This document shows, piece after piece, positions 1 to 64,000 of a stretch of 64,000 bases of DNA. The translations under genes were made by a program, and so were the position numbers. Each line of letters starts with the position of its first letter. Position 1 is the stretch's first letter. Source of the stretch: Candidatus Korarchaeum sp. (GTDB taxonomy: Archaea; Korarchaeota; Korarchaeia; Korarchaeales; Korarchaeaceae); the NCBI GenBank assembly GCA_020833055.1, contig JAJHQZ010000001.1:186001-250000 (forward strand), read 5' to 3'. The notes beneath the pieces are model-generated. The model was not told where the DNA came from. It did no database searches and saw only the letters and a list, made by a program, of their open reading frames with translations.

Positions 1-2
1 CG

Positions 3-524
3 GGGAGATATGAGCTGAAGCTCGTCTCCAAGTACGGTGAGGCCAAACTGCCCCTTCAGATAGATGAGAAAGCTTCCTTCGAATTAATTGAGCTCAATGC
101 ATCTGGAAAACCGAGGCCGGGGGATAGAGGAGTTAAATTGTCACTCATCCTGAGGAACAGGGCTGATGTCACTGCTAATGATGCTGTGATAGAGATAGTA
201 ACTCCTTACTTGATAGGTACTACTTCCCTAGCGATAGGGGACGTCCCAGCGAGGAGCAATGCTTCTGCGATAATGGAAGTTGACATAGATAAACAAGCCC
301 CCTTGCAGATCCCTATCGATATAAAGATAACTTGGAAGCAAGATGGGAGGAGTTTATCGCAGACGATAAAAGCCAGCTTGAATTTAGTCAGTGGTGGTGT
401 AGAGCCTTGGGGGATTTTAATAGTGATCGTATTATCGCTGGTAACATTATTAGCGATCTTCAGAAGGAGAATCAAGTTCTCCGATTTCTTCTCACGAGCC
501 CGTACTGAACGAGAGTCTTCATAG
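3..524 (+). CDS. C-terminal part of a membrane-anchored surface protein (5' end outside window)
   Basis: The frame is open from the first bases of the window, so this is the 3' end of a longer gene; the internal TTG at 138 is not a convincing start. The visible part has beta-rich segments of the CARDB/S-layer-like kind found in archaeal exported proteins (a stretch reading LNASGKPRPGDRGVKL followed by an LRNRADV strand). Near the end is one hydrophobic helix (GILIVIVLSLVTLLAIF) followed by a basic FRRR stop-transfer and a short cytoplasmic tail. It is probably anchored at its C-terminus and exposed outside the cell. The last 53 bp overlap the convergent acyl-CoA synthetase gene. Family assignment is by general character only. 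Confidence 0.6.
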   Translation, partial: GRYELKLVSKYGEAKLPLQIDEKASFELIELNASGKPRPGDRGVKLSLILRNRADVTANDAVIEIVTPYLIGTTSLAIGDVPARSNASAIMEVDIDKQAPLQIPIDIKITWKQDGRSLSQTIKASLNLVSGGVEPWGILIVIVLSLVTLLAIFRRRIKFSDFFSRARTERESS

Positions 525-1914
525 CTTTAACAGCTCTCTCGGGCTCCGGATATGCTGGTATCCCCTCTCTCTCAAACATTTTCCTGAATTCCACTGCATA
601 CTGTGAGCTACCTACATCCATCGCCACCACCGGCTTCTTATAACGCTTAGTTACTTCCGCAAGCTTCTTCGGGAGCTCCCAAGTCACACCCGGGACGTGA
701 TGTAAGGCCAAGACTACTACACCGTGCACTCCCGGATCCTCCAATATAGTTTCCATAGCCCCCACGAATGAATCATCCGTAGCGCTACCAGTCAGATCTA
801 TCGGATTTCCAAGAGAAGCTATAGGTGGAATTACATTAGCCCTTTGAAGCTCTCTCAATTTCTCCTTCGTGAAATCGGAGAACTCAGCGAGCTTCAATCC
901 TACGGCTTCCGCTTCATCAGCTGCCATAACACCGACTCCGCCTCCATCCGTCAGTATAGCTATACTCTCACCCTCAGCCGGGGGTTGCATCGAGAGAGCC
1001 TTAGCGGCATCGAAGAGCTCCTCCATATCCATTACCCTTATCACTCCCGCTTGCTTGAATGCGGCATCATAGATAGAGTCGCTTCCAGCTATCGCAGCAG
1101 TATGAGAACTAGCAGCTCTGGCTCCAGCGCTCGTCCTCCCGGCTTTTAAGATGACTATAGGCTTTTCCCTCGTCACCTCCTTAGCTAGCTCTAGGAACTC
1201 CCTCCCCCTCTCTATAGACTCAGCGTATACTAAGATGACCTTCGTCTCTGGGTCATCCTTTAAGTACCTTATGACATCGACCTCATCTACATCAAGCTTA
1301 TTACCATAGCTCACAAATTTCGATAATCCGATATCCTCACCGTACATGTAATCTAAACAAGCGACCCCGAAGGCCCCGGATTGCGTGATTAAGGCCACGC
1401 TCCCGGGCTTAGGCCTCGGGGAGGAGATGTAGTTATTCCCCTGGATTTCCTTATCGATAGGAAGGAAGAGGGTGTCCACTCCAGTTGAAGGGGATATTAC
1501 ACCAACGCAATTGGGACCAATCACCCTGATCTCATACTTCCTCCTTATTTCATCTAGCATCCTCTGTAGCTTAACCCCCTCCCCGCCGATCTCAGCGAAA
1601 CCTCCACTTATAATCACGGCGCTCTTTATACCTTTCTTCCCGCATTCTTCGAGGGCTTGAGGTGTATTTGGTGCTGGAGTAACTATTATGGCTAACTCTG
1701 GTACCTTAGGAATGTCTAAAACACTCTTGTATGTCGGTACATTGAGTATCATCTCATCAGATCTCGGATTCACTGCGTAAAGCTCTCCCTTGTAAGTCCC
1801 TCTCTCCCTATTCTCGACCATCACTCTCAGGATCTCATAACCTATCTTCCCGGGCGATCTCGATGCGCCGACCACTACTATAGATTCCGGCTCGAAGAAC
1901 CCCCTCAAGCTCAA
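472..1914 (-). CDS. acdA: Acetate/acyl-CoA ligase (ADP-forming), alpha subunit
   Basis: This is the CoA-binding and CoA-ligase subunit of the archaeal NDP-forming acyl-CoA synthetase, which converts acetyl-CoA or another acyl-CoA plus ADP and phosphate to the acid and ATP in the cytoplasm. The 480-residue length fits the stand-alone alpha subunit. Visible features are an N-terminal Rossmann CoA-binding domain (VVVGASRSPGK near residue 15), the IGPNCVG segment near 132, the ITQSGAFG ligase motif near 176, and the phospho-histidine segment SSHTAAIAG with His271. The ATP-grasp beta subunit is not adjacent, so the partner must be encoded elsewhere. The 3' end overlaps the upstream surface-protein gene by 53 bp in convergent orientation. 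The substrate cannot be told from sequence. Confidence 0.92.
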   Translation of the reverse strand: MSLRGFFEPESIVVVGASRSPGKIGYEILRVMVENRERGTYKGELYAVNPRSDEMILNVPTYKSVLDIPKVPELAIIVTPAPNTPQALEECGKKGIKSAVIISGGFAEIGGEGVKLQRMLDEIRRKYEIRVIGPNCVGVISPSTGVDTLFLPIDKEIQGNNYISSPRPKPGSVALITQSGAFGVACLDYMYGEDIGLSKFVSYGNKLDVDEVDVIRYLKDDPETKVILVYAESIERGREFLELAKEVTREKPIVILKAGRTSAGARAASSHTAAIAGSDSIYDAAFKQAGVIRVMDMEELFDAAKALSMQPPAEGESIAILTDGGGVGVMAADEAEAVGLKLAEFSDFTKEKLRELQRANVIPPIASLGNPIDLTGSATDDSFVGAMETILEDPGVHGVVVLALHHVPGVTWELPKKLAEVTKRYKKPVVAMDVGSSQYAVEFRKMFEREGIPAYPEPERAVKAMKTLVQYGLVRRNRRT

Positions 1915-2010
1915 GTGACCACCCGTATGAAGTAAGGAAAGCTAATAAGTTTTATCCATCTTAACAGCTTTTCCAATAGAAGCTAAATAAATCAGATAGA
2001 GTAATTGGAG

Positions 2011-2040
2011 CCCGCTCAACAAAAAATATGGGAGCTGGGC
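2011..2040 (-). terminator. Possible terminator of the histone gene
   Basis: On the minus strand, just after the histone stop, the transcript would read a GC-rich GCCCAGCTCCC segment followed by a run of six U. The flanking GAGC/GCTC bases can pair loosely. U-rich termination is known in archaea; this is an inference from composition. Confidence 0.3.
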
Positions 2041-2054
2041 GGAGGGGGTTCAAC

Positions 2055-2279
2055 TCAAGCCTTCCAGACGGTCTTTATCGCGAGATCTATATCCTCACCA
2101 GATACAGTCTTTCTGTTCGCGTGTTTAGCTAAACTGACAGCCTGCCTGCTTACTTCCAGTGCAAACTTCTCCATATAGCGCTCTAATGTTTCAACAGCAG
2201 CGTCACTCACCCTCTCCGCACCAGCATCTCTTATTATCCTCCCAATGGGAGCAAGAGGTAGATACCTGACCCTTGGCAT
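2055..2279 (-). CDS. Archaeal histone
   Basis: This 74-residue protein is a minimal histone fold that dimerises and wraps DNA into archaeal nucleosomes. The three-helix pattern is clear: LPLAPIGRIIRDAGAERVS (helix 1 and loop), a central ETLERYMEKFALEVSRQAV helix, and HANRKTVSGEDIDLAIK with the usual RKTV loop and the ED-I-LA helix 3. There are no tails. It stands alone, with a TATA-like element (TTTATTTAAG at 2298-2307 on the minus strand) about 25 bases before the ATG, consistent with a leaderless transcript. The presence of a histone argues against most Sulfolobales-type Crenarchaeota. Confidence 0.95.
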   Translation of the reverse strand: MPRVRYLPLAPIGRIIRDAGAERVSDAAVETLERYMEKFALEVSRQAVSLAKHANRKTVSGEDIDLAIKTVWKA

Positions 2280-2661
2280 AAGTAAAAGGAAGGAGAACTT
2301 AAATAAAAATTTTTCCCCTGCATTGCAACTACATGCGTTGAAAGGGGAACTATGTATTTAATGCTAGAATATTCCATTTACATTAAACTCAAATAAATTT
2401 AACATATGGGATCTCTTGAAATGAAGGGATTTTATGAGACTTTCGGGTGAGATAAGATTAAATTATGTTTTTCTAGAAAAATGTGCGAATATAGGAAATT
2501 TAGAGTGCTCCCCCAGGTAATTGGATGCTTAGCATAATGCGTCCAAATGCATGCATCCTCATGAGAGGAGGATCCTCGCAATGAATACCTCTAGCTTCTC
2601 GCAAACCACTTTACTCTGGATGAGAGCCTTCAGGTGACCATAAAGAGTCTCTATAACTCTC
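2280..2661. other. Intergenic region, AT-rich, no gene recognised
   Basis: This 382-bp stretch holds the histone promoter at its left end. There is a small CCTC-ATGA-GAGG hairpin near 2557-2570 and an ATGCATGCAT run. I found no tRNA, no convincing box C/D RNA and no plausible reading frame. Confidence 0.4.
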
Positions 2662-3540
2662 TTAAGAGATCACTCTGACTTCTCGGGATACATTCCCTAT
2701 GAAGCTCACCTTATATCCATGTACCTCGAGTATCTCCCTTATCTGATCCACTCGCTCATACTTAGGGATCGCTGCTAAAACTACGCCAGAGCTAGGAAGT
2801 CTTAATGGATCCAAGTTCATTTGAGTTGCGATACTCACTAATTCTGGGGGGAATTCGATACTATCCCTTGAGATCATGAAACCGGTTCCCGATAGATCCG
2901 CAAGCTTATTCAAAGATTCTAGAATTCCGTTACTATCGACACATATGAGTCCATTTACTTTAGATATCATAAGGGTAGTTTTCGCAGCATCTACGCATGT
3001 GAGCATCCAGAGAGCTCTTTTCCATCTGAGGACGCTGTCCCCCATTCCTAGCTTTGTGAATAGCTCTGGCTTCATGTTCGCGATCAAGTAGAGGAATTCA
3101 GCTCCTGGAACTCCGATTAGAACTATAAGATCCCCGATCTTGATATTAGTCGGCAATATAATTTCTCTTACCTCGCCTCTCATAGATACGATAGCGAGAG
3201 CCCTCTTCCGTCCATACACTACTTTACTCTCCACTCTCGCATGATATCTTTGGGCCTCTCCCTCGAAATTCTCGACAATTTCACGATGGATCTCCGGTAA
3301 AAAGAAGCTCCCAAAAACGAACCTAGGATCAGCTCCTACTGCAGAAATCTTCGAGGCCGGGAGGTGAAATGATAGGAAGCCCATGTCTTCCAGAGGTATT
3401 TCAGCAATCACTTCCGTGGTATGAACTTTATAATATCCTCGGGACGTCTCGAGGACCAGATTCAGCTCCGGTAGTACCATTCCCATATCCGAGTTCTCTG
3501 AATGCTCTATCGATGTATTCATGGGTTTATGGAAACGCAA
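2662..3540 (-). CDS. AIR synthase-related (PurM/HypE/SelD-like fold) protein
   Basis: The protein resembles the two-domain PurM superfamily (AIR synthase, HypE, ThiL, SelD), ATP-using enzymes that phosphorylate or carbamoylate small groups. The N-terminal half carries a degenerate KISAVGADPRFVFGSFFLP segment, matching the D-x-A-x-G-A-x-P strand of the family, and residues 132-150 have the IKIGDLIVLIGVPGAEF glycine-rich start of the C-terminal domain. The acidic metal/ATP-binding DGV signature and a HypE-type C-terminal cysteine are not evident, so the reaction is unknown. The start is uncertain: Met1, Met7 (MNTSIEH) and Met19 or Met21 are all possible. It stands alone between the histone gene and pheA. 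Confidence 0.6.
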   Translation of the reverse strand: MRFHKPMNTSIEHSENSDMGMVLPELNLVLETSRGYYKVHTTEVIAEIPLEDMGFLSFHLPASKISAVGADPRFVFGSFFLPEIHREIVENFEGEAQRYHARVESKVVYGRKRALAIVSMRGEVREIILPTNIKIGDLIVLIGVPGAEFLYLIANMKPELFTKLGMGDSVLRWKRALWMLTCVDAAKTTLMISKVNGLICVDSNGILESLNKLADLSGTGFMISRDSIEFPPELVSIATQMNLDPLRLPSSGVVLAAIPKYERVDQIREILEVHGYKVSFIGNVSREVRVIS

Positions 3541-3718
3541 GTCCTCACCTTCTCAATACCTAGTAGGGCCTCTAGGAGCTATTAAGATTCACCTCCCTTT
3601 GATCTTCGAGAGGGTCGGAGAAATTTCTGAAGATGTAGTTTAAAGGTCCTATTTGTAAATTAATAAGTGAATGCTCTGCAAGAAGTTAATGTTATTAAAT
3701 GCTTAGACTCCCATCGGA

Positions 3719-3844
3719 TTGAGTATTGTGGGGGAAGTATCTACACAACACTTGAAGATGTTCTTGAAGCCTGTCGATCCTCAAGACTGCGATCATCTTA
3801 AAACGATAAATTTTTCCATATTCATCCTCACGCGTCATGAATGA
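3719..3844 (+). CDS. Candidate small ORF (41 aa) coupled to pheA
   Basis: A TTG-initiated frame of 41 codons ends exactly in an ATGA overlap with the pheA start (TGA at 3842-3844, ATG at 3841-3843), the usual mark of translational coupling. A TATA-like TTATTAAAT at about 3690-3699 lies about 26 bases before the TTG, as expected for a leaderless mRNA. The product has no family I recognise; it contains three Phe and ends in a hydrophobic stretch (INFSIFILT). It might be a small protein or a leader peptide for phenylalanine control. Being so short, it could still be chance. Confidence 0.35.
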   Translation: MSIVGEVSTQHLKMFLKPVDPQDCDHLKTINFSIFILTRHE

Positions 3845-4656
3845 GAGTCGCGATTCAGGGGGAGAGAGGCTCCTATAGTGAAGAAGCTGCTCACCTCTAC
3901 TTCAAATCACAAGAATTCGAATTATTAAATAAGAATTACTTAGATGAAGTCTTTGACTCTATCCAATCTGGTGAGGCGGATTACGGTGTAATCCCTATAG
4001 AGAATTCTACAACTGGTAGCATAAGGAAATCCCTCGATCTATTACTCGAGAGGGATGTCAGGGTAATTGGAGAAGTCAAGTTGAAGGTTTCTCACGCGCT
4101 AATGAGTTTGAAAGGTAGCTTAGAGGATATAAGGATCGTATACTCCCACCCGGAGGCTATAGCCCAGTGTGAGAGATTTTTGAGGGAAAAGGGTTGGGTG
4201 GTAGTTCCTAGCTTAGACACAGCAGGAGCTGCTAGAATCGTGGCTAATTCGAATGATACTAGCTTAGCTGCTATAGCGAGCGAGAGAGCTGCTTCTATCT
4301 ACGGTCTGAAGATAGTGGCCAGAGACATCCAAGATAACCCCCTGAACATAACTAGGTTCTTCGTAATATCTCCGAGGGATCAAATCAGTGAGGATGCTGA
4401 TACAACAGCTGCTTTCTTCGCGACGAGCCATAAGCCCGGTTCTCTCTGGAGAGCTCTGGGGGCGTTCGCCCGTAGGAATATAAATCTGCTTTGGTTAGAA
4501 TCGAGGCCTATTAAGGGAGAGCCATGGAATTACTCCTTCTATGTGGAGTTCGAAGGTTCCATAAATGACTATGCTGTGAGGGAAGCTATACGCGAGCTAG
4601 AAGGGTTAACTATTTGGATAAAGATCTTAGGGAGCTACAGAAGGATGATCCTCTAA
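3841..4656 (+). CDS. pheA: Prephenate dehydratase
   Basis: It converts prephenate to phenylpyruvate, the committed step to phenylalanine, in the cytoplasm. The N-terminal catalytic domain begins with IQGERGSYSEEAA, has IPIENSTTGS near 57-66, and ends with the TRF motif (NITRFF) whose Thr is catalytic in the family. Residues from about 195 form a C-terminal ACT domain with the ESRP regulatory motif (WLESRP), the known site of phenylalanine feedback inhibition. The length of 271 residues is normal for the monofunctional enzyme; there is no fused chorismate mutase. An upstream small frame overlaps the ATG by ATGA. The last 30 bp overlap the convergent tsr3 gene. Confidence 0.94.
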   Translation: MRVAIQGERGSYSEEAAHLYFKSQEFELLNKNYLDEVFDSIQSGEADYGVIPIENSTTGSIRKSLDLLLERDVRVIGEVKLKVSHALMSLKGSLEDIRIVYSHPEAIAQCERFLREKGWVVVPSLDTAGAARIVANSNDTSLAAIASERAASIYGLKIVARDIQDNPLNITRFFVISPRDQISEDADTTAAFFATSHKPGSLWRALGAFARRNINLLWLESRPIKGEPWNYSFYVEFEGSINDYAVREAIRELEGLTIWIKILGSYRRMIL

Positions 4657-5142
4657 CTCCTTCTTGAACTTCTCACTCAGGGCTCTCACTTCCTCCTCAC
4701 AACTAGATTCTGCGTAAGCCTTAAGTCTATCCTCATTTATCCTTAAGAACTCCTCCCCCCAGCTGAATGGCCTTAAAATATCTAATGAGAGATCCCAATA
4801 TCCCAAAATTATAAGAGCTGAGGCCAGGGCCTCGACTGTTGAGAGGTACTCGGGGACTCCGTAATTTATAGGGTTAGCCGCGACTAAGAACGGGAGTCTC
4901 CTTTGGAGACCGACTGGCCATCTAACCTCCTTTATCCTCCTCCAGGATGCATCGACAGCGACTAATGCCCTTGCTTCTTTCCTATCGGCTGGAGATAAGT
5001 ATCTACTCGCGAACGGATTCAGTATAATAGATCCTCTCGATTTTCTATATCTCTCCGCTAATTTCAGCCTGAGGAGCTTGGCCCCAGTTGCTTTCTTAGG
5101 GTCGTCATGGCCCAATCTAAGTACGTATATCTTGATGCTCAC
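4627..5142 (-). CDS. tsr3: Tsr3-type rRNA aminocarboxypropyltransferase (DUF367)
   Basis: Tsr3 transfers the aminocarboxypropyl group of SAM to a hypermodified uridine of small-subunit rRNA and is widely conserved in archaea and eukaryotes. Family features are visible: the N-terminal IYVLRLGHDDPKKATGAKL, ILNPFASRYLSPAD near 41-54, ALVAVDASWRRI near 59-70, and RRLPFLVAANPINYG near 80-95. The C-terminal third is helical with FSWGEEFL. It overlaps the downstream Lrp-like gene by 4 bp (ATGA), so the two are likely co-transcribed with the regulator first. It also overlaps pheA convergently. Confidence 0.92.
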   Translation of the reverse strand: MSIKIYVLRLGHDDPKKATGAKLLRLKLAERYRKSRGSIILNPFASRYLSPADRKEARALVAVDASWRRIKEVRWPVGLQRRLPFLVAANPINYGVPEYLSTVEALASALIILGYWDLSLDILRPFSWGEEFLRINEDRLKAYAESSCEEEVRALSEKFKKELEDHPSVAP

Positions 5143-5384
5143 TTCAACTTCTCCAGCACTATGAAAGTTACCGTATTCTCAACGCCTTCCTGACTCCTCA
5201 GAACCTCTATTATCCTAGCGAGCTCAAATGTATTTGCAGCCTCAACTCTCATGAGGAAATCGAATTCCCCAGTCACGTAGAATATCTCTTTAATCTTATC
5301 ACTTGCCGAGAAAGTCTTCTTGAGTTCAGCGGTACTAGAGGGCCTGACACTCACAGCAATGAATGCCTCGAGCATATCGACCAC
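5139..5384 (-). CDS. Stand-alone Lrp/AsnC effector-binding (RAM) domain protein
   Basis: The 81 residues match only the C-terminal regulation-of-amino-acid-metabolism domain of Lrp/AsnC transcription factors. It has a beta-alpha-beta ferredoxin-like layout (MLEAFIAVSVRP, then VTGEFDFLMRVEA with the typical G-x-x-D-x-x-L, then VENTVTFIVLEKL). There is no helix-turn-helix. Such solo proteins form oligomeric effector sensors and are common in archaea. It is the first gene of a pair with tsr3, joined by an ATGA overlap. Confidence 0.85.
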   Translation of the reverse strand: MVDMLEAFIAVSVRPSSTAELKKTFSASDKIKEIFYVTGEFDFLMRVEAANTFELARIIEVLRSQEGVENTVTFIVLEKLK

Positions 5385-5528
5385 TATCTGGATCTTCAGC
5401 GAGTTTCTCTTAATAAATTATCGGTTAACATATTTTTCGGGATCTGGGCACTTATTAGGCTATTGACGATCTACATATCCGCAATAACAGCTTAAATAAG
5501 TGTGGTGGTCTAGGGCTTAGGTGATCGC

Positions 5529-5729
5529 ATGGCCCAACAGATAGTATTGACAGTCGATGAGGAATTGATAAAAGCAATAGATGCCCTCGTGATGGAGGGT
5601 AATTTTAAGAGCAGATCGGAAGCCATAAAGGCTGCCCTTCTGGGTTTTATTAGGAGTAAGAATGCTGAAAGGGTGAAATTAGCTTTTGAGGATTTCATCT
5701 CTCAATCTATCTCCGATTTTAGGAAGTGA
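5529..5729 (+). CDS. Ribbon-helix-helix (CopG/Arc type) DNA-binding protein
   Basis: This is a small dimeric transcription regulator. The N-terminal strand QQIVLTVDEELIKAIDALV leads into the first helix, and NFKSRSEAIKAALLGFI is the second helix with its SRSEA turn, which is diagnostic of the fold. The rest is a charged tail. A TATA-like CTTAAATAAG at about 5490-5499 and an AGGTGAT ribosome-binding site directly before the ATG support the start. No toxin gene is adjacent, so an autoregulator or a global regulator is as likely as an antitoxin. Its target is unknown. Confidence 0.85.
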   Translation: MAQQIVLTVDEELIKAIDALVMEGNFKSRSEAIKAALLGFIRSKNAERVKLAFEDFISQSISDFRK

Positions 5730-5801
5730 TCGTGCATCAATGATATCATCTATTAACATCTATTCCCCATCGATATTATTAAGTCTAGGTCACTTTCTTT
5801 A

Positions 5802-6248
5802 TTGCTCAATCAAGTTTTTAATGAAGTAGACTACCAAAGCCCTATGGGAGTCAACTTAGAGGTTAAGGGAGAACTCGTATTCGAGAGTGAGGAAAAGTGC
5901 TCGGAGTTCTTCAATAGACTTGGAATAGACTTGAGAAAGGGGGAGAAGGAGTCAAAGGATTTGAAGGTAGTAGATATAAGAGAGAAAGATGGTAGATGTC
6001 ATGTCAGATTTGAGGGGAGGGCAAACTGGCCCTCTAAGATATCACCACCTGATGAAGATCCTCTGAATTGGCTTGAATCACAAGTGGTAGCGCTCATATG
6101 GGATATCGAGGATCTGAAGAGCTTAGAGGTATTTAGAGCAAAAGACATTAAATTTGAATTCTATACAGAAGAAGAAATTGATAGAAAAAGGGATGAATAT
6201 AATAAATGGTGGATGGAATCTGCAAGCAATATAACAAGTTTGTTCTAA
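5802..6248 (+). CDS. Hypothetical protein, acidic, unknown function
   Basis: I do not recognise a family. The 148 residues are rich in Glu, Asp and Lys and alternate short strands with helices (NLEVKGELVFESEEKCSEFF, then DIREKDGRCHVRFEGRANW). A Trp-containing stretch is followed by a basic/acidic helix near the end (EEEIDRKRDEYNKWW). The TTG start is favoured because TTATTAAG at 5776-5783 lies about 26 bases upstream, as for a leaderless transcript; the in-frame ATG at 5844 has no such support. No signal peptide or membrane segment is visible. It follows the RHH regulator with a 72-bp gap and may have its own promoter. Confidence 0.6.
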   Translation: MLNQVFNEVDYQSPMGVNLEVKGELVFESEEKCSEFFNRLGIDLRKGEKESKDLKVVDIREKDGRCHVRFEGRANWPSKISPPDEDPLNWLESQVVALIWDIEDLKSLEVFRAKDIKFEFYTEEEIDRKRDEYNKWWMESASNITSLF

Positions 6249-6593
6249 GCTCTAGGGGGATTTAACTCAATTTTAAGTTATAAGTAGTTTTTTAAGATGT
6301 GTGAAGGATAAGTCTCATAGCCCGCATAAAGTTTCTGCATAACTTTTAGAACTATTTTATTTAAAGTGACTAAATAGTTTTAAATAGACTCACGATATAG
6401 ATTTTGATTACACTGGTTTCTCAATAACTCGCTTCTCGGATTAAACAACCGGATGTCCTAATGATAGCGTCTCCTAGGCCCATTAATGGATTATTATAGC
6501 TACGTTGGATCCTATGTACTAGTTTGGGAGTGGCGAGTAGGTCATGCAATAACCTAATACTTTTTAAATAAGTACATCAGTCTACAAACTAGG
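6249..6593. other. Intergenic region upstream of aIF1
   Basis: AT-rich over 345 bp. The only clear signal is the TATA-like TTTTTAAATAAG at about 6562-6573, which serves the next gene. I see no RNA gene or credible frame here. Confidence 0.4.
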
Positions 6594-6917
6594 ATGGTCG
6601 CGTTCGAGGAGAGAGTTAGAGATCCTATCACCGGGCTTCCAATCGAGCTGTTCGCCTGGGAGGAAGTTGAGAAGGAACTCAGACCAGTTAAGATAAGATA
6701 TGAGAAGAGGAAGGGGAAGGACGTCACGATAATAGAGAACTTACCGTTCTCAGACGATAATATATGGAACTTCCTCAAGGAAATAAAGAGGATTCTAGCA
6801 TGCGGAGGGACCTATAAGGACGGATATATCCTTCTTCAAGGGGACCATAGACATAAGGTCGCTAGATTACTCACGGAGAAGTGGGGTATATCGAGTGACC
6901 AGATAGAAGTGGAGTGA
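6594..6917 (+). CDS. Translation initiation factor aIF1 (SUI1 family)
   Basis: aIF1 binds the 30S P-site region and controls start-codon selection. The SUI1 core is clear: IRYEKRKGKDVTIIENLP (first strands and basic loop), then LKEIKRILACGGTYKDGYILLQGDHR with the CGG-x-x-K-x-x-x-I-x-L-Q-G-D/H motif, and a final helix HKVARLLTEKWGI. The N-terminal extension (DPITGLPIELFAWEEVEKE) is of the archaeal type. The gene is monocistronic, with a TATA box about 26 bases before the ATG, so a leaderless mRNA is likely. Confidence 0.93.
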   Translation: MVAFEERVRDPITGLPIELFAWEEVEKELRPVKIRYEKRKGKDVTIIENLPFSDDNIWNFLKEIKRILACGGTYKDGYILLQGDHRHKVARLLTEKWGISSDQIEVE

Positions 6918-7348
6918 TAAGTTTAGCAGAGTTCAACAATGCTGAGCGATTTCGTTTCCACCGTAGAAGTTATTATGGAAATTTTTAGTGGATGAGATTC
7001 CTTGGACACCTCTTTATATATTTTCCGGTCTAAAATGAGCTGACCCACCATTCACATCACCCTCAATATCGACGTATTTATTCGACTCTCGAACTGCTTT
7101 TACGCAATATTCTAGTAATCCTCTTTTTAGAAGAATGAGACTTATTAGATAATGAATGCTCGAAAGGATCGCTGAAAGGCTCTAGGGTGAGAGTTCTTAA
7201 TCCCCGAAGCCCCGAGCTACTGAAGGTTTAAAGATGAAATTCTGATGAACATATCCCTAAAATTTCTTCATTAAATCCTCTGAAAGGTAGGAAATCCTAA
7301 CTCTAAACAATTGGATACCTTTTTAACTTTCAGTCGGATTTAACGCTG
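6918..7348. other. Intergenic region between aIF1 and a glycosyltransferase
   Basis: A 431-bp gap with no credible reading frame. Two stretches have GATGA and CTGA elements (about 7149-7224 and 7241-7283), but box spacing is poor for a C/D guide RNA. CTTTTTAACTT at about 7318-7328 is the likely promoter of the following gene. Confidence 0.4.
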
Positions 7349-8245
7349 ATGAAAGCTGCCCTCATACCGGCTTACAATGAAGAAGCTAGGATAGCTCCAG
7401 TCATATTGAGGGCCAAGAAGTACGTGAATATAGTGATAGTCTGCGATGATGGTTCCGATGACCTAACAGGGGAAATAGCTAGAAGCTTAGGGGCTGAGGT
7501 CGTTAGGCATGAGAGGAACATGGGTTACGGGGCCGCCCTCCTTACCCTATTCAAGAAAGCATTAGAGATGAACGTAAGCCTTGCGGTCACGATAGATGCC
7601 GATGGTCAGCACGATCCCGATTTCATCCCAGCTCTCTTCAAACCCATAGAGGAGGGGAGAGCTGATTTCGTCATAGGTTCGAGGTTCATGGAGGGAAGCT
7701 CGACTCCTGGCATTTCCTTCCTCAGGAAGCTAGCTCTCAAGATACTCAATGCCCTGGGCAGGAGGGCTACAGAGCTCAAGATATCCGATACACAGAGCGG
7801 GATGAGGGCATACTCGAGGAGGGCCCTTGAGATAGCTGCCGGGGCTATAGAGAGGGGGATGGGTGTGAGCTTCGGGATACTGAAGGAGTTAAGTAGACAT
7901 GGGCTCAGAGTAGCTGAGGTCCCCATAAGCGTCAGCTACATAGGGAGCAAGCCATCGAAGAACCCTGTTCTGCACTTCTCTGAGTTAATAGCCACGATAC
8001 TGAGGATCGTATTGGAGGAGAGACCCCTCCTCTACCTCGGGGTCCCAGGAGCCGTCATGGTTATCGTAAGCTTATACTTCGGACTCTTCCTCCTCAGTTT
8101 ATACTTCTCAACGAAGTACTTCAGCGTTCCCATGGCTTTCATCTCACTAGGCTCCCTCATGCTGGGGATAATACTCATAATAGCCGCCCTGCAGCTTTAC
8201 TCAATAGCTAGGATAAGGGACGAACTGAGGAGGGTCAGGAGCTAA
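7349..8245 (+). CDS. GT2 glycosyltransferase, DPM1-like with two C-terminal membrane helices
   Basis: It likely transfers a sugar from a nucleotide donor to a polyprenyl phosphate at the inner face of the membrane, supplying surface glycan or N-glycan synthesis. The GT-A domain has ALIPAYNEEARI at the start, CDDGSDDLTGEIA near 33, TIDADGQHDPDFI (the D-x-D metal site) near 88-100, and SDTQSGMRAYSRRAL near 150. Two hydrophobic segments follow (GVPGAVMVIVSLYFGLFLL and MAFISLGSLMLGIILIIAAL). This architecture matches dolichol-phosphate mannose/glucose synthases. The TATA-to-ATG distance suggests a leaderless mRNA. Sugar and acceptor cannot be decided. Confidence 0.88.
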   Translation: MKAALIPAYNEEARIAPVILRAKKYVNIVIVCDDGSDDLTGEIARSLGAEVVRHERNMGYGAALLTLFKKALEMNVSLAVTIDADGQHDPDFIPALFKPIEEGRADFVIGSRFMEGSSTPGISFLRKLALKILNALGRRATELKISDTQSGMRAYSRRALEIAAGAIERGMGVSFGILKELSRHGLRVAEVPISVSYIGSKPSKNPVLHFSELIATILRIVLEERPLLYLGVPGAVMVIVSLYFGLFLLSLYFSTKYFSVPMAFISLGSLMLGIILIIAALQLYSIARIRDELRRVRS

Positions 8246-8419
8246 CCTCTCGACTTCCCAAATGTATCTGAGATGAGAGAGTTCAAGGAGTTGAGCTGAT
8301 CAGTCATCTCCTTCGAGGCCGAGGGCCAGCTCATCCGACGCTGATCCTGTTATAGGGAAAGGAGTAGGAGGAGAAGTCAGCTACACTCTCCTTAAGCCTA
8401 TATTCAATACTCTCAATTT

Positions 8420-8527
8420 CCGTTGTCAGATAGTTATTAATTTATAACTACCCGTTCCACCTCAGCCTTTTAAGGCTTCGGTGACCTTCAGGGGCAACGA
8501 GGCTCCTATCATAGAAAGCAGAATTCA
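8420..8527 (-). mobile_element. Right-end relic of an IS605/TnpB-type element (copy 1)
   Basis: Read on the minus strand, the block gives a short C-terminal remnant (GASLPLKVTEALKG then TGA at 8464-8462), then a GGTGGAACGG linker, then an inverted repeat (TAGTTAT at 8431-8437 against ATAACTA at 8444-8450) and a GACAACGG tail. The same order and much of the sequence recur at 38054-38136, where the coding part is recognisable as the TnpB zinc finger. An imperfect subterminal palindrome followed by a short tail is typical of IS200/IS605 right ends, a region that in TnpB systems also encodes the guide RNA. No intact tnpB or tnpA remains. Confidence 0.6.
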
Positions 8528-8695
8528 TGAGAGTGTACGACATACCTTTGGACTGATAGGGGTATTAACTCTTAGCGATAGATCTATGCACTTAACATCG
8601 ATCAATTTTCGTTGTCTCAAACACAGATGAAGTCCATAGAGAAGACTGAATAAAAAACAGCCTGCCTGGGCCCCTATGAAAAGGGATTGAGGGGG

Positions 8696-8899
8696 TTAAG
8701 GTATCTTCACCTCCCTAAATTTCTCGCTAGCTTGCATCCCCCCGACCCCCCAGTTCTCCATGGGGATCTCGTGTATTATGATCTCGACAGCTTCAGCCGG
8801 TATCCCGAGCTCTGCGAAGACTCTCGTTATCCCCTCTATTATCTTCCTCTTGGAAGCATCTGAAAAGCCTCTCCACACATTCACGATCACTACGGGCAT
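8696..8899 (-). CDS. 4-oxalocrotonate tautomerase family protein
   Basis: A 67-residue protein of the minimal tautomerase fold. The initiator Met is followed by Pro, the catalytic general base of the family (MPVVIVNVWRG), with SDASKRKIIEGITRVFAELG as the helix and AVEIIIHEIPMENWGVGG as the second strand and loop. Such proteins keto-enol tautomerise small carboxylates, but archaeal members usually have unknown substrates. It lies 44 bp downstream of the rps27ae stop on the same strand, so it could be the last gene of the S24e-S27ae operon. Confidence 0.88.
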   Translation of the reverse strand: MPVVIVNVWRGFSDASKRKIIEGITRVFAELGIPAEAVEIIIHEIPMENWGVGGMQASEKFREVKIP

Positions 8900-8943
8900 A
8901 TGTTAAAAGCCAATAATCAGGATAAAAAATTCCTAAACTATGG

Positions 8944-9108
8944 CTATCCCTTCCCTTTAAATTCAGTGTAACCGCATCCCCCGCAGCTGTACCTATTCTC
9001 ATGCTCAGCCATGAAGCGGCCGCACCTAGGGCACTGCCTCCTCTTCCTCACTAACTTACCCCCTTCTACTGAGTAATACTTCCAAGCTTGGACTGGCTTA
9101 TGCTTCAA
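8944..9108 (-). CDS. rps27ae: Ribosomal protein S27ae
   Basis: A 54-residue zinc-ribbon protein of the 30S subunit, here without the ubiquitin fusion seen in eukaryotes. From a TTG start the frame reads [17 protein letters not shown], then [14 protein letters not shown] and [11 protein letters not shown], giving the four zinc cysteines at about 26, 29, 42 and 45. The TTG overlaps the stop of rps24e (TTGA), so the two are translationally coupled. Order and spacing match the conserved archaeal S24e-S27ae pair. Confidence 0.95.
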
Positions 9109-9392
9109 GCAGCCTCCCCTCCTTCATCCCTCCTTATTATATGTTTGGGCTCTATCAGCAGAGCCATCGCCCTGCTATGATAGACCATAGCCATGACAGT
9201 AGCTTCTTCCTTCCCGTACTCAGTAGATATCCTCCTTATGAAGATATTACCCGGAGCCTTACCTAACTGCTTCGCTAATATTTCCCTTATCTCCTTCCTA
9301 GATGGAGTTCCCCCCTTAAACTTAATCTTAGCTATTACCTCCTCTCTCTTCAGTAGCGGGTTTTCCCTTCTCCTCACGAACTCCAGTTCCAT
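9105..9392 (-). CDS. rps24e: Ribosomal protein S24e
   Basis: A 30S subunit protein of 95 residues, the usual archaeal length. Family marks are the [19 protein letters not shown] start, the [17 protein letters not shown] helix near 29-45, and [22 protein letters not shown] near 53-73. It is followed by rps27ae with a TTGA overlap. Upstream lies spt4; the run spt4, S24e, S27ae is a standard archaeal transcription/translation cluster. Confidence 0.96.
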
Positions 9393-9467
9393 TTACTTCA
9401 CCACCTCACGGAGCTACTCTCCCTTTTTATAGATTTCTGACCTAAGTGTCGATTAGCTCATGAGACA

Positions 9468-9674
9468 TTAATATACCTTAAGGGCGTAAATTCCAGCTTT
9501 TTCATGTCCTAATGTCTTAGCTACTTGAGATTTGAATGGATCGACTATAGCTACGATCCCCTCCCAATTGTAAGTGAAGTCATTGGACCCGCACACTGGG
9601 CAGACCTCATCCTTATCCTCACAAATGGCCTTACAATTCCTACAGGCTTTATACTTCACAAGATCACCTCGCAA
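9468..9674 (-). CDS. spt4: Transcription elongation factor Spt4 (RpoE'')
   Basis: Spt4 pairs with Spt5/NusG on the RNA polymerase clamp to raise processivity. The 68 residues hold a zinc ribbon with CRNCKAIC and CPVCGSNDF, followed by NWEGIVAIVDPFKSQVAK, whose D-P-x-x-S-x-x-A-K segment is diagnostic of the family. Its partner Spt5 is encoded at 17342. In many archaea spt4 directly follows rpoE1; here a gap of about 1 kb separates them. Confidence 0.95.
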   Translation of the reverse strand: MRGDLVKYKACRNCKAICEDKDEVCPVCGSNDFTYNWEGIVAIVDPFKSQVAKTLGHEKAGIYALKVY

Positions 9675-10545
9675 GGGGACTACCGATTTTCAGTCCTAAA
9701 ATGGAAGCTGTGGTAGGTTTAAATACTTTCTCCTTCTCTAAAGACAGGACATAAGGTTTCAGAAAAGGTGAATAAAAAAGCTAGTTCTACCGAAAGAGCT
9801 TTATATCAAATACCAGGCTATCCCTCGGACTCTCCTACAACTTTGCTGGGACAGTTAAGTCCGGGCTGAAGAGAAGGGCACTTATTTAGAAGGAGCTTCA
9901 GTGACTCCATTATAATTGCAGAAGGAAGCTTAACATATACTCTCAGATAGTTGAATTTGTAAAGAATTCAAACCTTAAGCTAAGATATTCGAATTAGCTT
10001 ATCCATTAGAGCTAGGGGGGAGAGCTATTGATCGGAGAAGTCCAGAGAGTGGAGGGGTGAAGCTCATAGAGTGAGGTACCTTCTCGTTTCAATAATCGGA
10101 GTTAAAAAGCCTGAGTGGATTAAACCGGAGTCATTATCAGCGCGGATCAGGGCTTAGAAACTCGCGATAGTAACGATATTGAGAATTGAGGCCAAGATCT
10201 ATAGAGAGTGAACTCGGCACTCAGGCTGCGATAAGGAATGATCTGGGAGGTTCTCGAGTTGGATAATAGGAAAAACAATAGTGTATATAGAGTGTAAAAC
10301 TAAGCTCAAAGGAATCTCTGCGATAAAGTTAATCCCGCTCATTCCCTAAGTATGTCATACCTGCAGCGAAGGGAAGTTTTCCTCCGTATTCGAGCGTGAG
10401 TTTCGCGGGGTGGAGTACGATGCAGATTATAATGCATTTGTGAACATAACTAGGAGAGTTACAACTGAAAATCTCGTCTTTAAAGGCGGATGAGTAGAGA
10501 ATATTATGAACTCCCTTTGTTTGATTATATATTCATAACCCCGAG
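9675..10545. other. Large non-coding gap between spt4 and rpoE1
   Basis: No frame of convincing length or family was found on either strand over about 870 bp. Stop codons are frequent and the composition is AT-rich. One notable structure is a nested inverted repeat: AGCTTAA at 9927-9933 with TTAAGCT at 9975-9981 encloses TTGAATT at 9951-9957 with AATTCAA at 9965-9971. A TATA-like TTATATATTC at 10525-10533 comes just before the GC-rich stretch described next. Confidence 0.4.
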
Positions 10546-10688
10546 TCCCGTTTGGGATAGGGATAATGGGCTGAGACCCAGCCCGGGGCTGAACCCTCGA
10601 AAGGAGGATATAGCTCCAAACCTCCCCGCACTAGCACACTCGCCATTCATAGCGGGGGAGGAGGTCAGAGAGCTCTCCAGCCGTGGAG
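10546..10688 (+). ncRNA. Candidate structured RNA of unknown type
   Basis: A GC-rich block stands out from AT-rich surroundings, as RNA genes do in thermophiles, and begins about 20 bp after a TATA-like element. It contains several hairpins: TCCC-GTTT-GGGA at 10546-10557, GGGCT/AGCCC at 10568-10584, CCTCCCCGC (10621-10629) with GCGGGGGAGG (10652-10661), and CTCCA-GCCG-TGGAG at 10675-10688. I could not match it to SRP RNA, RNase P RNA or a box H/ACA guide. The strand is uncertain; it may instead be a decayed gene or terminators of the flanking operons. Confidence 0.25.
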
Positions 10689-10692
10689 TAAG

Positions 10693-11247
10693 TTACTCTA
10701 CTACCTCCTCCAATTTCCCGAGTTTAGGTTGCCTCATAGTAAGCGCTACTTTTATCACTGGCTCATTCCTCAGGACTGCTGACGGATCGGGCTTACTCAC
10801 AGCTGTCACTCTTGCCCTGACTATATCCCCAGGCCTGAAGGTGACTTTCAGCTTCCTCCCTTGTATGACCCCCCCTCTATGGACGAAGACATCATCGCCA
10901 AGTTGGGAGATATGGACGAAACCGTTTATAGGGCCTACTGTCACGAAGACCCCGTACTCAACTACGTTCTCAATCTCCCCCTCTATTACTTCATCCTTCA
11001 GTGGAATGTAACTCAATGCTTTGAAATTCGCTCTCACGTAAATATTAGGACTCCCTATGACCGATGTCCCGTAACTCATATCGACTATCTCGAGTATATC
11101 TAATATGAGACCAGCTTCCTTCACGAACCTCCCTACATACTTAGCTCTGAATTGGTTCTTCAGTATCTCCCTCAGATCCTTCCCCAGATCTACGGGCCTT
11201 ATGTAACCTACATCACTCATTTCCACCTCATAGAACAACGATACCAC
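10693..11247 (-). CDS. rpoE1: RNA polymerase subunit Rpo7/RpoE' (Rpb7 homologue)
   Basis: This is the stalk subunit of archaeal RNA polymerase, which binds the nascent RNA and works with Rpo4. The N-terminal tip domain starts with FYEVEMSDVGYIRP and has LKNQFRAKYVGRF near 29-41. The C-terminal half is an S1/OB domain (EGEIENVVEYGVFVTVGPINGFVHISQL near 88-115). The length of 184 residues is standard. The PIN-domain gene lies just upstream on the same strand, a conserved archaeal arrangement. Confidence 0.95.
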   Translation of the reverse strand: MVSLFYEVEMSDVGYIRPVDLGKDLREILKNQFRAKYVGRFVKEAGLILDILEIVDMSYGTSVIGSPNIYVRANFKALSYIPLKDEVIEGEIENVVEYGVFVTVGPINGFVHISQLGDDVFVHRGGVIQGRKLKVTFRPGDIVRARVTAVSKPDPSAVLRNEPVIKVALTMRQPKLGKLEEVVE

Positions 11248-11312
11248 CTTTCATTGCAGCATGACCTAGACGCAGTCCCCTTATTAAAGCTTTTTGGTGA
11301 CTGCTGTTACGA

Positions 11313-11702
11313 TCAATATTCCTCTGAGAGCTTAGATGGATCTTCTAAGATGAGCTTCTTCTTCGCTCTTAAGTAGACAACAGGAATTCCCTCCCTTAAG
11401 AGTTTATTCTTTAATTCTAGGTCAAATGTGGCTACTGCGCATCCTAATTCCTTAGCTGCTCTCACTATATCTTCATCAGCTTCTCTATCGAATTCCTCTA
11501 GCACTCTAACTCCGTACCTCCTCACCACTTCCATAGCCACTTTAGCCCCCCTCTTCCTCTCAGCTAATTTCTCTAACTCTCTGATCACAGACTTAGTCGT
11601 GATCAACTCTGCCTTGGGATAGATCGAGATCAATTCCTCCATCCCTACGGAGAGCTCCGTTATTCCTAGAAGGAAGGAGGAATCCAATAGTACTCTCCTC
11701 AT
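11313..11702 (-). CDS. PIN-domain protein, Fcf1/VapC9-like
   Basis: A predicted ribonuclease of the archaeal PIN family that resembles the eukaryotic rRNA-processing factor Fcf1/Utp24. Acidic metal-binding positions are visible: LLDSSFL (Asp6), SVIRELEKLAE (Glu near 42), DREADEDIVRAAKELG (Asp near 78-80) and VATFDLELKNKL (Asp near 95). The length of 129 residues is typical. It precedes rpoE1 in the same direction, and this housekeeping context, without an antitoxin gene, favours rRNA processing over a toxin role. Confidence 0.88.
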   Translation of the reverse strand: MRRVLLDSSFLLGITELSVGMEELISIYPKAELITTKSVIRELEKLAERKRGAKVAMEVVRRYGVRVLEEFDREADEDIVRAAKELGCAVATFDLELKNKLLREGIPVVYLRAKKKLILEDPSKLSEEY

Positions 11703-11713
11703 TGAATCACCTA

Positions 11714-11788
11714 TGGGCCCGGGGGGACTTGAACCCCCGACCTCCCGGTTATCAGCCGGGCGCCCTGACCAGTCTGAGCCACGGGCCC
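11714..11788 (-). tRNA. tRNA-Ile (GAT)
   Basis: The minus strand folds into a full cloverleaf. The acceptor is GGGCCCG/CGGGCCC with A73, the anticodon loop is CTGATAA (anticodon GAT), and the T arm contains GGTTCAAGTCC. There is no intron and CCA is not encoded. It sits between the PIN gene and tRNA-Ala. Confidence 0.95.
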
Positions 11789-11914
11789 CACTTACTTACA
11801 GCTCACAATTTAAAAAACTCAACTCCCCGGTGATGCGACTCTATCTATTAAATTGGGTCTTGGAATTACCTCCCGAATCTCCTCACTGTGATGAGATCGT
11901 GATTTTCGTTTTAA

Positions 11915-11987
11915 TGGACCGGGCGGGATTCGAACCCGCGACCTCCGCCTTGCGAAGGCGGCGCGCTACCAACTGCGCCACCGGCCC
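11915..11987 (-). tRNA. tRNA-Ala (CGC)
   Basis: Cloverleaf on the minus strand with acceptor GGGCCGG/CCGGTCC; this contains the G3:U70 pair that identifies alanine tRNA. The anticodon loop is TTCGCAA (anticodon CGC) on a CCGCC/GGCGG stem, and the discriminator is A. No intron. Confidence 0.95.
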
Positions 11988-12015
11988 AGTATTGATTGAA
12001 TTGAACTTTTAAAAT

Positions 12016-13248
12016 TTAATCTCTCATCTCATACCTCAATATCGCTACTATCCCGCCTAGAGACCTGAGCTGTATACCCCACTCAGTATTAGGGCTTATT
12101 ACGTAAACCTCAGCGCCGGCTTGCTTCCCCATCTCCCCGAAATATTCCACTAGATCTACTTCCTCAACGCTATAGCTAGTAGCCCTGCAATTCGGACACT
12201 CCCAAGAGTTTACCGTCTCCTCCCTCCTCAATATCTTCCCCTCTTCATAACCGCAGATCTCACACCTCACTCTCACTTTCTTCATGGGAAGCTCCTCCAT
12301 TATCAGTATTTTCTCAGCTGCTCCAGATTCTATAGCTCTCTCTACCTCTCTGAACCCATAAGCCACTCTATTCGGGTTCTTAGCTAAGAGGCTGAAGACC
12401 TCCTCCACGAGCTTCCTCTCCTTGTGTAAAGTGGATTCCTTCAGTAGATCCTCTGACTTCATTATGAGTTCCCTTAACCCCTGTTCCTCGGTGTAAGATA
12501 GCGGAAGGTTCGCTATGACTTTCCCCTTCAGCCTGTAGTCTAAGTAATTACCCTCCTCGAACCTCTCCCTAGCATCTCCAGGACCGCCTATTATTATGCC
12601 CTCTAGCTCATCCAAGATGGGGAGGAAGGTCTCATTAGCTCTCATCCCCAATCTCTTGAAGAAATCGTGGACCCTCTCCTCCCTTATCCTCTCAAACCTC
12701 CTCTGACTCTGACCACCCGCGCTGTGCTTCGGGGGTATGTCTGATGTGACCCAGTCCACTATCTCATAATTCGATCCTCTCAGCGTGGCTATCAATCCGC
12801 CTCCCCTATCCATCACTATCAGACCGTAAACTTTCTTCTCCCTCGCCATATCCTCTAGTGGTTCTAAGTAGAACTCATGATCACAGACATATTGGAAGGA
12901 TCTCACTGGTTCAGGGGGCTCTATCACGTATATCTCTATCTTCTCAGTTCCCCTGTCCTTCCCCTGAGGTATAGCTCCACAGAATATCACTAGTCCATTG
13001 CTAGGTATCTCCTTATACAATTTCAGCCTCTGTATTATGCTCTCTATGGAGCTCTGAACGTTCTTCCTCGTTAGTTTATCCTTTATGTTCCCTGCTTGAT
13101 CGTACTCATCCCTCAAGTACTTGATCACGTCGTACACATTCTTATTCGGAGGTATATAGAGTGATATTAACTCAGTCCCCCTCCCCACTTTAGCCTTCAG
13201 GTCCTTCAGAAGTTTCTTGAACTCATACCTCTCATACATTAGGGACAT
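12016..13248 (-). CDS. prf1: Peptide chain release factor aRF1
   Basis: aRF1 recognises all three stop codons and triggers peptide release. At 410 residues it is the normal archaeal length. Domain 1 includes GNIKDKLTRKNVQSSIESI, whose NIKS motif appears here as NIKD with a following K. Domain 2 has the peptidyl-transferase motif GGQSQRRFERIREE near 180. Domain 3 carries a zinc pair, CEICGYEEG and CPNCRA. The NIKD variant is worth checking, since the last Ser of NIKS is replaced by Asp. It is divergent from the GlmU-like gene with a short shared promoter region. Confidence 0.95.
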   Translation of the reverse strand: MSLMYERYEFKKLLKDLKAKVGRGTELISLYIPPNKNVYDVIKYLRDEYDQAGNIKDKLTRKNVQSSIESIIQRLKLYKEIPSNGLVIFCGAIPQGKDRGTEKIEIYVIEPPEPVRSFQYVCDHEFYLEPLEDMAREKKVYGLIVMDRGGGLIATLRGSNYEIVDWVTSDIPPKHSAGGQSQRRFERIREERVHDFFKRLGMRANETFLPILDELEGIIIGGPGDARERFEEGNYLDYRLKGKVIANLPLSYTEEQGLRELIMKSEDLLKESTLHKERKLVEEVFSLLAKNPNRVAYGFREVERAIESGAAEKILIMEELPMKKVRVRCEICGYEEGKILRREETVNSWECPNCRATSYSVEEVDLVEYFGEMGKQAGAEVYVISPNTEWGIQLRSLGGIVAILRYEMRD

Positions 13249-13281
13249 TTTCCCATTCCGGTGCTAGGACCTCTCTCATAA

Positions 13282-13290
13282 TTTAAAAGT
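13282..13290 (+). promoter_or_regulatory. TATA box of the GlmU-like gene
   Basis: TTTAAAAGT lies about 26 bases before the GTG at 13311 and only about 11 bases before the ATG at 13296. In a leaderless archaeal gene this favours GTG 13311 as the true start. Confidence 0.4.
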
Positions 13291-13310
13291 TATATATGCT
13301 AAGCTATTGC

Positions 13311-14489
13311 GTGCAGTTAGTGATCTTCGAGGACCGAGGAGTCGATTCCCTGAGCCCTATAACGGATCTGATACCCATGCAAGAAGTTATAGTTGGTGGA
13401 GCGAAGCAATTCATCAGATTGGAGAGATACCTGAATATGGAGAGTAAGTGGATCGTGAGAGACCACATGATAGCTAGAGTACCTGAGTCTAGGAAGCCGG
13501 ATTATGGATCACCAGCTATATTGTTGAATTCCAGGCTTCTATCTACGGATCTAAACCTTAAAGGACTTGATTACGGTGAAGCTCTCGTCTGTGGAAACCA
13601 AATAGTCGCGGCTAAGGTCAAGAGCTTGGAGTGGCCTCCAGAATTCGAGAGAGTGAGGCCTTGTGAGGCTAAGTTACTTGAGAATCTATGGGATATCTGC
13701 CCCACTTCTATAGTGGAATACTTGAGGAGCGATTTGATGAGTATTTATGAGAGAGGAGAGATTAGAGTGAACGTTAATGTGATAGGGAGGCATAAAGTAT
13801 TCATAGAGGAGGGAGTGGATATCTTAGGCCCTATAACTATAGACGCTAGAGAGGGACCTGTGATAATAGAGAGAGACGTCCTACTGGAGCCTTACTCTTA
13901 TCTAAAGGGACCCCTCTACATAGGCGCGAGCTCTCAGATAGTAGCCGGTAGCAGGATAGCCGGTAGTTACTTAGGTTTAGCTACTAGAGTGGGTGGTGAG
14001 GTGACCACTAGCATAATATCGGATTACTCGAATAAGTACCACTTGGGGTTCTTAGGCCATAGTTACGTTGGGAGATGGGTGAATATAGGTGCGGGTTCTA
14101 TAACTTCCAATCTGAAGAACACGTACGGGGAGGTGAAAGTCAGGGGCATAGCTACTGGATTGAGCAGGATCGGAGCTTTCATAGGGGATCACGCTAAACT
14201 CTCAATAGGAACTCTGACATATGCTGGTACTGTGATAGGCACGGCATCGCATGTCCACGGTTTGGTGAGGGAGGAAGTGCCTCCCTTCACGATATACGGG
14301 AGGAGCTTAGGTTGGGAACTAGTTGAGATAGAATTAGATTCTGTCATAAGGACATACAGGAGGATGGCCCCTAGGAGGAACGTTGAGCCCGACCCCGTAG
14401 AGGAGGAACTCTTAGAATCCCTATTCAAGAGAACTGAGGATCTGAGGAGGAAGATGGGTGTCAGAAAGGGCAAGCTAGGGGAAAGTTGA
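13311..14489 (+). CDS. GlmU-like sugar nucleotidyl/acyltransferase with left-handed beta-helix
   Basis: The C-terminal two thirds are a hexapeptide-repeat left-handed beta-helix (VDILGPITI, GPVIIERDVLLEPYSYLKGP, GHSYVGRWVNIGAGSITSN) closely like the acetyltransferase part of GlmU, including the NIGAG-x-x-T/S-N signature near residue 260. The N-terminal part (QLVIFEDRGVDSLSPITDL) resembles the alternative GlmU family known from Bacteroidetes and lacks the usual G-x-G-T-R-M pyrophosphorylase loop. A role in UDP-GlcNAc or similar nucleotide-sugar synthesis is inferred. The start is set at GTG 13311 from the promoter spacing and the family N-terminus; ATG 13296 would add five residues. A tRNA-Cys lies immediately after the stop on the other strand. 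Confidence 0.75.
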   Translation: MQLVIFEDRGVDSLSPITDLIPMQEVIVGGAKQFIRLERYLNMESKWIVRDHMIARVPESRKPDYGSPAILLNSRLLSTDLNLKGLDYGEALVCGNQIVAAKVKSLEWPPEFERVRPCEAKLLENLWDICPTSIVEYLRSDLMSIYERGEIRVNVNVIGRHKVFIEEGVDILGPITIDAREGPVIIERDVLLEPYSYLKGPLYIGASSQIVAGSRIAGSYLGLATRVGGEVTTSIISDYSNKYHLGFLGHSYVGRWVNIGAGSITSNLKNTYGEVKVRGIATGLSRIGAFIGDHAKLSIGTLTYAGTVIGTASHVHGLVREEVPPFTIYGRSLGWELVEIELDSVIRTYRRMAPRRNVEPDPVEEELLESLFKRTEDLRRKMGVRKGKLGES

Positions 14490-14561
14490 AGCCGGGTGGG
14501 GGATTCGAACCCCCGTCTACGGGTCTGCAGCCCGCTGCCTGTACCGCTCGGCCAACCCGGC
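14490..14561 (-). tRNA. tRNA-Cys (GCA)
   Basis: Minus-strand cloverleaf with acceptor GCCGGGT/ACCCGGC and U73, the cysteine discriminator. The anticodon loop CTGCAGA gives GCA. It begins one base after the stop of the convergent GlmU-like gene. No intron. Confidence 0.95.
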
Positions 14562-14783
14562 ACCTCTATTACACATTCCAGCCTAATAATCTTTATCATC
14601 CGTAAATATCGAGAGAACTTAGATATTTTAAAAATTTTTAACATAAATTTCAAGTTTCATTATTTATTACCATAATATCACGATTAGCTGTTCTTATCTT
14701 CCCCAAACTGCAGACCTCCACCCGATACTCCTAGGAAATTTTATATTTTGAGAAGCATTAGGAGAATAGAACCCCCAGTATGT

Positions 14784-14858
14784 GGGCCCGTAGCTCAGCA
14801 AGGATAGAGCGGCGGCCTCCTAAGCCGCAGGTCGAGGGTTCGAGTCCCTCCGGGCCCG
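14784..14858 (+). tRNA. tRNA-Arg (CCT)
   Basis: Cloverleaf with acceptor GGGCCCG/CGGGCCC and G73. The anticodon loop is CTCCTAA (anticodon CCT) on a GCGGC/GCCGC stem. It is the first of three tRNA genes spaced 7-12 bases apart, presumably one transcript. Confidence 0.94.
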
Positions 14859-14865
14859 CTCCGGA

Positions 14866-14939
14866 GCGGCCGTAGTCTAGCCTGGACAGGATGCCGGCCC
14901 CCCAAGCCGGCGACCCGGGTTCAAATCCCGGCGGCCGCA
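14866..14939 (+). tRNA. tRNA-Gly (CCC) with C33
   Basis: Acceptor GCGGCCG/CGGCCGC with A73 and a normal T arm (GGGTTCAAATCCC). The anticodon stem CCGGC/GCCGG holds the loop CCCCCAA, so the anticodon is CCC and the base before it, normally the near-universal U33, is C. Middle gene of the Arg-Gly-His tRNA cluster. Confidence 0.9.
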
Positions 14940-14950
14940 TCCCATTCTCA

Positions 14951-15023
14951 GCCGGGGTGAGGTAGCCTGGTAACCTGGGGGCCTGTGGAGCCCTTAACCC
15001 GGGTTCAAATCCCGGCCCCGGCC
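14951..15023 (+). tRNA. tRNA-His (GTG)
   Basis: Acceptor GCCGGGG/CCCCGGC with C73, as for histidine. The anticodon loop CTGTGGA gives GTG. The genomic base before position 1 is A, so the G-1 identity base is not encoded and would have to be added after transcription, as Thg1-type enzymes do. Confidence 0.94.
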
Positions 15024-15078
15024 TCTTGAGGTGATATACATACAAAATTTTTAAGTTAAATGGGGATATGCGATCAAG

Positions 15079-15598
15079 ATGAGGTACAGATATATCGCCT
15101 TCTCCTCATTGCTCTTGACATCCCTGAGCTCCGCTCCGCAACCCGTATGGGATCTGGGGATAGATAGAGTGAACTTAGCTTTACTACTGTGAAGCAGGGC
15201 GACCCCCTCAAAATAGCTCTACACCAGGAACCATGAGGACAAGCCTCTCTCCGGGATCATAAATGTAACATAATGTAACTATGCAGGTAGATCAACCCAA
15301 GATACCCTCCTTAATGGAGTTCATTTGCATTGGGAATGAGAGCATATGCCCCTCCACGATAGCGCCGGGATTCGGAGGAAGGATCTACCGTCCAGATCCT
15401 CCACATCCTTCGTATTCAGTTTAGATACATCCGAGATCCCACCGGGAGATCATAAACTTTCAATAGAAGTGCGGCCCAAGGGCTACGTTGATCCCAGAGA
15501 TGATAATACCTTATACGATTAGCTTCACCGTAACGGCTACTCAGCCCTCAATACCTGTGGAACTATCTATAATTCCAGCAGCCCTGCTCCTAATATGA
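15079..15598 (+). pseudogene. Decayed gene of a secreted, membrane-anchored CARDB-like protein
   Basis: An ATG at 15079 opens a clear signal peptide (MRYRYIAFSSLLLTSL then SSAP) and about 37 codons before a stop. Coding sense then resumes in shifted frames: TVKQGDPLKIAL near 15185, RNHEDKPLSGIINVT near 15227, an IPPGDHKLSIEVRPKGYVD stretch near 15432-15490, and finally ISFTVTATQP with a hydrophobic tail PAALLLI ending at 15598. The pattern matches the archaeal surface proteins with beta-sandwich repeats and one C-terminal helix, like the partial gene at the start of the window. Several frameshifts and stops make it non-functional as a single protein. Confidence 0.65.
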
Positions 15599-15632
15599 TA
15601 TTAATTCTCAGGAGGAGATCTTAATTTTTGAG

Positions 15633-15705
15633 TGGACCCGGCGGGACTCGAACCCGCGACCTCCGGCTTGCAAAGCCGGCGCTCTACCGCCTGAGCTACG
15701 GGCCC
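15633..15705 (-). tRNA. tRNA-Ala (TGC)
   Basis: Minus-strand cloverleaf with acceptor GGGCCCG/CGGGTCC containing the alanine-specific G3:U70 pair. The anticodon loop TTTGCAA gives TGC. No intron; discriminator A. Confidence 0.95.
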
Positions 15706-15851
15706 TCGCTTATTAGAATTCCACATTAAAAACCTTTGCAGTAGTCGCACTAGGATGATCATAAAATACATTTCTAATAAATCCACTTATAATTTAAATT
15801 TTAAAATTTCAGAGAGGTTTATATATCTTACTTAATAGAGGAAGTACCTTT

Positions 15852-15893
15852 ATGGCAATCGTGAGCGATCCTTTCGTCACACCCGGACCTTAG
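15852..15893 (+). other. Possible 13-codon leader ORF upstream of ftsZ
   Basis: ATG 15852 opens a 13-codon frame ending at TAG 15891-15893. A TTTATATATC element at 15818-15827 is about 26 bases upstream, and a GAGGAAG sits 7 bases before the ATG. A second TATA-like TTTAAATATA follows at 15894-15903 and could drive ftsZ itself. It may be a leader peptide or chance. Confidence 0.2.
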
Positions 15894-15954
15894 TTTAAAT
15901 ATAGGCATCTGACCACTCTCTAGAGAGGAGGAAGCGCGAGGTAGGGGATGAGGT

Positions 15955-17157
15955 TTGAAGTCGATGATAAGGACAGCGACTAGGAGAGTTGATGAAGGGG
16001 TTAAGGAGATCCCTCAGAAGATATCTCCAGAGGACTCGGCCCTAAGGGAGTTCTTAGAGAAGGTCAAAGCCAGGATTGTGATAATGGGAGTAGGAGGGGG
16101 AGGAAGTAATACAATAACTAGATTGAACGCTATAGGTATAGATTCTGTTGAGACAGTAGCGGTGAACACGGATGCTCAGCACTTACTCATAACGGCCGCT
16201 GATAGGAAGTTACTCATAGGTAGGGAGTTATGCGGAGGCAATGGATCGGGAGGAGATCCTCATATAGGTGAGGAGGCTGCTAGAGAGAGCGCTGATGAGC
16301 TAGAGGATTTCCTGAGTGGTAGCGATCTCTTATTCATAATGGCGGGTTTGGGAGGAGGGACTGGGACCGGAGCTTCTCCAGTTATCGCTGAGATAGGTAA
16401 GAGAGTGGGGGCTGCTGTCGTCTCAATAGTGACCCTCCCGTTCACTGCTGAAGGAATTAAGAAGAGAGAGATCGCGATGAAAGGACTAGCGAAACTAGCA
16501 TCAGTTTCAGATACTATAGTCGTGGTGAATAACGATAGGATCTTGGAGATAGCTAAGGAGCTACCCCTCCACCAGGCTTTCTTCATATCTGACGAGATAG
16601 TAGCTAGGGCAGTCAAAGGAGTAGTTGAGCTCGTCGTGAAGCCGGGTCTCGTTAACGTCGATCTAGCGGACCTGAGGAATGTAGTAGAGAATGGAGGACC
16701 CGCTGTCCTCACTTTCGGTGAGAGCGATGGTGAGAATAGAGCTATGGAAGCTGTGGATGATGCATTGAACAATCCATTGTTAGATGCAGATATATCTGGA
16801 GGGAAGGCAGCTATAGTCAACATAACATCGGGTCCCGATTTCTCCTTAGAGGAAATGCAACAGATAGTAGAGACTATAGTTAGCTCCCTAGATCCGAACG
16901 CTAATGTGATCTGGGGGGCTAGGATAGATGAATCCCTGAAGGGCTCTGTCCAAGTGCTTTTAGTGGTTACTGGAGTAACATCGCCTACTGTAGAAGCTGC
17001 TCTCCAAGGGGAATTAAGGGAACCTTATGTAGAGAGAGCGACGAAACCTAAATTTGAGAGGACTGTTAAGACTCCTCTGAAAGTGACGGAGAGGAAAACT
17101 ATCCCTATAGCTAGGGAAGTCAGGGAGAGGAGCGATTTCGGTATAGATGAGTTATGA
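15955..17157 (+). CDS. ftsZ: Cell division protein FtsZ
   Basis: A tubulin-like GTPase that assembles the division ring at mid-cell. The nucleotide-binding N-terminal domain has MGVGGGGSNTITR near 44-56, the tubulin signature GGGTGTG at 133-139, and the T7-loop NVDLADLRNVV with Asp236 and Asp239 for GTP hydrolysis. The C-terminal domain follows to about 340, then a basic, low-complexity linker and tail ending GIDEL. At 400 residues it is a normal archaeal FtsZ1/2-type length. The TTG start is favoured over ATG 15964 only weakly. It heads the ftsZ-secE-spt5-L11-L1-L10 run, an order common in Euryarchaeota. Confidence 0.96.
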   Translation: MKSMIRTATRRVDEGVKEIPQKISPEDSALREFLEKVKARIVIMGVGGGGSNTITRLNAIGIDSVETVAVNTDAQHLLITAADRKLLIGRELCGGNGSGGDPHIGEEAARESADELEDFLSGSDLLFIMAGLGGGTGTGASPVIAEIGKRVGAAVVSIVTLPFTAEGIKKREIAMKGLAKLASVSDTIVVVNNDRILEIAKELPLHQAFFISDEIVARAVKGVVELVVKPGLVNVDLADLRNVVENGGPAVLTFGESDGENRAMEAVDDALNNPLLDADISGGKAAIVNITSGPDFSLEEMQQIVETIVSSLDPNANVIWGARIDESLKGSVQVLLVVTGVTSPTVEAALQGELREPYVERATKPKFERTVKTPLKVTERKTIPIAREVRERSDFGIDEL

Positions 17158-17166
17158 GGGGATATC

Positions 17167-17349
17167 ATGCCGGAGAAGGAGAGGAAAGAGAGTTTGTTCG
17201 ATTACATAGTTCAGACATTGAAAGTAGCTGAGAAACCCGGATGGGATGAGATTTGGGCGACTTTCAAAGTTACAATAGTCGGTTTCTTACTCGTGGGGCT
17301 CATAGGCTTCCTAATACAATTAGTAGCGCTCTATATAGCGGGTGGATGA
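17167..17349 (+). CDS. secE: Preprotein translocase subunit SecE/Sec61-gamma
   Basis: A 60-residue single-span membrane protein of the SecYEbeta channel. The amphipathic N-terminal helix (FDYIVQTLKVAEKPGWDEI) with the conserved K-P-x-x-x-E pattern is followed by the membrane helix (VTIVGFLLVGLIGFLIQLVA). It lies 9 bp after ftsZ and overlaps spt5 by 8 bp. Confidence 0.93.
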   Translation: MPEKERKESLFDYIVQTLKVAEKPGWDEIWATFKVTIVGFLLVGLIGFLIQLVALYIAGG

Positions 17350-17833
17350 GATGGAACAGAGGTCCCAATCCCTATTCTTCCCCATCAGAGTGATCTCAGG
17401 GAAGGAGATAAACATAGTGAGGCTCCTCATGAGCAGGGTCTCGTCAACAGGAGCGAAAGTGAGATCGATATTATTCATCCCTAAGTTCAAGAACTACCTC
17501 TTCATAGAAGCTGAGAGAGAATACGAAGTTAGGAAGCTCATAGCTGGCCTCAGTAAGCTTAGATTAGCTTCATCCAGCCCCGTCTCACCGGATGAGATAG
17601 ATGATATACTGTCCTCCGAGACAGCTGGTATAGAGATAGAACCCGGGGATATAGTGAAGATTATTAAGGGGAATTTCAAGGGCTATAGGGCTGTAGTAAT
17701 AGCTACACCCGAGGGCAAGAGTAAGATGCTCACGCTGAAGCTCTTAGATATAGATAGGGATTGGGAGGTGAAGATGCCAGTGATAAACGTTAAGCTACTG
17801 GAGAGAGGGAAAGGAGGTGAAGAAGTTGCCTAA
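17342..17833 (+). CDS. spt5: Transcription elongation factor Spt5 (archaeal NusG)
   Basis: Spt5 closes over the RNA polymerase cleft and, with Spt4, promotes elongation and coupling to ribosomes. The NGN domain comprises about residues 12-85 (FFPIRVISGKEINIVRLL, then FKNYLFIEAE), and a KOW domain near 100-155 starts with EPGDIVKIIKGNFKGYRAVV. The GTG start overlaps secE by 8 bp; ATG 17351 is an alternative. Its partner Spt4 is at 9468. It overlaps rpl11 by 17 bp. Confidence 0.94.
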   Translation: MDEMEQRSQSLFFPIRVISGKEINIVRLLMSRVSSTGAKVRSILFIPKFKNYLFIEAEREYEVRKLIAGLSKLRLASSSPVSPDEIDDILSSETAGIEIEPGDIVKIIKGNFKGYRAVVIATPEGKSKMLTLKLLDIDRDWEVKMPVINVKLLERGKGGEEVA

Positions 17834-18308
17834 GAAAATAGTCAGAGTCCTCATAGAGGGAGGGAAAGCTACGCCAGGTCCCCCACTCGGACCAGCTCTA
17901 GGAGGGCTCGGTTTGAACTTAGGGCAGGTCGTGAAGGAGATAAATGAGAAGACCAGTAGTTATTCCGGGATGAAAGTACCAGTGGAGATAGAAGTGGATA
18001 CGGAGACCAAGAAATTCGAGATCAGAGTGGGAACTCCCCCAACATCTATGTTGATACTCAGGGAACTGAGAGCTGAGAAAGGCTCCTCAGATGCTAAATC
18101 GAAGAGAATAGGGGATTTGAAGATGGAGAGTGTAATCAATATAGCTAAGATGAAATTAGCTAATTCTAATACTCGTGACCTCAAGAAAGTCGTGAAGCAA
18201 GTTCTGGGTACAGCTCTCTCAATGGGCGTGACAGTAGGGGGGAAGGACCCGAGGGAAGTCCAGAGGGAAATGGATTTAGGTATTTGGGATAAGTTGTTAG
18301 GTGGTTGA
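17817..18308 (+). CDS. rpl11: Ribosomal protein L11
   Basis: It binds the GTPase-associated centre of 23S rRNA. The N-terminal domain has VLIEGGKATPGPPLGPALGG, the invariant PGPPLGP segment. The C-terminal RNA-binding domain includes GTPPTSMLILRELRAEKGS and the closing LGTALSMGVTVGG. At 163 residues it is the archaeal length. The GTG start overlaps spt5, and L1 follows directly. Confidence 0.96.
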   Translation: MKKLPKKIVRVLIEGGKATPGPPLGPALGGLGLNLGQVVKEINEKTSSYSGMKVPVEIEVDTETKKFEIRVGTPPTSMLILRELRAEKGSSDAKSKRIGDLKMESVINIAKMKLANSNTRDLKKVVKQVLGTALSMGVTVGGKDPREVQREMDLGIWDKLLGG

Positions 18309-18309
18309 T

Positions 18310-18990
18310 ATGTCTAAGCTGCTGACTGAGGGAGACTCCATAGAAGTGATCAGGAGAGTCCTTGAGGAGAGCCCAAAGAGGAGGTTTAACGAAGCTGTCG
18401 ATTTAATAGTCGTTTTAAAAGGAATAGATCTCAAGAGAGATCCTAACGCTAAGATAAATGAGATAGTAGAACTCCCTCATTCACCAAAGAACAGGAAAAC
18501 GAAGATAGCTGTGATAGGGAAAGGCGAGTTCCTCTCTAAAGCTAGAGAAGCTGGTGCTGATAGAGTACTAGAGCCCGAGGAGATAGAAGTTATAGCAACT
18601 AATAAGAGAGCCCTTAAGAAACTCGCGAATGAGTACGATTTCTTCATAGCTCAAGCGGATGTATTACCTAAGATAGTGAGATATATAGGGCCTGTCCTCG
18701 GCCCTAGGAACAAGATGCCGATAAACCTACCTGCTATGGCCGTATCCCAGCTCCCCGATCTCATAGAGAGATTGAGGAGGTCCGTCAGGATAAGGACGAA
18801 GGACCAACCAATAATACATACGAAAGTCGGTTCTAGGGATATGAGGCCTGAGGAGATAGCTGAGAACATAAAAGCAGTGCTCTCCACTATAGAGAGGAAG
18901 TACGAGGATCCGTCTAAGATCTCGAGAGTTTATATTAAGACGACTATGGGCCCAGCCGAGGAACTTCCGATAGCAACGAGGAGGAGATGA
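18310..18990 (+). CDS. rpl1: Ribosomal protein L1
   Basis: It forms the L1 stalk near the E site. It carries FNEAVDLIVVLKGIDLKRDPN near 26-46, VLGPRNKMPINLP near 135-147 (the GPRNKMP signature of archaeal L1), and VYIKTTMGPAEELP at the end. ATG 18310 has an AGGTGGT site 4-5 bases upstream; the GTG at 18301 inside rpl11 is an alternative. In archaea L1 often represses its own operon by binding the mRNA leader. Confidence 0.96.
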   Translation: MSKLLTEGDSIEVIRRVLEESPKRRFNEAVDLIVVLKGIDLKRDPNAKINEIVELPHSPKNRKTKIAVIGKGEFLSKAREAGADRVLEPEEIEVIATNKRALKKLANEYDFFIAQADVLPKIVRYIGPVLGPRNKMPINLPAMAVSQLPDLIERLRRSVRIRTKDQPIIHTKVGSRDMRPEEIAENIKAVLSTIERKYEDPSKISRVYIKTTMGPAEELPIATRRR

Positions 18991-19859
18991 TTATGGCTCT
19001 GAAGACCTTGAGGAAAAGCAAGGCTAGAATTAGAAAGGAAGAAGCTATAAATAAGTTTCTGAAGTTAGTGAAGGAGTATCCCACTGTGATGATCGGGGAT
19101 TTCTCGAGGATACCAGCTAACCACTTTGAGAAAGTGAGAAGAGAACTATCACCTGATATAAAGTTCTTCGTGATGAAGAAGACTCTCCTTAAGAAGGCAT
19201 GTGAGCTCTCAGATAGGAAGGGGCTCGATAATCTCTTGAAAGCTATGCCCCAGAGTTTAGTCGTCATATTCAGTAAGAGAGACCCCTTCGATACATATAA
19301 GCTCCTCTCTGAGAGAAAAGCTGAGATCTTCATGAAACCGGGCGATGTAGCTGAGGATGATGTCGTGATACCTGCTGGTCCAACAGATTTAGCCCCGGGC
19401 CCGATATTAATGGATCTCAGGGCTATGAATATACCGACTAAGATACAAGGAGGGAAGATAGCTATAGCCTCTGAAGTAACCCTCCTGAAGAAGGGGGAGG
19501 CGGCTTCAGCTCAGATAGCGAATCTACTGAGGGCCCTGAATATAAAGCCCCTCAAAGTAGGATTCAGAGTGACTGGAGCTATAGATGAGAGCGGTATCTT
19601 CTACTCACCGGAAGTGCTCTCCGTGACGAGGGAGGATATCCTCGAGTTGATAAGGGAAGCTCATATGAGATCCTTAAGCCTCGCAATAGAATTAGGAGAG
19701 ATAAATAGACATACCTTAGCTCCTATGATGCACAGAGCTGTCATGAGAGCGTTGGTTCTCTCAATGAAGTTGAACTGGATGAGCGATCTGACTATACCTC
19801 TATTGCTCAGGAAAGCTGTACAAGTAGCGAAGCTCCTGAGTGAGAAAATACAATCTTGA
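18987..19859 (+). CDS. rpl10: Ribosomal protein L10 (P0), short C-terminus
   Basis: L10 is the base of the L12 stalk. The rRNA-binding domain is normal (RKEEAINKFLKLVKEYPTVM, then FFVMKKTLLKKA), and the insertion domain and L12-binding helices follow (MMHRAVMRALVLSMKLN). The protein ends soon after at LLSEKIQS, without the long acidic linker and terminal GLGALF-like motif of most archaeal P0 proteins, and at 290 residues is about 40 shorter than usual. The L12 gene that normally follows is absent; tyrS lies convergent 5 bp away. It overlaps rpl1 by ATGA. Confidence 0.93.
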   Translation: MIMALKTLRKSKARIRKEEAINKFLKLVKEYPTVMIGDFSRIPANHFEKVRRELSPDIKFFVMKKTLLKKACELSDRKGLDNLLKAMPQSLVVIFSKRDPFDTYKLLSERKAEIFMKPGDVAEDDVVIPAGPTDLAPGPILMDLRAMNIPTKIQGGKIAIASEVTLLKKGEAASAQIANLLRALNIKPLKVGFRVTGAIDESGIFYSPEVLSVTREDILELIREAHMRSLSLAIELGEINRHTLAPMMHRAVMRALVLSMKLNWMSDLTIPLLLRKAVQVAKLLSEKIQS

Positions 19860-19864
19860 GGGAT

Positions 19865-21058
19865 TTACTCCCTTATTTCTCCCAAATAAGGTCTATAGGA
19901 CCTCAATACATCGCTCCATTCTACATCTCCGAATAACCCTTTTTCCCTTTGCCATTTCTGCAGCTTATATAAGGGTTCTATGAGCTCCCTCTCACTCTCG
20001 AATATCTCCCTCACCCTAGAGAACTCCTCTATGAGGTAATTAGACACTAACTCCTTTAGATCCATCGGATGAACTTCCCCTGCTATGTACATCCTCTCTA
20101 ATTGCTCATAACTCGTCACTTCGACCTCACCTCCGCCAGCAGCCCTACTCCTCTTCACGATAATTCTCCCTACCTCTGGGAGTATGAAATACTTCAGGAT
20201 AGCTAGTATCGGATTTCTGAGCCTCCCATCCTCATCGTATTGATTTTCATTACCAGGGGGGCAAAACGCATTCATTATCTTCTCCCTTATTAGCTCAGGA
20301 GGGTCATGTACTGCTACGTGCGATCTAGGTATGCTACTGCTCATCTTCCCACCCGTGAGACCCGGGAGGAGAGGAGTGTGTATAGCAGCAGGTACGTACT
20401 TCTCAACTCTTAGGGGGATGTCTGAACTGAAGACCTCCCTAGTTAGGGCATGTATCTTCCTCTGATCAGTTCCCCCTATCGCTATCTTCACGCGTAAGTA
20501 GAGTATGTCGAGAGCTTGCATCAATGGATATATCATGTGGGAGACCATCGGATCCTCCCCTCTCGCTACCATAGTCATAGCCCTCCAAGCCCTCCTAGCA
20601 GTCACTCTCTGCGATAGAGCGAGTAAATCCATGATGTAATCTTCAGATAGTTCGAATTCTGTCCCTAGTTTTATCTCTATCTGCTTAGATCCCAACTCGT
20701 GGAAGACAGTCTTCCAGTAAGTCATAGAGACTTCCTTTATCAAGTCTTGCGGACCCTTGAGGTTGAGGATAGCATGTATATCGGCCATTAGCGCGATAGA
20801 GTGAAATCCAGCTTGTATCATATCCCTCAATTTCCTCACTGTTATGAGAGTACCTACGTGTATAGGTCCTGAGGGCTCATAGCCGACGTAAACGTTACCT
20901 CCTTTGCCTACGAGTTCTTTCACTTCATCTAAGGTCATGACGAACTCATCCAAAGGTTCAGCTAAGTTCCTCAAGACGAGCTCTAAGCTATCCGTATTAT
21001 CACCCAAGAGCCCTCGAGGGATCCAAATTAAATCATTTGCTCCAATACTATTGTACAT
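19865..21058 (-). CDS. tyrS: Tyrosyl-tRNA synthetase
   Basis: Class I aminoacyl-tRNA synthetase. The archaeal/eukaryotic TyrRS pattern is visible: YVGYEPSGPIHVGTLI (HIGH region near 58-73), MADIHAILN near 91, YPLMQALDILYL near 177, GGTDQRKIHAL near 196-206, and the KMSKS equivalent GKMSSS near 238. AFCPPG and VHPMDLKELV are also shared with archaeal TyrRS. At 397 residues it is slightly long, with an N-terminal extension of about 35 residues. Convergent with rpl10. Confidence 0.94.
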   Translation of the reverse strand: MYNSIGANDLIWIPRGLLGDNTDSLELVLRNLAEPLDEFVMTLDEVKELVGKGGNVYVGYEPSGPIHVGTLITVRKLRDMIQAGFHSIALMADIHAILNLKGPQDLIKEVSMTYWKTVFHELGSKQIEIKLGTEFELSEDYIMDLLALSQRVTARRAWRAMTMVARGEDPMVSHMIYPLMQALDILYLRVKIAIGGTDQRKIHALTREVFSSDIPLRVEKYVPAAIHTPLLPGLTGGKMSSSIPRSHVAVHDPPELIREKIMNAFCPPGNENQYDEDGRLRNPILAILKYFILPEVGRIIVKRSRAAGGGEVEVTSYEQLERMYIAGEVHPMDLKELVSNYLIEEFSRVREIFESERELIEPLYKLQKWQREKGLFGDVEWSDVLRSYRPYLGEIRE

Positions 21059-21120
21059 CCTATCGTGGGGGGGCCTCAGCTCAGGTCAGTCTGTTCACGG
21101 GTCATTGCCGTCACCTAACA

Positions 21121-21618
21121 TCATAGGCCCCTATTAGCTCTCATCTCCTCCTTTTTCTCCTTTACTCTCGCTAACGTCTTGAGCATTTTCCAGTAATGAG
21201 AACCGAACCAGAACACTTTTCCGCAATTTCTACATAATAAGAACCTTCTGTGCCCCCTCAAGATCTCCTTAGGCAGTTCTATTCCTATTTCCCCATTCCT
21301 CACGATTGAGAGAGGCCCGTCGCAGGAGGGGCATCTCGTCACTCTAGGGTCTATCTTGAGCTTAATCCCCAGATCTATCGATATCGAGGCCATGGCCCTC
21401 AGCAAGTCCTGAGGGGCCTCATAAGCCCTCATATTCATCTTCCTCGCTCTCTCTAAGAGCTCGTGATCTCTAGTTATCAGTAGAGCCCCTTCCGCGAGCT
21501 CGAGTATTGAAGAGTCATCTAACTCAGGCGATACATATTTAACACTATAACCGAGTATCCTGAGCCATTTAGCGAGTTTCCCGCTCATAGAATCTATGAT
21601 GAACTCCATAGAGATCAC
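21121..21618 (-). CDS. Mut7-C RNase domain protein (DUF82, PIN-like plus Zn ribbon)
   Basis: The N-terminal half is a PIN-like nuclease fold of the Mut7-C type: FIIDSMSGKLAKWLRILGYS with the conserved D and KLA-x-W-L-R, ALLITRDHELLERA near 45-58. The C-terminal half is a zinc ribbon with CPSCDGPL and CRNCGKVFWFGSHYWKM, the usual ending. A role in RNA turnover or processing is inferred for the family; the substrate is unknown. It precedes tyrS on the same strand with 62 bp between. Confidence 0.9.
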   Translation of the reverse strand: MISMEFIIDSMSGKLAKWLRILGYSVKYVSPELDDSSILELAEGALLITRDHELLERARKMNMRAYEAPQDLLRAMASISIDLGIKLKIDPRVTRCPSCDGPLSIVRNGEIGIELPKEILRGHRRFLLCRNCGKVFWFGSHYWKMLKTLARVKEKKEEMRANRGL

Positions 21619-21887
21619 TGTACATTAACCATTTATCGGCGATTCATAGCTTTTTAATTTTCAAGCTCCTATACACTCTCAACCTCACGCCTGGGCTGAG
21701 GGGAGTTCAGTAATAGAACCGTAGTATGAAGCACTGTTTATATAATAGGTGAGCCCGGCCGATTGGCACATTCGTAGCGTATAGGGAAGCTATAGAGCTA
21801 CAGTAGACGATAGGCGAAGGTTACCCATAGCGCTCGAAGGACTGAGGAGAATGGAACAAATAGTATACGCAGCAATGAAAACTGAAA

Positions 21888-21960
21888 TAGCCCCGCCCGG
21901 ATTCGAACCGGGGTCTCCGGGTCCAAAGCCCGGCGTGCTTGGCCGCTACACCACGGGGCT
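21888..21960 (-). tRNA. tRNA-Gln (TTG)
   Basis: Minus-strand cloverleaf with acceptor AGCCCCG/CGGGGCT and A73. The anticodon loop CTTTGGA gives TTG. It is nearly identical to the tRNA-Gln (CTG) gene at 61037, and the similarity continues into both flanks: a GTAAAGCTTAATA promoter element upstream and CTATTTCAGTTTTCATT downstream. Confidence 0.95.
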
Positions 21961-22233
21961 CCGATCTCTCGATGTACTCGGAGCTATTAAGCTTTACCGT
22001 TCGATCTGATAGTGCTCTGAACGGTGAACTTCAGTTGAGCCCCTCGCTAAGTTGAAATTTTCACAATAATAAATTGAGGCTTTATGAATTATTCCTCAGA
22101 TTTCACATCTCATAATCGATCAAAACTCTGATAAATTTTTAGTTATCTTTTTACAATGTAGTTGAGGGATCCCGTATTTGAACATAATCCCTTCAAAAAC
22201 AATCGATTGAACTAAAATATATCGAGAGTGAAG

Positions 22234-22320
22234 TGCGGGGGGTGGGATTCGAACCCACGAGGGCCTGATGCCCAACGGATCTTGAGTCCGTCGCCTTGAA
22301 CCTGGCTCGGCCACCCCCGC
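22234..22320 (-). tRNA. tRNA-Leu (CAA)
   Basis: Minus-strand class II tRNA with acceptor GCGGGGG/CCCCCGC and A73. The anticodon loop CTCAAGA gives CAA on an ACGGA/TCCGT stem, and the long variable arm (TGGGCATCAGGCCCTC region) is typical of leucine. No intron. Confidence 0.94.
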
Positions 22321-22328
22321 TTCATCCC

Positions 22329-23204
22329 TTAGTGTGTTCTATCAAGATTTAAAGATTTTGTGAGAGCTGGCCTCAACTTCTCATATTGCAAGATACCAGT
22401 CAGAGTCCTTGGAATCATCCTCTTAGCCATTCTCTTGTAGAATTCCGCCGGATCCGGGGACTTCCTTATGAATATTGCTTCTCTCTTTGAGCGAGATATC
22501 CTGAGAGGTGGCTTTAACCTCACTGGAGAGAGGCCATCAGCTATTACATAGAGGTATGGGGAAGCCGACCAAACTTCTACGATCGAGGAGGAAGGTATTA
22601 CTATAGATCTAATCGCCGGTATGAGGCTGGGTGGCCAGGGAGCTACGTAAGATAACACGATGTTATCGCAACGTGGATCCAGCACTGGGCCCCCTGCAGC
22701 TAGGGAGTAAGCGTAAGATCCCGTGGGAGTGGCTATTATGAGGCCATCGCATATGCACTCCCCTAGAGGGGCATCGTCTATCGCTAAGCCCAACTTAGAA
22801 GATTTTCCAAGCTTGCCACTCCTTATTAGGAACTCATTGAGAGCTATTAGGCTCAATTTCGAATCTATTATCTCTAGCGTCATAGCATGCTCTAACCAAA
22901 ATTTCCCCTCTCTAAGTATCTCTGGTATCCTATCTAATTGTGTTACATCGAACTCCAATAATGTCCCGAAAGTCCCATCCTTCACACCTAGTATAGGGAG
23001 GCTCCCCACATGATGGAAGGCCCTGAGGACCGTCCCATCCCCCCCTATGACTATAGCAACCTCCGCCTCCTTATGATCATCGACTACCTCTATCTTATTC
23101 GAGATTAGCGATGATTTGAGCCTCTCAGATATCCTATGAGATCTCTCCCTATCTGTATTATAGAGCAATACTACTTTACTCACTTTAAATCCTTTCTCGT
23201 ACAT
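22329..23204 (-). CDS. nadK: NAD kinase
   Basis: It phosphorylates NAD to NADP using ATP or polyphosphate. The GGDGT motif is at 54-58 (AIVIGGDGTVLRA), with NEFLIRSGK near 122 and DGLIIATPTGSYAYSLAAGGP near 152-172, the second signature of the family. The C-terminal part contains IADGLSPVRL. The start could be Met1 or the GTG at codon 8. It runs away from the gins23-mcm operon and stops beside tRNA-Leu. Confidence 0.94.
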   Translation of the reverse strand: MYEKGFKVSKVVLLYNTDRERSHRISERLKSSLISNKIEVVDDHKEAEVAIVIGGDGTVLRAFHHVGSLPILGVKDGTFGTLLEFDVTQLDRIPEILREGKFWLEHAMTLEIIDSKLSLIALNEFLIRSGKLGKSSKLGLAIDDAPLGECICDGLIIATPTGSYAYSLAAGGPVLDPRCDNIVLSYVAPWPPSLIPAIRSIVIPSSSIVEVWSASPYLYVIADGLSPVRLKPPLRISRSKREAIFIRKSPDPAEFYKRMAKRMIPRTLTGILQYEKLRPALTKSLNLDRTH

Positions 23205-23256
23205 CCCGAGTTGACCTACAGACCAAAATATTTAATGTTGGTATAGGGAGTACAGT

Positions 23257-23757
23257 GTGTTGATCTCTAGTAGGATGGCGGAATGCCTCGAGGACATCCA
23301 GAGTGTGAAGGTAGTAGCTAAGAAGGACTTAAATTTCGAGAGGTTAGGTATAAGGATCTTTAAGGATGTGGAAACTGAGGTACCGAGGTGGTTAGCTGAG
23401 ATATTGGAGGAAGAGGGGATCTGCGAGGTATTGAGGGAGAACCCTGAGGTGATAAGTGAGAAGTTATATAAGGAGAAGGTCTCCATACTCTTCGCTGAGC
23501 TCCCTCAGGAGACATTCCACATTATCAGAGACATAATAAGGAGGAGCCCCGAGGATTCTCTCATAAGGAGGGATGCTATTGATCTAGTTAACAGGAGGAT
23601 AGGGAAGCTCATGGATTATCTTAAGGCATCGATATTCTTGACATCCAAGAGGCCTCCGAAGAACTTATTAGTCGAGGAACTAATACTTTATAATGCCCTG
23701 AAGTTGATCATAGAGGAGTGGATGCGCTCCTTCGTAGGGGTAAGGGTTGACCGATAA
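23257..23757 (+). CDS. gins23: GINS complex subunit Gins23
   Basis: GINS joins MCM and a RecJ/Cdc45-like protein in the replicative CMG helicase. The 166-residue protein has the small beta domain first (VKVVAKKDLNFERLGIRIF) and EVPRWLAEILEEEGI, then the helical domain with LPQETFHIIRDIIRR and RIGKLMDYLKASI. The beta-before-alpha order is typical of the 23-type. The stop overlaps mcm by one base, the same gins23-mcm arrangement as in Sulfolobus. The TTG start follows a short leader; ATG 23275 (MAECLED) is another option. Confidence 0.85.
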   Translation: MLISSRMAECLEDIQSVKVVAKKDLNFERLGIRIFKDVETEVPRWLAEILEEEGICEVLRENPEVISEKLYKEKVSILFAELPQETFHIIRDIIRRSPEDSLIRRDAIDLVNRRIGKLMDYLKASIFLTSKRPPKNLLVEELILYNALKLIIEEWMRSFVGVRVDR

Positions 23758-25868
23758 TGGTGGAGAGGACACCCTTAATGAGTTTTGAGGAGCTCGTCGA
23801 GAAATACAAGATCTTCTTAAGGTACTACAAGGATGAGAATAATGAGCTCTTGTATCAGAAGGCATTAGCGCAATTAATAGAGGAACAGAAGAGATCCCTT
23901 AGCGTTAATTGGTATCACTTATATAACTTCAACCCTGATTTCAGGGAGATAGCTGAGGATATCGTGATGAACCCCTCTCTACATATATCAGCTGGTTCTT
24001 CAGCCCTCAGGGAACTTGTGATGGAGCTAATACCGATGACGGAGGAGTTCAGGATATACAGTGAGGGTGATTTCCACTTAAGGTTCTACAACGTCCCGAC
24101 TAAAGCTTCATTCAGGGATCTGACTAAGTTCTCAATAGGTAGATTGATAGAGATAGAGGGGATAATAACTAGAGTCTCAGATATCTATGATAAACTCGTT
24201 AAGGCATCCTTCATCTGTACTAACTGCGGGAGAGTTGAGGAGATAGATGTAATCGGTGAGAAGCTCAAGATCCTGGAGAAATGCCCTGAATGCGGTTCTC
24301 CAATGAAATTAGACCATGAGATGAGTAAGTTCATCAGGTGGCGTAGCGTTAGGATCCAAGAGAGGCCTGAGGACTTGCCACCAGGTATGATGCCAGAGCA
24401 CATAGATGGCGTACTGACTGACGATATAGTGGATGAAGTGAAACCCGGGGATAGAGTCAGAGTGACTGGGATAATAAGGATAAAACCAGCTAGGAGGGAT
24501 GAGGGAAGAGAGGGACTCATATATAAGAGGTATTTAGAGATAATACATGTAGAGGTCCCGAATAGGGTTTACGAGAAGTTGGAGATAACTCCTGAAGATG
24601 AGAAAGAGATATTGAAGCTCTCAGAGAGGGAGGATCTAGAGGAACTCATTGTTAGGTCGATAGCTCCCTCGGTCTTCGGTTGGACAGATGTCAAGAGAGC
24701 TATAGCTTACGCTCTATTCGGGGGGAGCACTAAGGTATTAGCTGATGGTTCTAAAGTGAGGGGGGAGATAAATGTACTTCTAGTAGGTGATCCAGGTGTC
24801 GCTAAGAGTCAACTCCTGAAATATACAGCTCAACTAGCCCCCAGAGGGCTTTATACGACTGGGAAAGGCTCTACTGCTGCTGGATTGACTGCGGCTGTCG
24901 TGAGGGATTCTGCGACTGGTGGATGGACTCTAGAGGCTGGGGCTCTAGTACTAGCCGATATGGGAGTAGCGTGCATAGATGAATTCGATAAAATGAGTGA
25001 AGACGATAGGAGATCTATACATGAAGCTATGGAGCAGCAAACTATTTCAATAGCGAAAGCAGGTATAGTAGCGACTTTAAACGCTAGGACGACGATAATA
25101 GCTGCTGCGAACCCTAAGAAAGGGAAATATGACGATTACGTGACGGTAGCTGAGAACATAAACCTCCCCCCAACCGTACTATCGAGGTTCGATCTCGTCT
25201 TCATAATGAAGGATAGGCCCAGATTGGAATCCGATAGCATGGTAGCTGAGCATATACTAACGACTAGGATGGGGAGGAACCCCGAAGCGAAGCCCCCTAT
25301 AGACCCAAATCTCCTCAAGAAGTATATAGCTTACGCTAAGCAGAACATAGATCCTATACTCACTGATGAAGCTGCTGAGAGGATAAAGAAGTATTACGTT
25401 GAGGTCAGAGGGAGGGGGATTAAGGAGGGTGAGGAGGGGATCGTTCAAGACCTCATATCGATAACTCCGAGGCAATTAGAAGCTCTGATAAGGTTGAGTG
25501 AAGCTAGAGCTAGGATGCACTTGAGGAGAGAAGTAACAGCTGAGGATGCTGAGATGGCTATAAACCTGATGGAGATAACATTGAAGGGAGCTGCTTACGA
25601 TATAGTATCTGGATACTTCGATATAACTGGATGGATGACTGGTGTCTCATTCCCTGAGGTGAAGAGGAGGGAAGTAGTCTTCCAACTCATAAGACAATTG
25701 GCCGATGAGAGTGAGGATGGCCTAGTCGATAGGGATGTAGTAGTCAGGATGGCAGCGGAGAGGCTCAATCTGAAGGGGAAGGAGTACGTCATAGAAGATA
25801 TACTCAGGAAGCTTAACGAAGATGGGTTCATAATATTCCCACCGGGAGGGAAGATAAAACTCATATAA
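23757..25868 (+). CDS. mcm: Replicative DNA helicase MCM
   Basis: A hexameric 3'-5' helicase that unwinds origins. The N-terminal domain has a zinc ribbon (Cys154, 157, 176, 179: CTNCGRV and CPECGSP). The AAA+ core shows Walker A GDPGVAKS at 344-351, Walker B CIDEFDKM near 407-413, the sensor 1 AAANPKKGKYD, and the arginine finger in PPTVLSRFDLVF. A winged-helix domain closes the protein after about 620. At 703 residues it is standard. It is co-transcribed with gins23 and hel308. Confidence 0.97.
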   Translation: MVERTPLMSFEELVEKYKIFLRYYKDENNELLYQKALAQLIEEQKRSLSVNWYHLYNFNPDFREIAEDIVMNPSLHISAGSSALRELVMELIPMTEEFRIYSEGDFHLRFYNVPTKASFRDLTKFSIGRLIEIEGIITRVSDIYDKLVKASFICTNCGRVEEIDVIGEKLKILEKCPECGSPMKLDHEMSKFIRWRSVRIQERPEDLPPGMMPEHIDGVLTDDIVDEVKPGDRVRVTGIIRIKPARRDEGREGLIYKRYLEIIHVEVPNRVYEKLEITPEDEKEILKLSEREDLEELIVRSIAPSVFGWTDVKRAIAYALFGGSTKVLADGSKVRGEINVLLVGDPGVAKSQLLKYTAQLAPRGLYTTGKGSTAAGLTAAVVRDSATGGWTLEAGALVLADMGVACIDEFDKMSEDDRRSIHEAMEQQTISIAKAGIVATLNARTTIIAAANPKKGKYDDYVTVAENINLPPTVLSRFDLVFIMKDRPRLESDSMVAEHILTTRMGRNPEAKPPIDPNLLKKYIAYAKQNIDPILTDEAAERIKKYYVEVRGRGIKEGEEGIVQDLISITPRQLEALIRLSEARARMHLRREVTAEDAEMAINLMEITLKGAAYDIVSGYFDITGWMTGVSFPEVKRREVVFQLIRQLADESEDGLVDRDVVVRMAAERLNLKGKEYVIEDILRKLNEDGFIIFPPGGKIKLI

Positions 25869-25877
25869 GGGATCTAG

Positions 25878-27983
25878 ATGGGCTTAGATGAGCTCTTAAG
25901 TAGGATAGGTGTTAAGGAACTTTACCCAACTCAGAAGGAGGTCCTGAGCAGGGGGTTAGTGAGCGAGGGAAATTTCGTGCTAGCAGCTCCTACTGCTTCA
26001 GGTAAGACTTTAGCAGCTGAGATAGTGATGAATGAAGAGCTAGAGAAGGGAGGGAAGGTAGTCTACTTAGTACCATTGAGATCTCTCGCATACGAGAAAT
26101 ATGAGGAGTTCTCTAAGGTCTTCGATAAGTGGAGCGTGAGAGTATCGATCGGTGATTACGATTCCTCAGATGAGCCCTTGGGGAAGCATGACATCATAGT
26201 GATGACGTACGAGAAATTCGACTCTCTCCAGAGGCACAGAAGCTCTTGGTTAGATAGTATAAGCTTACTAGTCTTAGATGAAGTCCATTACGTTGGCGAT
26301 CCTAACAGGGGACCTACGCTCGAGATGGCCGTATCTAAATTCATGCATGAGAACGATCGATCTAGGAGGATAGCTTTGAGCGCTACTATAACTAACTTAG
26401 AGGAGATAGCTAATTGGTTGCGAGCTGTCCCGATAAGAGTGGATTGGAGACCGGTCCCCCTCAGAGTAGGTATGTACGCTGGGGGGAAGCTCATATATCC
26501 AGATGGTAGCTCCGAGAGGCTGGAGGGGGAGGGGATAATCCCATTATTGAGGAGGTGCTTAACTGACGGAGGCCAGGCTATAGTATTCTACAATAAGAGG
26601 AGCGATGCTGTATCTTGGGCTGAGAAGCTAGCTTCTCACTTCAATATGAGACTGAATGAAGACCCCCTCGAGGAAGTCAATTTATCCTCTTACGGATCCT
26701 CTAAACTGATCGAGAAACTCTCTAGTGTGATGAGGAGGGGGGTCGCTTTCCATCACGCTGGTCTCCCATTCGAGTTGAGGAGAGCTGTAGAGAGGGCCTT
26801 CAGAAGAGGATCCGTTAAGATACTGACAGCCACCCCTACGCTCGCAGCTGGAGTGAACTTACCAGCTAGAACAGTCATAGTTAGCTCCTATATGAGGTAT
26901 AACTCTAAGTTAGGTAGGATGACTCCCATCTCGATCATGGAATTCTGGCAGATGGCTGGGAGGGCTGGGAGGCCGGGTTACGATTCCCATGGGGAAGCTT
27001 ACATAATAGCTAAGCAGAGTGAAGCTAAGAGGATATTCGAGAATTACATAAGCTCAGAGCCCGAGCCTATCTCATCTAACTTACACGATACATCCTTACT
27101 TAAGAACCACTTGCTCGCTTTAGTAGCGAGTTCAGGTCCCATATCCCCAGGGGAGATCCTAGAGATATTCAAGAAGACATTATTGTACATTCAGGGAGGG
27201 GATAAGTTCTTAAGGAGGTCTATACCGTTCCTCCTAGAGTCCCTCAAGGAAGCTGGGTTCCTCCAAGACATAGGAGGCTTATATAGAGCGACATCCCTCG
27301 GGAAGAGGGTCTCTGAGTTGTATATAGATACATCATCAGCTCAGATGATGATAGAAGCCCTAGATGAGTTAATTAAGAGGTATAGGAGGATGGAGGATCT
27401 TGAGCTTCCCGTCCTCCACCTCCTCTGCATGTTACCAGATATGCCGAAGGTCTACGGTAGGGGGAGGACTGAGGCACTCATTGAAGCTTTTGAAGAACTA
27501 GATCCACTGATTCCAATAGAGGAATCTCCTATCTCATCTCACAGTGAACTCCTACAGGTGATTAGGGGCGCTCTATCATTGAAGATGTGGATCTCAGGCC
27601 AGAGCGATGGTGAGATAGAGGAGAAGCTCGGGATCGAACCGGGAGACTTGAGGAACTTGGCTGAGAATGGAGAGTGGCTCTGTTACTCTTTCTCGGAAAT
27701 ATCGAAACTTTTTGGTGAGAAAGAGATTTCAGAGTGGCTCAGAGTACTCTCAATGAGGATAAGATATGGAGTACCCGAGGAACTATTATCTCTAGTGATA
27801 CTCAAGGGGGTGGGCAGGGTGAGAGCTAAGCTACTCTATGAAGCTGGTTACAGGACCGTTAGGGATATAGCTGAAGCTGAGCCAGAGCAATTGGAGAGGA
27901 TAGTCGGTATAGGGAAGCAACTCTCTAAGGAGCTAGTGGAGCAGGCGAGGTCGTTGGTTTATGTGGGTCCATCCGATAGATAG
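25878..27983 (+). CDS. hel308: Ski2-like DNA helicase Hel308
   Basis: A superfamily 2 helicase that acts at stalled replication forks. Motif Q (LYPTQKEVL), motif I APTASGKT at 37-44, motif II DEVH at 134-137, motif III LSATITN, and motif VI QMAGRAGRPGYD near 355 are all present. A ratchet-type domain and a C-terminal helix-hairpin-helix (LKGVGRVRAKLLYEAG and IVGIGKQLSKELV) follow. The length of 701 matches the family. It lies 9 bp after mcm and overlaps purB by 23 bp, so replication and repair genes share the operon. Confidence 0.94.
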   Translation: MGLDELLSRIGVKELYPTQKEVLSRGLVSEGNFVLAAPTASGKTLAAEIVMNEELEKGGKVVYLVPLRSLAYEKYEEFSKVFDKWSVRVSIGDYDSSDEPLGKHDIIVMTYEKFDSLQRHRSSWLDSISLLVLDEVHYVGDPNRGPTLEMAVSKFMHENDRSRRIALSATITNLEEIANWLRAVPIRVDWRPVPLRVGMYAGGKLIYPDGSSERLEGEGIIPLLRRCLTDGGQAIVFYNKRSDAVSWAEKLASHFNMRLNEDPLEEVNLSSYGSSKLIEKLSSVMRRGVAFHHAGLPFELRRAVERAFRRGSVKILTATPTLAAGVNLPARTVIVSSYMRYNSKLGRMTPISIMEFWQMAGRAGRPGYDSHGEAYIIAKQSEAKRIFENYISSEPEPISSNLHDTSLLKNHLLALVASSGPISPGEILEIFKKTLLYIQGGDKFLRRSIPFLLESLKEAGFLQDIGGLYRATSLGKRVSELYIDTSSAQMMIEALDELIKRYRRMEDLELPVLHLLCMLPDMPKVYGRGRTEALIEAFEELDPLIPIEESPISSHSELLQVIRGALSLKMWISGQSDGEIEEKLGIEPGDLRNLAENGEWLCYSFSEISKLFGEKEISEWLRVLSMRIRYGVPEELLSLVILKGVGRVRAKLLYEAGYRTVRDIAEAEPEQLERIVGIGKQLSKELVEQARSLVYVGPSDR

Positions 27984-29331
27984 TAGGTATGGATCCGAGC
28001 GTATGAGAGCTATATTCAGGCAGGAGAATAGGATAAAGCTCATGGCATCAGTTGAAGTTCTCTATGCTAAGGCTTTAGCTGAGAGAGGGTTGATCCCGAA
28101 AGAAGCAGCTGAAGCTATTGAGAGAGCTGCCGAGGGAGTCACGCCCGAGGATGTTAAGTATGAGGAATCCCTAGTGAAGCATGAAACTATGGCCCTCGTG
28201 AGAGCTATCTCTAAGAGAGCTGGGGGTTATGGTGAATATCTCCATCTAGGTCTCACATCTAACGATGTGTTAGATACTGTGATGGGAGTCCAGATAAAGC
28301 AAGCAGGCTCTATAATACTGAGTAGCGCCGCTTCGCTCCTGGAGAAGATAGTTAAGAGAGGAGAGGAGTCGTTGGATATCGTGTGCTTGGGTAGGACTCA
28401 TGGGGTAGTAGCAGACCCCATCCCCCTCTCAATGAAGTTCGCTCTCTGGTCTTATTACATCAGGAGAGCTATCATCAGGTTCATGAACTCCCTGAATGAA
28501 GCATCAGTCGGCAAACTCAGGGGAGCTGTAGGTACTGCTGCGGCCTCAATCGAGTTAGGGATCGAGGACCCTCTTGAAGTGGAGAGTGAAGTGCTCAGAG
28601 CTTTAGGACTTAGTCCCCCTGAGATAACTACGCAGATAGTCCCTAGGGATAGGCTAGCTAATCTAATCCTCTCGATGTCCCTCTTCTCATCAGTGCTGGA
28701 TACCATAGCTAATGAGATAAGGAACTTACATAGGACTGAGATAAGCGAAATCAGAGAGCACTTCGAGGAGAGGCAAGTAGGTTCGAGCACTATGCCCCAT
28801 AAGATGAACCCTATTAACAGTGAGAAGGTCTGCGGATTAGCTAGATTGATGAGGTCATTAGCTATAGCGGCTCTAGAGAACGTAGTACTGGAGCACGAGA
28901 GGGATCTTACTAATAGCTCAGTCGAGAGAATAATCCTACCGGAAGCCTTCCTGATCTTAGAAGAACAGATAAACACTCTTTCTAATGTCATAGAGAACCT
29001 CGAGATAGATAAGATCAGGATAAAGGAGAACATCGAGAAATATGGTGATATAGCTTTGAGTGAGAGGTTAATGATCTGGTTAGTTAAGAAGGGATTGGGA
29101 AGACAAGAAGCGCATGAGATCGTGAGGAGGATATCCTTAAGATCCTATAGGAGCGGTAGAAGGCTCATAGATGAAGTATTGGCTGATGAGGAGATCTCCA
29201 AGATATTGAAACCTGAGGAGATTGAGGTCATATTCCGACCCCAGAGTTACATCGGGTTGGGGAGGGAGCTCTCTATTAAAGAGTTCAGAGCGGCGAGAGA
29301 GTTCCTGAAGGAGGTGCTTCTAAACGGGTGA
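27961..29331 (+). CDS. purB: Adenylosuccinate lyase
   Basis: It catalyses two fumarate-releasing steps of purine synthesis (SAICAR to AICAR, adenylosuccinate to AMP). Signature features are HPIDSRYGSERM at the start, KHETMALVRAI near 76, HLGLTSNDVLDT near 98-109, and the fumarase-superfamily loop GSSTMPHKMNPI near 277-288. At 456 residues it is normal. It begins inside the 3' end of hel308, and its own stop region overlaps the proposed start of the next gene. Confidence 0.96.
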   Translation: MWVHPIDSRYGSERMRAIFRQENRIKLMASVEVLYAKALAERGLIPKEAAEAIERAAEGVTPEDVKYEESLVKHETMALVRAISKRAGGYGEYLHLGLTSNDVLDTVMGVQIKQAGSIILSSAASLLEKIVKRGEESLDIVCLGRTHGVVADPIPLSMKFALWSYYIRRAIIRFMNSLNEASVGKLRGAVGTAAASIELGIEDPLEVESEVLRALGLSPPEITTQIVPRDRLANLILSMSLFSSVLDTIANEIRNLHRTEISEIREHFEERQVGSSTMPHKMNPINSEKVCGLARLMRSLAIAALENVVLEHERDLTNSSVERIILPEAFLILEEQINTLSNVIENLEIDKIRIKENIEKYGDIALSERLMIWLVKKGLGRQEAHEIVRRISLRSYRSGRRLIDEVLADEEISKILKPEEIEVIFRPQSYIGLGRELSIKEFRAAREFLKEVLLNG

Positions 29332-30646
29332 AATCAGACTCAGGTTCCTGGGAGGAGCTAGATCCATCGGTAGATCGAGTATAGAGATCATTTGCAAGAA
29401 CCCCATCATATTGGACTCTGGAGTGGATGTGGGAACTAGTTCGAGGCTCCTCCCACTAGAGCCCAAGTCCGATCCTGAAGCTCTGATCCTAACTCACGCT
29501 CATTTAGACCATTACGGAGCTAGTCCCTTGATACTGGGGAGATGGAGTTGCGATACTTATGTGACGCCTCCTACAGTCGATGTAGGGGAGATCTTGCTGA
29601 AGGACTTCATCAGCCTCTCCTCAGAATACGTTGAGAGGCCTTATTCCACTCAGGATATCCAGCTCATTAGGAGGAGGGAGAGGTCGATCAGGCTCAATGA
29701 TTACATAGCTCTGGACGGATGGGAGCTCAGGACTTTCAACGCGGGTCACGTCCTAGGGTCTGTAATGATACATCTCACAGCTAAAGATGGTCCTACTATC
29801 CTTTACACTGGAGATATAAACACAGCGGGGACCAGAACCCTTAGAGGGGCTGAGATCGAGCTCCCTAAAGTCGATTACTTGATAATCGAGGGGACTTATG
29901 GTGGGGATGATGATATACATCCCTCCAGGAAGAAAGTCGAGAGGCAGTTCATAGAGGATATAAGGGAAGTTATAGCGAGAGGAGGTGTCACTATAATACC
30001 TACTTTCGCTCTAGGTAGAGCTCAAGAAGTCCTCTTAACTTTGATAAGTCACATAGAATCTGGTGTCCTTCAGGAAGTCCCGATATTCGTTGATGGTATG
30101 ATAAGGGAGATCTCGAAGTACTACAATGCTTACTGGTCATGGCTGAGGCCTGAGCTCCAGAGGATGATAAGGGAGAGCAAGAAGGAGCTCTTCGATCATA
30201 GAGCTATAGAGGAAGTGAGGAATAGGGAGGAACTCCTAGAGATAAGCGAGCCATTCATAATCGTCACGACATCCGGTATGCTTCAGGGAGGACCTGTACT
30301 CACATACTTGAAGCACTTCGGAACTAAGAGGGGAAATCTGATATATCTGACAGGTTATCAAGTGAAGGGAACTAGGGGGAGGATGCTCTTAGATGGTATC
30401 AGGCAGATCCCGATGCCGGATGGTGTTATAGAAGTGAAGTGCGACGTCAAGTTCGCTGATTTTTCAGCCCATGCCGATCAACCCAATCTGATAAACTTCA
30501 TCATGAAAGTAGCGAGTAAGGGGCTCAAAGAAGTGATACTAGTTCATGGTGAGTTCGATAAATTAGTCCAGTTGAGGAGGAAATTGGAAGCTAGAGGGAT
30601 AAGGACTTATATACCTTATGAAGGTGAGATCATAGAGATAAAGTGA
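29324..30646 (+). CDS. Beta-CASP metallo-beta-lactamase ribonuclease (aCPSF2-like), non-canonical start
   Basis: A predicted RNA endo/exonuclease of the archaeal CPSF family. MBL motifs are LTHAHLDHYGA, NAGHVLGS and YTGDIN; beta-CASP motifs include IIEGTYGG and DFSAHADQPN, and VHGEFDKL follows. The nearest standard start is TTG 29411, but the frame is open upstream to a TAA at 29321-29323 and encodes the family N-terminus (IRLRFLGGARSIGRSSIEI). Only ACG 29324, GGT, GAA and ATC 29333 lie between. An AGGAGGTG at 29309-29316 is ideally spaced for ACG 29324; ATC 29333 sits where Met is expected by alignment. I give the ACG start as a hypothesis. Confidence 0.85.
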   Translation, partial: TGEIRLRFLGGARSIGRSSIEIICKNPIILDSGVDVGTSSRLLPLEPKSDPEALILTHAHLDHYGASPLILGRWSCDTYVTPPTVDVGEILLKDFISLSSEYVERPYSTQDIQLIRRRERSIRLNDYIALDGWELRTFNAGHVLGSVMIHLTAKDGPTILYTGDINTAGTRTLRGAEIELPKVDYLIIEGTYGGDDDIHPSRKKVERQFIEDIREVIARGGVTIIPTFALGRAQEVLLTLISHIESGVLQEVPIFVDGMIREISKYYNAYWSWLRPELQRMIRESKKELFDHRAIEEVRNREELLEISEPFIIVTTSGMLQGGPVLTYLKHFGTKRGNLIYLTGYQVKGTRGRMLLDGIRQIPMPDGVIEVKCDVKFADFSAHADQPNLINFIMKVASKGLKEVILVHGEFDKLVQLRRKLEARGIRTYIPYEGEIIEIK

Positions 30647-30704
30647 TATTATTCGGATATTACATCCGCTTCCTCTCCTTTTTAACGTAGTCTCTCCAGG
30701 CGAC

Positions 30705-31358
30705 ATGATAGGGATGCAGAGCGCACAGGAGCTCCATCAAGATAGGTTCTTATCCAAGCTACTCTCAGCTATATATAAGAGGAAGAAGATTTCTCTGGGC
30801 ATATACGGTCCAGTGAACTCTGGGAAGACTACTCTCGCGAATAGAATATGTATGGACTTCGCTGGTAGGAAGATTGGTTCTGTAAGCAGGGTACCTCATG
30901 AGACGAGGTCTGTTAATGTCATGGAGAACGTAGTATTGAGACTGAAGGACGGTTCCTCTATAACGATGGATGTAATAGATACCCCGGGGATAGCGACTAG
31001 GATAACTTACAGGAGCTTCATGAGGTATGGCTTCAAGAAGGATGAAGCTATAGAGAGAGCTGCTGAAGCAGCCAAAGGAGTAGTTGAAGCGATAAGGAGT
31101 ATGGAGAGGGTTAATTTGGCTCTATTAGTCATAGATTCGAGTAAGGATCCGACTTCACAAGTCAATTGGGTGATAGCTGGTAATCTGAAGGCTAGGCTCA
31201 TCCCGTACATAGTGGTAGCTAATAAGATAGATCTCCCTTACGCCAGACCTAGTAGCGTTAAGAGAGTATTTCCCGATGATATCGTCATCCCGATATCGGC
31301 TTTAAGGGGAGACAACATAAACTACCTTTACGAGACCATAGTGAGCGTAGCTAGATAG
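30705..31358 (+). CDS. Era/TrmE-like GTPase of an archaeal family
   Basis: A P-loop GTPase of 217 residues. G1 is GPVNSGKTTLA near 33-43, G2 probably HETRSVNV, G3 DTPGIAT near 88, G4 VANKIDLP near 167, and G5 ISALRGD. No KH domain or membrane segment is visible. In archaea this GTPase is linked to a small zinc-ribbon protein, and the next gene here, 9 bp downstream, is one. A role in ribosome or RNA metabolism is plausible but unproven. Confidence 0.85.
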   Translation: MIGMQSAQELHQDRFLSKLLSAIYKRKKISLGIYGPVNSGKTTLANRICMDFAGRKIGSVSRVPHETRSVNVMENVVLRLKDGSSITMDVIDTPGIATRITYRSFMRYGFKKDEAIERAAEAAKGVVEAIRSMERVNLALLVIDSSKDPTSQVNWVIAGNLKARLIPYIVVANKIDLPYARPSSVKRVFPDDIVIPISALRGDNINYLYETIVSVAR

Positions 31359-31367
31359 AGTGGAAAG

Positions 31368-31688
31368 ATGCCGATTAGAATCTTCCTTAAGTGCAGATCC
31401 TGTGGTTTTGAGATAGATGCTGAGAGATCTGATATTCCCATCCCCGAAGTTTGTCCATCTTGCGGGAGGAGGGAGCTGGAGTTCCAAGTGAGTGCCGAGC
31501 GGGAAGATGGAGTAGTAGAGATCGAGCCCCTCTTAGATGAGGCGTTCATAAGGCAAGTATCCTACGGTGAGTTTTTAATAGATATAACAGCTCTCCTCAG
31601 AGATGATGTAGCTATAGCCGAGCTCGAACCCGGGGTTTACGAGATCATAATTAAGACTCCTTCGAGAGCTTCCTCCCGATCACGATGA
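31368..31688 (+). CDS. Zinc-ribbon protein linked to the Era-like GTPase
   Basis: The first 35 residues form a zinc ribbon (CRSCGFEI and CPSCGRRELE). The rest is a small alpha/beta segment (FLIDITALLRDDVAIAEL then GVYEIIIKTPS) and a short basic Ser/Arg tail. It follows the GTPase by 9 bp, and this pairing is a recurrent archaeal neighbourhood. Nucleic-acid binding is an inference. Its 3' end overlaps trmI convergently by 38 bp. Confidence 0.8.
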   Translation: MPIRIFLKCRSCGFEIDAERSDIPIPEVCPSCGRRELEFQVSAEREDGVVEIEPLLDEAFIRQVSYGEFLIDITALLRDDVAIAELEPGVYEIIIKTPSRASSRSR

Positions 31689-32457
31689 AACCAGTGTGTC
31701 CTATCATCCATGGAGATGGTCTAGTCCTCCTCTCATCACTCTCATATTCTCTATCTAATATCTCATGAATCTCAATGAGCCCGAAACCTACCTCCCTAGC
31801 TCTCAGTACTGTCTTATTCACTTGCTCACATGAAGGGAGGAACGCTAGGAATGTACCGTTTGGTCTCAGTTTCTCATGTACCTCGGACAGTATCTCCCAT
31901 GGATCCGGGATATCTAGGAATATAGCGTCGACATCTGACTCATCTATCCCCTCCTTCGCATCTTTGTGCTTTAATATTACATTACTTATCCCTAATAACT
32001 TTAAATTCTTCTCAGCTATTTCTAAAGATTCCTTCCTGATATCATAGCTGTACAACTTCCCACTCGGACCTAAGAAATTAGCTAGTACCATAGTGAGAGC
32101 TCCGGATCCCGTGCCTATCTCAACTACTGTATCTCCTGGCTTTATACCGGATTTGAGTATCATGAAACCTGCATCTTTAGGATAGATTATTTGTGTAATT
32201 CTCCCTATCTTTTCTATATAATCCGTTAGTATGGGCCTGTGGACCTCCACTCTCTCCCCCTTACTCGTCTTGATCACGCAACCCCATTCCTTCCCTATGA
32301 TTTCCGAGAGATCTATCGAACCCTTATGCGTATGTAAGACTTTACCCTTCTTCACTTTGACTAAGAACTTCTTAGGTTTTCCCTTCTTTCCATAAACAAC
32401 TAGCAGCACTGTATCGTCCTCTGATATCAGATTTAAACACTCCCTCTGACCCAGCAT
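31651..32457 (-). CDS. trmI: tRNA (adenine-57/58-N1)-methyltransferase TrmI
   Basis: A SAM-dependent enzyme that makes m1A at position 58, and in archaea also 57, of the tRNA T loop, which aids thermal stability. An N-terminal beta domain (VLLVVYGKKGKPKKFLVKV) is followed by a Rossmann methyltransferase core: GDTVVEIGTGSGALTMVLA near 108-126, LYSYDIRKESLEIAE near 134, and DAIFLDIPDPWEIL near 176-189, the active-site DxPxPW motif of the family. At 268 residues it is typical. It shares direction with the downstream-facing reductase gene. Confidence 0.94.
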   Translation of the reverse strand: MLGQRECLNLISEDDTVLLVVYGKKGKPKKFLVKVKKGKVLHTHKGSIDLSEIIGKEWGCVIKTSKGERVEVHRPILTDYIEKIGRITQIIYPKDAGFMILKSGIKPGDTVVEIGTGSGALTMVLANFLGPSGKLYSYDIRKESLEIAEKNLKLLGISNVILKHKDAKEGIDESDVDAIFLDIPDPWEILSEVHEKLRPNGTFLAFLPSCEQVNKTVLRAREVGFGLIEIHEILDREYESDERRTRPSPWMIGHTGFIVIGRKLSKES

Positions 32458-32479
32458 AGACTTCCATCCCTTTACCGCG

Positions 32480-33634
32480 TCACAGGAGGGCCCTAGCTAC
32501 TTTAGTAGCTAGCACCGGGTGCTTCATCAATTTCATCGCTACTTTACCTATCTCTATACCATTAGCTAAATTTACTATATCTTCATAATCTAGTATATTT
32601 GCTAATTCATTAAGGTCATTATCATTCAATTTTTCAAACACTCTCATCGCTCTTAAGCTATCCTTTATCCTCTTGATCCATCCCCTATACTCCCTCTCAA
32701 AGGAGCTTAACGCTTTCCTCGAGGTATCTCCCCTCTCCAAGGCCTCAGCTATAACTTTGCTCACAGCCTTACCGGCAGCTATCGATGAGTGTATCCCAGC
32801 GCCTGTGAAGGGTATCACCATACCAGCGGCATCGCCTATCAGGATGACGCCATCCCCTATGTACTCCTTAGCCAACCCCCCTATAGGGACTACGTAGCCA
32901 CCTGCCCCGATCACTTTAGCTCTCTTGAATATCTCGGGTCTCTCCTTTATGAATTTATCCAAATAAGGCTTAGGGGATCCCGGTCTAACCCCTATACCTA
33001 CATTAGCTACGTACTCATCCTTAGGGAAGATCCATGCATAACCGCCAGGTGCCACAGAGCCAACGTATATCCTCCCGGATTTATGAGTGTCTAGCTCCAC
33101 TCCTACCATCTTATATTGATATGTGGGAATCAACTCAGTAGTATTATCGAGACCGGAGGACTTAGCAACGACCGAGTTGTATCCGTCAGCTCCAACAACG
33201 ATCTTACCCCTTAATATCTCTCCTTTAACTGTTTTAACTCCACAAACTCTACCATTTTCCTTTAAGACACTCTCTACCCTCTCCCCGACTCTTATCTCAG
33301 CGCCAGCTAAGTAAGCTTTCTTCGCGAGCTCTAGGAGGAATAGGTCCTTATTTATAGCGTAGCCGTGCATGGGTATCTCCACATATTTCCCTGATGGAGC
33401 GTAGACCTTCATGTTCAACTCATTAGAAACCACACCGGGCTTGGGCTCTATACCAGCTGTCTCGAAAGTAGTCTTACTCGTCCCCTCACCACAAGGTTTC
33501 CAAGCTCTTATATCTGAGTGAGCCTCTAATAAGATCACTTTGAGCCCTAATTCAGCTGAGAATTTCGCTGCCGAGAGTCCAGCGGGTCCTCCTCCTACGA
33601 CTATGACGTCCCATTCCTCCATAGTGACACCCAA
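32480..33634 (-). CDS. Geranylgeranyl reductase (archaeol double-bond reductase)
   Basis: An FAD enzyme that saturates the isoprenoid chains of archaeal ether lipids, probably at the membrane surface. It shows the dinucleotide motif VVGGGPAGLSAA near 11-22, the KPCGEG motif near 46-51 that contains the family's conserved Cys, the substrate-site motif YAWIFPKD near 199, and LIGDAAGMVIPFTGAGIHS near 265-284. The length of 384 residues is as expected. It works downstream of GGGP synthase, which is encoded at 60108. Confidence 0.93.
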   Translation of the reverse strand: MGVTMEEWDVIVVGGGPAGLSAAKFSAELGLKVILLEAHSDIRAWKPCGEGTSKTTFETAGIEPKPGVVSNELNMKVYAPSGKYVEIPMHGYAINKDLFLLELAKKAYLAGAEIRVGERVESVLKENGRVCGVKTVKGEILRGKIVVGADGYNSVVAKSSGLDNTTELIPTYQYKMVGVELDTHKSGRIYVGSVAPGGYAWIFPKDEYVANVGIGVRPGSPKPYLDKFIKERPEIFKRAKVIGAGGYVVPIGGLAKEYIGDGVILIGDAAGMVIPFTGAGIHSSIAAGKAVSKVIAEALERGDTSRKALSSFEREYRGWIKRIKDSLRAMRVFEKLNDNDLNELANILDYEDIVNLANGIEIGKVAMKLMKHPVLATKVARALL

Positions 33635-33811
33635 TGATAACGGGGGTTCTATATTTCAGCATTTCCGCTCTGCCAGGAAGTTCGTTAATTGACGAAAAAA
33701 ATGCCAGGGGGAACGTCAGATGATAAAAGTTTTATAGTAGTATACTGTTAATGACACAGTCAGATGGGGCCCCTCCGCCCCCGAGCCTAAGTACGTAAAA
33801 GGTGAAGATAA

Positions 33812-34045
33812 TTGAGCGTCCTAATGGATGCGCACTTGAGGATCCTTAGGAGGCTCGAAAGAGCTGGCCCCGAGGGAGTTGTCGCTTCAGAACTTATTCC
33901 AGATAGAGTAGCGAGGGAGTTCGTCCTGAAATATCTCGCGAGTAAGGGCCTTATTGTCAGGAGGAGGAAGTTCAGGGGGGAGAGGGTTTTCATAACGACT
34001 AAGGGCTTAGTGCTTCTCCGTGACTATGGCGATGGTGCTACTTAA
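33812..34045 (+). CDS. Small winged-helix protein
   Basis: The 77 residues read as one winged helix: HLRILRRLERAGPEGVVASEL (first helices), VAREFVLKYLASKGLIVRRRK (recognition helix and start of wing), and GERVFITTKGLVLL (wing and last helix). A DNA-binding regulator is likely; the target is unknown. The TTG start has an AGGTGA site 8 bases upstream. A TTTTATAG promoter element lies near 33728, leaving an unusually GC-rich leader. It lies 35 bp before tgtA and may be co-transcribed. Confidence 0.75.
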   Translation: MSVLMDAHLRILRRLERAGPEGVVASELIPDRVAREFVLKYLASKGLIVRRRKFRGERVFITTKGLVLLRDYGDGAT

Positions 34046-34080
34046 AACACTAATTTATTTTTTTATACTGAGGAGTCTAA

Positions 34081-35856
34081 ATGAGTCTATACTTCAGGGT
34101 CAGGAAGAGTGATGCTTCCGCTAGGCTCTCAGAACTTAGGACGAAATCTGGAACTTTAATACTCCCTGAGTTCTTCCCAGTCTACAATCCGAACAAACCA
34201 GTGATCTCCCCAAGAGAAATGAGAGAGATGGATGTTAAAGCTATCATAACGAACTCATATGTGATATACAGGACTCCTGATTTGAAGGAAGCTGCTCTCG
34301 AGAGGGGGATCCACTCCCTCCTGGGCTTCGACGGTATAGTGATGACGGATTCAGGGGCTTACCAGATATATAGGTACGGGAGGGTCGATGTCTCTAATAG
34401 TGAGATACTGCTCTTCCAACACTCCATAGGATCTGATATAGGGAGCATCCTAGATATCCCTATGTCATCAGAGATCGGAAGGGAGGAGGCTGAATTAGGT
34501 GTGGAACAGACGATAAGGAATGCTGAGGAATGGGCTTCAATGAGAGAAGAGCTCTCTGGTACGCTCTGGGTCGGAACGCCGCAGGGATCCATCTATAGAG
34601 ACCTAGTGATTAAGTGCTCTGAGAGGATAAGGGAGCTAGATTTCGATTATAATGGCGTCGGTTCGATCAAAGTAGCACTTGAGAAATACGATTTCGTGAC
34701 GCAAGTAGATCATTTCATGTTGATAAGATCTATCCTCAGAGCGGGTAAGCCCTTCCATTTCTGGGGGATAGGTCATCCTTCGACATTCGCCTTCTTCGCA
34801 GCAATAGGGGCGGATTCATTCGATTCAGCATCTTATTCTCTTTACGCCGAACAGGGGAGGTATATGACACCACATGGAACTTTATCACTCGATGAGATAG
34901 AGGAATTCCCTTGCCCATGCCCAGTCTGTTCAAATTATGACCCTAGAGAGGTAAGATCCATGGAGAGAGAGGAGAGGATTAAGTTATTAGCTAAGCACAA
35001 CCTCTATGTATCGATTAGTGAGATCAAGAAAGTTAGGGAGGCTATAAGAGGAGAGTGGTTGTGGGAACTCGTCCAAGAGAGATCTAGATTTCATCCCAAT
35101 TTATATTCTGCCTTACTACATTTATTGAGGAGATATTCACAACTCCTAGAAGTGAGAGAGCCTTTATTTAAGTCATCCGGGCTCCAATTCTCAGGACCCG
35201 AGAGCTTCCTCAGACCCGAGGTAGTTAGAGCGAGAAACAGAATAAAAAATATCCACCATAATAAGAAATTCAAGAGATTTTTATATGGAGAAGTCCCACT
35301 GGGATTAAAATATTTATACCCATTCGGGCAAACTATCTGCCCTTATGATGATGAAGTACTGGATGAGCCGAGTGATGATGAGATACTCTCATGCGTCCTC
35401 TCATACCAATACGATTTTCCCTTCCCGAAAATCACTGGAGCTAGTATGAGGAGGTCTAAAAGCACTGGAACGCTTAGAGAGGTCACTCTAGAGGGCAAAG
35501 TGATAGGTCACTTCAGACCGAGTGATGGTGCTTTCATACCAACACTAGATGGGGCTTCCCTCATATTGAGACACATCCCCTCCCCGAAGGGGAGAGTCGT
35601 CGTTAAGGAGCGTTTCTCTGAGACTGTCGCTAAGGGGACGACTGTCTTCGTTAAGTTCGTTAAGGAGGCTGATCCCTCTATAAGGCCGAAGAGTGAGGTA
35701 ATAGTGGTTAATGAGAGAGATGAATTACTTGCGACGGGGAGATCATTACTATCAGGAGTCGAATATTCTCAATATCATCCAGATCATCCCTTCATAGTAA
35801 TAAGGAGGCATGTGAAGCCTAGATCGGGAGAAAAGCCTCCTGAAGAAGACTTATAG
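34081..35856 (+). CDS. tgtA: Archaeosine tRNA-guanine transglycosylase
   Basis: It exchanges guanine 15 in the tRNA D loop for preQ0, the first step to archaeosine. The TIM-barrel catalytic domain has MTDSGAYQIYRYG with the general-acid Asp90, LWVGTPQGSIYRDL near 161-174, and zinc ligands in CPCPVC near 278 followed by HNLYVS. Middle linker domains follow. The C-terminal PUA domain (GRVVVKERFSETVAKGTTVFVKFV to about 580) is typical of full-length archaeal TgtA. The length of 591 fits. Its 3' end overlaps the convergent coaE-like kinase gene by 38 bp. Confidence 0.95.
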   Translation: MSLYFRVRKSDASARLSELRTKSGTLILPEFFPVYNPNKPVISPREMREMDVKAIITNSYVIYRTPDLKEAALERGIHSLLGFDGIVMTDSGAYQIYRYGRVDVSNSEILLFQHSIGSDIGSILDIPMSSEIGREEAELGVEQTIRNAEEWASMREELSGTLWVGTPQGSIYRDLVIKCSERIRELDFDYNGVGSIKVALEKYDFVTQVDHFMLIRSILRAGKPFHFWGIGHPSTFAFFAAIGADSFDSASYSLYAEQGRYMTPHGTLSLDEIEEFPCPCPVCSNYDPREVRSMEREERIKLLAKHNLYVSISEIKKVREAIRGEWLWELVQERSRFHPNLYSALLHLLRRYSQLLEVREPLFKSSGLQFSGPESFLRPEVVRARNRIKNIHHNKKFKRFLYGEVPLGLKYLYPFGQTICPYDDEVLDEPSDDEILSCVLSYQYDFPFPKITGASMRRSKSTGTLREVTLEGKVIGHFRPSDGAFIPTLDGASLILRHIPSPKGRVVVKERFSETVAKGTTVFVKFVKEADPSIRPKSEVIVVNERDELLATGRSLLSGVEYSQYHPDHPFIVIRRHVKPRSGEKPPEEDL

Positions 35857-36358
35857 CTTCTTCTTTAGTTCTCCTATCTATAGTGATAGAGACCATCCCT
35901 ACCCCCGGCTGGCCATACACCACGATCCACCCCTCAGGCGGTAATATTACCGCTGGAAACCCTAATAGATCCTCTTCTCCATCCACAATTACTGCAACAT
36001 TTTTACCTAATAATGATATTTCTATTGCTTTTTTTACTTTAAGCCAAGCTTCTCTCGTGAGAGTACCGGCTGGGTTCCTCGCGATCACTATGAAATACTC
36101 ATCTAAGTAGAAGATAGCGGAACAATCCATCTCTCTCCTCTCCTTCAAGTCTATTATAACAACTTCAGGCCTCTTACCGGATGCTAACAGTTCTTTAGTG
36201 ACCTTATCACCTACTGAGATTATCTTCTTATTCTTTAAAATTCCTAAGTCTTTAACGATGCTTCCCTTAATTTCAGAAACCTTCTTCCTCTTATCTTCTA
36301 ATAATTTTAAGTTAAACGAGATCTCCATCCCGTCCTCGGATAAAAAGCGGTCTGACAT
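35819..36358 (-). CDS. GTP-dependent dephospho-CoA kinase (DUF359)
   Basis: The archaeal enzyme for the last step of coenzyme A synthesis, using GTP rather than ATP. Family marks are IISVGDKVTKELLASG near 46-61, VVIIDLKERRE near 68, the VIVDGEEDLLGFPAVI segment near 125-140 with its acidic residues, and VVYGQPGVGMV near 147. The length of 179 residues is usual. It is divergent from the radical SAM gene with a 15-bp spacer. Confidence 0.92.
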   Translation of the reverse strand: MSDRFLSEDGMEISFNLKLLEDKRKKVSEIKGSIVKDLGILKNKKIISVGDKVTKELLASGKRPEVVIIDLKERREMDCSAIFYLDEYFIVIARNPAGTLTREAWLKVKKAIEISLLGKNVAVIVDGEEDLLGFPAVILPPEGWIVVYGQPGVGMVSITIDRRTKEEAISLLQEAFLPI

Positions 36359-36373
36359 AAGGTTAGTCGGACG

Positions 36374-37888
36374 ATGTTCCTAATATTGGATGCGCTAGCA
36401 GCTGGTGAAGGGAGGAGGCTATCGTCCTTAGATGTTATAGGAGCGGGACCTAGGCTTTTAGCAGGTATTTTAGAGAGATTCAACTTGGAGTATAAGATCC
36501 TCAGGGTAGAGGACTTCATCAGGATCGGGAAGAAGTTCAAGGGAGTCACTCTAGTTAGCGCTATGACTATGGATGAGCCAGCTGTCTCGAGGGCTTCGAA
36601 GTTAATTGAAGGTGTCAAGATACTGGGTGGACCCATCACATCCGACCTCAGCTCTGTTAAGAGGCTCGGATTCGATCTAGGAGTCTGGGGAGAAGGCGAA
36701 ATCTCCCTCGAATCCCTGTTGAGTAGAGGGCTCTCTAATGGTATTATCCCGGATGTCGGGGGAATCCCTAACATTATATTACCTAACGGTAAGACCACTG
36801 AATTCAGATATCTATCTAGAGAGGAGTTCATGAAGTTCGAGTCTTCAACTAAAGCGATAAAATACTATAAGACTGTCCCGCACTATAGGAGCTCTAGAGT
36901 TTATGTAGAAGTCCAGAGGAGCTGCTCTAATTTCTACAGGCCTAGGTTGATCGCCTCCCCGGATATATGTAAGAGTTGCCCATCTTCATGCTCTGAGATA
37001 TGCCCGCAGAACATACCCCCGGGATGCGGTTACTGCTCGATACCCCTCCTCTACGGACCGCCGAAGTCGAGGAGTGAGGAGAGCATATTGAGGGAGATAG
37101 GGGAATTAGCGATAGCTGGAGTCAGGAGGTTCGTTTTGAGTGGCGCTGATTTCCTCGAATACGGGAGGGATCTCATCTCGACACCTTTGACGAACCCGAG
37201 GGATCCAGGACCTAACTTAGATGCTATAGATTCGCTGCTATCTAAAGTTAAGGGTTTATCGGAGAGGTACTCTTTCTTCTTCGAGATCGAGAACGTGAAG
37301 CCCTGCCTCGTGAACGAAGAAGTTGCCTATACACTCAGTAAATATCTCAAGGGTACCCCCATCCATATAGGAGTGGAGACAGGAGATCCTGAGCACGCTA
37401 GATTAATAGGGAGGCCATGCAGCCCGGAAGATTCATTTAGAGCTATTAAGATCCTCAAGAAGTATGGATTGAGGCCTTACGCTTACTTCATACACAGCCT
37501 CCCCGGGCAGAGTGAGCGAGTGGCTAAGAAGACGCTGGAGATGATGAGAGCTGTTTATGATGCTGGGGCTGAGAAGATAACAATTTACAGGTTCAAACCA
37601 CTTCCAGGGACAGCTTTTCAGGATTTTGAGGTCAAGGTAGATCGTAACTCTAGGATGATAAGCGAGCTCGCGATCGATCTTAATAGGAAGAGGAAAGAGG
37701 AGCTCTTGGGAAAGATAATGGAGGTTATAGTAGCGCCCAAGATCGGGAGGTACTGCTACGCATATCCGGTAAATGGCGGTCCAGTGGTTAGGTTGAGGTG
37801 TAGTAAGGGTTTGAATGTCGGGAGGATCGTTAGAGTGATGATAAAGGGCGTGGTATCGGATAGAATGGTTGAAGGAGTCGTGATCTAA
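36374..37888 (+). CDS. Radical SAM protein with B12-binding-like N-terminus and TRAM-like C-terminus
   Basis: Residues 1-125 look like a cobalamin-binding-type Rossmann domain without an obvious cobalamin His. The radical SAM barrel follows; its cluster motif is unusual. The canonical C-x3-C-x2-C is replaced by RSC at the strand end, an inserted CKSCPSSCSEIC knot, and then PPGCGYCSIPLLYG. Later strands are recognisable (FVLSGADFLEYG, HIGVETGDPEHARLIGRP, AYFIHSLPGQSE). The last 60 residues (VVRLRCSKGLNVGRIVRVM) resemble a TRAM RNA-binding domain as in methylthiotransferases. The substrate is unknown; tRNA modification is one possibility given the neighbouring tgtA. Confidence 0.75.
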   Translation: MFLILDALAAGEGRRLSSLDVIGAGPRLLAGILERFNLEYKILRVEDFIRIGKKFKGVTLVSAMTMDEPAVSRASKLIEGVKILGGPITSDLSSVKRLGFDLGVWGEGEISLESLLSRGLSNGIIPDVGGIPNIILPNGKTTEFRYLSREEFMKFESSTKAIKYYKTVPHYRSSRVYVEVQRSCSNFYRPRLIASPDICKSCPSSCSEICPQNIPPGCGYCSIPLLYGPPKSRSEESILREIGELAIAGVRRFVLSGADFLEYGRDLISTPLTNPRDPGPNLDAIDSLLSKVKGLSERYSFFFEIENVKPCLVNEEVAYTLSKYLKGTPIHIGVETGDPEHARLIGRPCSPEDSFRAIKILKKYGLRPYAYFIHSLPGQSERVAKKTLEMMRAVYDAGAEKITIYRFKPLPGTAFQDFEVKVDRNSRMISELAIDLNRKRKEELLGKIMEVIVAPKIGRYCYAYPVNGGPVVRLRCSKGLNVGRIVRVMIKGVVSDRMVEGVVI

Positions 37889-38053
37889 GTATCGCCGAGA
37901 AATCTTCAGTTATATTCATTATTCATTCTTTTAATAAATATTTTTTAGTACTTACTTTTTAAATCTTGGATTTCAATCTTAACTATCCTACAAATTATCT
38001 CTGAATACACATCAAAATATGTATGAGTTAGCCTATCCTTGCACCTAATGATA
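37889..38053. other. Intergenic, AT-rich
   Basis: Nothing coding seen; the stretch leads directly into the transposon relic. A TTTTTTAG run near 37942 may end the radical SAM transcript. Confidence 0.35.
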
Positions 38054-38268
38054 CCGTTGTCGGATAGTTAACTAACTATCCGTTTCACCTAAGCCTTAGC
38101 TTCAGTGGTTCAGGGGCAACGGGGCTCCCTTCATCCTGAGCATGTCCGCGGACGTTCCTATCTTTCTCGTGACCGCGTGGGCATCTCATAAACCTATGCC
38201 CATTCAGAGGTAATCTCCACTCACATACCGGGCACAAGTCTGGAGTTCCTCAGCAACCATATATACTT
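38054..38268 (-). pseudogene. TnpB C-terminal relic with IS605-type right end (copy 2)
   Basis: On the minus strand a 54-codon open stretch ends at TGA (38087-38085) and reads CPVCEWRLPLNGHRFMRCPR, then GHEKDRNVRGHAQDEGSPVA, the TnpB zinc finger and the DRD/DRN catalytic region near the C-terminus. The second CxxC has lost a Cys (CPRGH). Just upstream the reading shifts frame: a KYIWLLRNSRL segment, which should precede LCPVC, is in another frame. After the stop come GTGAAACGG, a perfect palindrome (CGGATAGTTA at 38061-38070, TAACTATCCG at 38073-38082) and GACAACGG. The end of this element matches the relic at 8420. Confidence 0.8.
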
Positions 38269-38374
38269 ATGAGGAGTTATAGGTTAACTTTTTGGAGGCT
38301 ATTAGCATACCCTCCATAAGACACTTTGATTCTTCGCTCGCCTTCAGCTCATTCTGAAGAGTTCTTTAATCCCA

Positions 38375-38749
38375 TTAAAGGGCTAGCATGTATCCTGTGA
38401 ACTCAGATAGGTCTAGCTCTCTTTTTGCTAGATCGAGCTTTATCCTGTAGGCCTCCATATCCAATGCCCCGAAGATCAAAGGAACTGGCAGTTTATCGAT
38501 TAAGAATGCCTCAATACCTATTTCCTTTCCCTCAATTTCAACAATTAAATCGCAGAGAAAGCTGCAGATGATCTTATCTCCATCAGCTGCTATAAATTCC
38601 CTTGGAATAAGCAATTTCCTCGGAGTGGAGAGTTCTAATGCTACATCGCTTCTAATAAGAGATCTCGATGCACCACTATCGAACAAGACGCTGAGCCTCC
38701 TTTCCCCTTTATCACCTCTAACAAGAAGCTCTCGCCTGATCACGCCCAC
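38375..38749 (-). CDS. Retropepsin-like aspartic protease
   Basis: A 124-residue single-lobe aspartyl protease-like protein. The active-site motif is LFDSGASRSLI near 23-33 (D-S/T-G-A), a psi-loop IPREFIAADGD follows, and the second hydrophobic-Gly motif is VPLIFGALDMEAY near 89-101. Such proteins act as homodimers. There is no signal peptide or membrane helix, so it is cytoplasmic. Natural substrates of archaeal members are unknown. It lies directly beside a TnpB relic and may belong to accessory DNA. Confidence 0.82.
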   Translation of the reverse strand: MGVIRRELLVRGDKGERRLSVLFDSGASRSLIRSDVALELSTPRKLLIPREFIAADGDKIICSFLCDLIVEIEGKEIGIEAFLIDKLPVPLIFGALDMEAYRIKLDLAKRELDLSEFTGYMLAL

Positions 38750-39129
38750 AACATCACCTCAAATTTCGATTTTAAACATCTATTTTAACTGTATCGTTTC
38801 TAAAGCTGGAGATCAAGACCCGCTCTGCGAACTCAGACTCTAAGACTGTTTGGGGTTTGGGTTAGCGGAGCGAGGAGCTCTTCTAGGGAGGTGAGAGGAT
38901 AGATTTGACGAGACAATGTTCTATCTGAAAGCTGTAGACAAAATGTTAGTAGAATCAATAGGGAGAGGGGGTGTGGTTCACGAAGAAATAATCATAAGGA
39001 ACTCTGATGTCGGTGCTCAGCTTTGAGAATAGAGCCATTCATTATAAGAAGGATGCGTGCAATGGGTCTAATTCTCCAGCAGTCATTCTTTATTTTCAAG
39101 TCATTGACTCCGCTCATGAAATCCTTAAA
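38750..39129. other. Accessory non-coding region
   Basis: It contains one short frame at 38916-39026 (36 codons, starting MFYLKAVDKML and ending VGAQL), which I do not recognise and would not call a gene without support. No ribosome-binding site is well placed. The rest shows no structure I can name. Confidence 0.3.
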
Positions 39130-39315
39130 TAACTAAAATCACATAACCCCACGGAAATTACTGGTAAACGCACGAATGTTAAGATTTGTGTTGATGAAGA
39201 TGTAGTTAGAGAAGCAAAGGAAATGAGCTTGAATACTCTAGAATCTGTGAATAATGTCTTAAAACAGGCAATTAAGATTAATTCTACTCGAAGGGTAAGA
39301 TCAAGAGTTATGAGA
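39130..39315 (+). pseudogene. Relic of a small antitoxin-like (RHH/CcdA type) gene
   Basis: The forward frame through 39175-39310 reads NVKICVDEDVVREAKEMSLN then TLESVNNVLKQAIK, the strand-helix-helix pattern of small ribbon-helix-helix antitoxins (VKI-x-V-D-E-D-x-x-x-E-A-K). There is no ATG, GTG or TTG before this in frame after the TAA near 39131, and the frame runs without a stop into the 3' end of tRNA-Pro. It therefore looks truncated at both ends. No toxin gene is adjacent. Confidence 0.5.
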
Positions 39316-39389
39316 TGGGGCCGCCGGGATTTGAACCCGGGACCACCAGCGCCCCAGGCTGGCATCCTACCTAGCTAGACCACGGCCCC
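39316..39389 (-). tRNA. tRNA-Pro (GGG)
   Basis: Minus-strand cloverleaf with acceptor GGGGCCG/CGGCCCC and A73. The anticodon loop CTGGGGC gives GGG on a CCAGC/GCTGG stem. The 3' end of the gene faces the decayed accessory region, as often seen at integration sites. Confidence 0.94.
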
Positions 39390-39444
39390 TCTAATATGGG
39401 CCTTCAATTTTAAAAACAATTATTCCGAGGTGACTAGATTATAA

Positions 39445-40230
39445 ATGTTGTATGGGGACGCCGCAGTGCTCGCTGGTCTCGTATCGATCTTCGTCGTCGG
39501 ATCGCTGGGCTATATTAAGGGAGCTGTCGATAGGAGCGGTCTAGCTGCAGGCATATTAATTGGTTCACTCTTCGCCCTATCTGGAGGCCTCATAGCTGTC
39601 ATCACACTCATAACCTTCTTCCTAATAGGGAGCTTCTTCACTAAGTATGGCTACTCGAGGAAGGAGAGCCTAGGAGCTGCGGAACCGAAGAAAGGAGCTA
39701 GAGGATGGAAGAGTGTCCTCTCAAATTTATTCTTCCCTTCATTAGCTATAATACTTTATCGATTGAGCTCCGATAGCACTTATGCCCTCGCTTTCGTGTC
39801 CTCTATCTCCTGCTCCCTGGCGGATACTCTGGGGAGTGAGATAGGGCTCCTAGATAGGAGGGGGCCCTGGATAATAACTAGCATGAGGAGAACGCAGCCA
39901 GGTACTTCAGGCGCTATCTCGATCCTGGGAACTATCTCCAGTATCCTCGGATCCTTCATAATACCCATCGAGGCCTTTCAATTCGGGATCCTGAGCTTCA
40001 ACGAGCTCTTCATATCATCCACGATAGCCTTCTCCTCCTCCATGCTCGATTCCTTACTCGGAGCTACGATCCAGGCGAAATACTCGTGCGATGGTAGGGT
40101 AGTGGAGGATCCCTCTTACTGCAGTGAAGCTGAGCTATTGAGTGGATTCCGTTTCATAGATAACCATGCTGTCAATCTAATTTCTACCGGCTTCGCTTTC
40201 CTCCTCTCATTGATAGAGGGGATGCTATGA
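39445..40230 (+). CDS. DUF92 family integral membrane protein
   Basis: An integral membrane protein of the DUF92/TMEM19 family, distantly related to phytyl-phosphate kinase VTE6. About six hydrophobic segments are visible, for example AAVLAGLVSIFVVGSLGYI at the start and GLIAVITLITFFLIGSFF near 48-65. Conserved polar motifs are KKGARGWKSVLSN, a SLADTLGSEIG segment near 124-134, and RRTQPGTSGAISILG. A link to polyprenyl phosphate metabolism is suggested by the relatives and by the glycosyltransferase that follows with a 4-bp overlap. Confidence 0.88.
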   Translation: MLYGDAAVLAGLVSIFVVGSLGYIKGAVDRSGLAAGILIGSLFALSGGLIAVITLITFFLIGSFFTKYGYSRKESLGAAEPKKGARGWKSVLSNLFFPSLAIILYRLSSDSTYALAFVSSISCSLADTLGSEIGLLDRRGPWIITSMRRTQPGTSGAISILGTISSILGSFIIPIEAFQFGILSFNELFISSTIAFSSSMLDSLLGATIQAKYSCDGRVVEDPSYCSEAELLSGFRFIDNHAVNLISTGFAFLLSLIEGML

Positions 40231-40958
40231 GGGTCTCTGTAGTGGTCCCGACTTACAATGAGGAGGATTACATCGAGAGGTCCTTGAGAGCTCTGAGGAA
40301 CGTTGGGGCTCATGAAATAGTGGTTGTAGATGGTGGAAGTCGTGATAGGACTTTGGAGATAGCTGAGAAATATGCTGATATCGTGGAGAGTTCTAGCTCC
40401 TTAGACTCCCCCGCTAAAGCTAGGAACGCGGGGATAAAGCTGTCCACCGGGGATCTAGTGGCTTTCATAGATGCTGATACAGTCGTATCCAAGAGCTGGC
40501 TCAACGCTATAATGAAGTGTTTCGAGGACGAGAAGGTAGTTGGAGCGTCTGGCCCCGCCTATCCCCTTGAGGATGATAGTCTCTTAATCCCACCGTACAT
40601 CTTCGTTTACGATATACTCGTGAGATTGACTCTACTCATAGGTAGGCCCCACTTCCTCGGTTTCAACTGCGTCTACAGGAGGGATTTCCTGGAGAGGGTT
40701 TCCGGGTTCAATGAGGGAGTCAGAGTATCAGAAGACGCTCTTCTATCGATGGAAGCGATTAAATATGGAGAACTGAGGTTTTTGAAGGATATGTCTGTTT
40801 ACACATCAGCTAGGAGGCTTAAAACGAGAGGGATCGCTGAAAGCCTCTTCTATTTACTCTACAATGGACCCTCAGTCATATTCCTGAATAAGCCATTCAA
40901 TTACTATCCTAGACCTTCAGAAAGTCGGAAAGAGAATCGTAGAGTTGAACGAGCCTGA
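40227..40958 (+). CDS. GT2 family glycosyltransferase
   Basis: A GT-A fold transferase of 243 residues. It starts SVVVPTYNEEDYIERSL, has VVVDGGSRDRTLEIAEKY near 32-49, an AFIDADTVVSKSWL acceptor/metal segment near 75-88, and VSGFNEGVRVSEDALLS near 153-169 with the E-D of the catalytic region. No membrane helix is obvious. The ATGA overlap with the DUF92 gene indicates one operon, likely for surface glycan or lipid-linked sugar synthesis. The end overlaps pcc1 convergently by 50 bp. Confidence 0.88.
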   Translation: MRVSVVVPTYNEEDYIERSLRALRNVGAHEIVVVDGGSRDRTLEIAEKYADIVESSSSLDSPAKARNAGIKLSTGDLVAFIDADTVVSKSWLNAIMKCFEDEKVVGASGPAYPLEDDSLLIPPYIFVYDILVRLTLLIGRPHFLGFNCVYRRDFLERVSGFNEGVRVSEDALLSMEAIKYGELRFLKDMSVYTSARRLKTRGIAESLFYLLYNGPSVIFLNKPFNYYPRPSESRKENRRVERA

Positions 40959-41136
40959 GTATACTATTTATAATTGCTCTAACTCTAGCAGGCCTATCCT
41001 CAATCATTATCAATACCCTACTCCCTACTATCTCCGGTTTCAGATCTGTGAAATCCGGATAGAATGCTTTGAAAAAATCAGAGGCCTCTTCATCGCCTTC
41101 AAACTTTATCTCGAGGCTAACTGATACTCTCGCCAT
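40909..41136 (-). CDS. pcc1: KEOPS complex subunit Pcc1-like
   Basis: A small 75-residue protein matching Pcc1, the dimerisation platform of the KEOPS complex that makes t6A in tRNA. Typical features are the SVSLEIKFEGDEEASDFFKAF start, LKPEIVGSRVLIMIED and the RPARVRAIINSILRLVQL helix. It overlaps the Brix gene by 20 bp at the end of a long minus-strand cluster where pcc1 is also found in other archaea, near exosome and L37Ae genes. Confidence 0.85.
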   Translation of the reverse strand: MARVSVSLEIKFEGDEEASDFFKAFYPDFTDLKPEIVGSRVLIMIEDRPARVRAIINSILRLVQLYDSLSDFLKV

Positions 41137-41665
41137 ATTCTCTGACCCCCACTATCCTCATCCTCGGCCCGATTTCCTCAAGAGGGAAGACCCTGTAGAA
41201 ACTGGCCTTGAGCCCGTCCTCAGAAGTGAGGAGGAGGGAGATATCGAAATATCTCCTGAGCTCTAGCTCCTCTAATTTGACAGATTTTGTATTGAATGAT
41301 CTCGCTAAGAGCTCAGCTTCATTCTCCAACTCATCGGAAGAGTATGCTATACATAACCTCCGGGAGTGAGGGGCCCTCTTCCCCGTTATCTCCCTCCTGA
41401 GAGAGACCCCGCTCAAGATAACTAGAGATATCGGCTTGAGGTGAGATGGTGTAGGCTCATAAAATATTAAAGAAGACGGATTCCCCCTCTGAGTTCCGAC
41501 TATGACGACTCTATCAGCCCCAATCTTAATAGCTAACTCATTGAGGTCCTCAAGGGACATTTTCCCTCTGTTCCTTCTATTGGAATTCGGTAATACGTGA
41601 TAGAGATCTCTGACGAAGGATCTCGTCCTTCTAGATGGCCTCCTAGTCGTAGTTATCAGGATCAA
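41117..41665 (-). CDS. Brix-domain protein (Imp4-like ribosome biogenesis factor)
   Basis: The single Brix domain fills the protein: ILITTTRRPSRRTRSFVRDL at the start, MSLEDLNELAIKIGADRVVIVG near 36-57, then GNPSSLIFYEP and LSGVSLRREI. Eukaryotic relatives (Imp4, Brx1, Rpf) assemble pre-rRNA. The length of 182 is typical for the archaeal form. It overlaps rpl37ae by 4 bp and pcc1 by 20 bp, within a conserved archaeal cluster. Confidence 0.9.
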   Translation of the reverse strand: MILITTTRRPSRRTRSFVRDLYHVLPNSNRRNRGKMSLEDLNELAIKIGADRVVIVGTQRGNPSSLIFYEPTPSHLKPISLVILSGVSLRREITGKRAPHSRRLCIAYSSDELENEAELLARSFNTKSVKLEELELRRYFDISLLLTSEDGLKASFYRVFPLEEIGPRMRIVGVREYGESIS

Positions 41666-41910
41666 GTTGTCTCCCTTGCAAGTTCCGCACCTCTAGCTAA
41701 AGCAGTGAAAGGCTCCCATGCACCTCCTGTGAATACCTTCCCACATTTCTTACAACCCCAAACTCCCAACCTAACTCTCTTCACAGCTTGAGCTCCACAA
41801 TATGGGCATTTGTAAGTACTCTTGCTCTTCTGAAGTATGGACTCTACTCTCTTCCTTATCTTCGAACCGTATCTCATAGTCCTGAGCTTACTCCTCGGAG
41901 CCCTAGCCAT
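41662..41910 (-). CDS. rpl37ae: Ribosomal protein L37Ae
   Basis: A zinc-ribbon 50S protein of 82 residues. It has a basic N-terminus (RAPRSKLRTMRYGSKIRKRV), CPYCGAQAVKRV and CKKCGKVFTGGAWEP, where the last FTGGAW segment is a hallmark. It lies 1 bp after rrp42, as in many archaeal exosome superoperons. Confidence 0.96.
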   Translation of the reverse strand: MARAPRSKLRTMRYGSKIRKRVESILQKSKSTYKCPYCGAQAVKRVRLGVWGCKKCGKVFTGGAWEPFTALARGAELARETT

Positions 41911-41911
41911 C

Positions 41912-42718
41912 TCATATCGCCTCTCTCACTACCCTAGCTAATTCAGGCCACTTGCTCTTAGCTACGCTCACGATATTTAAAATCTCCTCCATCTTGAAAG
42001 TGCCGTGCTTCTTCTGTATCGAACAGACCTTCCCATCTTTATTAATCGCTACAGTTATCGATGCATCTGAAACACTCTCCTCCTCTATAGTCGGATCCAG
42101 TAATATCTTGCTCCCTATCTTAACGAAACTGAAGTTTATCGGTATATCCTTTAGCTCCAATTTCCTCTTCCTCTCCTTAACTTCAATTTCACCGTCCCCC
42201 TTAAGTTCTACTTCAGGTATCTCCGACCTCCCTAACGCTATTAAACTAGCTAATGTGAGGGAATCCTCGAGATTCCCATCGTAATCCAGTACGTACATAT
42301 CTAAGAATATCATGTACACCAATTTGCCAGGTAAAATGACTAAAGATCCGAGATCTATCGCATCAGCACTCCTTATTGCCCTATCAACTATCCTAGCGAG
42401 CTCTATCGCTCCCTCATCAGGTGGACCTGGTTCGAATGTCGGTGAAGCGACTGGGAGGAGCTCAGCATTAGATACGAAGACCCCCTTATCGGGAGTATCT
42501 GGGAAAGGCTCTCCTAGATCCGCTTTAACTCCGACTAAGACTTGAGTTTCCCCTAACTTGAGCCATGCCTCTCCTTCAGCTTTAGTGAAAGTACCATCGA
42601 GGACTTCTATAGGCCTATATTCGTATAGACCCCTCCCATCTATCCTCTGACCCTTCTCGACGAGGTCCCTTATGTAATCCTTCATCAAATTATGCGTCAG
42701 GATCTCCTGATCGAACAT
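41912..42718 (-). CDS. rrp42: Exosome subunit Rrp42
   Basis: The catalytically inactive RNase PH-like subunit of the archaeal exosome ring. Visible motifs are GQRIDGRGLYEYRPIEV near 23, GETQVLVGVKADLGEP near 54, ELLPVASPTFEPGPPDEGAIE near 88-108, and the ILDPTIEEESVSDA-like segment (LLDPTIEEE) near 215. The length of 268 is normal. It overlaps rrp41 by one base and must assemble with it into a hexamer. Confidence 0.95.
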   Translation of the reverse strand: MFDQEILTHNLMKDYIRDLVEKGQRIDGRGLYEYRPIEVLDGTFTKAEGEAWLKLGETQVLVGVKADLGEPFPDTPDKGVFVSNAELLPVASPTFEPGPPDEGAIELARIVDRAIRSADAIDLGSLVILPGKLVYMIFLDMYVLDYDGNLEDSLTLASLIALGRSEIPEVELKGDGEIEVKERKRKLELKDIPINFSFVKIGSKILLDPTIEEESVSDASITVAINKDGKVCSIQKKHGTFKMEEILNIVSVAKSKWPELARVVREAI

Positions 42719-43464
42719 CAGATCACTCTCCTCTCCACTAAATAATAAGGTCTCTTGAGAGCCTCTTTCTGAACTTCATAAACGAATCTTATAGCCTTCC
42801 TCCCGAGGTTCAATGCCTCTTTGAACTCCTCCTCACTCAAAGTACCATCAGCTTGAAGTAGAGTTATCTCCTCCGATTCCATCATCATAGCTAGGGGCAT
42901 ATCTGAATCCCCCCACATGTCCTCATCGTGGTTCGGATCCACTACTATGAAGCTCCCGACTCTGCCTACGGAACAAGCTGATACTAGCCCCCTCATCGCT
43001 ACTCCTGCGCTAGCGAGAGCTAGCGAGGCTGCATTTATCCCAGCCACCCTAGTCCCAGCATCAGACCTAAGGACCTCTACGAATATATCTATGACGGATC
43101 CAGGGTAATTTTCGACGAAGATAGCAGGCTTTAAAGCTTCCCTTATCACTTTAGATAACTCTATGCTCCTCCTATCGGGCCCAGGCCTCCTCCTCTCGGG
43201 AGTGGAGAAGGGAGCCATGTTATACCTCGCTCTCACGAGAGCTCTATCCGGGAGGACCATGTGCTTAGGATGTACCTCTCTAGGACCGAAGACAGCGGCT
43301 AGAATCCTGTTTCCTCCCCACTCAACGAAAGCTGAGCCATCAGCTTTCTCCAAAACTCCCACCATCATTTTGATTGGCCTCATTTCATGGGGGAGCCTTC
43401 CATCAGTCCTTATACCTTCCTCAGTTATCAACCTCTCGGGTCTCCTCTCTACGTATAGGGGCAT
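42718..43464 (-). CDS. rrp41: Exosome catalytic subunit Rrp41
   Basis: The phosphorolytic RNase PH-type subunit that degrades or adds 3' tails. It shows RTDGRLPHEMRPIKMMVGVL near 19-38, the RNA/phosphate-binding arginines in FSTPERRRPGPDRRSIELS near 82-100, DAGTRVAGINAASLALA near 134, and the catalytic VDPNHDEDMWGDSDMP segment near 176-191. It sits between rrp4 and rrp42 as usual. Confidence 0.96.
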   Translation of the reverse strand: MPLYVERRPERLITEEGIRTDGRLPHEMRPIKMMVGVLEKADGSAFVEWGGNRILAAVFGPREVHPKHMVLPDRALVRARYNMAPFSTPERRRPGPDRRSIELSKVIREALKPAIFVENYPGSVIDIFVEVLRSDAGTRVAGINAASLALASAGVAMRGLVSACSVGRVGSFIVVDPNHDEDMWGDSDMPLAMMMESEEITLLQADGTLSEEEFKEALNLGRKAIRFVYEVQKEALKRPYYLVERRVI

Positions 43465-43468
43465 GGTA

Positions 43469-44179
43469 TCACCTACTCAGCTCTTGAGAGAGGAGCGAAG
43501 ATATCCTATCGCTCAACCCTGAGACGTGAGACTCCTCCTCTATCTTCCTGAGAGCTTTCTCCAGGGCTATTAGCTCCTTCACGGAGGGTGGCTTCACCCA
43601 GATCCTACCGTTATTCGCTACTATTATCTCGCTCTTAGTCCCCTCCTTCAATATGGATAGCATCGATTGCCTCTTCCCTATCACCCTGGGGACTTTGGCC
43701 GGATCTACCTCGAGCAAGTAACCACCTTCTAACTTCCCCAATCCCTCAGCATCTATCGTGAGTATGAGTGAGGAAGCTCCATCGAAAGATCTCACTTTCG
43801 CGAGGATAACATCCCCTATCTTCAGATCATATTTCTTCAGATCGACCTTCTCAGCTCTCCTCTGAACTGGTAGAGCCCCTTGATAGGGACTCCTTATATC
43901 GACTAATATAGTATTCCCGCTTATCTTCGAGACGATACCTATCACTAAATCTTCCTCCTTCGGTATATAAGCACCAACTAAGGGGACTATTGAGATCTCA
44001 TCTTCCTTCAAATTCACCAGACCGAGTTTCTTAGACCTTATCATACCGCTCTCATCTATGTAAACATCCTTCCCCGGCTTAATCTTACCCTTGGCCAAGG
44101 GTTGGCCGGGTATCACTACTTCCCTATCCCTAACGAAGAGCAATACCTCACTCAACTTTAGCCTGACCTCCCATCTCAC
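43469..44179 (-). CDS. rrp4: Exosome RNA-binding subunit Rrp4
   Basis: A cap subunit with N-terminal, S1 and KH domains. [16 protein letters not shown] near 21 starts the N-terminal domain, [20 protein letters not shown] near 77 begins the S1 domain, and [21 protein letters not shown] near 165 is the KH domain G-x-x-G region. It overlaps the sbds 3' end by 32 bp; a shorter start near GTG (codon 5, VRLKL) is possible. Confidence 0.95.
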
Positions 44180-44834
44180 CTATCCTCTCAAATATAAGCA
44201 TCTGAGAGCCTACTGGTACTTCAGCTACGAAAATGACTTTCTCCCCATCATCTGACCACTTCTCCGATAATAAATTACCCTGTCCGAGCAATAAGGACCT
44301 AGCTTTAGCCCATGCCGATGATGGTACTGTGACTACCATCTTAACTAAGCCCGTTTTTAGAGGGAGTATCTTCCTGAGCTGCTCAACTACATCCTTAACT
44401 TGCTGCTCCGGGTCCTTCATAGGATCTACCTTAACTTTAGCTTCCTTCATCGCTTTCTCTATCCTAGATATGGGATGCGGGAGGTTCGTCTGAGGGTCTA
44501 CGAAGTTCTTATGAATGTAATTTATTATCCACCTTATCTTCTCCTCCTGCAGTTTCTTCCTGTATTCCGCTGTTAGCTGGACTTCCCCCTCCCTCAGGAT
44601 AGTCTCGGCTATGCTATAGAGATCAGTCGTCCCGAAAGCCTTCTTCAACTCCGAAGATGGAGCTATTTCAGATTTCCTAGCATCTGTGAATATGTTCTCT
44701 ACAGCTAGTATGCTCCTAATATCCACTTGCTTCCCCTCTCTGAATTGATATGCTTTATCCGGATAGACGAATATCTCGAACTTCTTCCCAGCCCGCGTTA
44801 TCCTAGCTATCACGGGTTCAGGCAAAAGAACCAC
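44148..44834 (-). CDS. sbds: Ribosome maturation protein SBDS/Sdo1
   Basis: SBDS helps release anti-association factor aIF6 from the 50S subunit. The three-domain layout is visible: FYSH domain ([21 protein letters not shown]-type start near 9-29 and [15 protein letters not shown]), helical domain ([12 protein letters not shown] then [15 protein letters not shown]), and a C-terminal ferredoxin-like domain ([18 protein letters not shown]). At 228 residues it is the archaeal length. The sbds-rrp4-rrp41-rrp42 order is the conserved archaeal exosome operon. Confidence 0.95.
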
Positions 44835-44844
44835 CTTCGCTTCC

Positions 44845-45561
44845 TCATCCTTTAGCTAAGTTAACGTATTTAGCTATCTCATCCTTCTGAAGCTCTCTGA
44901 ACTTCTTCGTCCCCATATCTATCGTTGCTATCTCTAAGTAGTTCTCGTTTATCTCCTCCTCTTCAGACTCTATCGCTACTTTCACTGCATACTTTATGCA
45001 TTCATCTAGAGAGAAATCCTGCTTGAAGCTCTGTCTGAATATCTCATTCACTTTATCTGAGTTCTTCCCGACAGCAAAAGCTGCGTAATCATAATAAGCA
45101 CCTCCCGGATGGGTTACGTATAGCTCCGGTCCCTCATCTATTCCACCGATTATTATCATCACACCGAAGGGTCTCAGGCCAGCGTATTGTGTGAATTGCT
45201 GTTTATAGAGCGCGAGCCTCTTAGCTAAATTCTTCACGGTTATCGGTTCCCCGTATATCAGCCTATTATACTGAGCTTCCATCCTTCCCCTCTCTATCAG
45301 AACTAAACCATCACCGACCAATCCCGCAGCTATAGCTCCTATATGTTCATCTATCCTGTATATCTTCTCAGGCGGTGTGGCTAAGGGGGATATGTATTTC
45401 CTAACAGCTAAAAGGACGACACCATCTTTGCACTTCATCCCTATAGCTAGAGGTGTCCTTTTAGTAGCTGAGAGCGCGTATTCTACCTGGAGAAGCCTCC
45501 CATCCGGGCTGAAAACCGTTATAGCCCTATCATAGCCCGTGACCTGAGGAAACATATTCAC
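44845..45561 (-). CDS. psmA: Proteasome alpha subunit
   Basis: It forms the outer, gating rings of the 20S proteasome. The alpha signature YDRAITVFSPDGRLLQVEYA is at 9-28; the HbYX-gate N-terminus is present and there is no catalytic N-terminal Thr. KQQFTQYAGLRPFGVMIIIGG near 123-143 and a GGAYYDYAAFAVGKNS region near 153 are also typical. It heads the conserved proteasome-exosome superoperon on the minus strand. No beta subunit is in the window. Confidence 0.96.
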   Translation of the reverse strand: MNMFPQVTGYDRAITVFSPDGRLLQVEYALSATKRTPLAIGMKCKDGVVLLAVRKYISPLATPPEKIYRIDEHIGAIAAGLVGDGLVLIERGRMEAQYNRLIYGEPITVKNLAKRLALYKQQFTQYAGLRPFGVMIIIGGIDEGPELYVTHPGGAYYDYAAFAVGKNSDKVNEIFRQSFKQDFSLDECIKYAVKVAIESEEEEINENYLEIATIDMGTKKFRELQKDEIAKYVNLAKG

Positions 45562-45918
45562 ACCTCACTCCTCACCCAGTAGTATGATGAGAGCTATAAA
45601 ATCATTGCCCGCTAAAACTCACCGTTCATGACGGAGATATTGGGAGAACTTAGAGAGTATAGCATAAATACGTCAAATTTGGGGACGTTCCCGCATCGAG
45701 GGATGTCTAAGTCAGCGGATGAGGATTCATGAGCTCCCGAACTGGGTAGATGAGAGGGATGCATGAGAACCGTTCTGAACGATGAGATCTCGAATTCGAG
45801 AGAATGGAACTAGTTCAAAAATTTTCCCTTTCAATTTCCTCAGAGAGATTGAAATATATTCAACTATTTTAAAAAGCTAAATAATATCTCAACTTCTCAT
45901 AACTTCCACTTCTTATAT
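45562..45918. other. Intergenic region upstream of psmA
   Basis: No gene recognised in 357 bp. A stretch at 45715-45782 contains two GATGA and one CTGA element but the spacings are long for a C/D guide RNA. The right part is AT-rich. Confidence 0.4.
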
Positions 45919-46251
45919 TTACTTACCTTCCTGAACCTCTGGACAGATCTCTCTTATCTTCCTCAGGTTTCCCGACAATCCTATCACATCTATCTCACTG
46001 CACTCAGTATATTTGAGGATCAATATTGCTGTTAGTACAGCTTTGACTGAGCTTTCGCTCGTCCTTATCACTGAGATCGCTCTATTTAGACTGATCACCG
46101 AGATCTTACTATAGGATAAGCACTTGAGCCCACCTATCATCGCGAGAGCTCTCTTAGTCCTATCTAAAATAGGATAACCATCCGGATGCTTTACGCATAT
46201 GTACCTCCTCCTCTCCTTCAGATCAATCGGTACTTTGAACTTCAAACTCAC
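45919..46251 (-). CDS. RNase P protein Pop5 (component 2)
   Basis: A 110-residue protein that partners Rpp30 on the catalytic domain of RNase P RNA. It has ERRRYICVKHPDGYPILDRT near 13-32, IVSV-like strand KISVISLNRAISVIRTSESS, and KAVLTAILILKY. It overlaps the rpp30 gene by 29 bp on the same strand, the standard archaeal pairing. Confidence 0.86.
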   Translation of the reverse strand: MSLKFKVPIDLKERRRYICVKHPDGYPILDRTKRALAMIGGLKCLSYSKISVISLNRAISVIRTSESSVKAVLTAILILKYTECSEIDVIGLSGNLRKIREICPEVQEGK

Positions 46252-46873
46252 CCCTCCCCTTCAGCTTGAGCTTCCTCTCCTCGCTCAACATGTACATTGG
46301 GAAATCCTTAACGAACCTCTTGGATTCCTCCCTCCTCAAATCGAAGAAGAACTCTGAGAAGGATATCATGAGCCTAGGTGGCACCAATTCCCTCTCCTCA
46401 GATGCGAAACTGCATAATATTGGATAGACGCCTATTCTCATTGCCATCTTGAGTTCTAAATAAACAGATCTTATTACTTGAGCTCTTTCGCACATCTTCC
46501 TGATTAAGTAACTTAAAGGGATGACTAAAGCCCCCTCATTCCTCTTCAATTGCTTTAAGCTGACGTAATCTATTCTAGGCCTCTCTGAATCATATGTCGC
46601 TATTACTCCATCGACTAAGCTACTGAAGGTGAGCTTCCTCGCATCCTCTAAAGAGGAGGGTTTAGCTAAAATCAGCTTTGACTCCATCCTGAGCTTCTGC
46701 CTAGACTTAGGGTCTATTCTATTTATTAGAGCCACTTTATATGTCTTAACGATGTCCGATTCTATCTTGAAATCCCCCAAGATCCCTAGCATCCCATACC
46801 CTAGGTATCTAGCCCTCTCTACCATCTTCAAACAATCATCGAAACTTCTAGGAGCTATGAGATCTGCGTACAA
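46223..46873 (-). CDS. RNase P protein Rpp30 (component 3)
   Basis: A TIM-barrel-like RNase P protein. It starts [10 protein letters not shown], has YLGYGMLGILGD near 23, and the SLVDGVIATYDSERPRIDYVSLK-type segment near 86-108 where the strand and loop of the family lie, then NEGALVIPLSYLI. The length of 216 residues is normal. It overlaps both its neighbours (pop5 and the RNA-binding protein), so all are co-transcribed with L15e. Confidence 0.88.
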   Translation of the reverse strand: MYADLIAPRSFDDCLKMVERARYLGYGMLGILGDFKIESDIVKTYKVALINRIDPKSRQKLRMESKLILAKPSSLEDARKLTFSSLVDGVIATYDSERPRIDYVSLKQLKRNEGALVIPLSYLIRKMCERAQVIRSVYLELKMAMRIGVYPILCSFASEERELVPPRLMISFSEFFFDLRREESKRFVKDFPMYMLSEERKLKLKGRGEFEVQSTD

Positions 46874-47286
46874 GACTCCTCGACCTTCCTTACTTCCTCT
46901 TTTATATCTAGAGATCCTTTAAATGAGAATTTTATCCTTATGTACCCTCCCGGACCCCCTTCATATATCTTAAATCTCCCTAGGGCTAGATCCTGTTTAG
47001 AGAGCCTTATGTAAAGGTGCCTCCCCTCGATATACTTATCTATACTGTCTAAAAGGGAGTAGAGCTCTAATTCATTTAGAGAGCACAATACCCTCCTCAA
47101 TAATCCCTCAGCACTCTCTCCACTCAAATCACATATGAGGACCTTGAATGAGTAACCATAGTGGCTCGATATCCTCTCCTCCTTTATCTCACAATCACCG
47201 CATAAGGAGAGTATTAAGGATCTCACTCTCTCCTCCACTTCAGAGGGGTAGAGCATCGTCGATATCTCGGCTGAGAGTAACTTCAA
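46855..47286 (-). CDS. COG1325-type RNA-binding protein
   Basis: A 143-residue protein of the archaeal family found between L15e and RNase P genes and predicted to work with the exosome. It has the [20 protein letters not shown] start, [20 protein letters not shown]-like strand, and [19 protein letters not shown] near 88-106. No catalytic residues are known. It overlaps L15e by 4 bp and rpp30 by 19 bp. Confidence 0.85.
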
Positions 47287-47849
47287 CCCGATTTCCTCTT
47301 CCTCTTGAACCTCTTCACGACCTCAGGTATTCCCCTAGACGATCTCAGGCCTCTTGCCTTCTTTCCAGCGCTCGTTAGCCCTCTGAATACCCTCCTCTTG
47401 TTCGCCGGGTTAAGGATCCAATTTATCCTCGGATCTGAGGAGACCACTGGGTGGTGAGGATCTACCATTATCACCTCGTACCAGTAGTACTTCCCGTCCT
47501 CAGCTACGTAATAAGAGTTCAGTACCTCCAAGTTGGGGAATTTTCTCGCAGCTCTCTCCTCAGCTATCCACCTTATGCTCTTCTTAGGGGTTAGTTTCAA
47601 TATACCCAGGCCAGCGGGCTTCCTCCCACTCCTAGGCCTGGCCTTCCTCCTCCCGCCCTTCCTCACCCTCACTCTAACTATTATGAATCCCTGCTTAGCT
47701 CTGTAGCCCAGGGATCTAGCTCTATCAGGTCTAGTCGGCCTCTCCACTCTAACGACAGCCGGTTCCCTCCTCCAGCTTATTAGCCTCTCCCTCCAGAGCT
47801 TAATTAGCTCTGGATCCTCTTTTCTCCTCCTCCACACTAGCTTCTCCAT
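47283..47849 (-). CDS. rpl15e: Ribosomal protein L15e
   Basis: A 50S protein of about 188 residues. [20 protein letters not shown], then [20 protein letters not shown] and the basic [16 protein letters not shown] loop are diagnostic, as is the [15 protein letters not shown] stretch. I set the start at Met (MEKLVW, 47849), which has a GGTAGGT site; the upstream ATG at 47891 would lie ahead of the transcription start predicted from the TATA element near 47905. It heads the L15e-COG1325-rpp30-pop5 operon. Confidence 0.94.
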
Positions 47850-47901
47850 GTACCTACCAGCGATGACCAAGTTTGGCACCCTCAGAGGCAATGCTTATCT
47901 C

Positions 47902-47910
47902 ATTTTAAAG
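47902..47910. promoter_or_regulatory. Shared TATA region of L15e and YchF-type GTPase
   Basis: TTTTAAAGC lies about 26 bases before ATG 47932 on the plus strand and could also be read on the minus strand for L15e. This spacing argues against the longer upstream starts of both genes. Confidence 0.35.
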
Positions 47911-47931
47911 CTTGACATACATGATGGAGAG

Positions 47932-49125
47932 ATGCTCATAGGAGTGGTCGGCAAGACTAACGTCGGTAAAACGACTTTCTTCTCAGCAGCGACTCTAGTA
48001 GATGCGGCTAGGGAGAACAGACCTTTCGTCACGATCGAGCCGAACGAGGGGATCGGTTACGTCAGAGTGAAGTCCGTCTGCACTGAGTTCGGGGTTAGGT
48101 GCCAGCCTAAGTATGGGTGGTGCAACGGAACCCATAGGTTCGTCCCAGTCAAGCTCTTGGATGTAGCTGGCCTAGTTAGGGGGGCTCATAAAGGGAGAGG
48201 TTTGGGGAATAAGTTCCTAGATGATTTGAGGAGGGCTAGTGTCAACATAATAGTAGTAGATGCCTCTGGCTCCACTGATGATGAGGGTAATCCAGTCCCT
48301 CCCTTCACTCATGACCCGGTCGAGGATGTGAAGATCGTTAAGGAGGAGTTCTCGAGGTGGATGGCATCGATAATAGAGAGGGCTAAGGGGAAGATCAGGG
48401 GGAAGCTGTTGAGCGGCGCTTCTTATGACGAAGCAATTTATGAAGTTTTAACTGGACTGGAGATAAGCAGAGATGTAGTTAAGGAAGCTCTCGAATCTAT
48501 CCCTATCAGGAAGTCGCCTCTAGATCTCACTATTGATGAGTTACAGGAACTATCGAGTGAGATACTGAGGAGGGGGAAACCCTTCGTTATAGCTGCGAAT
48601 AAGGTCGATATCTCAGGTGCTCACAGGAATTTAGAGAGATTGAGGAGTGTTTTTGAGGAACCAGTTATCCCCGTCTCTGCTGAAGCTGAGCTAATATTGA
48701 GAAAGGCTTCTAAGGCTGGTTTAATAAGGTATGAGCCAGGAGATAGTGATTTCGAGATAATAGATGAAGCTAAGCTATCCGAACCTCAGTTGAAGGCCCT
48801 AAATATGATAAGGGAGAGGGTACTCAATGAATTCGGAAGTACAGGCGTTCAAGATACTTTGGAGGTCTCTGTCTTCAATGTCTTAAGGATGAAGGTCGTC
48901 TTCCCCGTTGAGAATGAGAGCAAGCTCTCTGATAAGGATGGTAATATACTTCCAGATGCCATAATACTCCCTGAACATGCTACCGTACTAGATCTAGCTG
49001 AGAAGATACACAGCGAGATCGCGAGTAAGGCTCTATATGGGATAGATGTCAGGAATAAGATGAGGATATCCCTAGATCACGAATTGAAACACAGAGATAT
49101 CATTAAAATAGTAACAGCTAGGTGA
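47932..49125 (+). CDS. YchF/Drg-type translation-associated GTPase
   Basis: An OBG-class GTPase of the archaeal YchF-like family. G1 is [20 protein letters not shown]3 [21 protein letters not shown]4 AANKVDIS, and a TGS domain ends the protein ([20 protein letters not shown] and [14 protein letters not shown]-like tail). The start is set at ATG 47932 (MLIGVVGK), about 26 bases after a TATA-like element; an upstream ATG 47848 would add 28 residues that overlap L15e and do not resemble the family. Ribosome association is inferred from relatives. Confidence 0.9.
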
Positions 49126-50170
49126 AGCACGACTTATTTCCCCAAATAAGCTCGTTTTCAACTTCGCATCCCTCAATAGATGTCCCTGATGCGTTTATAG
49201 AGCTAGATATTTTCGAGTTGAGTATTGAGGAGCCCTTGGAGATTATAGAAGATTCTATGAGAGAACTCCTCACGATAGATCCGCTCATTACGATAGAATT
49301 CCTTATAGTGGATCCTATCACTTCAGACCCGCGTTGCAAGTAAGCCTTAGCTACTGCTGAATCTATCAGCTTACCATCTAGACAACAGGGCCCATCTAAC
49401 TCAGATCCCTCTACCTCAGCGTCCCTCCCTATTATAAGGGGCCCCTCTACTTTGAATCCATCCGGCACTCTCCTAAGCCCTGATATCATATCATTTAAGA
49501 GTAACTCCTGAGCGAGGAGGAAATCCTCCCTCCTCCCGGCATCTACCCATGGATCTACGCTAACGATACCCACTCTCTCCCCCCTCTCGACTGCTTCAGT
49601 TATCGCTGATGTGAGCTCTATCTCCCCCCTAGGAGAGGGGCTCAGGCCCCTCAATATATCGAATATAGATTGAGATAGAAGGAAAACTCCAGCGACCACT
49701 AAATTAGATGGTTCTTCTCCTCTCTTAGGCTTCTCAACTATCCTCTTGAGGAGCTTCCCCTCAGCTTCTATGACACCGAACTCCCAAGGCCTCTCCACAG
49801 GAGCTACCGCCACTAAGTGATCGTACTTATCTCTCTCAGATAAAAAGGCCTCAAGAAATCCAGGAGGAATGTAGATATCTGAGTATAGAAGTAGGAGGTC
49901 GTCCCTAACAAAATCCTCAAGCTTGAGGACTGCGTGACCCGTTCCCAGTGGCTCGCCTTGATCCACTAGATTAACTCCGTACTTCGATCGGTACTCAAGG
50001 AATAGTTCTTTCATATAGCAGACGACAACGTAGACTTCTGTTGGATTTAGGAGGGCTAAGTTATGTTCTAGGAGGGTCGAGCATGCGATTGGTAATAGGG
50101 GTTTGGGTATTGAGTCAGTAGCGGGCCTTAACCTATTGCCCTTACCCGCCGCTAGCAATGCTACTTTCAA
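49118..50170 (-). CDS. NDP-sugar pyrophosphorylase with beta-helix C-terminus
   Basis: The N-terminal nucleotidyltransferase domain has ALLAAGKGNRLRPATDSIPK with the GxGxRLxP loop, GEPLGTGHAVL near 73-83, LLLYSDIY near 92 and EKPKRGEEPSNLVVAG near 142. Residues after about 245 form a left-handed beta-helix of hexapeptide repeats (GPLIIGRDAEVEG, then serine-rich turns IRNSIVMSGSIVRSSLI). It probably activates glucose-1-P, GlcNAc-1-P or mannose-1-P for surface glycans; the donor cannot be fixed. It overlaps rps3ae by 29 bp and the GTPase gene by 8 bp. Confidence 0.88.
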   Translation of the reverse strand: MKVALLAAGKGNRLRPATDSIPKPLLPIACSTLLEHNLALLNPTEVYVVVCYMKELFLEYRSKYGVNLVDQGEPLGTGHAVLKLEDFVRDDLLLLYSDIYIPPGFLEAFLSERDKYDHLVAVAPVERPWEFGVIEAEGKLLKRIVEKPKRGEEPSNLVVAGVFLLSQSIFDILRGLSPSPRGEIELTSAITEAVERGERVGIVSVDPWVDAGRREDFLLAQELLLNDMISGLRRVPDGFKVEGPLIIGRDAEVEGSELDGPCCLDGKLIDSAVAKAYLQRGSEVIGSTIRNSIVMSGSIVRSSLIESSIISKGSSILNSKISSSINASGTSIEGCEVENELIWGNKSCFT

Positions 50171-50792
50171 CTCTCTCCTCAGCCTCTCTTATCTCGGATG
50201 GTTTCAGTAGCACCATCTTCCTGAGTTCTACGTATTTAATAGGTGCTATCTTCGAGGAAATCCTCTGTATCTCGGAGGTGACTGGGAGGGGGTTACCGAA
50301 TATGAAGGATCTCACGATCTCCTCCACTGTGTAATTCGGGATTATTTCCCTGATGTACTTGTCCACTCTCTCCCTTATCGCGTGCTTCTGACTGCTCCTT
50401 ATCCTAGTGGATGTGATTATGAGAGTGAATATCCTGACATAATTACCGTCCTTCGTCACACCTTCTGATTGAATATCCACTCTAGAGCTCCTCCTTTGGA
50501 CGATAGATCTCATGTAATCCTTATTCAACATCTCCTTCACGAATCTAGCGTAAGCCTTGTTCCCCTCCACCTTGAATATCTTGAACCAGAGTTTGTACTT
50601 CTCATGCATGAAGTCACCAGTTATATCCCTGACTACTACCTCTACGTTCCTACCGATCAAGCTCTCCGGATCATTAGCTGGAGTCTCCCCTATCCACTGA
50701 CCTGGAAATATATCGAAGGCATACGTATTATACCAGGTCTTAGTTTTGACTTTCCCGTGAGCCTTCCTACTCGACATTCCGACCCCTACCAT
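50142..50792 (-). CDS. rps3ae: Ribosomal protein S3Ae (S1e)
   Basis: A 30S protein of about 210 residues. KTKTWYNTYAFDIFPGQWIGETPANDP at the start carries the family W-Y/F and G-E-T-x-A motifs, with NRDYMRSIVQRRSSRVD-like segment near 92 and FTLIITSTRIRSSQKHAIRE near 119. The initiation codon may be Met1 or Met6 (MSSRKAHG). It is divergent from the ECF module. Confidence 0.95.
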   Translation of the reverse strand: MVGVGMSSRKAHGKVKTKTWYNTYAFDIFPGQWIGETPANDPESLIGRNVEVVVRDITGDFMHEKYKLWFKIFKVEGNKAYARFVKEMLNKDYMRSIVQRRSSRVDIQSEGVTKDGNYVRIFTLIITSTRIRSSQKHAIRERVDKYIREIIPNYTVEEIVRSFIFGNPLPVTSEIQRISSKIAPIKYVELRKMVLLKPSEIREAEERVESSIASGG

Positions 50793-50837
50793 CGGGTGAT
50801 GTGTTGTTATTATAATCTTTTTTGACAGTTCAAGCGT

Positions 50838-51653
50838 GTGGGCGCATTGATAGAATTCGAGGGGGTGTCCTTCAGGTACGAGGGAAGCGAGTCCTACGCT
50901 ATCAGGGACGTAAACTTAGAGATAAGAAGGGGCGATTTCCTCCTAATAGCTGGAATGAGCGGCTCCGGGAAGTCTACGCTCTTGAGGATGATGAACGGAC
51001 TGATACCCCACTTTTACAGAGGGGAGATGGTTGGTAGAGTGTTAGTAGATGGTTTAGATACTAGAGAAGCTAGTGTAGCTCAGTTAGCTAGGAAAGTGGG
51101 CTTAGTCTTTCAGAATCCTGATAATCAGATAGTGACCCTGAGGGTAGATAGGGAAGTAGCTTTCGGACTCGAGAATCTAGGGGTGAGCAGAGAGGAGATG
51201 ATCTCTAGGGTGAATTACGCGTTATCTAAACTCAAGATAGAGCATTTAGGGAGGAGGCCCACTTACGAGCTGAGCGGTGGTGAGAAGCAACTAGTTGCAA
51301 TAGCATCAGTAATAGCGATGAAACCGGAAATATTAGTACTAGATGAACCTACTAGTGAATTAGATCCGTTTAGCGCAGCTAGAATCGTTAAGATACTGAG
51401 AGAACTCAATAGAGAGGGTATCACGGTAATCGTAGCTGAACACAGGCTGGATCTCTTCGCTCCACCATCCAATAGGCTCCTAGTGGTCCATGAAGGGAGG
51501 ATAAAATTCGATGGAGATCCTAGAGAGGTACTCTATGACGACCCCTATCCCCTAGGGGTTAAGTCACCTGGCGTCGTTAAATTCGCGAAGACTCATGGGG
51601 TTAGAGGCAAGCCGCTCACAGTAGGGGAGCTCTTGAGAGCTATAGTGGGGTGA
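50838..51653 (+). CDS. ECF transporter ATPase (EcfA1-like)
   Basis: One of two ATPases that energise an energy-coupling factor vitamin/metal importer. Walker A is GMSGSGKST at 39-47, Q loop LVFQNPDNQI near 91, signature YELSGGEKQ near 145, Walker B ILVLDEPTSELDP near 168, and the His switch in VAEHRLDLF. The GTG start is about 26 bases after TTATTATAATC at 50806-50816. Residues 42-94 are encoded by DNA that is base-for-base identical to the following ATPase gene. Confidence 0.92.
   Translation: MGALIEFEGVSFRYEGSESYAIRDVNLEIRRGDFLLIAGMSGSGKSTLLRMMNGLIPHFYRGEMVGRVLVDGLDTREASVAQLARKVGLVFQNPDNQIVTLRVDREVAFGLENLGVSREEMISRVNYALSKLKIEHLGRRPTYELSGGEKQLVAIASVIAMKPEILVLDEPTSELDPFSAARIVKILRELNREGITVIVAEHRLDLFAPPSNRLLVVHEGRIKFDGDPREVLYDDPYPLGVKSPGVVKFAKTHGVRGKPLTVGELLRAIVG
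50960..51121 (+). repeat. 162-bp exact repeat, copy A (inside first ECF ATPase gene)
   Basis: Every base from 50960 to 51121 equals 51771 to 51932 (offset 811). Flanking sequence in the two genes differs, including at synonymous sites. It spans Walker A to just past the Q loop. Confidence 0.97.
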
Positions 51654-51657
51654 TCTC

Positions 51658-52455
51658 TTGATAGAATTCCGGAATGCTGGTTTCAAATATGAGGGAAGTC
51701 GGGGATTCGCTATCAGAGGTATCTCATTGGAGTTCAGAGTTGGGAAGATATACGGGATCATAGGACCCAACGGCTCCGGGAAGTCTACGCTCTTGAGGAT
51801 GATGAACGGACTGATACCCCACTTTTACAGAGGGGAGATGGTTGGTAGAGTGTTAGTAGATGGTTTAGATACTAGAGAAGCTAGTGTAGCTCAGTTAGCT
51901 AGGAAAGTGGGCTTAGTCTTTCAGAATCCTGAGCATATGTTCTTCTCAGAATCGATTGAAGAGGAGGTCTCATTCGGACCTAGATCAGTTGGTATGGAAG
52001 AGAATGAGATCGGGGATTCCGTTAGATGGAGTCTCGAGGAAGTAGGTCTCTGGGAGCTCAGGAGGAGAGGTCCCTGGTCCCTCAGTGGAGGGGAGATGAA
52101 GAGGCTCTCGATAGCTTGCGTCCTCTCCATGAGACCGACTTTCTTAGCATTAGATGAGCCGACCATCGGACAGGATGCTATCTCTAAGGACTCTCTGATA
52201 AGTTTATTGAGGAATCTGAGAGGTGAGGGGAAGGGGATCATCGTCGTGACTCACGATATAGAATGGTTAGAGGAGCTAGATCCCGATGAAGTCATAGTGC
52301 TGAGTAAGGGATCTATCTATAAGAGAGGACCACCCGAAGATATTTTCTCAGATATAAGGGGATTGGTTATGAGCCAATTAATGCCTCCAGTCTCTTATAT
52401 CATTGAAGACCTTCTAAGGAGGTGCCTCAATGTTCGATCCGTTAGGGATGCTTGA
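51658..52455 (+). CDS. ECF transporter ATPase (EcfA2-like)
   Basis: The second ATPase of the importer, forming a heterodimer with the first. Walker A GPNGSGKST is at 36-44, Q loop VFQNPEHMFF near 88-97, signature WSLSGGEMKR near 138, Walker B FLALDEPTIGQD near 161, and the switch His in VVTHDIEWL. It starts 4 bp after the previous gene and ends inside the EcfT gene (26-bp overlap). The 162-bp repeat covers residues 39-91. Confidence 0.92.
   Translation: MIEFRNAGFKYEGSRGFAIRGISLEFRVGKIYGIIGPNGSGKSTLLRMMNGLIPHFYRGEMVGRVLVDGLDTREASVAQLARKVGLVFQNPEHMFFSESIEEEVSFGPRSVGMEENEIGDSVRWSLEEVGLWELRRRGPWSLSGGEMKRLSIACVLSMRPTFLALDEPTIGQDAISKDSLISLLRNLRGEGKGIIVVTHDIEWLEELDPDEVIVLSKGSIYKRGPPEDIFSDIRGLVMSQLMPPVSYIIEDLLRRCLNVRSVRDA
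51771..51932 (+). repeat. 162-bp exact repeat, copy B (inside second ECF ATPase gene)
   Basis: Identical to 50960-51121. The most likely origin is recent gene conversion between the two tandem paralogues. Confidence 0.97.
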
Positions 52456-53191
52456 GATATTCAGGACAGGCTATGCTGAGAGCGTATACGCTAGGCTGAA
52501 TCCCTTAGTTAAGTTCATCCTCTTCGCAGTCTTCATAATCCTCCCGTTATTGTCCACAAACCTTCTCCTCCAGCTCTTCTCCATGCTGGCGCAGATCCCC
52601 CTGATAATGATGTCTAGATCGGGGAGGAGGGTCGTCAGATCATTGAGAGCTTCAATGTTCTTCATTTTGATAATAATTCTCTTGAACTATATTGCTACAA
52701 ATAGTATAATTTTTAGCTTATCTATGGTGGTCAGATTGCTTGTGATGATAATAGCTTCGGCTATATTCATGAATGGGTCGAACCCCTCGGAAATAGGAGA
52801 TGTATTATCTAAACTGAGAGTCCCCACGTCGATTACTTTCTCTTTCATAGTGGCCTTGAGGTTCATCCCTGTGTTAGCGGATGATTTCATGAATATAGTC
52901 GCTTCTCAAGCTAGTAGGGGGCATGAAGTAGAGAGGAGCGGTTTCATAAGGAGAGCTAAGAGTCTACTCCCTCTATTGATACCTCTGATAGTCATAGCTA
53001 TCAGGAGGGCCCAGCAATTAGCTGAAGCGTTGGAGAGTAGGTGCTTCGGATCGGGGAAGAGGACGAGTTATATTAGTTATGGAGTGAGTTTCTCAGATTT
53101 CCTCGCTCTCATATATGCTATCATCGTGATAATCGTAGGCGTGTCCTTAGCGACACTCCCCCCAAGTTTTCCACTCCTTCCCTTCCGGTGA
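52430..53191 (+). CDS. ECF transporter transmembrane subunit EcfT
   Basis: The membrane coupling subunit of the ECF importer, with about five hydrophobic segments (LVKFILFAVFIILPLL, LLLQLFSMLAQIPLIM, and others). The two cytoplasmic coupling motifs that touch the ATPases are visible as SQASRGHEVER near 155 and LAEALESRCFG near 195. The substrate-binding S component is not encoded next to it, so this may be a shared group-II module. It ends 206 bp before orc1. Confidence 0.9.
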   Translation: MFDPLGMLEIFRTGYAESVYARLNPLVKFILFAVFIILPLLSTNLLLQLFSMLAQIPLIMMSRSGRRVVRSLRASMFFILIIILLNYIATNSIIFSLSMVVRLLVMIIASAIFMNGSNPSEIGDVLSKLRVPTSITFSFIVALRFIPVLADDFMNIVASQASRGHEVERSGFIRRAKSLLPLLIPLIVIAIRRAQQLAEALESRCFGSGKRTSYISYGVSFSDFLALIYAIIVIIVGVSLATLPPSFPLLPFR

Positions 53192-53195
53192 TATA

Positions 53196-53397
53196 GAGTT
53201 GAAAGTGTGTTCTTTCAACTCCGATGCTCATCTTATGGAGGTGATGGAGTTGAAATAGAGGGGTCTCTCCCCGACCTCGGAGATGATGGAGCTGAAATAT
53301 ATCACATATCCCTTATCATATGTTTTTCTGATCGATAGATATTATATAATACTTTCATAATACTTTCATTTAAAAAGGCATTAAGTTTAAAGGTAGA
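53196..53397 (+). promoter_or_regulatory. Candidate replication origin with ORB-like repeats and AT-rich tract
   Basis: Four copies of GGAG(T/C)TGAAA or AGAGTTGAAA occur directly upstream of orc1. Two are in inverted pair forming a perfect 10-bp stem (GAGTTGAAAG at 53196-53205, CTTTCAACTC at 53212-53221). Two more are direct repeats of 22 bases (53236-53257 and 53278-53299; 19 of 22 identical), the first followed by a G run (AGAGGGG at 53257-53263). The TTGAAA core and following G run resemble archaeal origin recognition boxes. An AT-rich stretch (53296-53380) with a repeated ATACTTTCAT follows and could be the unwinding element; it also holds the orc1 TATA TTTAAAAAG at 53369-53377. Confidence 0.65.
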
Positions 53398-54633
53398 GTG
53401 GACGCTTATCACATTCAGGTCTGGGCGGAGGGGAAGTCGTGGATGCCGATAAATAGTAGTATATTTTATGACACATCCTATTTAGGCTATTCAATAATTA
53501 AAGATAAGAGGGTCTTGAGGGACTCATTTATACCTGATACTCTACCGGGAAGAGAGGAACAGATATTCCAATTCACTAGGGCATTGTCAGACTTATTGAG
53601 CGATCAACCTCCGAGCGACGTGGCTTTCATAGGTAAGCCGGGAACTGGGAAGACAGCAGTAGCTAAGAACGTGACAGGGAAGTTCAAGCAGGAATACCCT
53701 AACATAAGGGCTAAGTTCATATACATAAACTGCAGTCAAGCGACGACTTCCTATAGAGTGATGTATCAATTGAATAGAGCCCTGGGCGTCCTAGTACCAC
53801 CTTCAGGCTATCCTTTCGACGTCCTCTGGGATAAGTTCATCGAAGCCTATTCATCTTCGAACTCCAGGCTTGTAGTCATATTAGATGAAGTAGACCTACT
53901 CGTCAGGAGGGACGGTGGGAGGATACTTTACTCACTCTCTAGGTTGAATTATGAGTTAGGGAGGAACCTCAGCATAAGTATGGTCGTCATAAGTAACACT
54001 TTGGACTTCTTGGATAGGTTGGATCCGAGAGAGAGGAGTAGCTTCGAGCCCCTGAGGATACACTTCCCTCCGTACACTCAACCTCAACTATACAATATAC
54101 TCAGACAGAGAGCTGACTTGGGTCTGAAGCTCGGGACATGGGATGATGAAGCACTTCATTTAATCGCAGCTAGAGTTGCTCAAGAGTCTGGGGATGCTAG
54201 GAGGGCTATAGATGTCTTGAGGATAGCTGCTGAGATCGCGGAAGATGAGAGAGCTGAGAAACTCGCAGTTAGGCATGTGGAGAAAGCCCTCAACTCAGTC
54301 AATGAGGAGGAGATATCTGTTACCGTTAGGACTCTACCCCTTCACCACAGGTTGATCTTAGCGGCGATAGCTGAGATATTGGAGAGGCCTCAAGTGAGGC
54401 CAGGGACTGGGGTCATCTATTCCTTATACACTAAGAAAGCTCAGAGTTATGGAGTGAAACCATTGACAATGAGGAGAGTGAGCGGTATCTTGAGGGAGCT
54501 CGAATCCCTTGGCTTAGTGGAGATAAAGATGGATTACGGAGGGGCTAGGGGTAATACTAAGGTCGTGGAGAGGATGGCGTTGCCTCCAACTCAAATGAAG
54601 TCCCTCCTCTTCCAAATGGGGGTAAGGACATAA
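53398..54633 (+). CDS. Origin-binding initiator Orc1/Cdc6
   Basis: An AAA+ initiator that binds origin boxes and loads MCM. After an N-terminal arm it has SFIPDTLPGREEQIFQF near 43-59, Walker A GKPGTGKT at 79-86, Walker B ILDEVDLLV near 161-169 and a sensor 2 GDARRAIDVLRIAA near 264-277. A winged-helix domain closes the protein (YGVKPLTMRRVSGILRELESLGL). The GTG 53398 is about 26 bases after TTTAAAAAG, supporting a leaderless start; ATG 53443 is an alternative. Its position next to origin-like repeats is the classical archaeal arrangement. Confidence 0.94.
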   Translation: MDAYHIQVWAEGKSWMPINSSIFYDTSYLGYSIIKDKRVLRDSFIPDTLPGREEQIFQFTRALSDLLSDQPPSDVAFIGKPGTGKTAVAKNVTGKFKQEYPNIRAKFIYINCSQATTSYRVMYQLNRALGVLVPPSGYPFDVLWDKFIEAYSSSNSRLVVILDEVDLLVRRDGGRILYSLSRLNYELGRNLSISMVVISNTLDFLDRLDPRERSSFEPLRIHFPPYTQPQLYNILRQRADLGLKLGTWDDEALHLIAARVAQESGDARRAIDVLRIAAEIAEDERAEKLAVRHVEKALNSVNEEEISVTVRTLPLHHRLILAAIAEILERPQVRPGTGVIYSLYTKKAQSYGVKPLTMRRVSGILRELESLGLVEIKMDYGGARGNTKVVERMALPPTQMKSLLFQMGVRT

Positions 54634-54644
54634 AATATCCATTT

Positions 54645-56066
54645 TTATTCGAAATCCATAATTTCAACTTCTAAATTCTCCATATTTAGTATGGGGACCT
54701 TACCCACAGTGACCTCTATCCCCAAGCTCCTTATGTACGGGGTCTCGTTCTCGAATGTGCCTGAGTTAATGAGCTTAACTCCCTTGTAATCCCCCACACC
54801 GTAAACGTGGACATGACCAGTGTGAAATATGTTAGGAGGATTCTCTATCAGTAACCAGTCTCTCTCCTCGGGCGATATGGGGTGCTCTCCGTATATAGGC
54901 ACTAAGTTCCTCAACTTCAAGATCCATGACATCGCTTCTACTACAGTCTGCGGCTTCACAGGTTGTAAGCCCGGTATATGCTTCATCACAGCATTTAAGC
55001 TCCTTCCATGATAGAGAAGAAGGATCAAACTCCCTATCTTTACTATAGATGGATTCGGTAACGCTACTACGTTCTGATTAGCGTCCAGTAGTATATCTAA
55101 GTAATCTCTATGGAGTTCGGGTTGGGGCTCGGCTTGTCTAACTGGCTCATGATTCCCGGGGATGTATATTATCTTGATCCGACTAGGTATCTTGGAGAGG
55201 AACTTACTAGCATATTCAAACTGTTTGTAAACGTCGGTTATCCTGAGCTCTTCCTCTTGATTAGGGTAAACGCCTATACCGTCCACTAAATCCCCGCATA
55301 TGATGAGGTACCTCACTTCCCTTGCCCCCTCACTCCTCAACCATCTCACGAACCTCTCGAAGGCCCCCTCATTGAAGTACCTGCTTCCTATATGCACATC
55401 ACTTATCATAACGACCTTCCCGCTGTGCCTCCCTTCAGGCACTTCATCATTCCTCACATCTGGGAGGAATATGCTCTCTCCATATATCTTCCCATTGACG
55501 TAAGTCCCCCTGACGCCTACTACGCTGTCCACCGGGGTCCTCTCCGCGAGCTCCCAAGCTCTACTATCCCTCTTGAATATAACGTTCACTATACCGCTTT
55601 CATCTTCAAGAATAATCTTTATTGACCCGTCTTTTGTTGATATTTTTTCCATTATCATACCTATTATGAAGAGATTGTCCCCATTTCTACTCGTCTTATT
55701 CTTCAGCTCGGCTATGGGTATGGGTTCGAGATCCACCCATCTCGATACTAGTGGCCTCAATTTATCGAACCTCGCTCTAACGAATCTGATGAACTCCTCT
55801 ACATTTCCTAAGATACCTAAGTTGTCTGGTTTCAAGACCACATCGAATTCGGAGCTCTCAACTCTATATCTACCTTCGTCAGCCTGTATCAGGGGGAGTA
55901 TGTCTTCATAATCTATAACGGGCTTACGCGGCACTAACTCTATTATCTTCTCGACATCCCCCCTTTGCATCAAATAGTTCAATGCCTCAGGCGTTAAGTT
56001 TAGGCCCTTCCTCAGGAACTTTCTGAGTAGCTCAACTTGGCTCATCACGAGATCGGGGAGATCCAA
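54645..56066 (-). CDS. polB: DNA polymerase D small subunit (DP1)
   Basis: The proofreading subunit of family D polymerase. An N-terminal helical domain is followed by an OB fold (NLFIIGMIMEKISTKDGSIKI near 124-145) and a calcineurin-like 3'-5' exonuclease domain: ISDVHIGSRYF near 222, CGDLVDGIGVY near 252, YIPGNHEPVRQ near 301, and HTGHVHVYGVGDYKGVKLIN near 413. The His and Asp of the phosphoesterase site are all present, so it should be active. The true start may be Met8 (MSQVELL). It is convergent with orc1, 11 bp apart; the large subunit DP2 is not in the window. Confidence 0.94.
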   Translation of the reverse strand: MDLPDLVMSQVELLRKFLRKGLNLTPEALNYLMQRGDVEKIIELVPRKPVIDYEDILPLIQADEGRYRVESSEFDVVLKPDNLGILGNVEEFIRFVRARFDKLRPLVSRWVDLEPIPIAELKNKTSRNGDNLFIIGMIMEKISTKDGSIKIILEDESGIVNVIFKRDSRAWELAERTPVDSVVGVRGTYVNGKIYGESIFLPDVRNDEVPEGRHSGKVVMISDVHIGSRYFNEGAFERFVRWLRSEGAREVRYLIICGDLVDGIGVYPNQEEELRITDVYKQFEYASKFLSKIPSRIKIIYIPGNHEPVRQAEPQPELHRDYLDILLDANQNVVALPNPSIVKIGSLILLLYHGRSLNAVMKHIPGLQPVKPQTVVEAMSWILKLRNLVPIYGEHPISPEERDWLLIENPPNIFHTGHVHVYGVGDYKGVKLINSGTFENETPYIRSLGIEVTVGKVPILNMENLEVEIMDFE

Positions 56067-56199
56067 GTTAAAATCATTAGAGGGGTATATGTAACTCCAT
56101 TTCGTGAGGTATAGTATAGAATTAAAATCCCTTTCTGAGTTTTTCTAAAAATCTTTTGGAAATTATTGTAAGATTGTTTCAATGATATTGAAATCTCAT

Positions 56200-56955
56200 C
56201 TACGTCATATCGCCGCAAGTACACCAAGCTTCGTTCAATAAGTCGAGGACTTCCCCGAACCCTTGGAAGTACTTGGCTGAGATAGATACGACTCTTATCG
56301 GGGATCTGAAGGATGAAATAGCGTTCAAGAGGTCTTGTAGAGCATCTATATAGACACCATCCCTCCCCTCCAGTACGCTCATCTCCCCCCTGAGGACAGC
56401 CTCCCACACATCGCTGAAATCCCTTCCTCCCCATAGATCGGATTTATTGAGCACGGGAATTACCTTGACCCCTAGCTTGAGCTCTAGTATCTTCGCGAGG
56501 AAGGCGGAGGATAATAAGTCCTCTAAATCCCTCTTCGGATCGTAATCCCCTAAGTAGATCGAGAGGAGCCTCATGTCCCTAGATAACCTCTCACATAAAG
56601 CTCTACCGGTAGGCCTGAATGCGAATATCTCCATCTGGCCCGGTGTATCTATTATCAGGGTGTCGCAATCCAGCGATGTAAGGGATTCAACTATATCATC
56701 AGACCGGTCGACTATTAGGTCTGCAGCTCTCACTATAGCACCATTCGGCCCTAAGTTCTCCCTCCTCATCAGATCCTCCACGCTTATTATGTCTCTTATA
56801 TCGTAAGAGGGCTCATAAGGTAGTGAGGATGCCCCGGGATCTAAGTTGACGGGGCAGCTCTTAATCAGGAAGTTCTCACTCAACCAACTCGAGAAGTTGG
56901 CCGTGAACGTAGTCTTGCCCGAGCCGGCTGTACCTAACACGATCACTCCTTTCAT
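56200..56955 (-). CDS. GPN-loop GTPase
   Basis: A homodimeric GTPase whose eukaryotic relatives help assemble RNA polymerase II. Walker A GTAGSGKTT is at 8-16, the GPN insertion is at 69-71 (NLGPNGAI), G3 is IIDTPGQMEIF near 99, and G4 LNKSDLW near 168. At 251 residues it is the usual archaeal length. It stands alone upstream of the DP1 gene with a 133-bp gap. Confidence 0.92.
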   Translation of the reverse strand: MKGVIVLGTAGSGKTTFTANFSSWLSENFLIKSCPVNLDPGASSLPYEPSYDIRDIISVEDLMRRENLGPNGAIVRAADLIVDRSDDIVESLTSLDCDTLIIDTPGQMEIFAFRPTGRALCERLSRDMRLLSIYLGDYDPKRDLEDLLSSAFLAKILELKLGVKVIPVLNKSDLWGGRDFSDVWEAVLRGEMSVLEGRDGVYIDALQDLLNAISSFRSPIRVVSISAKYFQGFGEVLDLLNEAWCTCGDMT

Positions 56956-57000
56956 CTCATCACCAAAAATTTTTAGGCTGTGACGAAATTAAAGAGTGGT

Positions 57001-57103
57001 GCCGGGGTACCCTAGCCAGAGGGCCAGCTACCGGCTAAGAAAGGGGCCGGACTCGAGATCCGGTGGCCTCCGGGCCTCGTGGGTTCAAATCCCACCCCCG
57101 GCG
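57001..57103 (+). tRNA. tRNA-Ser (CGA) with an extra ~16 bases in the D arm
   Basis: Acceptor GCCGGGG/CCCCGGC, G73, anticodon loop CTCGAGA (anticodon CGA) on a CCGGA/TCCGG stem, a serine-type variable arm (GGCC-TCCG-GGCC) and a GGGTTCAAATCCC T arm. At 103 nt it is about 16 nt longer than expected. The excess lies in the D arm, where TAGCC and GGCTA can pair around an AGAGGGCCAGCTACC loop. Removing about 15-16 nt leaves a normal serine D loop with GCGG. It begins the gap beside valS and ends one base before that gene's stop. Confidence 0.88.
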
Positions 57104-59431
57104 CTACTCAGATATCTTATGGAGCCTAACTAGATCCGATTTGAAGGGACTCAACTCCTCAGGTATCTCCGCTTTTATAGGTTCCCTCATGCTGAGGTTT
57201 TTCTCCTTCCTCATCCTCCAGATGCTGCTGTTGAACTCCATTAACGCTTCACCCAACTTGAGGTAATCCGTGTAGTACTCATCCCTCGGCTCCGGGAGTC
57301 TCTCTAAGTGGACTGAGCCTCCATAAATTTGCCTCCATATGTAATCAGTTATATGGGGTATTATCGGTGCTGAGAGTTTGAGGATCGTCCTCAAGACTTG
57401 ATGGAGGGTCCATCTAGCTGATCTCACCTCTTCCTCATTCCCAATACCGTAAGCCCTCTCCTTGACTAACTCGATGTAGTGAGGGGCGAAGACGTCCCAA
57501 ACGAAGCTCCTGACTTCATTAGCTGGATCGAAGAAATCGAAGTTCTTGTAACCATTTAAAGACCTCTCTATAGCTCTATTCAACCTACCCAATATCCATA
57601 GATCAGTTGGTTGCAAATAAACCCTATCCTCAGGCTCCTCGAACTGAGATATGAACCTAGCGACATTCCAGAGCTTCTGGAGGAACTTATATGCGCCTTC
57701 TATCTTCCTCTCAGATATCCTCAAGTCCGACCCATGGTGAGCCTCAGCAGCGCCGAAGAACCTGATAGCATCAGCACCATATCTCTCGAACAGGGGCCAT
57801 GGATAGATCACATTCCCCAGACTCTTGTGCATCGCTCTCCCCTGAGCATCTAAACCCATGCCAGAGAGCCAGACGTGCTTGAAGGCCTGTCTCCCCAATA
57901 TTTGATGGACCCTGAGGAATGTGTAGTGGAGCCATGTCCTCACTATATCCTTGCCCTGAGGTCTCAGATCGCTAGGTCCGAGCTTCTTGAACATCTCATC
58001 ATTCCAGAGGTATCCGTTGTAAACTAGAGGAGATATAGAGGAATCGAACCACGTATCGAATACCCTTGTCTCTCCCTCGAAACCTTCTGAGGAACCGCAG
58101 TGCGGGCACTTATCGAAAGGAGGATCCTCCTTCCATGGTCTGTAATACTTACCGGGTTTAGGTAACACTGGCTTACCGCAATGCTTACAGTACCAAACCG
58201 GTATCTCTGTAGCGTAATACCTCCTCCTCGATATTGGCCAATCGGAGTTTATAGATCTCAACCAATCTCTCCAGTAGTTAGCGGACCATTCTGGATAGAA
58301 CCTGACAGTATTGAGGTAATTCTCGAGCTCTCTAATGAAATCTACCTGCTTGAGGTAGTATTCCCTCATTGGGATTATCTCCAGCGGGGTCTTGCACCTC
58401 CAACAAACTGGCGTCCTATGGATTATATCCTCGACTCTCTCTAGGAGTCCCTCCCTCTCTAGATCCTCCAAGATCCTCTGCCTAGCTTCGCTTATCGCCA
58501 GCCCCTTGTACCTTCCAGCTGCTTCATTCATGGAGCCATCCTCATCCACCACTATCTTGGGATCGAGCCCCAGCTCTCTGAAGAGCTGCACGTCCATCTT
58601 ATCGCCATATGAACATACCATCACTAGACCAGTCCCGAACTCAGGGTCGGCGTAGGGGTGCTCGAGTACGGGGACTGTATCTCCGAGGGGTGTGACCACT
58701 CTCTTACCCCTGAGCCAATGGTACCTCGAGTCACCGGGGTTGTATATCACAGCTCTGCACGCTGGAAGTAGCTCGGGCCTAGTCGTAGCTACAGTGACTT
58801 TCTCATCACTCCCCTCAACTCCGAACCTCAAATAGACCAATTTAGTAGGTATTTCGCTATACTCAACTTCAGCATCAGCTAAAGTCGTCCTGCACCTCGG
58901 ACAGTAAATGTTAGGTCTGTAATCTTCATAAACGATCCCCTTATTCCATGCATCTATGAAAGTAGCTTGAGTCACCATCCTCCATAACTCGCTATCCGTC
59001 TGGAAGTACTGCTCTGTCGTGAAGCTGATACCCAGCCTCTTAGTTATCGAGACTATATCCTGTTCAGCCTCATCTAAGAACTCTCTGCAGAGCTTTATGA
59101 ACTCCTCCCTCGGGTATTCGAACATCCTTATCTTATAACGCTTCTCCGTCTCTACTTCAACCGGGAGCCCGTTCCTGTCTATCCCCAGGGGGAAGTAGAC
59201 CTCGTAGCCCATCATCCTCATGGTCCTAGCTATCATATCTATCTGAGAGTAGTGGATCGCTGCAGCTATGTGCCATTTCCCGCTAGCATAAGGAGGAGGA
59301 GTATCTATTGAGAAAATGGGCTTTTCTGAATTCGGATCAAACTTATAAATTCTCTCCTCATTCCAGATCCTCTGTATCTCGAGCTCCATCTCAGGGGACC
59401 AGTGCTTCTCCTTGAGCTTAGGCTCGATCAC
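57104..59431 (-). CDS. valS: Valyl-tRNA synthetase
   Basis: A class I synthetase with editing domain. IDTPPPYASGKWHIAAAIHYSQ near 43-60 is the HIGH region in a variant form (WHIA in place of HIGH), ATTRPELLPACRA near 213 is the editing-domain threonine-rich motif, two zinc-type pairs are present (CPRCRTTL, CWRCKTP, CKHCGKP, CPHCGSS), and KMSKS appears as AMHKSLGNVI near 540. The length of 775 is compatible with archaeal ValRS. The variant signatures are unusual but the spacing is right. Confidence 0.9.
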   Translation of the reverse strand: MIEPKLKEKHWSPEMELEIQRIWNEERIYKFDPNSEKPIFSIDTPPPYASGKWHIAAAIHYSQIDMIARTMRMMGYEVYFPLGIDRNGLPVEVETEKRYKIRMFEYPREEFIKLCREFLDEAEQDIVSITKRLGISFTTEQYFQTDSELWRMVTQATFIDAWNKGIVYEDYRPNIYCPRCRTTLADAEVEYSEIPTKLVYLRFGVEGSDEKVTVATTRPELLPACRAVIYNPGDSRYHWLRGKRVVTPLGDTVPVLEHPYADPEFGTGLVMVCSYGDKMDVQLFRELGLDPKIVVDEDGSMNEAAGRYKGLAISEARQRILEDLEREGLLERVEDIIHRTPVCWRCKTPLEIIPMREYYLKQVDFIRELENYLNTVRFYPEWSANYWRDWLRSINSDWPISRRRYYATEIPVWYCKHCGKPVLPKPGKYYRPWKEDPPFDKCPHCGSSEGFEGETRVFDTWFDSSISPLVYNGYLWNDEMFKKLGPSDLRPQGKDIVRTWLHYTFLRVHQILGRQAFKHVWLSGMGLDAQGRAMHKSLGNVIYPWPLFERYGADAIRFFGAAEAHHGSDLRISERKIEGAYKFLQKLWNVARFISQFEEPEDRVYLQPTDLWILGRLNRAIERSLNGYKNFDFFDPANEVRSFVWDVFAPHYIELVKERAYGIGNEEEVRSARWTLHQVLRTILKLSAPIIPHITDYIWRQIYGGSVHLERLPEPRDEYYTDYLKLGEALMEFNSSIWRMRKEKNLSMREPIKAEIPEELSPFKSDLVRLHKISE

Positions 59432-59476
59432 TGTTTCCCCTCCAGCCCCGCAGACCTACCGACCCAATAAAAACCT

Positions 59477-60052
59477 TCAGTGTTCCCCCTTGGAGTAGCG
59501 GCAATCCGCCAGTAGCCTAGATACTATGTCCACTATCCTCAGCTGCTCCGGGATCTTGGATTCCACTATGTACTTCAGTATCATCCTCTCAGCATCACCC
59601 TCAGTTAACCCGATTGTCGAGTAGAAGCACACTCCCTTAGGAGTCCTCAGTGGGTTATAAGGAGGATTCCTCCTCACTATCTCGAGTTTCTCCATCATAC
59701 CAGCTGAGATAATCGCCCTCTCTATCTCATTCGTCGGTACTTTAGACGTGACAGCTATGAGAGGTATACCCGTCTCTTCGTAGAATCTGTTCACATCCAC
59801 TACGTTCAAACCAGCGAAAGTAGTACCGTGGCTCATGACAACTCTGACTTCCTCCCTAAGCTTGGGGCTCCTCACCATCCTTATCAGAGCTTCTGTTGAA
59901 TCTTCTCCATCTACAGATACCCTCTCCTTCATAGATAATTCCATTATGAGATCTCTGAACAAGAGCCCAATTAAGAAAGTATCAGAGTCCCTTCCCCTCT
60001 CGAATGGGGAATCATCGACCGCTAATATCCTGACCTTCCCCTTGACGCTCAA
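59477..60052 (-). CDS. DUF99 (UPF0215) protein, endonuclease V-like fold
   Basis: An archaeal family distantly related to endonuclease V. It has RILAVDDSPFERGRDSDTFL near 8-27 with the conserved D-D/S and GLLFRD, VMSHGTTFAGLNVVD near 72-86, and a KVPTNEIERAI segment. The acidic active-site pattern of the RNase H-like fold seems kept. Its biological role is unproven. It lies 46 bp upstream of valS on the same strand, so they may be co-transcribed. Confidence 0.85.
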   Translation of the reverse strand: MSVKGKVRILAVDDSPFERGRDSDTFLIGLLFRDLIMELSMKERVSVDGEDSTEALIRMVRSPKLREEVRVVMSHGTTFAGLNVVDVNRFYEETGIPLIAVTSKVPTNEIERAIISAGMMEKLEIVRRNPPYNPLRTPKGVCFYSTIGLTEGDAERMILKYIVESKIPEQLRIVDIVSRLLADCRYSKGEH

Positions 60053-60107
60053 GCTACATCAAGTGGACTAGTGACCCCTTTATATTTTTCCATACCCCCA
60101 AACCGGG

Positions 60108-60854
60108 ATGGGCCTAGAGGAGCGTATAAGGAGAGAATCTGCTGAGAGGGCCCTCCTAGCTGTACTGCTCGACCCAGCTAAATTGGATGATGATGGAGCT
60201 AGGAAGTTAGCTAGAGCATCCTCCGAAGGGGGGGCTGATCTCATATTCGTCGGAGGATCTATAGGGGCTGGTTTCAGGTTAAATGAGATAATATTGAGCA
60301 TAAAGAGGGAATCCAATATACCGATAATCCTCTTCCCGGGGAACGTCGATGGAGTATCTCCTTACGCTGACGCGATACTCTTCATGTCCCTGCTCAACTC
60401 AACTAATCCTTACTGGATAATACAAGCGCAAGCCCTAGCTGCGATCCCGATAAAGAGGATGGGTCTCGAAGCCATACCAACGGCTTACCTCATAGTGGAG
60501 CCTGGGCAGAGGAGCGCTGCCGGTTGGGTGGGCTCAGTCAACCCCATACCTAGGGACAAACCCGAGATAGCTTTAGCTTATGCCACAGCAGCAGAGATGC
60601 TCGGTATGAGGTGGATCTATCTAGAGGCTGGGAGCGGTGCTGAGGCACCAGTCCCATCTGAGATGGTGAAATTAGTTAGGGAGAGGACGAATCTCGGTAT
60701 AATAGTTGGTGGAGGTCTCAGATCCCCTGATTTAGTGAGGGAGAGAGCTGAAGCAGGGGCTAATGTGATAGTAGTGGGGACGCACATCGAAGAGGGGAGG
60801 GATGCTGCAGCTAGGGTCAGGGAGATGAAGGAAGCCCTGAAGAGATCTCGTTAG
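60108..60854 (+). CDS. Geranylgeranylglyceryl phosphate synthase
   Basis: It makes the first ether bond of archaeal lipids from glycerol-1-phosphate and geranylgeranyl diphosphate. The PcrB-like TIM barrel is clear: LLAVLLDPAKLDD near 16-28, GADLIFVGGSIG near 42, PIILFPGNVDGVSPYADAIL near 71-90, YLEAGSGAEAPVP near 171-183, and IIVGGGLRSPD near 198-208, the phosphate-binding G-G-G-L/I-R. At 248 residues it is normal. It works before the geranylgeranyl reductase at 32480. Confidence 0.95.
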   Translation: MGLEERIRRESAERALLAVLLDPAKLDDDGARKLARASSEGGADLIFVGGSIGAGFRLNEIILSIKRESNIPIILFPGNVDGVSPYADAILFMSLLNSTNPYWIIQAQALAAIPIKRMGLEAIPTAYLIVEPGQRSAAGWVGSVNPIPRDKPEIALAYATAAEMLGMRWIYLEAGSGAEAPVPSEMVKLVRERTNLGIIVGGGLRSPDLVRERAEAGANVIVVGTHIEEGRDAAARVREMKEALKRSR

Positions 60855-61036
60855 AGGGAGTCTCTAAAATAGACCTCCCGTCATCCTTGAATCTCATAAA
60901 TGACGTTAATAGTCCTTAGATCGTATTAGAGATCTCTCCTCACTAGACCTCGGGTAAGTTGAGTTGAGAGACGCTTCTCAGAGTACGCGAGGGACCGGGC
61001 GTAAAGCTTAATATTTGGTACTTCAGCAGACTATGA

Positions 61037-61109
61037 AGCCCCGTGGTGTAGCGGCCAAGCACGCCGGGCTCTGGACCCGGAGACCCCGGTTCGAATCCGG
61101 GCGGGGCTA
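61037..61109 (+). tRNA. tRNA-Gln (CTG)
   Basis: Acceptor AGCCCCG/CGGGGCT with A73; the anticodon loop CTCTGGA gives CTG. It differs from the tRNA-Gln (TTG) gene at 21888 mainly in the anticodon and shares its flanks: a GTAAAGCTTAATA element at about 61011-61023 and CTATTTCAGTTTCATT after the gene. Confidence 0.95.
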
Positions 61110-61351
61110 TTTCAGTTTCATTCATCTTATCTCAAAAGTCCTTCGAACTAATAAACGAATTATCTCCTCACGCCCCCTAGCTCTCCTGAACTCATCGAGC
61201 CTCACTGAAGCGAGTGAAAGCCCTCATGTCGAGCCCAACTGTCGCTCATGATCCAGCCCACCGCCCGCTGAACGGAGCGGAAGATCTCCAATGCTTAGTG
61301 ACAAAATTAGAATAGAGGACCGGGCGATTGCTCAACATATCTTCGAGATAG

Positions 61352-61425
61352 CGGGCCCGGGGGGCTTCGAACCCCCGACCCCCCGGTTAAGAGCCGGGTG
61401 CTCTACCATTCTGAGCTACGGGCCC
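61352..61425 (-). tRNA. tRNA-Lys (CTT)
   Basis: Minus-strand cloverleaf with acceptor GGGCCCG/CGGGCCC and G73. The anticodon loop CTCTTAA gives CTT on a CCCGG/CCGGG stem. No intron. It lies between tRNA-Gln and sucC. Confidence 0.95.
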
Positions 61426-61457
61426 CTCTTCATTGGATGGTGATGTAATAAAAAACC

Positions 61458-62594
61458 TTACGCTCGCTTAGCGAGTTCTACAGCGTACTTCACTGCCTCC
61501 TCAGCAGACTCCGTAGCCTTTATCCCTATCTCCTCGAGTATCCTCTTCCCCTCATCCGCTTGATTCCCACTCATCCTGACCACTACCGGGATCTTGAGCA
61601 ATCCCTTCTCCTTGATAGATTTAACTCCGAGCGCGACGTCTAATGCGCTCGTGATACCGCATAAAGTGTTTATCAAGACGACGCTGACCCTCGGGTTCGA
61701 GAGTATTATCTCTAAAGCGTTAGCTACTCTCTCCGCTGAGGCCCCTCCTCCGACATCGCAGAAGTTAGCTGGCTTACCACCGAAAGTGTGGACCATATCC
61801 ATAGTAGCCATAGCTAAACCAGCCCCATTCGCCATAGTCCCTATATTACCGTCCAACTCTACGTAAGCTATATCTCTCTTCCTCGCTTCATTCTCCCTAG
61901 GGTTCTCCGATGAGTAATACCTCTTCTCGAATTCCATGTGCCTGAAGAGAGCGTTATCGTCTACCTCTATCCTAGCATCCAGTGCTACGAGCCTCCCATC
62001 CTTGGTCAGTGCTAGGGGGTTTATCTCGAGCATCATCGCATCATATTCGACCGCTATATCCCATAATGAACTTATTATCCTCTGTATCTCGTTAACTTTA
62101 TCCGGGACGTTCTTGGCTGCGTTTTTAGCTAGAGCCCTAGCTATATGGGACCTCATCCCTATGAGCGGATGGACGGTCCTCTTCTCTATTGACTCGGGGT
62201 GGCTTGCAGCTATCTCCTCAACATCCATCCCTCCGTAAGGGGTGGATATGAAGGTCATGCCCCTCGAGTTCCTGTCAATTATCCCTCCGATATATATCTC
62301 GGTGACTGTATCAATAGGTTCCTCGACAAGCAAGGAGCTCACTTCATATCCATAGAAAGTCCTTGAAAATAGCTCTTTAGCTACTTCTCTCGCTTCATTT
62401 GGGGAATTGACTAACTTTATTCCGCCAGCTCTCCCTCTCTGTCCATGGGGTATCTGTATCTTCAGGACCCCCCTTCCTCCAAGTTTCTCAACAGCTGAAG
62501 CAGCTTCCTCAGGATCTCTCGCTAGAATTCCCTTCGGAATCGGTATACCCTTAGAGGCCAGGGCCTCCTTTGACTCATACTCCAGAAGCCTCAT
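61458..62594 (-). CDS. sucC: Succinyl-CoA synthetase beta subunit
   Basis: The ATP-grasp subunit, which binds nucleotide and pairs with SucD to interconvert succinyl-CoA and succinate with ATP formation in the citric acid cycle. It starts MRLLEYESKEALASKGIPIP, has GGRGVLKIQIPHGQRGRAGGIK near 39-60, EINPLALTKDGRLVALDARIEVDDNA near 195-220 and DVGGGASAERVANAL near 269. The length of 378 is usual. It is transcribed away from sucD across a 65-bp shared promoter region rather than in one operon. Confidence 0.95.
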   Translation of the reverse strand: MRLLEYESKEALASKGIPIPKGILARDPEEAASAVEKLGGRGVLKIQIPHGQRGRAGGIKLVNSPNEAREVAKELFSRTFYGYEVSSLLVEEPIDTVTEIYIGGIIDRNSRGMTFISTPYGGMDVEEIAASHPESIEKRTVHPLIGMRSHIARALAKNAAKNVPDKVNEIQRIISSLWDIAVEYDAMMLEINPLALTKDGRLVALDARIEVDDNALFRHMEFEKRYYSSENPRENEARKRDIAYVELDGNIGTMANGAGLAMATMDMVHTFGGKPANFCDVGGGASAERVANALEIILSNPRVSVVLINTLCGITSALDVALGVKSIKEKGLLKIPVVVRMSGNQADEGKRILEEIGIKATESAEEAVKYAVELAKRA

Positions 62595-62659
62595 GATGCA
62601 TCTGATACTTAATCATCGATATTTTTAATATTTGACCTCCCAGTCCGGGAGGTGGAGGC
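62595..62659. promoter_or_regulatory. Divergent sucC/sucD promoter region
   Basis: The 65-bp spacer has an AT-rich core (CGATATTTTTAATATTTG near 62615-62632) able to supply TATA boxes to both strands, and a strong GGGAGGTGGAGG ribosome-binding site for sucD. Shared control of the two subunits is an inference. Confidence 0.4.
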
Positions 62660-63535
62660 ATGGCGATACTAGTCAGGGAAGGGATGAGAGTACTAGTTCA
62701 GGGGATAACTGGAAGGCAGGGGACTATACATACGAAGCTGATGCTCGAATATGGGACGAAGATAGTTGCGGGCGTTACCCCTGGGAAGTCTGGAGCTAAA
62801 GTACATGGTGTGCCAGTTTTCGATTCTGTTGAGGAGGCTGTGAGGGAGAAGGGACCTATAGATGCATCTATAGTCTTCGTCCCAGCCCCTTATGCGATGG
62901 ATGCTGTTATAGAGGCAGTGGATAACGCTATTCCACTGGTCGTAGTCATAACTGAGGGGATACCCGTCCACGATACCGCTAAATTCGTCAGCTATGCGAG
63001 GAGCATGGGTACAACGATAATAGGTCCCAACTGCCCGGGCATAATAGCTCCGGGTAAGGTGAAGATAGGGATAATGCCAGCTGACTCCTTCGCGCCCGGA
63101 CCAGTCGGTATAGTATCGAGGAGCGGGACCCTGACTTACGAGATCTCCTTATCCCTGAAGAATGCTGGATATGGGTCAAGCACGACTATAGGAATAGGAG
63201 GAGATCCCATAACTGGTTTGAACTTCATAGAGGTCTTAGAGTTATTCAAGGAGGATCCAGAGACTAAAGCAGTCGTGATAGTCGGGGAGATAGGGGGAGA
63301 TGCTGAGGAGAGGGCAGCCAAGTACATAGCTCAGGGCTATCCCAAGCCTGTAGTGGCTTACGTGGCTGGGAGGACAGCTCCCCCTGGGAAGAGGATGGGC
63401 CACGCGGGGGCGATAATAACAGCTGGCCAGGGGACAGTCGAAAGCAAGGAAAGAGCTTTCTCAGAGGCGGGGGTTCCTGTAGCTAGGACTCCCTTCGAAG
63501 TTGCTCCCCTCCTAGCTGAAAGATTGAGGCATTAA
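62660..63535 (+). CDS. sucD: Succinyl-CoA synthetase alpha subunit
   Basis: The CoA-binding, phospho-histidine subunit. It has [20 protein letters not shown] near 11-30 (CoA-binding Rossmann loop), [19 protein letters not shown] near 122-140, [11 protein letters not shown] near 151-161 and the phosphorylated His248 in [13 protein letters not shown]. The length of 291 residues is typical. A strong ribosome-binding site precedes the ATG. The stop is 10 bp from the convergent neighbouring gene. Confidence 0.96.
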
Positions 63536-63544
63536 AGTCCTCAT

Positions 63545-64000
63545 CTAAGATTTGCAGGGAGGTATGTCCTCCAAGTAAACCACATCAGCTCGCTCGAGGA
63601 GGTAGCTGATATCAGCATTTAGATAAGGATCTACTTTAGCTATGAAAGCGCCGGATGGCGGATACATCTGAACTAAGCCTATAACGTAGAGCTTATCACC
63701 ATCTAAGAGGACATCATATACCTGTGAATTTCCCTGTGGCGTACCATTCCTTTGGACGAATATCTCCTGCGCCTTAGCGTGGTAAATAGATTCGTTCAAA
63801 TAAATTGCATATATCGATTCATTTATTAAGCCCACGTATCCAGTGAATAAATTGGGATCCCAGCCGAATATATAAGCTCTACCATTGAGCACCTTCGCCT
63901 TAGCTGCGCATCCCTCCCCGAACGGGGGCTTCCATCGAGCCTCCCCCAAGATGTTACCATCCTTATCTACGTATATGTAGCGGCAGGAGGAACTTGAAAC
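63545..64000 (-). CDS. C-terminal part of a beta-propeller-like protein (5' end outside window)
   Basis: The minus-strand frame stays open to the end of the window, so the TTG at 63949 is not the true start. The visible 152 residues repeat strand-turn units such as RYIYVDKDGNILGEARW, LNGRAYIFGWDPNLFTGYVG, VLLDGDKLYVIGLVQ and SGAFIAKVDPYL, as in beta-propeller or PQQ-like surface proteins. No function can be assigned. It ends with a Cys close to the C-terminus (IPPCKS). Confidence 0.6.
   Translation of the reverse strand, partial: VSSSSCRYIYVDKDGNILGEARWKPPFGEGCAAKAKVLNGRAYIFGWDPNLFTGYVGLINESIYAIYLNESIYHAKAQEIFVQRNGTPQGNSQVYDVLLDGDKLYVIGLVQMYPPSGAFIAKVDPYLNADISYLLERADVVYLEDIPPCKS

What the first reader, a model, noticed from the sequence alone, without database searches (positions are those of the whole stretch)
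29309..29413. Beta-CASP nuclease with no standard start codon
The conserved first strands of the metallo-beta-lactamase fold (RLRFLGGARSIGRSS) are encoded upstream of the first TTG, but the frame contains only ACG, GGT, GAA and ATC between them and an in-frame TAA. An AGGAGGTG lies 7 bases before ACG 29324. Initiation at ACG or AUC would be highly unusual and might limit expression.
Basis: partly seen in the sequence, partly recalled or inferred. Interest (0 to 1): 0.6.

Follow-up and report, generated by a model that had tools for sequence, protein, structure and literature searches.

The report
Conserved ACG start codon in archaea
In a genus of archaea, the gene for an RNA-cutting enzyme appears to start with the rare codon ACG, kept at the same spot in most related species, and several other genes there also lack the usual start codons, which suggests a looser rule for starting proteins in this lineage.

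Summary
The beta-CASP nuclease frame opens after TAA 29321 and begins ACG-GGT-GAA-ATC; its first ATG/GTG/TTG is TTG 29411, inside the conserved fold. A sequencing error is very unlikely: 13 of 16 genus genomes carry ACG at this site behind the same Shine-Dalgarno element, and two carry ATG there. In the last 30 codons of the overlapping purB gene, +1-frame triplets are retained at 27% on average; ACG is retained in 11 of 14, like the SD triplets. ATC (+3) is not conserved, so ACG is the likely start.

It is not isolated. In the same genus CTG stands at the start of an oxidoreductase gamma gene in 11 of 14 genomes, Kae1 lacks a standard start in 8 of 16, and ACG heads a DUF5616 gene in four genomes. 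All 41 Kae1 loci examined outside the genus have a standard start (23 are one genus). All 13 aIF1 sequences of the genus examined lack one loop-1 residue at P. abyssi Tyr32. I propose relaxed start selection in this lineage; the aIF1 link is correlation only, and nothing here measures translation.

The parts
27961..29331 (+). purB (adenylosuccinate lyase); its 3' end carries the ribosome-binding site of the nuclease and overlaps it by 8 nt; stop TGA 29329-29331
   Evidence: ORF; TIGR00928 above its cut-off; ADSL_C ends at residue 432 of 456; overlap in 14 of 16 genomes, (G006 frame not found, G002 overlap 5 nt)
29310..29316 (+). Shine-Dalgarno element GGAGGTG
   Evidence: sequence; SD triplets retained in 12, 12 and 11 of 14 genomes; 9 nt from GGAGG to ACG
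29321..29323 (+). in-frame TAA that closes the nuclease frame directly before ACG
29324..29326 (+). ACG, proposed start codon
   Evidence: 13 of 16 genus genomes ACG, 2 ATG at the same site; retention test
29324..30646 (+). beta-CASP nuclease gene, aCPSF1-like without KH region, 440 residues (Met at ACG inferred)
   Evidence: PF00753, PF10996, PF07521; TIGR03675 from position 174, below its cut-off
29411..29413 (+). TTG, first standard start codon in the frame; rejected as the main start (residue 30)
   Evidence: lies behind conserved residues 7-21; absent at this place in most orthologues
6681..6890 (+). SUI1 domain of aIF1, with a one-residue gap in loop 1; proposed cause of relaxed start selection (hypothesis)
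   Evidence: PF01253 match G000:C1:192681-192890; alignment

Best explanation
The gene is translated from ACG 29324 by the initiator Met-tRNA, with one mismatch at the middle base. The 30S subunit is placed by the strong GGAGGTG element within the end of purB, possibly helped by ribosomes that end purB at TGA 29329. It is one case of relaxed start-codon selection in this archaeal genus, where near-cognate codons (ACG, CTG, probably ATA/ATC) are used and conserved. A plausible but unproven cause is the altered loop 1 of aIF1, the factor that helps reject wrong start codons. Shown by comparison: conservation of the site and SD, further genes without standard starts, the aIF1 gap. Inferred: actual initiation at ACG, Met as first residue, coupling to purB, the role of aIF1, any effect on expression.
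For: ACG at the same site in 13 of 16 genus genomes and ATG in 2; ACG and SD triplets retained far above the mean of neighbouring +1-frame triplets; overlying purB residue varies (Asn, His, Tyr) behind the end of its conserved domain; ATG rows form one clade nested among ACG rows; first residues are part of the fold; usable SD spacing; further genes without standard starts, with standard starts in all 41 non-genus Kae1 loci examined; aIF1 loop-1 gap in all 13 genus sequences examined, with published roles of aIF1 and Tyr32.
Against: No transcript, ribosome or peptide data. One other +1-frame ACG of purB is retained in 10 of 14, so high retention alone is not unique. Some orthologues have a standard codon close by: G006 ATG +3, G012 ATG +4, G011 GTG +4, G001 and G008 TTG -6. 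G002 uses another arrangement although it has the aIF1 gap. G016 has the gap but TTG. The aIF1 gap is shared by the whole genus, so there is no contrast within it. The DUF5616, UbiD and Kae1 sites have weak or unclear SDs.
Confidence: 0.8

Rival explanations
1. Sequencing or assembly error: the true sequence holds a standard start, or one more A after GTG 29328 (GTG AAA ATC ...).
For: GTG 29328 lies one base out of frame before a short A run; the window comes from a 25-contig assembly.
Against: The same ACG and the same frame occur in 12 other genomes, including a single-contig one; the same error at one site in all is not credible.
Confidence: 0.02
2. Translation starts at ATC 29333 or at TTG 29411, and ACG is conserved by chance or for purB.
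For: ATC is near-cognate; TTG is a standard start codon; ATA/ATC may be used in Kae1 of this genus.
Against: The ATC position varies among Ile, Leu, Val and Met codons; the TTG is not conserved and would remove the first strands of the fold.
Confidence: 0.08
3. C-to-U RNA editing (or another change of the C) turns ACG into AUG and CUG into UUG in the transcript, as in plant chloroplasts.
For: ACG and CTG, the best-conserved non-standard starts here, would both become standard codons; ATG and TTG stand at the same sites in sister genomes. Plastid precedent: PMC9845219, passages read.
Against: Does not help the Kae1 sites (AAG-ATA, AAG-ATC, GTC-ATC); no mRNA editing of this kind is known to me in archaea; an editing system would be needed.
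Confidence: 0.04
4. The nuclease is made as a PurB fusion by +1 frameshifting at the purB stop.
For: The nuclease frame is +1 to purB and overlaps its stop.
Against: No conserved shift site: GGG TGA, GAG TGA, or a TAA 6 nt further on; the sister clade has an ordinary ATG at the site.
Confidence: 0.02

Closest known systems
AUU start codons of E. coli infC and pcnB (recalled; listings only)
   Same: Conserved non-standard start codon of a cellular gene, read by initiator tRNA with one mismatch
   Different: ACG mismatches at the middle base; here several unrelated genes of one archaeal genus are affected, with CTG and ATA/ATC as well
Near-cognate starts of eukaryotes (CUG, ACG, AUA, AUC; recalled), limited by eIF1
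   Same: Same range of codons with one mismatch; same factor family (SUI1) judged to limit them
   Different: Here the sites are the only start of main genes and lie behind Shine-Dalgarno elements; no scanning is implied
ACG start codons of plant chloroplasts (rpl2, psbL, ndhD; PMC9845219, passages read)
   Same: ACG in DNA where relatives have ATG
   Different: There C is edited to U; no editing is shown or needed here, and Kae1 cannot be explained so
aCPSF1 / FttA, the KH-bearing archaeal beta-CASP nuclease (TIGR03675; PDB 3af5, 2ycb, 2xr1, 9bct)
   Same: Same catalytic domains; best hits among solved structures
   Different: No KH region (profile matched only from position 174, below the cut-off); 36% identical to the 645-residue copy of the same genome

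Membership tests
beta-CASP ribonucleases | Metallo-beta-lactamase, Beta-Casp and RMMBL domains | tested here: met
   PF00753, PF10996 and PF07521 above their cut-offs
beta-CASP ribonucleases | Catalytic motifs (HAHLDH, Asp of motif 4, His of the C-terminal motifs) | tested here: met
   H58-A-H60-L-D62-H63, H142, D164, H383, H408 invariant in 6 sequences; motif names recalled
aCPSF1 (TIGR03675) | Whole-protein score over the curated cut-off, with N-terminal KH region | tested here: not met
   341 bits against a cut-off of 580; profile positions 174-629 only
aCPSF1b | KH-less relative of aCPSF1 such as M. maripaludis MMP1381 | not tested
   Name and non-essentiality from PMC9430280, passages read; that it lacks KH is recalled; no sequence compared
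Genes with a non-standard start codon | No ATG/GTG/TTG before the conserved N-terminus | tested here: met
Genes with a non-standard start codon | The codon is conserved at the start site in relatives | tested here: met
   ACG in 13 of 16, ATG in 2; retention 11 of 14
Genes with a non-standard start codon | Initiation at that codon shown by peptide or ribosome data | not testable with these tools
   no such data at hand
C-to-U edited start codons | cDNA differs from DNA at the start codon | not testable with these tools
   no transcript data at hand

The most novel reading that the evidence does not exclude
A whole archaeal genus has loosened start-codon recognition: near-cognate codons ACG, CTG and ATA/ATC serve as conserved starts of main, even universal, genes such as kae1, because aIF1 lost the loop-1 residue that couples mRNA and factor on the 30S subunit, giving a eukaryote-like near-cognate range behind Shine-Dalgarno elements.
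Probability: 0.35. Interest if true: 0.85.

Novelty: new variant of a known kind. Interest (0 to 1): 0.66.

Why it matters
If true, gene finders that allow only ATG/GTG/TTG truncate or lose genes in this lineage, among them kae1. It also offers a natural test of what aIF1 loop 1 does for start-codon choice, a question shared by archaea and eukaryotes: the factor carries a simple natural deletion and the predicted outcome can be read in the genomes.

Tried and rejected
Sequencing error with the GTG 29328 frame: rejected on orthologues. Frameshift fusion with purB: rejected for lack of a conserved shift site. Unusual initiator tRNA: tRNA-Met(CAT) of ordinary look was found in G000, G010 and G012 with a pattern recalled from archaeal initiator tRNAs; the second G000 pattern match gave no tRNA gene. 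An ab initio scan for SD plus non-standard codon was too noisy to count (72, 59 and 76 frames in three genomes). The control pair G037/G059 gave only 74 shared genes with 20 flagged; I saw no convincing case, but the pair is too close to judge. The structure model is poor overall (mean pLDDT 58.6); only its N-terminal strands are used, and lightly; no fold search was run.

Judgement in counts: G000 contig 1 against G012, 256 primary genes, 33 flagged, 5 accepted by eye (nuclease, Kae1, HD, UbiD, DUF5616); the 28 others were dropped as short extensions, RNA genes, opposite-frame overlaps or weak conservation. In one search the loci on the minus strand were first read in the wrong orientation; one search corrects it. 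Passages were read of PMC12548453, PMC6237735, PMC8211752, PMC9430280, PMC3261824 and PMC9845219; no paper was read whole.

Full report
Observation. The frame is as described: TAA 29321, ACG 29324, GGT, GAA, ATC, then AGA CTC AGG TTC CTG GGA GGA, with AGGAGGTG ending 7 bases before ACG and no ATG/GTG/TTG before TTG 29411. The upstream gene is purB (TIGR00928), whose TGA at 29329 overlaps the frame. The 440-residue product has metallo-beta-lactamase, Beta-Casp and RMMBL domains and resembles aCPSF1 without its KH region. The genome also holds open frames of 645 and 431 residues that match it at 36% and 33% identity. The first residues belong to the protein: they align with solved structures from residue 3-5, and a model, poor elsewhere, puts strands at 4-8 and 17-23.

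Where it is. The window is contig 1, 186001-250000, of a 1.39-Mb, 25-contig genome. The genus holds 15 further genomes. G010 is a single contig of 1,590,757 bases, the size I recall for Ca. Korarchaeum cryptofilum OPF8; no call named it.

Conservation of ACG. In the 16 genus genomes the aligned site reads ACG in 13, ATG in 2 (G014, G003) and differs in 1 (G002, GTG at -3) (positions here in bases for G002, in codons below). Of the 13, G006 also has ATG 3 codons on, G012 and G011 have ATG or GTG 4 codons on, and G001 and G008 have TTG 6 codons before. The codon at +3 varies (ATC, ATA, CTG, CTA, ATT, GTA, ATG, GTG), so ATC is not the start. Taking the +1-frame triplets of purB in G000, mean retention in the others is 0.29 (457 triplets) and 0.27 in the last 30 codons; ACG is retained in 11 of 14 and the SD triplets in 12, 12 and 11 of 14. 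In that call the purB frame of G006 was not found, so G006 rests only. The other three +1-frame ACG triplets of purB are retained in 10, 3 and 3 of 14, so one is nearly as well kept. The purB residue over the site changes (Asn, His, Tyr) while ACG stays, behind the end of the conserved C-terminal domain (residue 432 of 456). On the protein tree the two ATG rows form one clade nested among ACG rows, so one change from ACG to ATG is the simplest history.

Not alone. I compared contig 1 of G000 with 400 kb each of G010 and G012. Of 256 genes with a G012 match, 33 were flagged as aligned upstream of their first standard start; by eye I accept five: the nuclease, Kae1, an HD-domain protein, a UbiD-family protein and a DUF5616 protein. 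A 2-oxoacid:ferredoxin oxidoreductase gamma gene is added (family names). Genus-wide: the gamma gene has CTG at the start column in 11 of 14 genomes and TTG in 3; Kae1 has no standard start in 8 of 16, with ATA, ATC or CTC near the site; the HD gene has CTA-ACG or CTG-ACG in 2 of 15 and a standard start in 13. For DUF5616, ACG is present in 4 of 4 pattern matches among 16 genomes, and G010 has an in-frame TAG two codons before it; the pattern itself contained ACG, with 3 mismatches allowed, so this is weaker. UbiD: CTG in G000, TTG in G010, ATG in G012.

Control. Kae1 has a sharp N-terminus. In 41 loci outside the genus (30 of the 39 matching genomes and 11 of 13; two split genes left out), all 41 have a standard start within 12 codons, 39 of them exactly 4 codons before the GIE motif. 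Twenty-three of the 41 are one genus, so the Fisher value of 8e-6 overstates the case.

Spacing. For 219 genes whose start is shared with G012 the codons are 149 ATG, 36 GTG and 34 TTG; 37 of the 256 had no shared start in the first 40 aligned codons, for many reasons. Of the 219, 77 have an SD of 5 or more bases, most often 7 nt from GGAGG to the start. The nuclease ACG stands at 9 with a 7-base SD, the HD ACG at 7, the DUF5616 ACG at 10 with a weak SD; Kae1 and UbiD have no clear SD.

Mechanism. aIF1 favours discrimination against non-canonical starts in Sulfolobus (as stated in PMC6237735 and PMC8211752, passages read; the original papers were not read). In P. abyssi the loop-1 residue Tyr32 is needed for aIF1 and mRNA to bind the 30S subunit synergistically (PMC6237735). 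In an alignment of 36 aIF1 sequences all 13 genus members have a one-residue gap there, as do G016 and G018 of the same family; of the other 21, 19 have an aromatic residue and 2 proline. That this column is Tyr32 is my reading from the loop motif; no P. abyssi sequence was aligned. Gap placement in a short loop is approximate; G005 had no match, and G007 and G015 were not fetched. In G018 the nuclease also lacks a standard start near its N-terminus (CTG behind GGAGG), but G016, with the gap, has TTG. The link is a hypothesis. The initiator tRNA looks normal.

Verdict. ACG initiation of this gene is the best reading (0.80 for the explanation as a whole without the aIF1 step, which I hold at about 0.35). 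The wider claim, a genus with relaxed start selection, rests on six genes and modest controls. I found no report of it in the searches listed; that is weak evidence of novelty.

Noticed in passing
G000 contig 1 315695-316768, minus strand, outside the window (L098): Kae1, a universal gene, has no ATG/GTG/TTG between its upstream stop and 34 codons into the conserved protein; the same lack is seen in 8 of 16 genus genomes.
   Followed up: partly
G000 contig 1 101845-102441, minus strand, outside the window (L134): A 2-oxoacid:ferredoxin oxidoreductase gamma gene has no ATG/GTG/TTG in its whole frame in G000; CTG stands at the start column in 11 of 14 genomes, TTG in 3.
   Followed up: partly
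window 6681-6890: aIF1 of this genus lacks one residue in loop 1, where 19 of 21 sequences without a gap have an aromatic residue.
   Followed up: partly
L027 (G018), upstream of the nuclease: In another genus of the family the nuclease seems to start at CTG behind GGAGG.
   Followed up: no
L299 and L300 (G060, G038): Kae1 is split into two matches with a stop codon noted between or at their ends in both genomes of this genus.
   Followed up: no
upstream of kae1 in G000, G010 and G012: A tiny ATG frame of about six codons behind a G-rich stretch lies just before kae1; it may be a leader peptide or chance.
   Followed up: no

Follow-up and report, generated by a model that had tools for sequence, protein, structure and literature searches.

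Archaeal origins of replication such as Pyrococcus oriC, Sulfolobus oriC1 and the haloarchaeal oriC1 combine repeated boxes beside the gene of an Orc1-1 type initiator with an AT-rich stretch. The canonical origin recognition box (ORB) consists of a dyad (TTCCASTKGAAA) and a G-string, and a common archaeal form has been given as TCCA[CG]T[TG]GAAA[TC][GA]AAGGGGT (PMC4164010, Table 1). In Sulfolobus oriC1, inverted ORBs lie on both sides of the unwinding region (PMC12141716). For Korarchaeota, we found no description of an origin in the open-access papers searched, and one may already have been predicted in silico.

Here we analysed 64,000 nucleotides of Candidatus Korarchaeum sp. (contig JAJHQZ010000001.1, positions 186,001 to 250,000 of the forward strand), hereafter the window, to which all coordinates refer unless another genome is named. 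We predict that positions 53158-53374, beside orc1, function as a chromosomal replication origin of the archaeal oriC kind (probability about 0.93), and this interval is very probably the single start of chromosome copying in this heat-loving archaeon. The locus shares with the orc1/cdc6-adjacent origins named above the repeated boxes, the adjoining initiator gene, the AT-rich stretch, the AGTKGAAA core, the G-strings and a PolD subunit gene next door; as in Pyrococcus, there is apparently one origin per chromosome. It differs in that the korarchaeal boxes all stand to the same side of this stretch, that a palindrome of half-boxes is included in the array and that one box lies inside the upstream coding sequence. 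The flanking layout of Sulfolobus oriC1 is thus not found here, as there is no box beyond the AT-rich stretch. An archaeal oriC is a known kind of element, but in this lineage both the binding boxes and the matching part of the initiator are altered.

Layout and conservation of the box array

The array is situated between ecfT and orc1, both on the plus strand, and upstream of the latter (Table 1). The preliminary description of this DNA had reported an inverted pair, direct repeats 42 bp apart, a position upstream of orc1 and a trailing AT-rich stretch, all of which we confirmed in the sequence: site B, read directly, is a perfect 10-bp inverted pair, and the direct repeats, GGAGGTGATGGAGTTGAAATAG at 53237 and GGAGATGATGGAGCTGAAATAT at 53279, follow each other at a distance of exactly 42 bp. 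The sites listed there were correct, but the minus-strand site A, at the end of ecfT, had been overlooked and the array is larger than first described. Site A is oriented opposite to C and D. Both A and C possess the GAAA half and the G-string that follows it, the latter being absent from D. The G-string of C forms part of a short inverted repeat of G and C (53260-53272, GGGGTCTCTCCCC), in which it is followed by a C-run, an arrangement also present in several congeners. The ORBs of Haloarcula hispanica oriC1 likewise hold a G-rich inverted repeat (PMC4010727), although here it occurs at C only and the resemblance is one of sequence alone.

Table 1. Features of the orc1 locus, in window positions
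Feature	Positions	Strand	Remarks
ecfT-like transporter gene	52430-53191	+	TIGR02454 match E 1.6e-9, below curated cut-off; 3' end carries site A
Site A, ORB-like	53158-53186	-	GGAAGGGAAGGAGTGGAAAACTTGGGGGG; G6 string; overlaps 3' end of ecfT coding region
Site B, palindrome of two half-boxes	53196-53221	.	GAGTTGAAAG-TGTGTT-CTTTCAACTC; 6-nt centre
Site C, ORB-like	53237-53264	+	GGAGGTGATGGAGTTGAAATAGAGGGGT, with G-string; then CTCTCCCC
Site D, ORB-like	53279-53305	+	GGAGATGATGGAGCTGAAATATATCAC; without G-string; abuts AT-rich stretch
Candidate duplex unwinding element	53295-53374	.	80% AT; nearest-neighbour stability
Likely orc1 core promoter	53369-53393	+	TTTAAAAAGG...AAGTTTAAAGG; conserved in 12 species
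orc1/cdc6 initiator gene	53443-54633	+	TIGR02928, 332.9 bits; most likely start ATG 53443
DNA polymerase II (PolD) small subunit	54645-56066	-	NF003118 above cut-off; converges on orc1

The candidate unwinding element, which borders on D and lies ahead of the likely orc1 promoter, ranks among the 80-bp stretches of lowest stability in the 389-kb contig, where only 7 separate places are as unstable. The promoter, with its TATA-like sequence, was predicted from its conservation in 12 species. Since frame-breaking indels occur in congeners between GTG 53398 and ATG 53443, the latter most likely is the start of orc1, with a Shine-Dalgarno sequence (GGAGGGG, 53427-53433) about 10 bp before it. In the presumed leader, positions 53409-53434 (TTCAGGTC..GGGCGGAGGGGAAG) are strongly conserved in congeners, to a degree exceeding a simple Shine-Dalgarno sequence, and leader regulation is possible. 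Further upstream, a stretch of 162 bases is identical between the two adjacent ecfA ATPase genes (50960-51121 and 51771-51932) amid strongly diverged flanks, which suggests recent gene conversion or a misassembly; the contigs of several relatives break off some 1.6 kb before orc1, close to where this ecfA repeat would be expected.

To score the boxes, we built a 27-column weight matrix by iteration from a seed consensus picked by eye, with the DNA upstream of orc1 in 12 other congeners as the training set; both the genome under study and its closest relative, G010, were excluded from it. The three best matches in the 389-kb contig were C (33.9 bits), A (28.7 bits) and D (25.4 bits), the next real match reaching 16.8 bits. 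Because Markov-simulated sequence of equal length attained a maximum of 25.2 bits (8 trials), D taken alone is marginal with respect to chance, whereas C, A and the cluster as a whole exceed it. In this contig, throughout G010 and across the 0.8 Mb scanned of a second relative, G012, which belongs to the training genomes, clusters of at least three matches within 160 bp were found only upstream of orc1. In the 4.2-kb locus, no match was detected beyond the AT-rich stretch. The clustering of the motif that the preliminary description had looked to as a sign of an origin is therefore present, but the bare decamer that it proposed, GGAGYTGAAA, is not rare: the genome contains 15 copies, against 20 for the reversed control, and 5 of the 15 lie in a CRISPR array. 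Being too short and common to the CRISPR repeat, the decamer was dropped as a genome marker; the 20-bp form GGANNTGAWGGAGNTGAAAT matches exactly at C and D only in the whole 1.39-Mb genome.

Congeners keep the order and orientation of the sites, which, counted from the codon at 53398 of our sequence, stand at about -243 (A, minus), -200 (B), -160 (C, plus) and -120 (D, plus). The C-D spacing is 38-42 bp, and A and C are 82-83 bp apart in most species and 77 bp apart in our genome and in G010, a difference of half a turn, by which strict helical phasing of the boxes was discarded. CTCCTTC in site A is invariant across the 12 species, and the invariant columns follow a 9-bp rhythm (GA..TGA..GA...GAA). 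The phylum is small, with 29 genomes from 10 genera in the set searched; among the other genera of the family, G019 has the same three boxes and the rest have one or two degenerate boxes, or none above threshold.

Skew and gene order around orc1

A minimum of the GC skew at this locus had also been put forward as a mark of the origin. The minimum of the naive cumulative GC skew is not at orc1, and the naive GC, AT, RY and MK curves, which are affected by gene orientation, were set aside. When skew was instead scored per gene at fourfold-degenerate third positions, with subtraction of the average effect of gene orientation, it flipped no more than 2 kb from orc1 in the relatives G010 and G012. 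In G010, which is complete as a single contig of 1,590,757 bp, the up-step at 1,378,284 corresponds to the ecfT gene beside orc1 (1,378,870), and the down-step at 585 kb compares with an antipode at about 583 kb; both statistics surpass the maxima of 20-gene block permutations (GC 7.9 vs 5.9; purine 11.8 vs 7.3). Since the bootstrap 5-95% interval of the purine step extends over 1.337-1.412 Mb, skew alone places the origin to tens of kb only. In G012, the purine step is found at 300.5 kb (bootstrap 277-304 kb) and orc1 at 298.6-299.7 kb. The 389-kb contig of the window shows no significant step (GC p=0.20, purine p=0.81, block permutation), plausibly because its left arm is largely inverted with respect to G010. 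This inversion, from -238 to -47 kb relative to orc1, took place within one arm and is not mirrored about the origin.

Comparison of G012 with G010 revealed that about 45 kb around orc1 are colinear and that, beyond this core, the arms are exchanged and inverted: the G012 segment from -295 to -57 kb maps to +320 to +78 kb in G010, and that from +66 to +498 kb maps to -32 to -431 kb. Such mirrored exchange of arms is a known signature of inversions symmetric about the origin and the terminus. The best mirror point of this pair is at 1.42 Mb, about 40 kb from orc1, an offset consistent with a few unequal inversions. The cluster of boxes, the skew flip in relatives and the gene order mirrored about orc1 all support the origin reading of the preliminary description.

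The genome encodes a second orc gene (L187; 1,016,348 in G010), adjoining an RFC large-subunit-like gene. Neither a box cluster nor a skew step was found there and its product lacks the recognition-helix arginines, so that we do not propose a second origin at this gene; the paralogue is more likely a regulator than the cognate of such an origin.

Alternative readings of the repeats

The preliminary description had also considered regulation of orc1 or termination of ecfT, both of which leave the skew, the mirrored gene order and the position of site A inside ecfT unexplained. The boxes do lie upstream of the orc1 promoter and would be bound, if at all, by Orc1, and initiator autoregulation is plausible, but it is very unlikely that they are simply operators for Orc1 control of its own gene with the origin elsewhere nearby: more than 60 bp separate the end of the nearest site, at 53305, from the TATA-like sequence, site A is within ecfT, the skew and the gene-order symmetry centre on the box interval, and G010 has no other box cluster. 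Autoregulation of orc1 may nevertheless accompany origin function, and the boxes could partly serve it. For palindrome B, and for B only, a place outside the origin, where it would act in the ecfT operon as a terminator or RNA hairpin, or else bind some other dimeric protein, is a possibility that we consider rather unlikely. The palindrome begins 5 bp past the ecfT stop codon, is predicted to form a stable RNA fold (z about -3.8) and has arms that have changed together, away from the box spelling, in G003 and others; however, no T-run follows the stem-loop, no terminator-like site was found and there is no Rfam match, while half-boxes can be recognised in the arms in most species, and A, C and D are left unexplained. 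Across the 12 species, 82.5% of cells pair in the palindrome, compared with at most 57.5% when it is slid, and 5 of its 10 pairs show changes on both arms, a pattern that a hairpin and a symmetric binding site for a protein would both be expected to show. Site B may have an extra role.

Comparison with congeners refuted two further readings. The genome's own CRISPR repeat ends in GGGAGTTGAAAG, and in a CRISPR-like array of this contig (G000:C1, about 440-760 in contig positions, L005) the 3' end of the repeat AATCCCGGAAAGGGAGTTGAAAG is equal to the box core, so relics of a CRISPR array had to be considered, but the 42-bp spacing, the mixed orientations, the full 23-bp repeat not being common to the boxes and the conservation of the box array ahead of orc1 in 12 species, among which the spelling has diverged, make such a derivation extremely improbable; the match between the end of the CRISPR repeat and the core of the origin box is probably convergence. 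A short CRISPR array with the same repeat is also present in G010, at about 258.5 kb on its reverse complement. Equally remote is the reading of GGAGGTGATGGAGTTGAAATAG as a ribosome-binding site serving a very short leader ORF (ATG GAG TTG AAA TAG), for which our sequence offers a Shine-Dalgarno-like GGAGGTGAT ahead of the ATG, while several congeners have GGAGTTGAAGGAGTTGAAC and no ATG, and the same box is found on the opposite strand as well.

Boxes, initiator and the proposed course of initiation

The preliminary description had regarded the spelling of the boxes as their own, and this is correct for only a part of them. Site C (TGGAGTTGAAATAGAGGGGT) gives a 17/20 ungapped match to the common archaeal ORB, the best of the contig, sharing with it in register A[CG]T[TG]GAAA, the next pyrimidine and GGGGT. 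The left half departs from it in lacking the CC, with TGG or AGG replacing TCC, and GGAGTTGAA stands where the canonical ORB has TTCC. Furthermore, the box halves of A, C and D are identical at 7/9 positions when aligned as a 9-bp direct repeat and at 0/9 when aligned as a dyad. As the TTCC half and the dyad symmetry are missing, we regard the box as a variant and not as a canonical ORB. Of the archaea from other phyla whose Orc1 has a canonical wing, G055, G033 and G029 have the canonical dyad near orc1, and no canonical box was found within the orc1 locus examined in G042, G035 and G053.

The closest solved structure to the Orc1 encoded here is that of A. pernix Orc1 (2v1u, E 3.5e-72), S. 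solfataricus Orc1-1 (2qby A) being also matched, and the protein contains a P-loop, an ISM region and a winged helix. The arginines with which A. pernix Orc1 contacts DNA are R345/R346 and R367/R369 (PMC9738581). The equivalent of the first pair, in the recognition helix, is present in 22/22 orc1 of the Korarchaeum family as TMRRVS or TLRRVS, and the wing arginines, R367/R369, are absent in 22/22, where YGG[AS]xGNT replaces SRGRYGKT. GRYG is retained in 6 of the 8 other archaea compared, and RGRYG is present in G024, which belongs to another family of the same order; comparison of wing and box in the more distant families of the phylum (G024-G028) ended at contig edges or found no boxes.

Given that the TTCC half and the wing arginines are lost and the helix arginines are kept, the mode of recognition between Orc1 and box has probably shifted. 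The joint change of box half and wing is a correlation within a single lineage, and not proof of coupling. We tentatively suggest, as a reading still short of even odds, that co-evolution of initiator and origin has given the Korarchaeum family a recognition code of its own, in which loss of the wing arginines goes with a direct-repeat box, Orc1 reads another register or a tandem pair, the loading platform is one-sided and B is maybe a second initiator arrangement.

By analogy with studied archaea, from which Orc1 binding, MCM loading and unwinding at this array are extrapolated, initiation could proceed as follows. Orc1 produced from the adjoining gene would bind A, C and D, and possibly also the paired half-boxes of B, the GGAGTKGAAA part being contacted by the winged helix and the G-string by the AAA+ domain. 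From C and D, which point towards the AT-rich stretch, ATP-Orc1 would recruit MCM to that stretch, and A and B would strengthen or regulate this loading platform. The AT-rich stretch would then open, and two forks would depart in opposite directions to meet on the far side of the chromosome.

Korarchaeota are a deep and little-studied branch of the archaea, for which a located single origin and terminus would be usable for estimates of growth from metagenomic read depth. In addition, the altered initiator wing and the altered box would constitute a natural pair, offering a testable case of joint change between Orc1 and its box.
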